DNA of 32,816 bases, from the NCBI RefSeq assembly GCF_003697815.1, contig NZ_RDQG01000058.1, forward strand, positions 1 through 32,816, given 5' to 3'. Below are positions 1 to 32,816 of the stretch, one piece after another (the stretch's first letter is position 1; the number at the start of each line of letters is the position of its first letter). The position numbers and the translations under genes were made by a program. The notes beneath the pieces were generated by a model. It did no database searches. It saw only the letters and a list, made by a program, of their open reading frames with translations, and was not told the DNA's origin. Origin of the DNA: Halalkalicoccus subterraneus. GTDB taxonomy: Archaea > Halobacteriota > Halobacteria > Halobacteriales > Halalkalicoccaceae.

Positions 1-147
1 CTGGGTTTGCTGGCTCATCACCTCGCTGACGAGGATCGCATAGGGGTCGTCGGTCCGGCGCCACGGGAACTCACGGTGATCCGTCTCGTACCACTCGATC
101 AGCGCCTCCCGGACGGCCCCGAACTCCGACGGTAACTCCCCACTCAT
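1..147 (-). CDS. mutY: A/G-specific adenine DNA glycosylase MutY, N-terminal part
   Basis: The minus strand encodes 49 residues from an ATG at 147 and runs off the window edge. The stretch WYETDHREFPWR, then DPYAILVSEVMSQQTQ, is the N-terminal helix region of MutY-type HhH-GPD glycosylases, which begin with a W(Y)..N/R.R.FPWR pattern and carry a conserved SE.M.QQTQ segment. MutY removes adenine mispaired with 8-oxoguanine in base-excision repair. The catalytic aspartate, the helix-hairpin-helix and the Fe-S cysteines lie outside the window, so a related endonuclease III-type paralogue is not fully excluded, but the QQTQ motif favours MutY. The gene is divergent from the AI-2E-family gene and shares its AT-rich upstream region. 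Confidence 0.85.
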   Translation of the reverse strand, partial: MSGELPSEFGAVREALIEWYETDHREFPWRRTDDPYAILVSEVMSQQTQ

Positions 148-213
148 CGGCCTGAACGCAGGGTTCGACCGGTTTAGTCCCCCCGATCCCGTTCGAACCG
201 TTCGTGTCCACCA

Positions 214-251
214 TTAGTGTAATAAAATTTATATTTGATTAGATATACTAA
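214..251 (+). promoter_or_regulatory. Promoter of the AI-2E-family gene with flanking inverted repeat
   Basis: An AT-rich island stands out from GC-rich surroundings. TTTATATTT at 228-236 lies 21-29 bp upstream of the ATG at 257 and fits an archaeal TATA box for a leaderless transcript. It is flanked by TTAGTGTA (214-221) and TATACTAA (244-251), which are inverted copies matching at 7 of 8 positions with centres 30 bp apart. The TATA call is well supported. The operator role is inference. Confidence 0.55.
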
Positions 252-256
252 TTTGT

Positions 257-1249
257 ATGAACAAACAACGGGGCTTCCTCCTCTTTTCCCTCGCGCTCTC
301 GGGACTGGTGGGGCTGTACGTGGTTCTCCCCTTCATCGAGTACGTGCTTGCGTCGGTCCTCCTGGCGTACGCCCTCTACCCGCTGCACGCGCGGCTTGCC
401 CCCCACATTGGACCGCGGCTTTCCCCGATCGCCCTGATCGCCCTCACGGGAGGGGTGGTCGTCCTCCCGTTCGTCCTCGTGTCGCTCGCACTCGTGCGCG
501 ACCTCCGGGCGCTCGCGGCCGGCGAGAGCGGGCTCCGTATCGGGGAGGTCGAGGCGTCCATCGCGACCTACACCGGTCGCGAGGTCGACATCGAGGGGCT
601 GGCGATGCTCGGAGCGGAGATGGCCTTCGAGTCGTCGTTTGACGGCATTACCGAACTCTTCGGCGCGGCGCTCCAGGCGCTGTTCGGGCTCGCGCTCGTG
701 CTGTTCTTGCTCTACTACCTGCTCAAGGACGGGGCGTGTTTCGTCTCGTGGCTGAAGGAGGCGACACCCCTTCCTCCGGACGTGACCGACCGGCTGTACT
801 GTCGCATCGACGCGACCACGTGGGCGGTGATCGTCGGGCACATCTTCGTCGCGTTCGTCCAGGGACTGGCCGGCGGGATCGGGCTGCTGATCGCGGGGGT
901 GCCAAGCCCCGTCTTCTGGACGGCCGTGATGGTCCTGCTCGCCCTGTTGCCGCTGATCGGGGCGTTTCTGGTTTGGGCCCCGGCGGGCGTCTACCTGTTG
1001 TTGATCGGCCAGCCCTACGCGGGGCTCTTCTTGCTCGTCTACGGGGTCGTCGTCGTGAGCATGATCGACAACTACCTCCGGCCGATCGTCATCGACTCGG
1101 GGGCGCAGCTCAATCCCGGCGTGATCTTGGTCGGCGTCTTCGGCGGGATCTACTCGCTGGGGTTCGTCGGGCTGTTCGTCGGCCCGATCGCGCTCGGGAT
1201 CCTGGGTGCGACCCTCTCGACGGTCACGAACGACTACCACCGCCTGTGA
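257..1249 (+). CDS. AI-2E family transporter (putative permease)
   Basis: This 330-residue integral membrane protein has about seven or eight hydrophobic segments and belongs to the AI-2E transporter/permease family (PF01594). The C-terminal half carries the family hallmark: FW.A..VLLALLPLIGAFLVWAPA, then a YGVVVVSMIDNYLRP segment, then LNPGVILVGVFGG and GLFVGPI. Some members export autoinducer-2 and others are ion antiporters or uncharacterised, so the substrate is unknown. A soluble loop at about residues 85-140 precedes the conserved half, as is usual in the family. The ATG start is supported by a TATA box 21-29 bp upstream. The gene is divergent from mutY and is followed in the same direction by the SDR gene after 134 bp. 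Confidence 0.85.
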   Translation: MNKQRGFLLFSLALSGLVGLYVVLPFIEYVLASVLLAYALYPLHARLAPHIGPRLSPIALIALTGGVVVLPFVLVSLALVRDLRALAAGESGLRIGEVEASIATYTGREVDIEGLAMLGAEMAFESSFDGITELFGAALQALFGLALVLFLLYYLLKDGACFVSWLKEATPLPPDVTDRLYCRIDATTWAVIVGHIFVAFVQGLAGGIGLLIAGVPSPVFWTAVMVLLALLPLIGAFLVWAPAGVYLLLIGQPYAGLFLLVYGVVVVSMIDNYLRPIVIDSGAQLNPGVILVGVFGGIYSLGFVGLFVGPIALGILGATLSTVTNDYHRL

Positions 1250-1383
1250 GGGCAGTACTCGGGTCGGGACCGGCACCATAGCGACTTCGAGTGTCGGTTC
1301 GTCTCCGGGGACGCCCTCGTTGGAAACGGACAGCCTTGCTTCGACCCGGCCCGGTTTAGGTACCACGGCGTTATCCGCCATCG

Positions 1384-2145
1384 ATGACAACGACCGCTGA
1401 GGGTCAGCTGGCAGGACAGGCCGCGCTCGTCACCGGGGCGTCCTCGGGCATCGGCGCCGCGACCGCACGCGCGCTCGCCGACGCAGGCGCATCGGTCGCG
1501 CTCGCTGCGCGCCGCGAGGAACGCCTCGAAGAGCTCGCCGACGAGATCGAATCCGACGGCGGCGAGGCGTTCGTCGTGCCGACCGACGCCACCGACGAAT
1601 CGCAGGTCCGTGAGATGGTCGACACCACCGTTGAGGAGTTCGGCGGGCTCGACGTGCTGGTCAACAACGCGGGCGTCATGCTTCTCGAACCGATCGCGGA
1701 GGCCGACCCCGACGACTGGCAGCAGATGCTCGACCTCAACGTCCAGGGGCTGATGGTCGCCTCGCAGGCCGCCCTCGGACACATGCAAGAGGAGGGTGCG
1801 GGCGACATCGTGAACCTCTCGTCGGTCGCCGGCCGGAAGGCGTATGCGGGATCGAGCGGCTACAACGCCTCGAAGTTCGGCGTCACCGCCTTCTCGGAGG
1901 CGCTTCGCGAGGAGGTCGTCGATTCGGACGTCCGGGTCACGACCATCGAACCCGGCGTGGTCGACACCGAACTCGCAGAGCACATCCCCGACAAGGACCA
2001 AAAGGAGCAGATCGAGGGGATGATGGACGAGATGGAGCCGCTCCGTCCGGAGGACATCGCCCGCTCGATCCGCTTTGCGGTGACCCAGCCCAGCCACGTC
2101 GATATCAACGAACTACTGATCCGGCCCACGCGCCAGGAACTGTAG
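1384..2145 (+). CDS. SDR family NAD(P)-dependent oxidoreductase
   Basis: This 253-residue classical short-chain dehydrogenase/reductase has a Rossmann cofactor motif TGASSGIG at residues 17-24, NNAG at 94-97, and the catalytic Ser (146/147), Tyr160 and Lys164 in YNASK. Arginines just after the second beta strand (AARREERL, about 42-49) suggest NADP(H) rather than NAD(H). The C-terminus, with VDINELLIRPT, is typical of a group common in haloarchaea and of YdfG-like enzymes that act on small hydroxy acids or alcohols. The true substrate is not known. Length is normal for the family. A TATA-like TTTAGG lies near 1353, about 30 bp before the ATG, so the transcript is probably leaderless and independent of the upstream membrane protein. 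Confidence 0.9.
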   Translation: MTTTAEGQLAGQAALVTGASSGIGAATARALADAGASVALAARREERLEELADEIESDGGEAFVVPTDATDESQVREMVDTTVEEFGGLDVLVNNAGVMLLEPIAEADPDDWQQMLDLNVQGLMVASQAALGHMQEEGAGDIVNLSSVAGRKAYAGSSGYNASKFGVTAFSEALREEVVDSDVRVTTIEPGVVDTELAEHIPDKDQKEQIEGMMDEMEPLRPEDIARSIRFAVTQPSHVDINELLIRPTRQEL

Positions 2146-2199
2146 CGATAGCATACGGGAAGTCGAAACCCGTATTCCGCCACCGGCCCGACCGGGAGT

Positions 2200-2529
2200 A
2201 TGAGCCTCGACGACATCACCGGCGACGTCGAATCGGCCTACTCGGAGCTGGACGACGAGCTGTCGGTCGCGCTCGACAGCCAGACGAGAAACGAGCTCGC
2301 CGTGCTGACGGCGGCGCTTGGTCCCGAGAGCACCGACGACCTCGTGCGCCGGGCGGTCCACCTCCTCTTTCAGTCGACGACCGACACCGGCCAGCTCGAC
2401 ATGCACCTCCGGCGCAACTACGACGTCACTTACGACGAGTACCTCTCGGGGATGACCTACGAGGAGATGAGCGGCGGGTCGGTCCCGACCGAACAGACCG
2501 ACGGGAAGGAGCGTCGCTACCAGTTCTAG
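2200..2529 (+). CDS. Small acidic protein of unknown function
   Basis: This 109-residue soluble acidic protein is not assigned to a named family. The N-terminal half (about residues 1-65) is predicted helical, with a pattern of alternating Leu/Ala and acidic residues, and includes SQTRNELAVLTAALG and TDDLVRRAVHLLFQ, which resemble the helical packing of small DNA-binding or dimerisation domains. A second segment contains the tyrosine-rich YDVTYDEYLSGMTYEEM. There is no signal peptide, membrane segment or metal motif. The ATG at 2200 follows the SDR stop by 54 bp in the same direction, and the acidic codon and residue use matches its neighbours, so it is likely a real gene. Function is unknown. 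Confidence 0.7.
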   Translation: MSLDDITGDVESAYSELDDELSVALDSQTRNELAVLTAALGPESTDDLVRRAVHLLFQSTTDTGQLDMHLRRNYDVTYDEYLSGMTYEEMSGGSVPTEQTDGKERRYQF

Positions 2530-2584
2530 ACGCTCGGCGCGGACTTTCGATAGCCTGTTGATCCATCGTCCCGTAGTCGCGACA

Positions 2585-3136
2585 ATGGCAGACGAGCCAC
2601 GTCGGATCGACGACGGCTGGGAGGCGATCGTCTACGACCTCGACGGGACGCTCGTGGACCTGGCGGTCGACTGGGACGAGGTCGCGACCGCGGTGGTGAA
2701 GACGTTCGCCGAACGGGACGTCGACACCAGCGGCACCCTCTGGGACCTGCTCGAACGCGCCTCGGAGGTCGATCTGCGGGAACGAGTCGAGGAGATCATC
2801 GCCGAGTACGAACGCGGAGGCGCCCACCGCTCCGTGCGCTTGGCCCTCGCCGAGCAGGTCGTCGCCGAGGACCGCCCGGTCGCGGTCTGCTCGCTCAACT
2901 GCGAGGAGGCCTGCCGGATCGCACTCGAGGAACACGGCCTCACGGAGCACGTCGACGCGGTGATCGGCCGGGACTCGGTTGCGAAGCCCAAACCCGACCC
3001 CGAGCCGCTGGTGGCGGCCGCCAGGGCCCTCGGCGTTCCGCTCGGTCGGACGGTGTTCGTCGGGGACACCGACAGGGACGCGATCACGGCCGAGCGCGCC
3101 GGAACCGGGTTTCTGTACGTCCGGGACCTCGATTAG
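2585..3136 (+). CDS. HAD superfamily hydrolase (phosphoglycolate-phosphatase-like)
   Basis: This 183-residue HAD-family phosphatase starts at the ATG at 2585. An upstream in-frame TTG at 2558 is less likely. Motif I is YDLDGTLVD, with nucleophile Asp18 and acid/base Asp20. Motif II is the Ser in AVCSLN near residue 95, motif III is the Lys in KPKPDP near 130, and motif IV is VFVGDTDRD near 155. A small helical cap lies between motifs I and II. These features fit subfamily IA, which contains phosphoglycolate and other small-molecule phosphatases. The substrate cannot be told from the sequence. The stop overlaps the convergent DUF5822-like gene by 4 bp. Confidence 0.88.
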   Translation: MADEPRRIDDGWEAIVYDLDGTLVDLAVDWDEVATAVVKTFAERDVDTSGTLWDLLERASEVDLRERVEEIIAEYERGGAHRSVRLALAEQVVAEDRPVAVCSLNCEEACRIALEEHGLTEHVDAVIGRDSVAKPKPDPEPLVAAARALGVPLGRTVFVGDTDRDAITAERAGTGFLYVRDLD

Positions 3137-3372
3137 TCGTCCGCGGCCCGTCTTCGTGCGTAGAGGAACGTCGTAAGCCCGATAGCGATCCAGACGACCG
3201 ACCCGACTCTGATCGTGAACTCGAGTCGATCGCCCCACGTCGGCAGCGTCGTCCCCGTCGAGAGCAGCGCGACGACCGGCGCGCCGACGACGATGGTGAG
3301 GACGAACGTCACCTGCATGACCCACCCGTAGTCGGTTCCCTCCGGATCGTGGCGCTCGACAGGTTCTGGCAC
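3133..3372 (-). CDS. Small two-helix membrane protein, DUF5822-like
   Basis: This protein of about 79 residues has two hydrophobic segments, VMQVTFVLTIVVGAPVVALL and VGSVVWIAIGLTTFLYA, and a short basic C-terminus. The conserved-looking block DPEGTDYGWVMQ just before the first helix matches my memory of the haloarchaeal DUF5822 family, whose function is unknown. I chose the GTG at 3372 because family-like sequence starts there. An alternative GTG at 3414 overlaps the P450 stop codon (GTGA) and would add 14 residues with a basic, non-haloarchaeal composition. It lies directly behind the P450 gene and may be co-transcribed with it. Its end overlaps the convergent HAD gene by 4 bp. Confidence 0.72.
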   Translation of the reverse strand: MPEPVERHDPEGTDYGWVMQVTFVLTIVVGAPVVALLSTGTTLPTWGDRLEFTIRVGSVVWIAIGLTTFLYARRRAADD

Positions 3373-3410
3373 GGGCGAACGTTGACGTGAGGGGAGTAAT
3401 CGCTGCCGGT

Positions 3411-4577
3411 TCACTCCAGTCGGACCGGCAGCGAGCGAAGCCCATGGAGGAACGGGCTCGTCACCGGCGGGTGCTCCCCGTCGACGACCGCGAGGTTCGG
3501 ATACCGATCGTAGAGGGTTTCGAGCGCGACGCGCGCTTCGAGCCGGGCGAACTGTGCGCCCAGACAGTAGTGGATCCCGTGGCCGAACCCGACGTGTGCG
3601 ACCTCGCGTCCGGGTCGAAACATCTCCGGCGAGTCGAAGACGGTCGGATCGTGGTTGGCGGCCCCGAGCCAGACGTGGACGTGCTCGCCCGCCTCGATCC
3701 GCTCGCCGGCGACCGTGGCGTCCCGAGTGGCGTAGCGCGCGATCGCCTGAACGGGCGCGCGATACCGGATCGTCTCCTCAGTCGCCGCCGGAAGGTCCTC
3801 GTGGATCGCCTCGCCGTCTTCGGCGTCCGAAAACGACCGGACGGCGTTCGTGAGGAGGTTCGTCGTCGTGATGTTGCCCGCGACGAGCAACAGCGCACAG
3901 AACCCCAACAGATCCCATTCGCTCAGGTCTTCCTCGATGAGCGCGGAGACGAGATCGTCGCGGGGATCGGCCTTCCGCTGCTCGATGAGGTCGGTGAGAT
4001 AGACCCCGAGTTCGCCCTGGATCCGCTCGGCGCGGTCGGTGTTGACCGTCGTGGGATCCACCAGATCGGTGTCGCCGGCGAGGCCGAGCGACCACTCGCG
4101 GAACTGCGCGCGGTCTTCCGTCGGGACGCCGAGCAGTTCGGCGATCATCATCACCGGTAGGGGGTAGGCGAACTCCTCGACGAGATCCATCTCCGATTCG
4201 GCCTCGTCGAGTAAGTCGCTCGCGATCCGTTCGACGTCGGATTCGAGGTCGGCGATGGCCCCCGGACGGAAGAAGGATTCGACCATCGAGCGCAGCCGAT
4301 CGTGGCGCGGCGGATCGGTGTTGATCAGCGACGTGCCGATGATATCGAGGTCGCCCCCAGTGGCCATCGAGCCGTTCGAGGTGAACGCCTCGGGATCGCC
4401 GAGCACCCGTTTGACCGCCGCGTAGCCGAAGACGTCCCACGACCGCCTGTCGGGATCGTACCGGACCGGTGACTCGGCGTGGCGCTCCCGGAACCACGGG
4501 AACGGATCCCGCTGACGCGCGGTCGTCGCGGCCTCCGCCGGAAGAGTGAGAAACTGCTGATCGTCGGACTGAGCCAT
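3411..4577 (-). CDS. Cytochrome P450
   Basis: This is a soluble bacterial/archaeal-type cytochrome P450 of 388 residues. The heme-binding loop is FGHGIHYCLG, with the thiolate ligand at Cys338, and the K-helix ExxR is in EETIRY. The I-helix reads LLVAGNITTTN near residue 230: it keeps the Gly and Thr of the oxygen-activation motif but has Asn-Ile where an acidic residue usually precedes the Thr pair. The sequence TDPPRHDRLRSMV in the C-helix region (WxxxR-like) and FLHGLRSLPVRLE at the end are typical of CYP107/109-like enzymes. Such enzymes need a ferredoxin partner, and none is encoded nearby. I chose the ATG at 4577 because upstream in-frame sequence is not acidic and a TATA-like box lies 24-33 bp before it. 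The substrate is unknown. Confidence 0.93.
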   Translation of the reverse strand: MAQSDDQQFLTLPAEAATTARQRDPFPWFRERHAESPVRYDPDRRSWDVFGYAAVKRVLGDPEAFTSNGSMATGGDLDIIGTSLINTDPPRHDRLRSMVESFFRPGAIADLESDVERIASDLLDEAESEMDLVEEFAYPLPVMMIAELLGVPTEDRAQFREWSLGLAGDTDLVDPTTVNTDRAERIQGELGVYLTDLIEQRKADPRDDLVSALIEEDLSEWDLLGFCALLLVAGNITTTNLLTNAVRSFSDAEDGEAIHEDLPAATEETIRYRAPVQAIARYATRDATVAGERIEAGEHVHVWLGAANHDPTVFDSPEMFRPGREVAHVGFGHGIHYCLGAQFARLEARVALETLYDRYPNLAVVDGEHPPVTSPFLHGLRSLPVRLE

Positions 4578-4600
4578 GGCGAACGGACGATCATGAGCCG

Positions 4601-4657
4601 TATTATGATATTGGTTGCAACTGATACTCAAATAGCTCAACAACTATTTCTATAGTT
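4601..4657 (-). promoter_or_regulatory. P450 promoter region with palindrome
   Basis: TATTATGATA at 4601-4610 lies 24-33 bp upstream of the P450 ATG and fits a TATA box for a leaderless transcript. Further upstream, AACTATTTCTATAGTT at 4642-4657 is a perfect inverted repeat with 6-bp arms and a 4-base centre, in a local AT-rich stretch. It could be a regulator site, but it could equally be chance in AT-rich DNA. Confidence 0.4.
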
Positions 4658-4725
4658 TTAGGCTACAATTCATCCGTATCGCAAAGCACGACGATCCGTC
4701 CCGAACCTCCCGCGGAACCCGCCGA

Positions 4726-4733
4726 TTTATCAA
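4726..4733 (+). promoter_or_regulatory. TATA-like box of panB
   Basis: TTTATCAA lies 22-29 bp upstream of the panB ATG in GC-rich surroundings, as expected for a leaderless haloarchaeal transcript. The rest of the 4578-4754 interval contains only the P450 promoter region and no supported gene. Confidence 0.5.
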
Positions 4734-4754
4734 CGGCGGCGATAACCCTCGCGT

Positions 4755-5561
4755 ATGCCGACCGTTGCGGACCTGCGCACCAGCGAAGAGCCGATCACGA
4801 TGCTGACCGCGTACGACGCCCCCACGGCCGAACTGATCGAGGCCGCGGGAATCGACGTCGTCCTCGTCGGCGACAGCATGGGAAACGCCGTTTTGGGCCA
4901 CGAAACGACGCTTCCCGTCACCACCGAGGAGGTCGCGAGCCGGACCGCCGCCGTCTCGCGCGCGACCGATGACGTCCTCGTCGTCGCGGACATGCCGTTT
5001 CTCTCCGTCGGCGTGAGCGAGGAGAGTAGTATAGAGAACGCCGGCCGGATGGTCAAGGAGGCCGGCGCGGACGCCGTCAAACTCGAAAGCGGACCCCACA
5101 CCGTCGAGCTGACCGAGCGGCTCGTCGAGTTGGGGATCCCCGTGATGGCTCACCTCGGACTCACGCCACAACGTGTCAACCAGCTCGGCGGCTACGGCCG
5201 CCAAGGCACCACGAAGGACGCGGCACGGGAGATCCTCGACCTCGCGCGCGCCCACGAGGAGGCCGGCGCGTTCTCGCTCGTGCTCGAACACGTCCCCGCA
5301 AACCTCGCCGCCGGGATCACCGAGGAGCTCTCGATCCCGACGATCGGGATCGGTGCCGGACCCGACTGTGACGGGCAAGTACTGGTGATCACCGACGTGA
5401 TCGGACTGGGCAAGTGGTCCCCGCCCTTCTCGACGCAGTTCGGCGACGTGCGAAGCGAGATCGAATCCGCGGTCGGAGCGTACAAGGAGGCCGTCGAGAG
5501 CGGGGAGTTCCCCGCCGAGGAACACTCCGAAACGGTCGAGGAAGTGGACGATGTCTACTGA
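4755..5561 (+). CDS. panB: 3-methyl-2-oxobutanoate hydroxymethyltransferase (PanB)
   Basis: This 268-residue protein has the normal length of ketopantoate hydroxymethyltransferase, which transfers a hydroxymethyl group from methylene-tetrahydrofolate (or an archaeal equivalent) to 2-oxoisovalerate in the first committed step of pantoate and coenzyme A synthesis. Family signatures are MLTAYDAPTAEL, VLVGDSMGN with a metal-ligand Asp, the second metal Asp in VVADMPF, KLESG, GHLGLTPQ-type sequence (MAHLGLTPQRVNQLGGY), LVLEHVPANLA with the catalytic Glu, and IGIGAGPDCDGQVLV. It is a cytosolic (beta/alpha)8-barrel enzyme. A TATA box 22-29 bp upstream supports the ATG. It overlaps the convergent hydrolase gene by 7 bp. 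The later archaeal CoA genes are not in this window. Confidence 0.96.
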   Translation: MPTVADLRTSEEPITMLTAYDAPTAELIEAAGIDVVLVGDSMGNAVLGHETTLPVTTEEVASRTAAVSRATDDVLVVADMPFLSVGVSEESSIENAGRMVKEAGADAVKLESGPHTVELTERLVELGIPVMAHLGLTPQRVNQLGGYGRQGTTKDAAREILDLARAHEEAGAFSLVLEHVPANLAAGITEELSIPTIGIGAGPDCDGQVLVITDVIGLGKWSPPFSTQFGDVRSEIESAVGAYKEAVESGEFPAEEHSETVEEVDDVY

Positions 5562-6325
5562 TCGAGGAACTTCGAAACGACTCCGTTGAACTCCTCGGAT
5601 CGTTCGAGTATCGCCAGGTGGGCGGCCTCAGGAATCGTTTCGAACTCACCATCGGGGATCTCCTCGGCCAAATACTCGTGGTATTGGACGGGAGTCAGCC
5701 GGTCGTGTTCGCCACAGACCGCGAGCGTCGGGGCGTCGATTCGGTCGAGTTCGCCGCGCACGTCAAAGGTGTGACAGCTCTTGAAGTCGCGTTCGACCAC
5801 CGCGCGCCCGCACGATTCCATACACTCCCGTGAGTGGGCGAGGAGGTGCTCGTCGGCGGCCTCGGAGAAGAGGTGGCCGGGTTCGTGGAGGAACTCGACC
5901 GCCCGCTCGAAATCCTCGGCGAGCCACGCGAGCAGGTCTTCGAGGACGGCGAGTCGCGCGCCCGTACCGGCCAGTACGAGCGCAACGGGTTCGAACTCGC
6001 GACGGAGCGCGATGTGGAGGGCAACGGCCCCGCCCAGCGAGTTGCCGACGAGGATCCGTGAGTCCGTCTCACGCGCGACCGCGAGCACGTCGTCGGCGTA
6101 CGCCGACAGCGTACTGAAGCCCGCGTCGGCCTCGATATCCTCGCTGTCACCGTGACCCGACAGATCGAGCGCGACCACGGGCCGTTCGTCGGCCAGTCGG
6201 GACTGTGACTTCCAGACGCCGCGCGAGCCGCCGCTCCCGTGGATGCACAGCATCGACTCGCCCGATCCACCCCGGTCGTGGCGTTCGTAGGCGGTCTCCC
6301 GGCCGTGATGCGAGACGGTTTCCAT
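5555..6325 (-). CDS. Alpha/beta fold hydrolase
   Basis: This 256-residue protein has the alpha/beta-hydrolase core: oxyanion-hole motif HGSGGS at residues 29-34, nucleophile elbow GNSLGG with Ser96, a late acid in CGEHDRLTP and a catalytic His in EAAHLAIL. The cap between beta strands 6 and 7 is short and helical. The closest families by eye are MhpC/BioH-like esterases. The substrate is not known. I chose the ATG at 6325 because the preceding in-frame residues lack family similarity and the METVSHHGRETAYERH start aligns with the usual first beta strand. It is convergent with panB (7-bp overlap) and divergent from the cdc48 operon. Confidence 0.88.
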   Translation of the reverse strand: METVSHHGRETAYERHDRGGSGESMLCIHGSGGSRGVWKSQSRLADERPVVALDLSGHGDSEDIEADAGFSTLSAYADDVLAVARETDSRILVGNSLGGAVALHIALRREFEPVALVLAGTGARLAVLEDLLAWLAEDFERAVEFLHEPGHLFSEAADEHLLAHSRECMESCGRAVVERDFKSCHTFDVRGELDRIDAPTLAVCGEHDRLTPVQYHEYLAEEIPDGEFETIPEAAHLAILERSEEFNGVVSKFLDQ

Positions 6326-6427
6326 ACGGCCGGTTCGACCGCTCGGCTGATAAAGCTCATTACCCTGAACGACAATACTACCGTTCGAGAGCGATCGGTC
6401 GACAGTAATGCTACTGCCGGAGAAGCC

Positions 6428-6460
6428 TTTATATACTCTCATGACTAACCTGTAGTTAGT
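6428..6460 (+). promoter_or_regulatory. cdc48 operon promoter: TATA box plus perfect inverted repeat
   Basis: TTTATATAC at 6428-6436 is a strong TATA box 31-39 bp before the ATG at 6467. Between it and the start codon lies ACTAACCTGTAGTTAGT at 6444-6460, a perfect inverted repeat with 6-bp arms and a 5-base centre. A transcript initiated about 25 bp after the TATA box would begin at or just after this repeat, so a bound protein would block transcription. The TATA box is clear. The operator role is inference. Confidence 0.6.
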
Positions 6461-6466
6461 ACCAAC

Positions 6467-6715
6467 ATGAATCCACAACACAGAGCGGACGGGCGCGAGA
6501 CGTTCGCACGACAGTACGAGTACGACGACGGGACCGTGGTCGCCGTGGACCTCGGAACGGAAGCGAGCGACGCGACCGTCGACGTCGTCGGTGGGACGGC
6601 GATCGTCGTCGTCGACACCACCGAGGGCGAGCGCCAGGAGGAGTTCGACCTCCCGGCGGATGACGCACGAGCGTTTATCAGAAACGGCGTTCTCACGATA
6701 GAGGTGAACGCATGA
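6467..6715 (+). CDS. Hsp20-like small protein upstream of Cdc48 (DUF7127-like)
   Basis: This 82-residue acidic protein has an alternating beta pattern: [51 protein letters not shown]. The final [11 protein letters not shown] segment is the signature of alpha-crystallin/Hsp20-like folds, and the length is that of a minimal domain without the arms of true small heat-shock proteins. I recall this family as haloarchaeal DUF7127 next to cdc48, but cannot verify the number. The stop overlaps the cdc48 start as ATGA, so the two are translationally coupled. The inference is that it serves as an adaptor, co-chaperone or substrate delivery factor for the Cdc48 unfoldase. It has its own strong TATA box. 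Confidence 0.8.
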
Positions 6716-8985
6716 GCGAGAAACTCACCGTCAAGCCACTGAAACAGAAGGACGCCGGCCGCGGGCTCGCGGCCATCGACCGCGTGTCGATGCAGGAACT
6801 GGACCTCGAAAACGGGGATTACATCCTCATCGAGGGCAGCAACGACCGCGCGGTCGCGCGTGTCTGGCCGGGTTACCCCGAGGACGACGGCCGCGGCGTG
6901 ATCCGTATCGATGGCCGCCTGCGCCAGGAGGCCGGCGTCGGTATCGACGACCGCGCCGAGGTATCGAAGGCGGAGGTCAAACCCGCCACCGAGATCACGA
7001 TCGCGACCCCGCAGAACCTGCGGATCCAGGGCAACATCGGGCCGCTGGTCCGCGACCGACTGAGCGGGCAGGCGATCACACAGGGCCAAACGGTACGGGT
7101 CGGCTTCGGGATCGGCCCGATGTCCGGCGGCGGCCGCGAGATCCCGTTGAAGATCGCCAACACCTCGCCGTCGGGGACCGTCGTCGTCACTGACGGCACG
7201 GATATCACCATCAGCGAGAAGCCCGCCGAGCAGATCCACGAGGGGGCTCCCTCCGAGGGAGCGCGCGGCGGCACGCCGAACATCACCTACGAGGACATCG
7301 GCGGGCTCGACCGCGAGCTCGAACAAGTCCGAGAGATGATCGAGCTGCCGATGCGCCACCCCGAGCTGTTCCAGCAGCTCGGCATCGAACCGCCCAAGGG
7401 CGTGTTGCTGCACGGCCCGCCCGGAACGGGTAAGACGCTGATGGCGAAGGCGGTCGCAAACGAGGTCGACGCCAGCTTCCATACGATCTCCGGGCCGGAG
7501 ATCATGTCGAAGTACTACGGCGAGAGCGAGGAGCAGCTCCGGGAGATGTTCGAGGAGGCAGAAGAGCAGGCCCCCGCAATCGTCTTCATCGACGAGCTCG
7601 ACTCGATCGCGCCAAAGCGCGGCGAGACCAGCGGCGACGTCGAGCGCCGGGTGGTCGCCCAGCTGCTCAGTCTCATGGACGGCCTCGAGGAGCGCGGCCA
7701 AGTCATCGTCATCGGCGCGACCAACCGCGTCGATGCGATCGATCCAGCGCTGCGCCGTGGCGGCCGTTTCGACCGCGAGATCGAGATCGGCGTCCCCGAC
7801 AAGGAGGGCCGTCGCGAGATCCTGCAGGTCCACACCCGCGGAATGCCGCTTGCCGACGGAATCGACCTCGAACAGTACGCCGAGAACACCCACGGGTTCG
7901 TCGGCGCGGACGTCGCGACACTGACCCGCGAGGCGGCGATGAACGCCCTCAGGAGGATCCGCCCCGAACTCGACCTCGAGAGCGAGGAGATCGACGCCGA
8001 CGTGCTCGACGACCTGCAGGTGACCGAGGAGGACTTCAAGCAGGCTCGAAAGGGCATCGAGCCCTCCGCGCTTCGGGAGGTGTTCGTCGAGGTGCCGGAC
8101 ACCTCTTGGGAGCAGGTCGGCGGGCTCGAGGACACCAAAGAGCGCCTCCGCGAGACGATCCAGTGGCCACTCGAGTACCCCGATGTGTTCGAGTCGATGG
8201 ATCTGGACGCCGCGAAGGGCGTCCTGCTGTACGGCCCGCCGGGCACCGGGAAGACCCTGCTTGCGAAAGCCGTCGCCAACGAGGCCGAGTCGAACTTCAT
8301 CTCGGTCAAGGGCCCCGAACTGCTCAACAAGTTCGTCGGCGAATCGGAGAAAGGAGTACGAGAAGTGTTCAGCAAGGCCCGCGAGAACGCCCCGACGGTG
8401 ATCTTCTTCGACGAGATCGACTCGGTCGCGGGCGAGCGCGGGCGCAACTCGGGCGACTCGGGCGTCGGCGAGCGGATGGTCAGCCAGCTACTGACCGAAC
8501 TCGACGGGCTCGAGGAACTGGAGGACGTCGTCGTGGTCGCGACGACCAACCGGCCGGACCTGATCGACTCGGCGCTACTCCGACCAGGGCGACTCGACCG
8601 ACACGTCCACGTGCCCGTCCCCGACGTCGAGGCCCGCCGGGCGATCTTCGCAGTCCACACACGCGAGAAGCCGCTCGCCGAGGACGTGGATCTCGACGAA
8701 CTCGCCGAGGAAACTGAGGGATACGTCGGCGCGGACATCGAGGCGGTCTGTCGGGAGGCCTCGATGGCCGCAACCCGCGAGTTCATCAACAGCGTCGGCC
8801 CCGAGGAGGCCGCAAACAGCGTCGGTAACGTCCGGGTGAGCCGCGAGCACTTCGAGCAGGCCCTCGGGGAGGTGAACCCGAGCGTCACTCCCGAGACCCG
8901 CGAGCGCTACACCGAAATCGAGGAGCGTTTCGATCAGGGTGGCGCCGAACTCGAGGATCAGGAAGTCAGTCGCACCTTCCAGTAA
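6712..8985 (+). CDS. cdc48: Cdc48/VAT-type AAA+ ATPase
   Basis: This 757-residue hexameric protein unfoldase is the archaeal VCP/p97 homologue. Domains in order are the N-terminal double-psi barrel and the Cdc48_2 domain (about 1-180), D1 with Walker A GPPGTGKT at 235-242 and Walker B VFIDELD at 291-297, and D2 with Walker A at 508-515 and Walker B IFFDEID at 564-570. Each half carries the second region of homology ([21 protein letters not shown] and [21 protein letters not shown]) with arginine fingers. Both ATPase sites look intact. The C-terminus ends SRTFQ, which loosely resembles the hydrophobic-aromatic-X tail used for docking to the 20S proteasome. It is translationally coupled to the upstream Hsp20-like gene. 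No intein is present. Confidence 0.97.
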
Positions 8986-9198
8986 GCTGCCGAACTCCTT
9001 TTACGAGATCGGCGCCGTTCGGAACGACCCGCGCACGGACGAACCGCTCGCCGCCGGGCGTCGAGAGCACTGCCGGGAGCACGTTTCGCTCGTCGACCAG
9101 CGGGTTTAGTCCGAAGGCCGCGCCGGCGAACGCCAGCCCCGACGGAGTTCGACGCGGGCGATCCGGTGGGCGTAACGGAGCTCCTGTCGGAATGCCAT
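8966..9198 (-). pseudogene. Frameshifted remnant resembling a haloarchaeal ABC-2 permease
   Basis: From an ATG at 9198 the minus strand reads MAFRQELRYAHRIARVELRRGWR and then stops early at a TAA. In the +1 frame, starting in the same place, it continues as GLAFAGAAFGLNPLVDE, then LPAVLSTPGGERFVRARV, until a TGA at 8966-8968 inside the cdc48 3' end. The first piece looks like the basic cytoplasmic start of an ABC-2-type permease. The second, a GLNPL...LP..L.TPGG..FVR.R motif, looks like an internal segment of the same kind of protein, so most of the gene is missing. It keeps a TATA-like CATAAT about 30 bp upstream. The family assignment rests on memory and short stretches. Confidence 0.5.
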
Positions 9199-9217
9199 GC
9201 TCCGCTATCGAAAGGCG

Positions 9218-9243
9218 AGACTGGTCAATTATGCGATCAGTCT
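9218..9243. promoter_or_regulatory. Near-perfect 26-bp inverted repeat around an AT-rich core
   Basis: AGACTGGTC (9218-9226) and GATCAGTCT-type sequence (9235-9243) are inverted 9-bp arms matching at 8 positions, separated by AATTATGC. The centre overlaps the TATA-like box of the broken permease remnant. The T/C-rich strand just after the GINS stop (ATTCTTTCTTTC on the minus strand) also makes this a candidate terminator for the priS-GINS unit. An orphaned operator or a terminator are both possible. Confidence 0.45.
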
Positions 9244-9256
9244 GAAAGAAAGAATT

Positions 9257-10162
9257 TTACTCCAGTCGTTCTGCGGCCTCACGTTGGACGAGCGCGCCGG
9301 CGTTGGCCTCGGGCAGGGTGACGATGTCGTCGGCCGCGAGCTCGTACTCCCGGTCGTCGATTCCGACGATCTCGCCGACGTCGCGGATGATCCGGAGGGT
9401 CGTCCGCGCGATGTCGTCGGATTCGCCCATCCCCGCGTCGGGATGCGACTCCGGATCTGAATCCGCGTTCGAAGGGTCGTCCGCCGGCGTCGACGCCGAT
9501 CCCCCGGAACCGGTCGTTCGGTTCGACTCCGTCGTCGTTCCCTCGGTCGTCCCGGTTCCGTCGGTCACCGCGCCGGCGGCCGAGGGGATTCCGTCCTCGG
9601 ACCCGTCACCCATGAGGTCGGCAGCGTCGATCGTCGAGTCCGACGTGACGGGCGAGTCTTCCGGTTCGGGTGATCGGGTCGGCTCCTCGTTTGGCTCGGT
9701 CGAATCGACCGACTCAGCCGATCCGGCTGACCCGGTCGATCCAGTCTGATCCGGATTTACCGCCCCGGCGTCGCTTTCCCCGGCGAGCACGTCAAGCACG
9801 TGCCCGCGGTTGTCCTTGATCCGGGCGACGAGGTCGGAAAACAGCTCGCGTTCCTCGCTGGTGAGTCCCTCCTCGTCGGCGGGCATGTCCGCGGCGGCGA
9901 AGCTCGCGAGCTTGACGAGCTTGCCGACGCGGCGCTCGTAGATGGATTCGACGACCTGCTCGGTCGAGTCGATCTCGCTCGTCAGACGCTGGATCTCAGG
10001 ATCGTCGAAGGGGTCGTCGGCCTCGCTTGCGCGCGCGCTCCGCTCGTCTTTCAGCGACGCGAGGTGGTCCGCGACATCGGCGTAAAAGGAATCGGGGAGG
10101 TGCTGAAGGCTGTCCTTACCCCGCTCGGTGTCCTTGACCGACTGGAGTTCGTCGAGATCCAC
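9257..10162 (-). CDS. DNA replication factor GINS subunit (Gins15/51 type)
   Basis: This 301-residue protein has the archaeal GINS A-domain at about residues 1-127 (MDLDELQSV...DSLQHLPDSFYADV, then SIYERRVGKLVKLAS). A long low-complexity linker rich in Ser, Thr, Asp, Glu and Pro follows at about 128-250, and the small B-domain sits at the C-terminus (IVGIDDREYELAADDIVTLPEANAGALV). The A-then-B order is that of Gins15/Gins51. GINS links MCM helicase, the Cdc45/RecJ-like protein and primase at the replication fork. The GTG start at 10162 matches the usual family N-terminus. It follows priS by 68 bp in the same direction, and this pairing is common in Halobacteria and strengthens the call. The unusual feature is the linker, about 120 residues. 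Confidence 0.9.
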   Translation of the reverse strand: MDLDELQSVKDTERGKDSLQHLPDSFYADVADHLASLKDERSARASEADDPFDDPEIQRLTSEIDSTEQVVESIYERRVGKLVKLASFAAADMPADEEGLTSEERELFSDLVARIKDNRGHVLDVLAGESDAGAVNPDQTGSTGSAGSAESVDSTEPNEEPTRSPEPEDSPVTSDSTIDAADLMGDGSEDGIPSAAGAVTDGTGTTEGTTTESNRTTGSGGSASTPADDPSNADSDPESHPDAGMGESDDIARTTLRIIRDVGEIVGIDDREYELAADDIVTLPEANAGALVQREAAERLE

Positions 10163-10230
10163 CTACGGACACACCCCCTCGACGAACCAGTACATACCCC
10201 CGATTGACATCCCCGATCCTCTTAACTGTT

Positions 10231-11403
10231 TCACTCGCGCCCCTTCTCCGCCCAGCCTCGCGCCATCAGAAAGATCCCCGCGTACTCGGGTAGCGTGTGC
10301 GTTCCGGGCGTGAGCGACCGATCGAGCCCGCCCAGTTCCACCCGACGGGCCTCGTCGAGTTCGACCGTTATCTCGTGGTTCCGAAACGTCTCGGGGACCG
10401 CATCGATCAGCGGGTCGAACTCCTCCAGCTCCGTGCGGTCCAGTCGCTGGACGGCGAGCCCGCTGCCGCCATGCAGGCTTCCCGGAAGGCGGATGAGCCG
10501 GTTGGTGTCGGTCGTTACCGGTTCGTCGATGGGAGCGTTCTCCCGGGCGACGCTCTCGGCGACGACCCGCCGGGCGAGGCTGAAGAAGGCGGGATGGACG
10601 TCGATGTTGCCCGCCTCTATCTCCTCGCGGTTCTCGTGCATCGCCCGCAGGGCCGCCTTCGCCTTCCCCTCGCCGATTCCCTCGAACTGCCGGAGACGAT
10701 CGATTGCGGTCTCCTCGTCCGCGTCGGCGAGATCGTCGACGAGCGCCACGACGTGCTCGTGGGCGCGCTTCGACCAGCCGCCGCGGATGTCGAGGGTACG
10801 TTTCTCGGCGGGGGTTCGCCGCCCGAGGCCAGCGACCGTCTCGCGGGTGATCAGCTCCTCGAACTCCAGCCCGATCCCGCGGACGTAGTCGACGATCTCC
10901 CGGCGTGCGTCGCGTTCGAGGTCCTGAACGCCCGGATCGCGGACGTGAACGTGATAGCCGCGTCCTCCCGAGAAGACGACCGTCAGCTCCTCGAACCCGA
11001 AGTCGTCGTCGAGAAAGGACAGCAGTTTGTAGAGCGCTCCCTTGCAGGTCTCGAGCATTTCGCCATACGAGTCCTCGCCGGGGACCACTCCGGGCAGGTG
11101 GTCGGCGTCGAGATCGAAGATCAGATCCGAACCGCGCCAGTCCTTCTCGCCCATCGAGCCCGCGCCGGGATCGTCGTAGCGCCCCGCCGAGAAGTAGACG
11201 TGTCGGGGGCGCTCGCGCGCGAGGAAGTCCCCGATTTCGCCCAGGTCGAGCAGGGACCGGTGGCGGATCATCGTCGTCGTGCCCGTGCGCCACGGGATAT
11301 ACCCCCACTCGCGCTCGGTGGCTTCGGGCGGCAGGGTCACCGATGTCCGGCGGTAGTGGTCCCGAAACCGCCCCCGAAGGTACGCGCACGTTCGCTCCTC
11401 CAT
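10231..11403 (-). CDS. priS: DNA primase small (catalytic) subunit PriS
   Basis: This 390-residue protein is the catalytic subunit of archaeo-eukaryotic primase, which makes primers for replication. The metal-binding DxD motif is DLDADH at residues 97-102, and SGGRGYHVHV at 145-154 is the second signature of the primase fold. A further basic, Arg/Lys-containing nucleotide pocket (ETVAGLGRRTPAEKRTLD) and the conserved NRLIRLPGSLHGGSGL block lie in the C-terminal half. Length is normal for haloarchaeal PriS. The ATG start is supported by a TATA box 24-32 bp upstream. It forms a probable operon with the GINS gene behind it. The large subunit PriL is not in this window. Confidence 0.96.
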   Translation of the reverse strand: MEERTCAYLRGRFRDHYRRTSVTLPPEATEREWGYIPWRTGTTTMIRHRSLLDLGEIGDFLARERPRHVYFSAGRYDDPGAGSMGEKDWRGSDLIFDLDADHLPGVVPGEDSYGEMLETCKGALYKLLSFLDDDFGFEELTVVFSGGRGYHVHVRDPGVQDLERDARREIVDYVRGIGLEFEELITRETVAGLGRRTPAEKRTLDIRGGWSKRAHEHVVALVDDLADADEETAIDRLRQFEGIGEGKAKAALRAMHENREEIEAGNIDVHPAFFSLARRVVAESVARENAPIDEPVTTDTNRLIRLPGSLHGGSGLAVQRLDRTELEEFDPLIDAVPETFRNHEITVELDEARRVELGGLDRSLTPGTHTLPEYAGIFLMARGWAEKGRE

Positions 11404-11426
11404 ACCCGAGTGACTCCCGGTCCCGT

Positions 11427-11435
11427 TAATATAGG
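11427..11435 (-). promoter_or_regulatory. TATA box of priS
   Basis: On the minus strand CTATATTAA lies 24-32 bp upstream of the priS ATG, the only AT-rich patch in the short interval between priS and the acetyltransferase gene. A leaderless transcript is expected. Confidence 0.6.
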
Positions 11436-11443
11436 GCTAGCGA

Positions 11444-11920
11444 TCAGCGGCGGAGGTACTCCGAGAGCCGCCCGGCGATCCCGTCGTCACCGCCGCGCTT
11501 GAGGTAGAACGACGCACCGCCGTCCTCGTAGTAGTTCTCGATCCGGCGGACGATCTCGAATCCCAACTGTTCGTAGAAGGCGAGCGCTTCCTCGTTCGTT
11601 GTCCGGGCGTGACAGGTCACGGTACGGTTCTCCTCGGCGACCAGATCGATCAAGCGCTTGCCGAAGCCCTGTCCCCTGTATTCGGGGTCGACCGCGAGAA
11701 AGAGGAGGTAGCCGTCCCGGCGCGTGGCCGCAAACCCGACGAGCCGGCCGTCGATAAAGAGGAGATGGACCGTCGAGCGCCGGTACGCGTCGGTGAAGAA
11801 ACCACGGCGCTGTTTGAGCACGTCCTCACGCAACCGGATGTCCTCCTTCAGTCGCCACGCGGTTTCGACGTGGGTATCGTCGCCCGGCCCAACGACCTGC
11901 AGATCGACGTTGACACTCAC
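11444..11920 (-). CDS. GNAT family N-acetyltransferase
   Basis: This protein of about 158 residues has the GNAT fold: beta strands around LLFIDGRLVGFAAT and YLLFLAVDPEYRGQGFGKRL, with the acetyl-CoA pyrophosphate loop RGQGFG at 82-87. The closing segment NEEALAFYEQLGFEIVRRIENYY resembles RimI-type N-alpha-acetyltransferases, which modify protein N-termini. Small-molecule targets cannot be excluded. The GTG at 11920 is preferred over a TTG two codons upstream because it lies 24-29 bp from a TATA box. It is followed by the priS-GINS pair in the same direction, but priS has its own promoter. It is divergent from archease. Confidence 0.86.
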   Translation of the reverse strand: MSVNVDLQVVGPGDDTHVETAWRLKEDIRLREDVLKQRRGFFTDAYRRSTVHLLFIDGRLVGFAATRRDGYLLFLAVDPEYRGQGFGKRLIDLVAEENRTVTCHARTTNEEALAFYEQLGFEIVRRIENYYEDGGASFYLKRGGDDGIAGRLSEYLRR

Positions 11921-11943
11921 TATCAATTATAGTACGACCCTCG

Positions 11944-11949
11944 TTATAA
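11944..11949 (-). promoter_or_regulatory. TATA box of the GNAT gene
   Basis: TTATAA lies 24-29 bp upstream of the GTG start at 11920, consistent with a leaderless transcript. On the other strand TTTAGG at 11972-11977 has the equivalent spacing for the archease ATG at 12001, so the 80-bp divergent interval likely holds both promoters. Confidence 0.55.
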
Positions 11950-12000
11950 CTTCACCGCCCGTAACAACGCCTTTAGGCACTGCACTACCCCACACACGGT

Positions 12001-12411
12001 ATGGACGCCCGATACGAGCTCCGCGAGCACACCGCCGACGTGGGGGTCGCGGCCTCCGGCCCGACCCTCGATTCGGTCTTCGGCGCGCTCGCCGACGGGC
12101 TGGCGGCCGCCCAGTGCGACGAGATCCCCGATTCGGGCGAGCGCTTCTCGTTTTCGCTCGCCGCAGAACGCCGCGATGCGCTGCTGTTCGATTACCTCGA
12201 TCAGCTCATCTACGAACGCGACGTTCGCCTCGTCCTCCCCGTCGACAACGAGGTCCGGGTCGACACCGACCGGTGGCGACTCGACGCGAGCGCACGCGGC
12301 GTTCCTCTCGGGGCGGTCGAGGCTCGCGAAGTGAAGGCCGTCACCTACTCGGAGATGCGAATCGAGGAGCGCGAGGAGGGCTGGGAGGCGTACGTCGTGC
12401 TCGACGTCTGA
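12001..12411 (+). CDS. Archease (RtcB tRNA-ligase activator)
   Basis: This 136-residue protein has the size and motifs of archease: REHTADVGV at the start with His10 and Asp13, a Phe/Asp-rich middle ending LLFDYLDQLIYERDV, and the C-terminal EVKAVTYSEM followed by AYVVLDV with the conserved acidic residue. Archease binds metal and helps RtcB reach its guanylylated state and turn over multiple times in tRNA splicing. The rtcB gene is encoded 2 kb downstream in the same direction, which supports the functional link. A convergent Na+/H+ antiporter gene ends 11 bp away. Start is supported by a TTTAGG box about 25-30 bp upstream. Confidence 0.93.
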   Translation: MDARYELREHTADVGVAASGPTLDSVFGALADGLAAAQCDEIPDSGERFSFSLAAERRDALLFDYLDQLIYERDVRLVLPVDNEVRVDTDRWRLDASARGVPLGAVEAREVKAVTYSEMRIEEREEGWEAYVVLDV

Positions 12412-12421
12412 GGTTCGAGGC

Positions 12422-13651
12422 TCAGTGGAGCCGATTCATCACCGGCGACGCCGTCACGCCGTGGAGGACGACCGAGACGAGGACGACCGTCCCGACGACC
12501 GCCCACAGGAGGTCCGCGTCGGCAAACGCTGCCTCGTTCAACCCGTGGGCGAGGTAGTAAAAGGAGCCGATTCCGCGGATCCCGAAGAAGGCGATCGCGC
12601 CACGATCGCTCCACGGGAGATCGAACCCGGCGAGTCCGACCATTCCCGCGATCGGGCGGACGAGGAAGACGATCGCGAGTGCGGCGAGGATTCCCTCGGT
12701 CGTGAGCGGGCCGAGCAGGCCGCCGGCGATCGCTCCGCCGAAGAAGACCATGATCAGCGCCATCAGCACCTGTTCGGCGAGTTCGGAGATCTGGTGGAGC
12801 GAGTCGTTGTACTCGTGGTCGTGCTCGTAGCGCCGGATCATCAGCGCGGCGACGAACACCGCGATGAAGCCGTAGCCGCCGACGATCTCGGTCAGCCCGT
12901 AGACCAACAACGTTCCTGCGATCGCCTCCAGTCCCTCGACGGACCGGGCGATCCGCGTCTCCGGGGCGGTCGCGAAGACGAGGCGAGCGAGGATCGCGCC
13001 GAGGACGACCCCGACGAACGTGCCGACGACGATCCTGTAGACGACGCTCACGAGCAGCCACTCGCCGAGCCAGTTGCCCGGCGCGAGCCCGACCAGCGCG
13101 ATCGCGATGGCGAGGTTCGTGAAGGGAAAGGCCAGCCCGTCGTTGAGTCCCGCCTCCGAGGAGAGCGCGAATCGCGGCTCGGAGTCCTCCTCGTTGACGC
13201 CGCCCTCACCGGGTTCCGCGACCTGCACCTCGCCCGCGAGCACGGGATCGGTCGGCGCGATGACCGCCCCGAGCAACACGGCCGTCGGGAGGAGAAAGCC
13301 CACGAGCCACCAACCGATGAGGGCGGCCCCGGCGATCGACAGCGGCATGGTGATCGCGAGCAGTCGCCACGTCGAGGACCACCCGCGCAGGCTCGCCGGG
13401 CGGTCGATCTTCAGCCCGAGGGACATCAGCGCGATGATCACCCCCAGTTCGGCGAGATGTTCGGCGAGCAGTCCCTGTTCGAGCGGGTCGGGGGCAGGAA
13501 TCCCGGGAACGGAGAAGGCCGCCGCACCGAACGCGACGAAGAAGATCGGCAGCGAGACGGGGCGCTCGGAGGCGACCAACTGTAATACGGTGACCCCGAG
13601 CAGCGCGAGGCCGATCACCACCAACGCGACGTGGTAGAGTTCTATCGCCAC
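12422..13651 (-). CDS. Cation:proton antiporter (CPA1/NhaP-like)
   Basis: This membrane protein of about 409 residues has around a dozen hydrophobic segments and belongs to the sodium/hydrogen exchanger family (PF00999). The CPA1 hallmarks are APTDPVLA at about residues 132-139 and EAGLNDGLAFPF with the transport pair Asn170-Asp171. It exports Na+ in exchange for H+, which is useful at high salt or alkaline pH. A short acidic loop (about 140-160) precedes the ND motif. The start is uncertain: I chose the GTG at 13651 before IELYHVALVVIGLALL. GTG 13657 or ATG 13717 would add basic residues with no family look. It sits between archease and a divergent Tat lipoprotein gene. Confidence 0.85.
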   Translation of the reverse strand: MAIELYHVALVVIGLALLGVTVLQLVASERPVSLPIFFVAFGAAAFSVPGIPAPDPLEQGLLAEHLAELGVIIALMSLGLKIDRPASLRGWSSTWRLLAITMPLSIAGAALIGWWLVGFLLPTAVLLGAVIAPTDPVLAGEVQVAEPGEGGVNEEDSEPRFALSSEAGLNDGLAFPFTNLAIAIALVGLAPGNWLGEWLLVSVVYRIVVGTFVGVVLGAILARLVFATAPETRIARSVEGLEAIAGTLLVYGLTEIVGGYGFIAVFVAALMIRRYEHDHEYNDSLHQISELAEQVLMALIMVFFGGAIAGGLLGPLTTEGILAALAIVFLVRPIAGMVGLAGFDLPWSDRGAIAFFGIRGIGSFYYLAHGLNEAAFADADLLWAVVGTVVLVSVVLHGVTASPVMNRLH

Positions 13652-13742
13652 ACGCACCGTACGGAGAGGCCGCCCAAAACGGTTGAGCCTGCACGCCGTT
13701 GCCGGCCGTAGATCCATACCCGAGGCGTACGTGAGGGCGAAC

Positions 13743-14330
13743 ATGGACGAGCGCTCGCTCTCACGGCGTGGCGCACTGCTCCGGGGCGTCGGTGCACTGG
13801 GCATCGCCGTCGGGCTCTCGGGCTGCACTCAGGAGATCGGCGAGCAGTTTCCCCCGAATCGGGAGTGGCCGACCGGGGAGTACGTGCCGGACGTGCCCGT
13901 CACGAAGCGCTCCGACGTCGTCACGTCAGGCATCGAGGCCTTCGAGGGACGCGAGATCGAAGACGAGGACGCGTTCGAGAGCGCCCTCGTGGAACGCGGC
14001 ATCGACGTCGAATCGGTCGAGCGGGACCAAGGAGCGCTCACCGTCGAGTACGTCGCGACCGACCTCGCCGACCGGGGAACGCTCCACGAGATCGGGCCGA
14101 TCGCGGGGGCGTACGCCGCGCTCATCGCGACTGACTACGAGGCGGAGTTCCTCGAAGTGACGATCCTCGACGAGGAGTCCTCGTCGGTCGGCGCAGCCGA
14201 GGTCGAGACCTCGTGGGTCATCGAGTACAACCGCGGCGCCTACACCGCGACGGAGTACGGCGAACTCGTCGCCGGAACGGTCGAGTCACAGCGCTACTCC
14301 ACCGAGGTGGGGGTGACCTCGGAGGGCTGA
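13743..14330 (+). CDS. Tat-exported lipoprotein of unknown function
   Basis: This 195-residue protein starts with a twin-arginine signal (SLSRRGALL, Arg8-Arg9), a hydrophobic stretch and a lipobox LSGC with Cys28, so it is likely exported folded and lipid-anchored on the outer face of the membrane. The mature part is acidic with mixed alpha/beta character (IEAFEGREIEDEDAFESALVERGIDVESV, then GPIAGAYAALIATDYEAEFLEV) and has no cysteine or metal motif that I recognise. The ATG at 13743 is chosen because it directly precedes the signal peptide. It is followed by rtcB 44 bp later in the same direction. Whether they share a transcript is unknown. Conserved haloarchaeal proteins of this kind exist, but the function is not known. 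Confidence 0.8.
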   Translation: MDERSLSRRGALLRGVGALGIAVGLSGCTQEIGEQFPPNREWPTGEYVPDVPVTKRSDVVTSGIEAFEGREIEDEDAFESALVERGIDVESVERDQGALTVEYVATDLADRGTLHEIGPIAGAYAALIATDYEAEFLEVTILDEESSSVGAAEVETSWVIEYNRGAYTATEYGELVAGTVESQRYSTEVGVTSEG

Positions 14331-14374
14331 GGCGCCGGCGAAACCTATTCCCCGCCGCCGGATCGAGTACCGGT

Positions 14375-15880
14375 ATGACTACCTTCGACGCAAACGGGAT
14401 CACGCTCGAACAGGTGCGTGAGAACGTCTGGGAGATCCCCCGAGAGGACGGAATGCGCGTACCTGCCCGCGTGCTCGCGAGCGAGGCGCTTTTGGAACAG
14501 ATCAGCGACGACAAGACGCTCCAGCAGCTGAAAAACACCGCCCACCTCCCCGGGATCGAGAAGCACGCGCTCTGTATGCCCGACGGCCACCAGGGCTACG
14601 GCTTTCCCGTCGGCGGCGTCGCCGCGCTCGACGCCGAGGACGGCTGTATCTCGCCCGGCGGCGTCGGCTACGACATCAACTGCGGCGTCCGGATGATGAC
14701 GACGAACATCACCTACGCGGATCTTCAGGGGAACGAGGAGGAGCTGGTCGACGCGCTCTTCACGAACGTTCCTTCGGGGCTTGGTGGCGGCGGCGTCGTC
14801 GAGAGCGGGATCGACACGATCGAGGCCATTCTGGACCGCGGAATGGAGTGGGCGCTCGAAGAGGGGTACGCGATCCCCGAGGATCTGCGTCACTGCGAGG
14901 ACGAGGGCGTCAGGCACGATAGCGACCCGAGTGCAGTGAGCCAGAAGGCAAAGGACAGGGGGAAGAACCAGATCGGCTCGCTGGGCTCGGGTAACCACTT
15001 CCTCGAGGTTCAGCGCGTGACCGACGTGTTCCGCGGGGACGTCGCCGACGCCTATGGCCTGTCCGAGGAGCAGATCGTCGTCCTGATCCACTGTGGCTCG
15101 CGCGGGCTCGGCCACCAGGTCTGTACGGACTACCTCCGGAAGATCGAGAAACGCCACGGCGACCTGCTCGCCGAACTTCCCGACAAGGAGCTGGCGGCCG
15201 CGCCCGCCGGCTCGGAGTTGGCCGAGGAGTACTACGGCGCGATGTGTGCGGCGATCAACTTCGCGTGGGTCAACCGCCAACTGATCATGCACCGCACCCG
15301 GGAGGTCTTCGAGAAGGTGTTCGGCCAGGACTGGGAGGCCATGGAGATGGAGCTGCTCTACGACGTGGCCCACAACATCGCCAAGAAGGAGACGCACAAC
15401 GTGCGGGTCGGGCCGGAGGACCGACCGATGGGAGGCGGTGAAACCGTCGACAGCGAGGAGCGCGAACTCTACGTCCACCGCAAGGGCGCGACCCGTGCCT
15501 TTCCGGCGGGCCACCCCGAGGTCCCCGAGGCGTATCGCGAGGTCGGCCAGCCGGTGATCATCCCGGGTAGCATGGGCGCGGGTAGCTTCGTCCTTCGAGG
15601 CGGCAGCGAGTCGATGACCGAGACGTTCGGCTCGACCGCCCACGGCGCGGGACGGGTCATGAGCCGAACACAGGCGAAAAACGAGTTCTGGGGCGAGGAC
15701 GTCCGGGACGACCTGCAGGACCAGGACCACATCTACGTCAAGGCCCAGAGCGGCGCGACGGTCGCCGAGGAGGCACCGGGCGTCTACAAGGACGTCGACG
15801 AGGTGGTTCGTGTTTCGGACGAACTCGGCATCGGGGACAGGGTGGCCCGGACGTTCCCAGTCTGTAACATCAAGGGCTAG
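14375..15880 (+). CDS. rtcB: RNA-splicing ligase RtcB
   Basis: This 501-residue protein is the GTP- and Mn-dependent RNA ligase that joins 2',3'-cyclic phosphate (via 3'-phosphate) and 5'-OH ends, used to seal tRNA exons after intron removal. Motifs are CMPDGHQGYGFPVGG, the metal site GGVGYDINCGVR with Asp100 and Cys103, HCGSRGLGHQ, and HRKGATRAFPAGH with the guanylylated His368. The C-terminus VARTFPVCNIKG is intact. No intein interrupts it, unlike some archaeal RtcB genes. The ATG at 14375 is preferred although the frame stays open upstream. Archease is encoded 2 kb upstream on the same strand. The stop overlaps the convergent small gene by 4 bp. Confidence 0.97.
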   Translation: MTTFDANGITLEQVRENVWEIPREDGMRVPARVLASEALLEQISDDKTLQQLKNTAHLPGIEKHALCMPDGHQGYGFPVGGVAALDAEDGCISPGGVGYDINCGVRMMTTNITYADLQGNEEELVDALFTNVPSGLGGGGVVESGIDTIEAILDRGMEWALEEGYAIPEDLRHCEDEGVRHDSDPSAVSQKAKDRGKNQIGSLGSGNHFLEVQRVTDVFRGDVADAYGLSEEQIVVLIHCGSRGLGHQVCTDYLRKIEKRHGDLLAELPDKELAAAPAGSELAEEYYGAMCAAINFAWVNRQLIMHRTREVFEKVFGQDWEAMEMELLYDVAHNIAKKETHNVRVGPEDRPMGGGETVDSEERELYVHRKGATRAFPAGHPEVPEAYREVGQPVIIPGSMGAGSFVLRGGSESMTETFGSTAHGAGRVMSRTQAKNEFWGEDVRDDLQDQDHIYVKAQSGATVAEEAPGVYKDVDEVVRVSDELGIGDRVARTFPVCNIKG

Positions 15881-16086
15881 GAGATCCAGTACGGGTTATC
15901 GTCATCATCGCCGTTTCCCTCCTCGGGATATCGCTTTCGGGCACTGAGCGTGACCGACGCCTCGGGCGTCCCGTCGTCCTCCCAGGGGCTCTCGTAGACC
16001 GAGAGTTCGGCGTCGGTGACGTCCCAGCCGGCGGACTCGAGGAGTTCGACGAGTTCGCGCTGATCGGCGAGGATCTCATCGTCCAT
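15877..16086 (-). CDS. Small acidic protein of unknown function
   Basis: This 69-residue protein has a helix (DDEILADQRELVELLESAGWDV) followed by two beta strands (AELSVYESPWEDDGTPEASVTLSARKRYP) and an acidic tail GNGDDDDNPYW. The DxExxxYxxPWxxxG-like centre looks conserved rather than random, and the acidic composition fits haloarchaea. No family or function is recognised. It overlaps the convergent rtcB stop by 4 bp and follows the zinc-ribbon gene in the same direction after 39 bp, so the two may be co-transcribed. Confidence 0.68.
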   Translation of the reverse strand: MDDEILADQRELVELLESAGWDVTDAELSVYESPWEDDGTPEASVTLSARKRYPEEGNGDDDDNPYWIS

Positions 16087-16125
16087 GGCAGGGAATGCGC
16101 AGCCAGCGACGTCATCCTTCCGCTG

Positions 16126-16503
16126 CTACCGCCCACCCGGCCCACTAGGTCCACTCGGCCCGTGCGGGCCACGAGGGTCGACCCCGATCTCGACGTACTC
16201 GTCGGGCGGACGGGGTTTGACCTCCTCACCGCCCTCGAACCGAACGAAACTCAGGTAGAAGGGCTCGCCACAGCCCACCGTCTCGCGCTCCTCGCCTTTC
16301 GGCGGACGAAAGGAGAGCCCTGCCGAACCGTCCTCCCCACAGACGAACCGCACGCCGTCGCTTTCTTCGTAGTCCTCGTCGGGACCGGCGTACTCCCATC
16401 CTTCGAACGGGTAGGGCGTCACCGACTTGTCGGCGAGGTAGGCGTCGCGTTCGAGTTCGGCGAGCGCTCCACACTGGGGACAGTAGTAGGTGACGGCGAC
16501 CAT
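16126..16503 (-). CDS. Zinc-ribbon-like protein of unknown function
   Basis: This 125-residue protein begins MVAVTYYCPQCGALAELERDAYL with a CxxC knuckle and has further cysteines in FVCGED and VGCGEPF, so a metal-binding module with two halves separated by an acidic insert (about 28-55) is likely. The C-terminal tail is Pro/Gly-rich. It has no membrane segment. It lies upstream of the 69-residue gene in the same direction. Possible roles include nucleic-acid binding or protein contact. The sequence does not say which. Confidence 0.72.
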   Translation of the reverse strand: MVAVTYYCPQCGALAELERDAYLADKSVTPYPFEGWEYAGPDEDYEESDGVRFVCGEDGSAGLSFRPPKGEERETVGCGEPFYLSFVRFEGGEEVKPRPPDEYVEIGVDPRGPHGPSGPSGPGGR

Positions 16504-16580
16504 ACCCTTCGTAGGGAATGCCCGCGTTTAGATCTGCCGTGTAGGGGCTGTTAGCGGCAAAACGGCGCGGTGTCCGGTCC

Positions 16581-16790
16581 GCGTGTGGCTACCGAGTTGG
16601 CAGCCACGCGAGGAGGACGGGGGAGGGCTGCGGCCCCGGAAGCGGTGCGCGATCGCGCACCGCGACTCGGCGGAGCCTGGTGGTCCTCGGAAAATCGGAG
16701 ATTTCCGGGATCTCGCGGGAACAGAGTTTCCGCGGACCTCGCGGCGACATCGTTGCCGCTCAGCGCCGAGAGATCGCGGAGCGGTCTCTC
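16581..16790. repeat. Chain of consecutive imperfect palindromes (hairpin array)
   Basis: The gene-free interval 16504-16849 holds a run of inverted repeats. From left to right: GTGGCT.CC/GG.AGCCAC around 16596, a perfect 22-bp palindrome at 16642-16663 (core GTGCGCGATCGCGCAC), a weak GGC-GGA-GCC at 16669-16677, CGGAAAATC-GGA-GATTTCCG at 16688-16707, CGCGGGAAC-AGA-GTTTCCGCG at 16714-16734, GCGGCGAC-ATC-GTTGCCGC at 16741-16759, and GAGAGATCGC-GGA-GCGGTCTCTC at 16768-16790. The last four have 3-base centres and are spaced about 26-29 bp. Three of them have exactly one G-T wobble per stem. It could be a structured RNA leader, a repeat element or a protein array. No function is known. Confidence 0.7.
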
Positions 16791-16849
16791 GTAGCGACAT
16801 GCAAAGGGCGAGGCGAAACTGCCAAGGTTCGCCGAGGGCTTTCGCGAGT

Positions 16850-17701
16850 ATGATCGACGAGACGGTCGCGGAGATCGAGGAGATGCAGACCCACAGCTCC
16901 TCGGTGGTGGCTGTCAAGGCCGCCCGTGCGCTCTTCGAATTGAACGACCGCGAGTACGCGACGGTCGATGAGTTCGTCCGCGACGTCGAGCGAAACAGCT
17001 CGGTGCTTCGGCGGGCGAACCCCTCACACGCCTCGCTCTTTAACGTCCAGCGGACGATCACCCGCGACCTCAACGAGGCCGACCCCGACAGCGTCGAGGA
17101 GGGCAAAGCCGCCCTCGAAACGGCCATTGAGGAGATGGTCGAGCGCATCGAGGGCGGGAAGAAACGTGCGGCCGCCCACACTGCCGAACTCATCGAGGAC
17201 GGCACGACGATACTGACCCACGACTACTCCTCGACGGTGAACGCGGCGATCGAGCGGGCCGTCGACGGCGGCGTCTCGGTGTCGGTCTACGTCACCGAGG
17301 CCAGACCGCGAATGGCGGGTCGAAAGACCGCGCGGAAGCTCGGCGAGATCGACGGCGTCGAACCCACGCTGATCGTCGACAGCGCCGCGGGCACCTACCT
17401 ACAGGAGTGCGATTTCGTGTTGATGGGAATGGACTGTCTGGTGAGCGATACGCTGTACAACCGTATCGGGACCTACCCCATCGCGGCGACCGCCGCCGAC
17501 CTCGACGTTCCCATGTACGTCACCGGTTCGGGGGCGAAGCTCATCGACAGCGGCTTCGCCTTCGAGAACGAGTACCGCCCCACGAGCGAGGTGCTGTTGG
17601 AGCCGACCGAAGGCTTCGCGATCGAGAACCCGCTATACGACGCGACGCCCGTCCGACTGCTCGATGGAATCATCACCGACGACGGCGCGATGTCCTTCTG
17701 A
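16850..17701 (+). CDS. eIF-2B/ribose-1,5-bisphosphate isomerase family protein lacking the catalytic Cys
   Basis: This 283-residue protein belongs to the eIF-2B alpha/beta/delta family, which in archaea includes R15P isomerase and methylthioribose-1-phosphate isomerase. The N-terminal helical domain spans about residues 1-110, and the Rossmann-like C-terminal domain includes VYVTEARPRMAGRKTA, LIVDSAAG, a MGMDCLVSD stretch with Asp195, and GTYPIA. R15P isomerase uses a Cys in a THC motif plus an Asp. Here the equivalent is THDYSS (123-128), so the Cys is Asp125, while Asp195 is retained. It is therefore more likely a regulatory or non-canonical member than an AMP-pathway isomerase. The ATG at 16850 is chosen over an upstream-open frame that runs through the palindrome array with a basic composition. 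Confidence 0.85.
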   Translation: MIDETVAEIEEMQTHSSSVVAVKAARALFELNDREYATVDEFVRDVERNSSVLRRANPSHASLFNVQRTITRDLNEADPDSVEEGKAALETAIEEMVERIEGGKKRAAAHTAELIEDGTTILTHDYSSTVNAAIERAVDGGVSVSVYVTEARPRMAGRKTARKLGEIDGVEPTLIVDSAAGTYLQECDFVLMGMDCLVSDTLYNRIGTYPIAATAADLDVPMYVTGSGAKLIDSGFAFENEYRPTSEVLLEPTEGFAIENPLYDATPVRLLDGIITDDGAMSF

Positions 17702-17769
17702 GGCGATTCCACGCCGAGTCCTGTAGTATAGATCACAAGAACTACCCGGCTGTCGGCCGGAGAAGGGAC

Positions 17770-18663
17770 ATGGACGGGTCCCATGAGGAGGAGATCGTTA
17801 ACGGCGTCAGGCTACACTACGTCGAGGCCGGCGAGGGGCCGCTGGTCGTCCTGCTGCACGGGTTTCCGGACCACTGGTACGGTTGGCGCAAGCAGATCTC
17901 TGCCCTCGTCGAGGCCGGCTACCGCGTCGTCGCCCCCGACATGCGCGGATACAACCGCTCGGAGAAACCACCCGGTGTGAGCGCATACCGGATCGACACC
18001 CTGGTCGAGGACGTCCGCGCGCTGATCGATCGCTGTGGCACAAAGCGCGCCCATCTCGTCGGTCACGACTGGGGTGGTGTCGTCGCCTGGGAGGTCGCGG
18101 CCCGCCATCCCGAGTGTATCGACCGGCTGGTCGTCATGAACGCCCCGCACCCGGGGGCCTACCGCCGGGAACTTCGCGACCTCGACTCCGACCAGCGCCG
18201 CCGGTCGCTCTATGTCCTGCTCTTCCAGCTCCCCCTGATCCCCGAGCTCCTCTTTCGCGTCGGCGACCAGCACCTCCTCGAATGGCTGCTTCGCGAGGCG
18301 TCGACGAACCCCGAGGCGTTCGACCGGAAGTCGCTCCGGCGGTACAAGCGCGCCTGTGCCGGCCCGGGTGCGATGACGGCGATGCTGAACTACTACCGGG
18401 CGGCGTTTCGAGGGACGGTTCGTGCCGCGGTCCCCGGCTGGGGCGATCCCGGCGCGACGACCAGTGACGGGCTGGTCAGTCGCCCCACGCTGGTGCTCTG
18501 GGGGACCGATGACGCGGCCCTCTCGTCCACCCTCACCGAGGGCCTCGACGAGTGGGTCTCGGACGTCGCAGTCGAGCGAATCGACGGGGCGGGCCACTGG
18601 ATCCAGCTCGACGCTCCCGAGCGGGTCAACGACTCACTCGTCGAGTTCTTCAGTCGAGACTGA
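17770..18663 (+). CDS. Alpha/beta hydrolase, epoxide-hydrolase-like
   Basis: This 297-residue protein has the alpha/beta-hydrolase core with HGFPDHWYGW at residues 30-39 and an aspartate nucleophile in GHDWGG (Asp100), which distinguishes soluble epoxide hydrolases and haloacid/haloalkane dehalogenases from serine esterases. Later elements are the acid in LVLWGTDDAAL and the catalytic His in GAGHWIQLDAPERV. The NYYRAAF segment in the cap could supply the tyrosines that open an epoxide. Epoxide hydrolase is the best guess. The substrate is unknown. The upstream interval has a TATA-like GTATAGAT about 37-44 bp before the ATG. The stop overlaps the convergent dehydrogenase by 14 bp. Confidence 0.88.
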   Translation: MDGSHEEEIVNGVRLHYVEAGEGPLVVLLHGFPDHWYGWRKQISALVEAGYRVVAPDMRGYNRSEKPPGVSAYRIDTLVEDVRALIDRCGTKRAHLVGHDWGGVVAWEVAARHPECIDRLVVMNAPHPGAYRRELRDLDSDQRRRSLYVLLFQLPLIPELLFRVGDQHLLEWLLREASTNPEAFDRKSLRRYKRACAGPGAMTAMLNYYRAAFRGTVRAAVPGWGDPGATTSDGLVSRPTLVLWGTDDAALSSTLTEGLDEWVSDVAVERIDGAGHWIQLDAPERVNDSLVEFFSRD

Positions 18664-19762
18664 CCCGTTCGCCGCTCGCGTCGCTCTCCTGGATCGCCGC
18701 GAGCACGCGCTGGGTCGCGAGTCCGTCCTCGAAGCTCGGCTCGAACTCGCCGCCCTCCGCGACCGCCGAGAGGAACTCGTAGTTCTCGTGGACGAACGTG
18801 TGCTCCCAGCCGATGACGTGGCCCGGCGGCCACCAGTGGTCCATGTAGGGGTCGTCGCCGTCGGTCACGAGGACCGTCTCGAACCCGCGCGAGCCCTCGC
18901 GTTTGTACTCCAGTTCGTTCAGCCGTTCGAGCGAGAACTCGATGCTGCCCTTCGAGCCCTCGATCTCGATCGTGTGGTCGTTCTTCCGGCCGTTCGCGTT
19001 GCGGGTGGCCTCGAAGCTGCCGACCGCGCCGCTCTCGAACTCGGCGGTCGCGAGGTAGGCGTCGTCGACGGTCACTTCGCGGGTCCCGTTCTCGTCTTCG
19101 ACGGGCCGTTCGTCGGTGAACGTCCGCAGTTGGCCCGAAATTTCGCTGATCTCGCCGGCAACGTCGCCCACGAGAAACCGTGCGAGGTCGATGGTGTGGG
19201 CACCCAGATCGCCGAGCGCACCCGAACCAGCGAGTTCCTCGTCGAGGCGCCACGCCCAGGGCGCCTCGGGATCGACCAACCAGTCCTGCAGATACCGCCC
19301 GCGGACGTGATATATCTCGCCGAGTTCGCCGCCCTCGATCAGGTTCTTCGCGTAGCGAATGGCGGGAACGAACCGGTAGTTGAAGGCACAGCCGTTGGGG
19401 ACGCCGGCCTCGCGGGCCGCCTCGGTCATCTCCTCGGCCTCGTCCAGCGTGGGCGCCAGTGGCTTCTCGCAGAAGACCGGTACTCCGGATTCGAGCGCCT
19501 CGATCGAGTACTCGGGATGGACGAAGTTCGGCCCGAGGTTGTAGAAGGCGTCCACGTCCTCGATGGCCGCCGAGGGGTCGGTGGTAGTTCTCGAAAAGCC
19601 GAGGCGGTCGGCGGCCTCCGCTAGTGCCTCCTCATCGCGCCCGACGAGAACCTCGCGATTGATCTCGGGAGCGTCCGGGAAGAACATCGGGAGCCGTGCC
19701 ATCGCGTTCGAGTGGGCCTTGCCCATGAACCGGTAGCCGAGAACGCCAATATCGAGCGTCAT
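18650..19762 (-). CDS. Gfo/Idh/MocA family oxidoreductase (first copy)
   Basis: This 370-residue NAD(P)-dependent dehydrogenase has a Rossmann N-domain (GVLGYRFMG at 6-14) and the EKP motif at 99-101, whose Lys is catalytic. The GxxGDLGAHTIDLARF segment holds Asp185 and His189 of the catalytic triad in the C-terminal alpha/beta domain. Family members oxidise sugars, inositols or glycosides, often at C1 or C3. This copy has the long C-domain typical of inositol- and sugar-oxidising members. TATA-like TAACTAC lies 23-29 bp upstream of the ATG at 19762. It is divergent from the zinc alcohol dehydrogenase, with which it shares a 112-bp control region. Confidence 0.9.
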   Translation of the reverse strand: MTLDIGVLGYRFMGKAHSNAMARLPMFFPDAPEINREVLVGRDEEALAEAADRLGFSRTTTDPSAAIEDVDAFYNLGPNFVHPEYSIEALESGVPVFCEKPLAPTLDEAEEMTEAAREAGVPNGCAFNYRFVPAIRYAKNLIEGGELGEIYHVRGRYLQDWLVDPEAPWAWRLDEELAGSGALGDLGAHTIDLARFLVGDVAGEISEISGQLRTFTDERPVEDENGTREVTVDDAYLATAEFESGAVGSFEATRNANGRKNDHTIEIEGSKGSIEFSLERLNELEYKREGSRGFETVLVTDGDDPYMDHWWPPGHVIGWEHTFVHENYEFLSAVAEGGEFEPSFEDGLATQRVLAAIQESDASGERVSLD

Positions 19763-19874
19763 ACGGGCTCGTTCACCGCTCGTGTAGTTAGGAGTTTCCG
19801 TCCGGCAGGCCGGTTCCGCCGTTGCCATGACAGGCCACGCCTTTATCGAAACGGCTGCCGAGTGTGTTATCGTA
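19763..19874. promoter_or_regulatory. Divergent control region between the two dehydrogenase genes
   Basis: This 112-bp interval has a TATA-like TAACTAC (minus, 19785-19791) for the Gfo/Idh/MocA gene and TTTATC (plus, 19842-19847) 28-33 bp before the zinc alcohol dehydrogenase ATG at 19875. Both fit leaderless transcripts. Between them is GGCAGGCCGG-type GC-rich DNA with no clear operator. Confidence 0.45.
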
Positions 19875-21020
19875 ATGCAAGCACTCCGCTGGCACGGCGA
19901 AGGCGACGTCCGCGTCGACGACGTTCCGAAACCCGAAATCGAGGAACCGACCGACGCGATCGTCGAGATCACGGCCACGGCGATCTGCGGCTCGGACCTG
20001 CACCTCTACAACGACTTCATGCCCGGCATGGAGGAGGGCGACATCCTCGGCCACGAGCCGATGGGCGAGGTCGTCGAGGTCGGCGAGGAGGTCGACGACC
20101 TCCGGGAGGGCGACCGCGTCGTCATCCCCTTCACGATCAGCTGTGGCGAGTGCTGGTTCTGCGAGAACGACCTCTACTCGCTGTGTGACGAGACCAACCC
20201 GAACGCCGAGATGGCCGCCGAGACGATGGGGCACTCGCCGGCCGGCCTCTTCGGCTTCTCGCACACTCTCGGTGGGTACGACGGCGGGCAGGCCGAGTAT
20301 CTGCGGGTGCCTCATGCCGACGTCGGGCCGATCAAGATCGAGTCGGACCTCTCGGACGAGGAGGTACTGTTCCTCTCGGACATCTACCCCACGGGGTACA
20401 TGGCCGCCGAAAACGCCGAGATCGAGGAGAACGACACCGTCGCGGTCTGGGGCTGTGGCCCGGTCGGCCAGTTCGCCGTCCAGAGCGCGTGGATGATGGG
20501 AGCCGACCGCGTGATCGCGATCGACCGGATCGAAGAACGCCTCGGGATGGCCGAGGGCCACGCCGACACCGAGGTGATCGACTACTCCGAGGACGACGTC
20601 TACGAGTGGCTGATGGACGAAACAGACGGGCGCGGGCCCGATCGGTGTATCGACGCCGTCGGTTCGGAGGCCCACCACACCTGCGTCGACCACGTCCCCG
20701 ACGAGCCCGACCGCCCGTACGTGCTCCAGGAGGCGATCAAGTCCTGTCGGAAGGGCGGGACGCTCTCGATTCCCGGGGTCTACATTGACGGGATGGACGA
20801 CGTACCGATGGGTCCGCTGATGAACAAAGCCCTCACAGTGAACACCGGCCAGACCCACGTCCAAGCCTACCTGAACCCGCTGCTTGAGACGATCGAGAAC
20901 GGCGAGATCGACCCCGCCGAGATCATCACCCACCGGGGCTCGCTCGAGGACGGACCCGAACTCTACGAGACGTTCAACGACAAAGAAGACGACTGTGTCA
21001 AGGTCGTCCTAGAGCCGTAA
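19875..21020 (+). CDS. Zinc-dependent alcohol dehydrogenase (sugar/polyol or formaldehyde type)
   Basis: This 381-residue medium-chain dehydrogenase carries the catalytic zinc site Cys38 with His60-Glu61 ([12 protein letters not shown]), a structural zinc site with Cys90, Cys93, Cys96 and Cys104 ([15 protein letters not shown]), and a nucleotide motif GCGPVG at 193-198 followed by Asp217, which favours NAD. The length and a long insert in the catalytic domain (about 105-150, including [21 protein letters not shown]) resemble the glutathione-independent formaldehyde dehydrogenase-like group, which also contains sugar and polyol dehydrogenases. Position in a sugar-uptake island suggests oxidation of a sugar alcohol or keto-sugar intermediate. 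That assignment is inference. It is convergent with the TIM-barrel isomerase gene (7-bp gap). Confidence 0.92.
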
Positions 21021-21026
21021 GCGGTT

Positions 21027-21998
21027 CTATTCCGCCCAGTACGCATCACCGGGCGTCGTCTCGAAGACCGCCCGCTCCAACAAGTCGACCGCTTTTTCGA
21101 GCCCCTCGTTCGCGCTGGTCAGCGAGTCCTCGTGTTCGATGCTGAGTACGTCGTCGTAGCCGACCATTCTGAGGGTGGAAACGACGTCCTTCCAGTGACT
21201 CTCGCCGTGGCCATATCCAATGGAACGGAACAGCCACGAGCGATTCGGCTCGTCGGTGTATGGCGTGGTGTCGAGCACGCCCTTCTCCCGTGCCTGAGCG
21301 TCGTAGACCTTGGTGTCCTTCGCATGGACGTGGTGGATCGCGTCGCGCTCGCCGAGATACCGGATCGCCTCGGTGACGTCGATTCCCTGCCAGTACAGAT
21401 GCGAGGGGTCGAAGTTCGCGCCGATGTGCTCGTTGGTCTCCTCGCGCAGGCGAGCCATCCCGTGGGGCTCGTAGACGAGCATGTTCGGGTGCATCTCGAT
21501 GCCGACGTCCACGCCGTGGTCGGCGGCGTGCTCGGCGATCTCCCGCCAGTAGGGGATCGCAACCTCCTCCCACTGATACTCGTGGGCCTCGGCGTGCTCG
21601 GTCGGCCACGGGGCGGTGATCCAGTTTGGCACCTGTGCGCTCGGGCTGCCGCCGGGAAGCCCCGAGAAGGTGGTTACCACGCCGACGTCGAGTTCGTAAG
21701 CGAGTTCGATCGCCTCGCGGAGTTCCGTGTCGGCCTCCTCCGCGTGCTCCTCGTTGGGGTGAATCGGGTTGTTATGGGTCGCGAGCGCACTGATGCGCAG
21801 GTCGTGTTCGTCGAGTAGGTCCTGAAGCTCCGACTGGGCGTTCTCGTCGCCGAGGAACTCCTCGCGCGGGAGGTGGTCGTCGCCCGGAGTGCCGCCACAG
21901 CCGAGTTCGACCGCGCCGACGCCGATGTCGGCGAGATACGAAAAGGCCTCCTCGCGGGACTGGCCGCCGAGCGGAACGGTGAGTACGCCGATGTCCAT
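21027..21998 (-). CDS. Sugar phosphate isomerase/epimerase (xylose-isomerase-like TIM barrel)
   Basis: This 323-residue TIM-barrel protein is in the AP endonuclease family 2/xylose isomerase-like superfamily. Its probable metal ligands are Glu178 (IEMHPN), Asp207 and His210 (FDPSHLYW), His235 (HVHAKD) and a late Glu in SIEHED, the pattern seen in inosose dehydratase, IolI and keto-sugar epimerases. It could isomerise, epimerise or dehydrate the product of the neighbouring dehydrogenases. The ATG at 21998 is supported by TTTATTC 23-29 bp upstream (22021-22027). It follows the second Gfo/Idh/MocA gene in the same direction after 43 bp and could also be read through from it. Confidence 0.9.
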   Translation of the reverse strand: MDIGVLTVPLGGQSREEAFSYLADIGVGAVELGCGGTPGDDHLPREEFLGDENAQSELQDLLDEHDLRISALATHNNPIHPNEEHAEEADTELREAIELAYELDVGVVTTFSGLPGGSPSAQVPNWITAPWPTEHAEAHEYQWEEVAIPYWREIAEHAADHGVDVGIEMHPNMLVYEPHGMARLREETNEHIGANFDPSHLYWQGIDVTEAIRYLGERDAIHHVHAKDTKVYDAQAREKGVLDTTPYTDEPNRSWLFRSIGYGHGESHWKDVVSTLRMVGYDDVLSIEHEDSLTSANEGLEKAVDLLERAVFETTPGDAYWAE

Positions 21999-22020
21999 AC
22001 GCGGGAGTGAACGTCGGTGA

Positions 22021-22027
22021 GAATAAA
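22021..22027 (-). promoter_or_regulatory. TATA box of the TIM-barrel isomerase gene
   Basis: TTTATTC on the minus strand lies 23-29 bp upstream of the ATG at 21998 within the 43-bp gap after the second dehydrogenase gene, so the isomerase likely has its own leaderless transcript. Confidence 0.5.
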
Positions 22028-22041
22028 TCCCGGTGGTTACC

Positions 22042-23127
22042 TTATTCGGCCACGATCGGCTGTTCGGTGAACCTGATCGAGCGTCCCTCCTCGCTGGAGC
22101 GATAGATCGCGTCGATGACTCGCTGGACGGTCAACGCCTGCTCGACCGTGTTCTGACCCGGGGGCGTGCCCGCGGCGACCGCCTGCAAGAAGACCTCCTG
22201 TTCGGTGGCGTGGGCGTCGCGCTCGCGGGTCTGGATCTCCGTATCGCTGAAGTGAGCCGAGCCGTCGGGACTCGTCTCGTAGAGCGTCGTCTCGCCGGTA
22301 GCGCGGTCGAAGCGTGCCCCGGCGTCGGTTCCCCGGATGACGAACTCGTCGTCGGTGGGTCGGTTCGCCGCCCAGGCGACCTCGAGCGAGATGGTCTGGC
22401 CGTCCGCACAGCGGATGAACGCGCTGACCGAGTCCTCGACGTCGAAGCGCTCGTGACCCGTGTCGTCGCCCCACATCTGGAGGTAGGTATAGTCCTCGCG
22501 GGTGCCGAACTCCGAGCGTGCGACGCCCGAGACCTCCGCGATCTCGGGGAAGTCGAGCATGTACAGTGCCAGATCCAGCGCGTGGACGCCGATGTCTATC
22601 AGCGCGCCCCCGCCGGCGATCTCGCGGGAGGTGAACCACGAGCCACGACCGGGGATCCCGCGTCTGCGGACGTAGTTCGCGTCGATATGTGTGAGATCCC
22701 CAAATCGACCCCGGTCGCGCTCGGTCGTCAGCACCTCGATCGGCGGGAGATAGCGGTTGTGAAAGCCGACCATACAGAACCCTTCGGACCCGCGTTCGGC
22801 GACCGCGATCCGCTCCGCGCTCTCGACCGAGTGGGCGAGGGGTTTTTCGAGCAACACGTCGAGGTCGGCCTCGAGCGCGCCGACCGCGTACTCCTCGTGG
22901 AATTTGTTGGGTGTGGTGACGACGATGGCGTCGGCGATCGAGTAGACCTCCTCGTGGTCCTCGTAGGTCGCCACGCCGTAATCGCGCTCGAAGCGCTCGC
23001 GGGCTTCGGGCAGGACGTCCATCCCGCCGACGATCTCCACCCCCGCGTTTCGCAACCGGTCGGCGTGGTAGCGACCGATGTTGCCGAGTCCGATGATCCC
23101 CACCGATACGTCCCTTGGATCGTTCAT
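22042..23127 (-). CDS. Gfo/Idh/MocA family oxidoreductase (second copy)
   Basis: This 361-residue protein is a second, distinct Gfo/Idh/MocA dehydrogenase, clearly different in sequence from the copy at 18650. The cofactor motif is GLGNIG at residues 13-18 with GGMDVLPEAR after the second strand. The catalytic lysine is in LLEKPLAH (94-96), and a GGGALIDIGVHALDLALYM segment holds the Asp and His of the catalytic triad. Two members in one island suggest sequential or reversible oxidation of the same sugar, as in 3-keto-glycoside or inositol pathways. That is inference. I chose the ATG at 23127 over an upstream GTG at 23136. Upstream is a 132-bp gap that separates it from the ABC transporter operon. 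Confidence 0.91.
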   Translation of the reverse strand: MNDPRDVSVGIIGLGNIGRYHADRLRNAGVEIVGGMDVLPEARERFERDYGVATYEDHEEVYSIADAIVVTTPNKFHEEYAVGALEADLDVLLEKPLAHSVESAERIAVAERGSEGFCMVGFHNRYLPPIEVLTTERDRGRFGDLTHIDANYVRRRGIPGRGSWFTSREIAGGGALIDIGVHALDLALYMLDFPEIAEVSGVARSEFGTREDYTYLQMWGDDTGHERFDVEDSVSAFIRCADGQTISLEVAWAANRPTDDEFVIRGTDAGARFDRATGETTLYETSPDGSAHFSDTEIQTRERDAHATEQEVFLQAVAAGTPPGQNTVEQALTVQRVIDAIYRSSEEGRSIRFTEQPIVAE

Positions 23128-23203
23128 TGGCGCCACTAGCGAAAGTTACGGGATTACCCTTTCGTTTGTGGTCGTGTCTCCGGGCACATCTGTCGGTTCT
23201 CTC

Positions 23204-23212
23204 ATGGGTATA
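23204..23212. promoter_or_regulatory. Sequence ATGGGTATA, shared with the binding-protein promoter
   Basis: In the 132-bp gap between the second Gfo/Idh/MocA gene and the end of the ABC operon, ATGGGTATA occurs in AT-rich DNA (context CATGGGTATATTGTACAC). Its reverse complement TATACCCAT recurs at 27909-27917 upstream of the binding-protein gene. It may be a common regulator half-site, or the TATA region of a leadered transcript. This is weak on its own. Confidence 0.3.
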
Positions 23213-23259
23213 TTGTACACGATTGGTTCCGCTACGTATTGTTATGGACTCGGTAACGG

Positions 23260-24453
23260 TCAGTCGGTGTCGCCGATACCGCGTTCTGGCGCGCCGGTCG
23301 CGTTTGCGGGGTCGATCAGTCCGTGCCTGAGCGCCTCGCCGGTATCGATGTCGAACAGGTGGACCCGAGTGCGATCGAGCACCACCGAGACGTTCTCGTC
23401 GACGTCGATCTCGGTGTCGGGGTCGACACTCATCAGAAGCTGGTCGTCGGTCGCCGCACCGCCTTCGACGTCCATGCTCGTGTCGGCATCGTCGCCGGTG
23501 ACCAGATAGACGAACACCTCGTTACCCATCGGTTCGAGCACGTCGGTTCGGGCGTCAATGAGGCCCGTAGGATGCTCGATCCCGTCCGCGGTACGCTCAA
23601 GGTAGACGTCCTCGGGGCGGACGCCAACGGTCACGCGGTCACCGGGTGCAAGCCCGTCGGTCGTCGCGGGGTCGAACTCGACCGAGAAGTTCTCGGTTTC
23701 GAGCTCGCCGTTACCTACCTCGGCTTCGACGAAGTTCATCGACGGCGATCCGATGAAGCCCGCGACGAAGAGGTTCGCCGGCTCGTTGTAACAGGTCAGT
23801 GGCGGGGCGATCTGCTGGAGGACCCCGGCGTTTATCACCGCGATCCGGTCGGACATCGTCATCGCCTCGGCCTGGTCGTGCGTGACGTAGATGATCGTGG
23901 TGTCGAGACGCCGATGCAGGCGTTGGAGTTCCGTACGCATGTGGACCCGAAGCTTCGCGTCGAGGTTCGCGAGCGGCTCGTCCATCAGGAACACGTCGGG
24001 CTCGCGCACCAGCGCGCGGGCGATGGCGACGCGCTGGCGCTGGCCGCCGGACATCTCCTCGGGCATCCGATCCATCATCCCTTCGAGTTGGACGATGTCG
24101 GCGGCCTCCTCGACCCGTCTGTCGATCTCGTCCTTCTCGTACTTGCGGATCCGGAGGCCGAAGCTGATGTTGTCGTAGACGTCCATGTGGGGAAACAGCG
24201 CGATGTTCTGGAACACCATCGCGATGCCCCTGTCCTTCGGCGGGAGCGTGGTCACGTCCCGATCGCCGATGTGGATCGTTCCCTCGGTGGGTTTCGTCAG
24301 CCCGGCGATCGTCTCCATCGTGGTCGATTTCCCACAGCCGGAGGGGCCAACGAAGGTGACGAACTCTCCGTCACCGATCTCCATGTTCATGTCGTCGACC
24401 GCCGTTACGTCCTCGTACCGTTTCGTGACTCCGTCGAGTGTGACTCGTGCCAT
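23260..24453 (-). CDS. Carbohydrate ABC importer ATP-binding protein (UgpC/MsmK/MalK-like)
   Basis: This 397-residue ATPase has Walker A GPSGCGKST at residues 36-44, signature MSGGQRQRVAIARAL, Walker B VFLMDEPLANLDAKLR and the switch His in YVTHDQAEAM. The C-terminal TOBE/OB domain is about 150 residues and, as in other haloarchaeal copies, is acidic with a Gly/Asp-rich insert. It energises the two permeases encoded just upstream. The ATG at 24453 is 4 bp after the stop of the second permease gene. It is the last gene of the four-gene transport operon read on the minus strand. Confidence 0.96.
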   Translation of the reverse strand: MARVTLDGVTKRYEDVTAVDDMNMEIGDGEFVTFVGPSGCGKSTTMETIAGLTKPTEGTIHIGDRDVTTLPPKDRGIAMVFQNIALFPHMDVYDNISFGLRIRKYEKDEIDRRVEEAADIVQLEGMMDRMPEEMSGGQRQRVAIARALVREPDVFLMDEPLANLDAKLRVHMRTELQRLHRRLDTTIIYVTHDQAEAMTMSDRIAVINAGVLQQIAPPLTCYNEPANLFVAGFIGSPSMNFVEAEVGNGELETENFSVEFDPATTDGLAPGDRVTVGVRPEDVYLERTADGIEHPTGLIDARTDVLEPMGNEVFVYLVTGDDADTSMDVEGGAATDDQLLMSVDPDTEIDVDENVSVVLDRTRVHLFDIDTGEALRHGLIDPANATGAPERGIGDTD

Positions 24454-24457
24454 GATA

Positions 24458-25417
24458 TTACTCCTTGAGGCCGCCCGCCGTCAGTCCGCTGACGATCTTC
24501 TCCTGTGCGACGACCACGAGGATCGCCATCGGCAACACACCGATGATCGAGGCCGCGGCCATCGCGTTGTACAACGTCTGGTACTGTCCCTGGAATCCGA
24601 GGATCCCGTCGAGGATCGGCGCCCAGTTCTGGGGCTGTCCGTCGGTCATCAGAAACGAGAAGAAGAACTCGTTGTAGACGCCGATGAAGGTGAGCACGCC
24701 CGCGGTGGCGACCCCAGGGGCCGAAAGCGGAACGATCACTCGGAACAGCGCGCCGAGCCGGGTCGTTCCCTCGACGCGCGCGGCGTCCTCTAACCCGTCG
24801 GGGATCTGGCTGTAGAAGGTAGTGAGGATGAAGATCGCGAGGGGCATATAGATCGCCGACAGCGGGATGACGAGCGCGAACGGCGTGTTGTAGAGGCTGC
24901 CGTTCGAGAGGACCGGTTCGAGGATCGAGACGCTCGTGTTGAACAGGTCGTTGAGCGGGATGAAAAACGCCGCCGGCGGGAAAAACGACACCAGCAACAC
25001 GAGCAACATGAGGGGGCCCTTGCCGGGAAACGAGAGCCGACCGAAGACGTAGCCCGCTAAACTCGCGACGAGCAACACGACGATCGTCGAGACCGTCGCG
25101 ATCACGAAGCTGTTGAACATGTAGCGGTGGAACGGCAGGATCTCGAACACCTCGATGAACACGCCGGGATTGAACCCGTTGGGCGTCAGCCAGACGTCCT
25201 GGAGCTGGCCCTCAGGGGTGAGCGCAACCATCAACAGCCAATAGAACGGGAACAGCGTCGTGACGAGGAAGAAGATCGTCACGAGCCAGAACAACGGCCG
25301 GTAGGCCCGTCCAGGATCGGAGATCGAGTCGCCGACCCATCGCTCGAACGGCCCCGAATCGCGCTCGGCACCCTGTTCGTTCGATCCCGTCTCCGCCGTC
25401 TCGGTTTCCGTTGCCAT
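24458..25417 (-). CDS. Carbohydrate ABC importer permease (MalG-like)
   Basis: This 319-residue protein has about six transmembrane segments and the permease EAA loop (EDAARVEGTTRLGALFRVIVPLSAPG). An acidic N-terminal extension of about 40 residues precedes the first segment and likely stays in the cytoplasm. YNEFFFSFLMT matches the MalG-type end of the domain. Its ATG overlaps the stop of the preceding permease gene by one base (TGATG), and 4 bp separate it from the ATPase gene, so the operon is translationally tight. I take the ATG at 25417 as the start because the upstream in-frame sequence is out of character. Confidence 0.94.
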   Translation of the reverse strand: MATETETAETGSNEQGAERDSGPFERWVGDSISDPGRAYRPLFWLVTIFFLVTTLFPFYWLLMVALTPEGQLQDVWLTPNGFNPGVFIEVFEILPFHRYMFNSFVIATVSTIVVLLVASLAGYVFGRLSFPGKGPLMLLVLLVSFFPPAAFFIPLNDLFNTSVSILEPVLSNGSLYNTPFALVIPLSAIYMPLAIFILTTFYSQIPDGLEDAARVEGTTRLGALFRVIVPLSAPGVATAGVLTFIGVYNEFFFSFLMTDGQPQNWAPILDGILGFQGQYQTLYNAMAAASIIGVLPMAILVVVAQEKIVSGLTAGGLKE

Positions 25418-26418
25418 CAGTAAATCCCTCCGTCGGTGTCTCTGAACTTGACGAGGTAGATCGAAATGAACACCCCGATGATCGCCGCCGTCATGAACGC
25501 CACCGCGGCCGCGGTGCCGTAGATGCGCGTCCCGCCGAACATCGCCTCGACGACCATACAGGTCATCGACGGGACGGTCGTACAGCCCGCGGTCGATTCG
25601 ATCAGCCCGTAGATTCGCATCGCCTCCATCGTCCGGAACAGCATCGCGACCAAGACCGCCGGCAACGCCAGCGGGAGCGTGATCAGCCTGAAGCGCTGCC
25701 ATGCCGAGGCCCCCGAGACCTTCGCGACGTCGTAGAGGCTCCGGTCGACGCTCTGGAGGCCCGCGAGGATCAACAGCGCCATGAACGCCGATGTCTTCCA
25801 GACGTCGGCGATCAGGACGATGAAGAACGAGTCCTGACTGCTCGCAAGTGGATTGGCACTGAACAGTCCAAGAGAATTCATCAGATCCGTGCCGAATCCG
25901 ACCGTCGGCTGGAAGATCAGGAAGAAGATCATCCCTTGGATGACGATCGGCACCGCCCACGGGAGGATGACCGCCACGCGGACCCAGCGGCGACCCCGGA
26001 AGTCCTTATCGAGGACCAGTGCTTGTCCGAACCCGATCAGCGTCGTGAACAGCACGTTCAGGATCGCGAATGCCAGTGTGACGAACAACGCCTGCTGGAA
26101 GAGCCCAACGCCGGGCTCGATGAAGGGGAAGCTGCCGGTGAGCTGGATGTCGAGGAACTGCCGGGCGAGGCGGACGTCGCCGGTCAGAATATCGATGTAG
26201 TTCTGGAAACCGACGAACCCGCCGACCGACGCGGCACCCCGGGTTTGGTTCTCGAGGAACGATATCCAGAACGTCGAGGCCAACGGGTAGAACGCGACGA
26301 CTGCCAGTATCGCGAACGCCGGGGCCAACAGCAGGTAGGCGTAGGCGGCCTCGCTCAGGTTCTCCATCCAGTCGATGACGGGCGCGAGCCGTCCACGATT
26401 GTGTCTTTCAGTCGACAT
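25417..26418 (-). CDS. Carbohydrate ABC importer permease (MalF-like)
   Basis: This 333-residue integral membrane protein has about six or seven helices, starting with AYLLLAPAFAILAVVAFYPL, and the EAA loop LYDVAKVSGASAWQRFRLITLPLALPA. It is the first permease in the operon. A cysteine pair in the external loop (TAGCTTVPSMTCMV) is unusual. The gene begins 1 bp after the binding-protein stop and ends overlapping the next permease start by one base, so it belongs to one transcript with its neighbours. Together with the second permease it forms the membrane channel. Confidence 0.94.
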   Translation of the reverse strand: MSTERHNRGRLAPVIDWMENLSEAAYAYLLLAPAFAILAVVAFYPLASTFWISFLENQTRGAASVGGFVGFQNYIDILTGDVRLARQFLDIQLTGSFPFIEPGVGLFQQALFVTLAFAILNVLFTTLIGFGQALVLDKDFRGRRWVRVAVILPWAVPIVIQGMIFFLIFQPTVGFGTDLMNSLGLFSANPLASSQDSFFIVLIADVWKTSAFMALLILAGLQSVDRSLYDVAKVSGASAWQRFRLITLPLALPAVLVAMLFRTMEAMRIYGLIESTAGCTTVPSMTCMVVEAMFGGTRIYGTAAAVAFMTAAIIGVFISIYLVKFRDTDGGIY

Positions 26419-26419
26419 G

Positions 26420-27868
26420 TTAGTTCCCCACGTCCTGTTCGCTGTCTTGAAGCCGGTCTTTCAGGTCGCTCATCGCCTGTTCGGGCGTCTTCTCCTGGGT
26501 GTAGGCGTTGTGAACCTCGATGGCGATCACCGCACCCTGTTCCGCCCAAATGTCGGTCACCGGCCGCGGAACTGCGTTCTCGCCGAGCGTCTGGAACGTA
26601 TCGATATACCGGTTCAACGGCTCGATCTGCTGGGCCTCATCGGTTTCCAGTAAGTCGAGGTTGGGGGGGAACCACGTTCCCTCCTCGTACAGCGTCAGTT
26701 GGGCGTTCTCGGCGGTGAGGGCCTCGAGCAACTGGACGCACTCGTCGATTCGCTCGGTGTTGGGGTTGATCGCCAGATGCCAGCCGCCGAGGGCGGTACA
26801 GGTCCCACCGAGCCCGTCGTGGGACGCCTCCTCGGGAGTGACGCCGTAGGGGATCGGCATCGCGCCGATCGCATCGCCGAACGCGTCCTCGGTGGCCGTC
26901 TCGGCGATCGCAAAGGCGGGCCAGTTACGGTTGGCCACGGCGTTGCCGTTCGCAAAGGGGCCCAGCGACGTGTCCTCCGTCCACTGGACGATCGAAGTGG
27001 GTGCGATCTGTTCGTAGCCCTCGAGGGCGTGCTCGTCGTCCTGACCGTACATGAACGCTCGCATCATGCGGATCGTATCGAGCACTTCCTCTTCCTCCAC
27101 GGTGATGGGGCGGTCGCCGGCCTCGAAGAGGTTGTCGAGAGTACCGAAGTACGCGCCGCCCCATCCCGACATCGTCTCGTTGAACGTACAACACGAGAGC
27201 CCCTCGTAGGCCGACGCCTGCGTCGTAAACCCGTATTCGAGGTCGTGCTGGTCGCGCGTGTCGGCGACGACCTGTGAGAACTCCTGCCAGGACAGTGACT
27301 CGGTCGCCCAGTTTTCGCCCTCGGGATCGTAGCCCGCCTGTTCGACGAGGTCCTTCCGATAGACCATCACAGCGAAGTCCGGAAACAGCGGCAGAGCGTT
27401 GAGATCACCGGTTTCCGGATTTCTCGCCGTCTGAACCGCCGCATCGAGGTAGGTCTCCTCGATGCGGTTCAGGATCTCGTCCGAGAAATGTTCGGTCAAG
27501 TTGAGCGTCTGTTCGCGGAGGATGAATGGGATCGTCCATCCCGAGTCCATCATGAAGATGTCCGGCGGTGCTCGCCCCGCCTGGAGCGCCGACTGGATGT
27601 CCTGTCGGCGCTGTTCGGTGTTGTTGGCGGCCGCACGGACCTCGAAGGAGATCGAGTCGTCGAGCCCCGCCTCCCAGGCCGCTTGCTGCAGTTCGCCGCT
27701 GATGTTCTGGAAGTCCGTATCGGCGTGAATGATGATCGCGTCCTGGTCGGCACTCCCGAGACACCCCGCAAGGCCGAGCGATCCGGCCGTGACACCGGAA
27801 GCCCCGGCTGCCTTGACGAACGTGCGTCTCGATACCCCGGAACGTCGTCTATTGCTCCCTCGACCCAT
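26420..27868 (-). CDS. Extracellular sugar-binding lipoprotein of the ABC importer
   Basis: This 482-residue binding protein starts with a twin-arginine signal (SRRTFVKAAG, Arg14-Arg15) and a lipobox LAGC with Cys36, so it is exported folded and anchored outside. The mature part has the two-lobe layout of family 1 solute-binding proteins: IIIHADTDFQNISGELQQAAWEAG first, then PDIFMMDSGWTIPFI and LNALPLFPDFAVMVYRKDLVEQAGYDPEG. Family 1 proteins bind oligosaccharides, sugars or glycerol phosphate. The exact ligand is not readable. It is the promoter-proximal gene of the transport operon, and no regulator is encoded immediately upstream. Confidence 0.94.
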   Translation of the reverse strand: MGRGSNRRRSGVSRRTFVKAAGASGVTAGSLGLAGCLGSADQDAIIIHADTDFQNISGELQQAAWEAGLDDSISFEVRAAANNTEQRRQDIQSALQAGRAPPDIFMMDSGWTIPFILREQTLNLTEHFSDEILNRIEETYLDAAVQTARNPETGDLNALPLFPDFAVMVYRKDLVEQAGYDPEGENWATESLSWQEFSQVVADTRDQHDLEYGFTTQASAYEGLSCCTFNETMSGWGGAYFGTLDNLFEAGDRPITVEEEEVLDTIRMMRAFMYGQDDEHALEGYEQIAPTSIVQWTEDTSLGPFANGNAVANRNWPAFAIAETATEDAFGDAIGAMPIPYGVTPEEASHDGLGGTCTALGGWHLAINPNTERIDECVQLLEALTAENAQLTLYEEGTWFPPNLDLLETDEAQQIEPLNRYIDTFQTLGENAVPRPVTDIWAEQGAVIAIEVHNAYTQEKTPEQAMSDLKDRLQDSEQDVGN

Positions 27869-27893
27869 CTCCTGCGGAGAGACGAATCTTTCC

Positions 27894-27917
27894 TATTTAG
27901 TTGTTTGGTATACCCAT
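27894..27917 (-). promoter_or_regulatory. Promoter of the ABC transport operon with candidate operator
   Basis: On the minus strand CTAAATAG (27894-27901) lies 26-33 bp upstream of the binding-protein ATG at 27868, a TATA-like box. Just upstream of it is ATGGGTATA (27909-27917 as TATACCCAT on the plus strand), inside the imperfect palindrome GTATGGGTATAC. The same 9-mer is upstream of the second Gfo/Idh/MocA gene. AGGAG also sits 1-5 bp before the ATG, too close for a typical Shine-Dalgarno site. Confidence 0.42.
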
Positions 27918-27951
27918 ACTACGAGTGTTGTAAACCGCTGCTTGATGCGTG

Positions 27952-28737
27952 TTAGGGGGTGAACCTGTGGAGCGTCTGATTACACTCCGGACAGGCGAGG
28001 ACGGCCCCCGGTTCGACGTTCCGGGGGTTGCCACAGCACCGACGCGGATCGCGCTCCTCGAGGAGCGACTCACAGACCGGACACCGTTCGAGGAAGGCCC
28101 GCAGAGCGCGGGCGGCGGCGAGCCGTTCGGCGCTTGATTGGCCCGGGATGCGCCCGTCGAGCGCCGCCACCGCGGCCAGCTCCGCGATCACGGCCGGCCG
28201 GGTCACCCACGCCTCGCCGCCCGCCGGCCCGGTCAGCACCACAAGCGGGTGCTCGCCGTCGAGTACCTCCGCGGTCGTCCCCTCCACGACCGCCTCGATC
28301 GCGTCGATCAGCTCGGTGTCGGAAAGCGCCCGCAGCCGCCGCATCTCCGCCCGCCAGTCGTCGACAAACGCCGCCGCGAGCTGGAGTCGCTCGTTCTCCG
28401 GGCGGATCACCCGCATCTCGATCAGCGCCGCGAGCGTTCGCTCGCCGAGGTCGTCGTCATGTCCGTCCGGAGCGAGCGACCCGGTCGCGGCGTGGTCGGG
28501 TTCGTCGGCCAGCGCCCGGTGGACGCGCCCGGTGAGCTGCGGGGTGTAGGGCACGAGATACCCTCGGAGCCAGATGGCTCCCGTCCCCGCGACCAGCCCC
28601 GCGAGGGCCAGCAGAGGCGAGAACGGAGCGAGGGCGAGACAGCAGACGAGGAGGATCACACCGTTGGCGGCGGTACAGGGCCAACAGCGGTTCGTCCCGA
28701 TGTACTCCGGCCGGCGAAAGGTGGCGAGCGTGACCAT
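27952..28737 (-). CDS. Membrane protein with C-terminal zinc ribbon, unknown function
   Basis: This 261-residue protein begins with a CWPC pair near residues 18-21, followed by two hydrophobic helices (about 25-65), a cytoplasmic Asp/Glu-rich helical part, and a C-terminal zinc ribbon with CPVC, CCGN and CPEC knuckles. The overall layout suggests a small membrane-anchored protein with metal-binding domains on one side. A family name is not recognised, but the acidic composition and preserved cysteines suggest a real, conserved gene. The PH-domain gene precedes it in the same direction by 59 bp. It is separated from the binding-protein gene further on by about 80 bp. Confidence 0.75.
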   Translation of the reverse strand: MVTLATFRRPEYIGTNRCWPCTAANGVILLVCCLALAPFSPLLALAGLVAGTGAIWLRGYLVPYTPQLTGRVHRALADEPDHAATGSLAPDGHDDDLGERTLAALIEMRVIRPENERLQLAAAFVDDWRAEMRRLRALSDTELIDAIEAVVEGTTAEVLDGEHPLVVLTGPAGGEAWVTRPAVIAELAAVAALDGRIPGQSSAERLAAARALRAFLERCPVCESLLEERDPRRCCGNPRNVEPGAVLACPECNQTLHRFTP

Positions 28738-28796
28738 CGGTGGCGGTTGTCGCGGCGGGGGTATCAGGGTTCCGTCAGGCGGGTCATGGGTGGAAG

Positions 28797-29336
28797 TCAG
28801 ATGTCGGATCGCGCGGGCGAGCCAGCGGGTGCGCGATCCTGTGCGTAGACGTCGTCGAGCTGTTCGCTCAACAGCCGCTTCAGCCGCGCGGGGTCGGGCA
28901 CGTTATGGAGCGTGATCTCGACCTCGCCGGTGCCCGCACTGGTGATGATCACGTCACCGTACGAGAGCGCGCGTTCGAGCACCGACTGGCTGAAGGAGGT
29001 GTTCTGGATCCGCTCGTAGCGGATCTGGGTGACGTCCCGCGAGACCAGCCCTTCCTTGTGGTAGACCTCGGAACTCGTGATGACGTAGCCCGTCGAGATC
29101 CGCCGGAGGTGTGTCAGCGCGATCAGCCCGAGGCCGGCGACGACGCAAAGAACGCCGACGATACCGTAGGAGTCGAGCGCCAGCGACCCGACGGTCCCGA
29201 GAACGACGAGCGCGACGCCGGCGGCGAACGTCCCGGCGTAGGAGACGAGACTCGGGTGGCCGGCCCACAGGATCTCCTCGTCGGGCCCGAGATCGAGCCA
29301 GTCGCTCCCGCCGAAGCGACGCGGTAGTTCGCTCAT
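28797..29336 (-). CDS. Bacterial PH domain membrane protein (bPH/DUF304-like)
   Basis: This 179-residue protein has two transmembrane segments at about residues 32-52 and 57-78, followed by a bacterial-PH domain (about 80-165). The domain contains STGYVITSSEVYHKEGLVSRDVTQIRYERIQNTSFSQS, the family pattern of YdbT/YdbS-like (DUF304, bPH_2) proteins, and then ALSYGDVIITSAGTGEVEITLHNVPDP. These proteins are of unknown role and are often envelope-stress or membrane-associated. I chose the ATG at 29336, which gives the usual N-terminus. The 59-bp gap to the downstream zinc-ribbon membrane protein suggests co-transcription. Confidence 0.88.
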   Translation of the reverse strand: MSELPRRFGGSDWLDLGPDEEILWAGHPSLVSYAGTFAAGVALVVLGTVGSLALDSYGIVGVLCVVAGLGLIALTHLRRISTGYVITSSEVYHKEGLVSRDVTQIRYERIQNTSFSQSVLERALSYGDVIITSAGTGEVEITLHNVPDPARLKRLLSEQLDDVYAQDRAPAGSPARSDI

Positions 29337-29486
29337 ACCTGACAGGACGGTGGGAACGGCCAAGAGCGTTCCGCACCTCTTGACGGTTTCGCCGCCCTCA
29401 TCGGTGATCCCCGGCCCGTTGGCCTCGACGGCGGCGATGGTCGATCCGGAGTTGGGAGCCCGACCTCGGACGACGCACTCCGTGGG

Positions 29487-30464
29487 TCAGAGGTCACCGG
29501 TCGCACGCGACCAGACCGGCGTTTTGGGTGCTTCCAAGCGCTCGATCTCCTCGTCGGTGAGCGAGATCGACACCGCCCCGGCGTTCTCCTCGAGATGGTC
29601 GATCGATCGGGGCCCGATGATCGGCGCGTCGACGACCTCCTTTTCGAGGAGCCACGCGAGACTGACCTGCGCAGGCGAGGCTTCCTTCTCGTCGGCGAGC
29701 TCGCGGACGGCGTCGAGCACCGCCCAGTTCTCCTCGGTGAATCGCTCGCGGGTGTGCTCGTCGGTCGCCGCCCGCCCCTCGTCGGGGTCGGCGTCCCGGT
29801 CGTATTTCCCGGTGAGAAAGCCCCCCGCGAGCGGGCTCCACGGGATCACGCCGACCTCCTGGTCGGCACACACGGGTAACAGGTTCTCCTCCTCGTGGCG
29901 GTCGGCGAGACTGTACTCCGGTTGCATCGAGACGAACCGTTCGTACCCGTTGAGATCGCTCTCGTAGAGCGCTTTGGCGAACTGCCAGCCCATCATCGTC
30001 GAGGCGCCGATATATCTCACGAGCCCTTCGTCGACGAGATAGCTGAGTGCAGAGAGCGTCTCCTCGATGGGCGTCGAGTCGTCCCAGCGGTGGATCTGAT
30101 AGAGGTCGATGTAGTCGGTTCCTAACCTGTCGAGGCTGGCCTCGCACTGGTCGATGATATGCTTTCGCGAGAGTCCCCCCTGATTGGGTCCCTCGCCCAT
30201 CGGGCCGTAGACCTTCGTGGCGATCACGAGTTCCGAGCGATCGAGGGACGCGATCGCGTTGCCGACGACCTCCTCGCTCTCGCCCCGGGAGTAGACGTTC
30301 GCGGTGTCCAGGAAGTTGATCCCCAGATCGAGCGCGCGGTCGATGACCTCCCGGCACTCTTCCTCGTCGTCGATCATCCAGGGTTGGGCGCTCCCGAAGT
30401 TCATACAGCCCAGACAGAGCCGCGAGACCTCCAAACCGGTGTTCCCGAGGGTAGTGTACTCCAT
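29487..30464 (-). CDS. Aldo/keto reductase
   Basis: This 325-residue TIM-barrel NADP-dependent oxidoreductase is of the AKR superfamily. The start MEYTTLGNTGLEVSRLCLGCMNFG is the family signature. The catalytic tetrad includes the Asp and Tyr in FLDTANVYSRGESEE, the Lys in VIATKVYG and the His in LYQIHRWD. The C-terminal part, with PIIGPRSIDHLEEN, binds NADPH. It is close to the general stress protein 69/YdbC-type AKR group. The substrate is unknown but is often a carbonyl or sugar aldehyde. I chose the ATG at 30464; a GTG at 30485 would add seven residues. The 150-bp gap after the PH-domain gene holds no supported feature. Confidence 0.93.
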   Translation of the reverse strand: MEYTTLGNTGLEVSRLCLGCMNFGSAQPWMIDDEEECREVIDRALDLGINFLDTANVYSRGESEEVVGNAIASLDRSELVIATKVYGPMGEGPNQGGLSRKHIIDQCEASLDRLGTDYIDLYQIHRWDDSTPIEETLSALSYLVDEGLVRYIGASTMMGWQFAKALYESDLNGYERFVSMQPEYSLADRHEEENLLPVCADQEVGVIPWSPLAGGFLTGKYDRDADPDEGRAATDEHTRERFTEENWAVLDAVRELADEKEASPAQVSLAWLLEKEVVDAPIIGPRSIDHLEENAGAVSISLTDEEIERLEAPKTPVWSRATGDL

Positions 30465-30530
30465 GTCGTTGTCAGCGTCGTTCACGGTCGCCAATCGATA
30501 CAGGCGAGCAAAAGGGTGGCGACGGTGCCG

Positions 30531-31613
30531 TTAGCGCTGGGACTCCCGGAGCACGAGCGGCCCCATCGCGAGGGTCCGCTTTGCGGAGGTCGCCACCCGC
30601 GCGATGTAACTGATTAGCAACAGGAACGGGATCAGCGTGATCGTCAGTGCCGCGCCGACGACCACGATCGTATGACTGATTCCGAACGTCGAGTTCGTGA
30701 GGGAAATCCCACTGTAAAAGCCAAGCATACTTCCGGCGACCAGAAGGCCTGGCACCGACGTGTAGAGGATCATCTGCGAGAGGTCCATCAGCGCCCACTG
30801 GAAGTACAGCGTCTTGATGTGCTCGCGCGCCGGGCCGAACATCGACAGCGTCGACTTCAGGTCGTCAAGGACCGCCATGTCCTCGTCGGTGAGATCCTCG
30901 GGATAGTCGTTCGCGATCCGTTCGACCTGGAAGATCTTGATGCCGTAGTTGTAGTTGAGCGCGGCGTTGAGCACCTCGAACGAGCCGAAGGTCGCACCGT
31001 TTAGCTCCTGGCGGACCTCCTCGGCGTTCTCGATCAGGCTCTCGGTGAACTCGTCGACCTCCGCCCGGAGTTCGTCGTTCCCGTTGTCGGTGATGGCGTC
31101 TCGAAGGGTCTTGGCTCGTCTGTCGGTCGCGCTGATTATCTGGCGGAGGAACGCCGAGGGATCGGCGGGGCTAGGCGAGCCGATCATCTCCTCGGTGTAA
31201 TCACGAAAGTCCATCGTGTTGCTCATGCGCTCGCGCTGATCGCCGAGCGGCCCGTTTTCCTGGGAGATCACGATCTGGCTGATCGTGACGATCAGCGTCG
31301 TTCCGGTGATGATCGCGCTGATCATCGTCGAGAACATGTAACTGATCATGCTGTCCGAACGGAGCGTCGAAGCGAAGTTCGGGACGAACAGGTGTCCGAT
31401 CACGACGAAGCCGACGAAAAAGCCGATCGCCAGCAGGGCCGTGATCAGCAGTCGATCGGCTTTCATCGTCGCCCAAAGCTTGATGCGGCTCTCGCTCGAG
31501 CGCGCCTGCATCGTGTTGGCGGTACCGATATCCGAGTCGTATTCGGACTCGATCTCGGTTTCGGTCTCGGCGTCGGCGTCGATGTCCGGCCCGGCGTCCG
31601 GGTCCGCGCTCAT
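30531..31613 (-). CDS. Four-helix membrane protein of unknown function
   Basis: This 360-residue protein has an acidic, Asp/Glu-rich N-terminus (about 1-30), two transmembrane segments at about 55-76 and 91-117, a cytoplasmic helical region of about 160 residues rich in Asp, Glu, Leu and Arg, and two more segments at about 281-303 and 312-338, ending in a basic tail. I do not recognise the family. The layout, with a helical domain between two pairs of helices, resembles small mechanosensing or signalling membrane proteins, but that is only analogy. The start overlaps the DUF4177 stop as ATGA, so the two proteins are likely translated together and may interact. Confidence 0.75.
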   Translation of the reverse strand: MSADPDAGPDIDADAETETEIESEYDSDIGTANTMQARSSESRIKLWATMKADRLLITALLAIGFFVGFVVIGHLFVPNFASTLRSDSMISYMFSTMISAIITGTTLIVTISQIVISQENGPLGDQRERMSNTMDFRDYTEEMIGSPSPADPSAFLRQIISATDRRAKTLRDAITDNGNDELRAEVDEFTESLIENAEEVRQELNGATFGSFEVLNAALNYNYGIKIFQVERIANDYPEDLTDEDMAVLDDLKSTLSMFGPAREHIKTLYFQWALMDLSQMILYTSVPGLLVAGSMLGFYSGISLTNSTFGISHTIVVVGAALTITLIPFLLLISYIARVATSAKRTLAMGPLVLRESQR

Positions 31614-31810
31614 GTCGCTCCATCCTCGACCGGACGCTTGAAGACCAGATATTTCGTCCCGCCACCGGTGTACTCGACCGTCTCGACCAGTTCCCAGCCC
31701 TCCTCGCCGAGCGCGTTCAGCTCGGCTTTCGGGTCGCTGGCCTCCTTCTTCGTCGCCTCGCGGGGCGGCCTGAGCGTCTCGTACTCCCACCGCACTCTGT
31801 TCTGACTCAT
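31610..31810 (-). CDS. Small DUF4177 protein
   Basis: This 66-residue protein has the DUF4177 pattern: WEYETLRPP, an alpha segment, then ELNALGEEGWELVETVEYTGG and YLVFKRP. DUF4177 members form a small beta/alpha/beta fold of unknown role and are usually single-domain proteins of 50-70 residues. The ATG at 31810 overlaps nothing upstream. Its stop overlaps the next gene's start (ATGA), so it is coupled to the four-helix membrane protein. It could serve as a cytosolic regulator of that protein. That is inference. Confidence 0.85.
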   Translation of the reverse strand: MSQNRVRWEYETLRPPREATKKEASDPKAELNALGEEGWELVETVEYTGGGTKYLVFKRPVEDGAT

Positions 31811-31874
31811 CGCTATATCGTATTCGCCGTGCTCTGGAAGGAAGTATCCAACCCTTGCACGACGCCGGCGTGTA

Positions 31875-32816
31875 TCACTGGGAAGGGACGCCGTCGCGCC
31901 CGACGTGGATCTCGTGGGCCTCGATCCGCTCGAGCGCCGCGACACGCCCGCCGACGCTCACCGCCCCGTCGTCGGTCTCGACCGTCATCGTCGCGACCTC
32001 CTCGGTGTCCTCGAAGTCGACGCCCGAGACGCGCCCGCCGATCACGCGGGGCTCGCCGGTCTCGACGTCCCGGCCCTCGACGCTCGCGTAGAACTCCCCG
32101 CCGAGTTCGCGGATGTCCTTCACACAGCGCCGGATCGAGGCGTACTTTCTGGGGAACGGCCGCCCGTCGCCGTTCTCGGCGAGCGTCTCGGCGGTGGTCC
32201 ACAACACGGTCCCGAAGAACCCGGAGACCAGAAATCCGAGCGCCGAGCGGTTGAAGATCACGCCGTAGCGGTCCCGATCGTCGCGGATCGCGTCCTGAGT
32301 GGCATACACCGAGTAGACGCCGTCGGCGACGGCGATCACGGGCGTCGTGATCCCGCGGCGGGTCCGAGCGACCGTCGAGACCTCGCCGTAAGGGAACTCC
32401 TCGGGCGAAGGCGCTTCGCTCGCGGGCGTCACCAGCAGTTCGATGCTGACGTCCGAGGAGAGCGCCTCCCGAAGGTCGTCGGCGAACCGATCGAGGAGAT
32501 CGGGGGTCACCGAGAGGATGAGCTCGTACTCGGCGGCCTCGATCACTTCTTCGATGTTGCGCAGGATCGTCGAGCGCGATTTCACGAGCGAGACGGCCTC
32601 GGTCTCGCGGGCAGGGGCCGTATACCGCGCTTCGAGTTCGTCGACCATCTCGTCGAGCGAACCCCGAACCCGCCCGAACGCCTCCTCGGGGTCGATCGCG
32701 ATGATCTGCATCGGGCGGGTCTCGCGCAGTTCGACCAGCCCGCGATCCGAGAGGCTGCGGACCGTGTCGTAGACCCGCGGCTGGGGGATGTCGGTCCGAT
32801 CGGCGATCTCGCTCGC
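31875..32816 (-). CDS. TrmB family transcriptional regulator (N-terminus outside window)
   Basis: The 942-bp open frame encodes at least 313 residues of a TrmB-type regulator and reaches the window edge, so the start codon is missing. The upstream end reads [34 protein letters not shown], a winged helix-turn-helix with the TrmB pattern. It is followed by a coiled-coil-like [21 protein letters not shown], a PLD-like sugar-sensing domain (about [25 protein letters not shown]) and a C-terminal beta-rich domain. TrmB regulators bind sugars and control sugar transport and central carbon genes in archaea. Its proximity (4 kb) to the sugar island makes it a candidate regulator, though it is not adjacent. 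The 64-bp gap to the DUF4177 gene holds that gene's promoter only. Confidence 0.88.

Follow-up and report, generated by a model that had tools for sequence, protein, structure and literature searches.

A dispersed family of covarying mosaic hairpin elements in Halobacteria

Introduction

A chain of hairpins precedes an eIF-2B-like gene in Halalkalicoccus subterraneus, within a stretch of 32,816 nucleotides that was analysed as a whole (the window). Our preferred reading, in which we place about even confidence, is that this chain represents a single copy of a dispersed, multi-copy element of Halobacteria, non-coding and built as a mosaic of hairpins, recognised in single-stranded form and REP-like in character. 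The family and the covariation of its stems are firmly established by the comparisons described here; we infer that its members act at the DNA level and have moved in the past. In bacteria, palindromes dispersed through extragenic DNA have been studied in depth; to our knowledge, little is known of them in archaea.

Results

The hairpin chain in the window

Direct reading of positions 16560-16850 revealed seven consecutive hairpins (16578-16833) between a divergent small gene and an eIF-2B-family gene (Table 1). All the inverted repeats described in an earlier note on this DNA were present, including the repeat with 16-nt arms, the 22-bp palindrome and the four triloops; the single G-T pair per stem claimed for three of the triloops (16715-16733, 16741-16759, and 16768-16790) was also found. 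The extent given there (16581-16790) proved too short, because it omitted the last hairpin (16796-16844), which is the best-conserved module. The perfect 22-bp palindrome does exist, but it is really a tetraloop hairpin: homologous copies have GACC, GGTC or AACC as the loop in place of the GATC found here, so its exact palindromy is incidental. The fold of the element was compared with those of 200 dinucleotide-preserving shuffles. It was far more stable than the shuffled folds on either strand, with z-scores of -4.2 (+ strand) and -4.5 (- strand), and no shuffle was as good (0/200).

Table 1. Positions of the hairpin element, its modules and the adjacent genes in the window
Feature	Position	Strand	Basis or remark
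Left-hand gene, divergent	16126..16503	-	ORF; start at 16503
Whole mosaic hairpin element	16567..16844	+	Left edge approximate, right edge at CTTTC|G
P1 hairpin	16578..16614	+	Inverted repeat with 16-nt arms; relatives have other stems at the same position
Conserved single-stranded linker GGGG(A/G)A(A/G)GGC(T/A)	16619..16629	+	In almost every copy, also in other families
P2 hairpin, 22-bp palindrome in the window	16642..16663	+	Hypervariable stem; loop usually GATC/GACC/GGTC
CCTGG joint, conserved	16676..16680	+	Comparison of copies
P3 triloop hairpin (loop GGA), optional module	16688..16708	+	In many copies missing, or altered with pairing kept
P4 triloop hairpin (AGA), optional module	16715..16733	+	Present in L099, L100, L117 and others; most short copies lack it
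P5 triloop hairpin (ATC), optional module	16741..16759	+	Comparison of copies
P6 triloop hairpin (GGA), optional module	16768..16790	+	Inverted repeat; relatives carry re-paired variants
P7 3' module: AAAGGGCGA - variable stem - GCCA loop - variable stem - GAGGGCTTT	16796..16844	+	
Right-hand gene, eIF-2B / ribose-1,5-bisphosphate isomerase-like protein	16850..17701	+	TIGR00511, E=4e-45

The right-hand protein had its best match to ribose-1,5-bisphosphate isomerase (TIGR00511) at 154 bits. This lies below the family cut-off of 314, so the isomerase-like assignment is a candidate only. The left-hand protein matched no NCBIfam family; the same left-hand neighbour is found in G001, G002, G004, and G014. 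In the window, the start codon of the right-hand gene follows P7 by 6 nt, compared with 38-40 nt in the orthologues of G002, G004, G014, and G042, where the gap holds a segment such as CGGAAGGTCTTTGCCCCGAGACCGAGAGGATCGGGT, promoter-like in look. About 32 nt, including the likely promoter, are missing at 16844-16850 relative to these orthologues, as read from a draft assembly of 101 contigs. Either the eIF-2B-like gene uses another promoter or start, or it has been damaged by this copy of the element. An open frame of 372 aa (16583-17701) spans the whole element into this gene; its Arg/Ser-rich extension through the element is probably spurious.

Copies and common plan

The earlier note had proposed a BLASTN search, and this returned two close copies from the same genome, C68:30199-30408 (90%) and C68:12058-12298 (83%), along with about 10 partial ones. 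The window element also resembles some 70 loci across seven Halalkalicoccus genomes. Each of the seven contains 5-25 blastn matches, which were merged into 70 elements and compared with their flanks. A common plan emerged: GCGGTGGCCGG - P1 - GGGGAAGGGC - P2 - CCTGG - optional P3, P4, P5, and P6 - GACATG - P7. The order of the modules is fixed, and the unpaired motifs are invariant, while the stems are hypervariable yet paired. Family-wide, GCGGTG(G/T)CCGG is conserved 5' of the P1 hairpin, which is bracketed by GA..GA. For P2, 37 distinct hairpins were collected; their covariation is descriptive only, since they were chosen by pairing. A P3-like hairpin was seen in three copies of family f8 (L222, L228, and L231) as well.

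The copies, almost all of them intergenic, behave as mosaics. Middle modules are often missing among Halalkalicoccus copies, some copies carry P7 units in tandem with differing stems, and additional hairpins sit within P2 or P7 in others. Identical P7 arms recur at different sites: 39 distinct arms were counted among 54 pattern matches (one of them, L145_2383, spurious), and the arm GGCTGACC is common to 6 loci. In G103, two NADH dehydrogenase-type genes enclose a solo P7 unit (L170, ~1480-1560), which has the short degenerate repeat GAGGTGGAYCG on each side. Two elements of G001 (L112 and L114) are broken beside P7 by C or G runs with an N, probably reflecting assembly trouble at strong hairpins.

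Covariation in P7

The 51 P7 copies align gap-free as a module of 49 nt, in which the flanks of the stem, AAAGGGCGA and GAGGGCTTT, are nearly invariant. The loop is GCCA, closed by C-G in 25 copies and by U-A in 25. Every one of the nine stem pairs is altered on both sides in some of the copies, and the covariation score was 0.615, compared with 0.179 after shuffling and at most 0.093 with slid partners. The suggestion that pairing is kept by compensatory change was thus confirmed. The basal stem also reaches into the flank with matched changes in L175, L188, L189, L220, and L251, the extensions being AGAAAG/CTTTCT, TAAAAAG/CTTTTTA, GTAAAG/CTTTAC, and ACTAAG/CTTAGT. A kink-turn reading of P7, made by eye, was discarded, since the internal loop has three bases on each side.

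Taxonomic spread and the aCPSF1 site

A covariance model of the module (R1) matched the window P7 with E=1.1e-13 and found 4-24 copies in each of the seven Halalkalicoccus genomes, with matches down to E = 1e-14. Under strict filters, at which weak copies are lost, the large R1 searches placed P7 (E <= 1e-5) in 66 of 392 related genomes and in 27 of the 95 haloarchaeal genera sampled; in a phylum-wide sample of 295 genomes, searched likewise, the matches were confined to the same order. Full-plan copies also occur in families f4, f6, f7, and f8 and in the sister genus of Halalkalicoccus. Some genera contain many copies, and others have single, vertically kept ones.

All 17 single-copy f8 genomes examined have the element directly 3' of the stop codon of aCPSF1, a beta-CASP ribonuclease by its TIGR03675 match (776 bits). 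Among the 14 distinct sequences of this site, 9/9 P7 pairs vary on both sides (0.555 vs 0.169 shuffled), while the joints and the loop stay constant. Therefore, the stems either acquired new pairs at this site in the course of descent or were exchanged whole. G007 and G008 have the same gene pair without the element, the aCPSF1 stop being followed immediately by the promoter of the next gene. At the same position in G015 (L205), P1 and the linker are kept, and P7 is replaced by unrelated hairpin-rich sequence.

Rfam scans of the window and its relatives gave no score above the gathering threshold of any family, in agreement with the earlier statement that no known RNA family matches. Plasmids and phages (blastn) and viral contigs (P7 pattern scan) contained no match to the element, and no description of this hairpin family was found in the literature searched. 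The family is real and widespread, and it is apparently undescribed in the sources that we searched.

Position relative to genes

In about 40 clusters of genes to the right of the element, P7 ends within one of two narrow ranges: -2 to +4 nt from a stop codon on the opposite strand, or 34-45 nt ahead of a start codon on the same strand. Distances to left-hand genes are looser, and all four combinations of neighbour orientation were found. Of the few apparent outliers, some (for example L100, L109, L118, and L140) were due to wrong gene calls, as became clear when their flanks were read directly. Real outliers are L103, which has an inserted segment, the solo P7 units in G025 and G103, and the window copy; L101, L128, L132, and L149 form a -16/-22 distance group. 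Profile matches identified aCPSF1, ileS, rpoL, EF-1beta, and a PDCD5-type DNA-binding protein among the neighbours, and others, recognised from sequence only, we take to be gyrB, glutamate dehydrogenase and the like. Since the element accompanies some 40 different genes across many genera, in every gene orientation, it is not a structure of the eIF-2B-like gene, and the proposal of a leader for that gene fails. The sites are often common to several families, which speaks for long-standing vertical retention more than for ongoing movement.

Pair composition and strand

Structured RNA families normally hold several percent G-U pairs. In a strict count over 345 hairpins, we found 3552 Watson-Crick, 32 G-T, 24 A-C, 73 G-A, and 17 C-T pairs; a relaxed count gave 45 G-T vs 25 A-C among 3824 pairs. 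G-T makes up about 1% of the pairs and is at most slightly preferred over A-C, so the wobbles, which had been read as a sign of RNA pairing, make a weak argument for RNA once the whole family is considered. A wobble control on 23S rRNA provided too few simple hairpins to calibrate the G-T share. G-A outnumbers C-T in a strand-specific manner, which suggests the + strand as the folding strand. In the aCPSF1/dsbB arrangement of Halalkalicoccus, the two neighbouring genes both run antisense to this strand, and inspection by eye picked out no TATA-like promoter preceding the element. The low G-T share, the G-A excess and the antisense + strand favour single-stranded DNA over RNA as the acting form, with moderate confidence; the small G-T excess of the relaxed count leaves room for RNA.

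The orientation of the elements along chromosomes showed no significant clustering, and hence no replication-strand bias was found. G042 looked replichore-split, but shuffling gave P = 0.12, and the other genomes showed nothing of the kind. Two copies of G042 (C1:3155338 and 3158892) are located less than 8 kb from an orc1/cdc6 gene at 3151490 and may lie close to an origin of replication.

Discussion

Relation to known dispersed repeats

The BOX elements of Streptococcus pneumoniae consist of end modules with an optional variable middle, and they are intergenic and structured. The haloarchaeal element is alike in all these respects; its sequence and host are unrelated. We know of no description of re-paired stems or of class-wide orthologous sites for BOX. 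BOX elements are named in PMC10969869, as are ERIC and other prokaryotic MITEs, with which our element shares its short, non-coding, intergenic, palindromic and multi-copy nature. It differs from them in that its stems covary and that visual inspection showed no clear terminal inverted repeat. A general target-site duplication was rejected by comparing flank alignments (mean of 6.6 for own flanks vs 6.1 for mismatched pairs), with one clear case only, in G025. There, a nearly perfect ~40-bp direct repeat lies on both sides of a solo P7 (L168, ~1430-1600) and comes from the 3'-terminal part of an acyl-CoA dehydrogenase-like gene, stop codon included; this is a possible trace of an insertion event. 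The right ends of IS200/IS605 (PMC6006769) likewise have a subterminal hairpin, and the AAAG of P7 5' of the hairpin can pair with the terminal CTTT; the likeness is a resemblance only.

The REP/BIME sequences of enterobacteria are extragenic mosaic hairpins with a fixed foot, read in single-stranded form by a Y1-type TnpA-REP (RAYT) protein (PMC6006769, PMC2817692). They share with our element the dispersed extragenic palindromes, the many copies and the mosaic arrangement of a few modules. In contrast to them, the haloarchaeal element lacks the GT[AG]G foot and has the P7 flanks instead, its P7 stems are hypervariable with strong covariation, it keeps a fixed distance from gene edges, and it has 4-24 copies per genome, whereas REPs usually exceed 100. 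Because the foot and general target duplications are absent, we claim membership in neither the REP nor the MITE class. A hairpin element acting as single-stranded DNA, comparable to REP, BIME and BOX repeats, fits the data best.

Alternative explanations

Chance clustering of palindromes in a GC-rich spacer is practically out of the question: the z-score of -4.2, the homologues in the same genome, the covariance-model matches to E = 1e-14 and the covariation have already refuted it. The perfect stems could instead be made by mutation, with template switching correcting quasi-palindromes in the absence of selection for pairing. Nearly all pairs being Watson-Crick, with few wobbles of any kind, and the swapping of stems as whole cassettes both agree with this; it leaves unexplained the invariant unpaired motifs, the loop and the module order across many genera, and we judge it quite improbable. 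Somewhat better, though still doubtful, is a structured RNA (a small RNA, a leader or a 3' UTR) in which folding of the transcript maintains the stems. The very strong covariation, the constant GNNA-type loop and internal loops, the strong predicted RNA folding and the small G-T excess of the relaxed count (45 vs 25) speak for it. Against it stand a G-T share about equal to that of A-C in the strict count, the occurrence in all orientations to the neighbours, the antisense position of the + strand at Halalkalicoccus aCPSF1, the lack of a TATA-like promoter recognisable by eye and the lack of Rfam matches.

The strongest of the alternatives, which we still regard as unlikely, sees here a DNA boundary element of the host, for example an insulator or a site for transcription termination or nucleoid proteins, that was placed at gene edges for its function and is not a mobile repeat. 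It would account for the right end anchored to stops or starts, for the aCPSF1 site kept with its structure maintained in 17/17 single-copy f8 genomes, and for the sites common to different families. However, the distribution is patchy (66/392), with many relatives lacking the element at the same sites, and the mosaic swapping and the 4-24 copies in Halalkalicoccus resemble the dynamics of repeats. A bolder version, which we rate slightly lower and on a par with structured RNA, would make the element an ancient single-stranded hairpin boundary mark, whose constant joints and loops are read by a host protein that separates adjacent genes, with the stems free to change; its founder, vertically kept, would be the copy that follows aCPSF1, a termination factor.

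Proposed mechanism and significance

For the preferred REP-like reading, the + strand of the element would fold into hairpins when single-stranded. The constant parts (the GA..GA brackets, the GCCA loop, and the GGGC/GAGGGC joints) may then be recognised by a putative single-strand nuclease or transposase-like protein. Such recognition would have spread the modules and would allow their swapping, much as for REP/BIME units. Copies would persist only in the spaces left between functional sequences, beside stop codons or ahead of promoters. That the f8 site has been kept for so long argues for a benefit to the host from at least some copies, and some of these, such as the one after aCPSF1, probably serve as a boundary element. 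Several observations count against the preferred reading: target-site duplications are lacking outside G025, the plasmids, phages and viral contigs searched contain no copy, sites recur between families, orientation is not significantly clustered along chromosomes, and the relaxed count has a small G-T excess.

The family is widespread in Halobacteria and is tied to the exact edges of core genes (aCPSF1, ileS, rpoL, gyrB, and EF-1beta). Because its stems covary to an extreme degree and contain few wobbles, it can serve as a test case for distinguishing DNA-level from RNA-level selection on hairpins, and as a warning that covariation alone is no proof of RNA.
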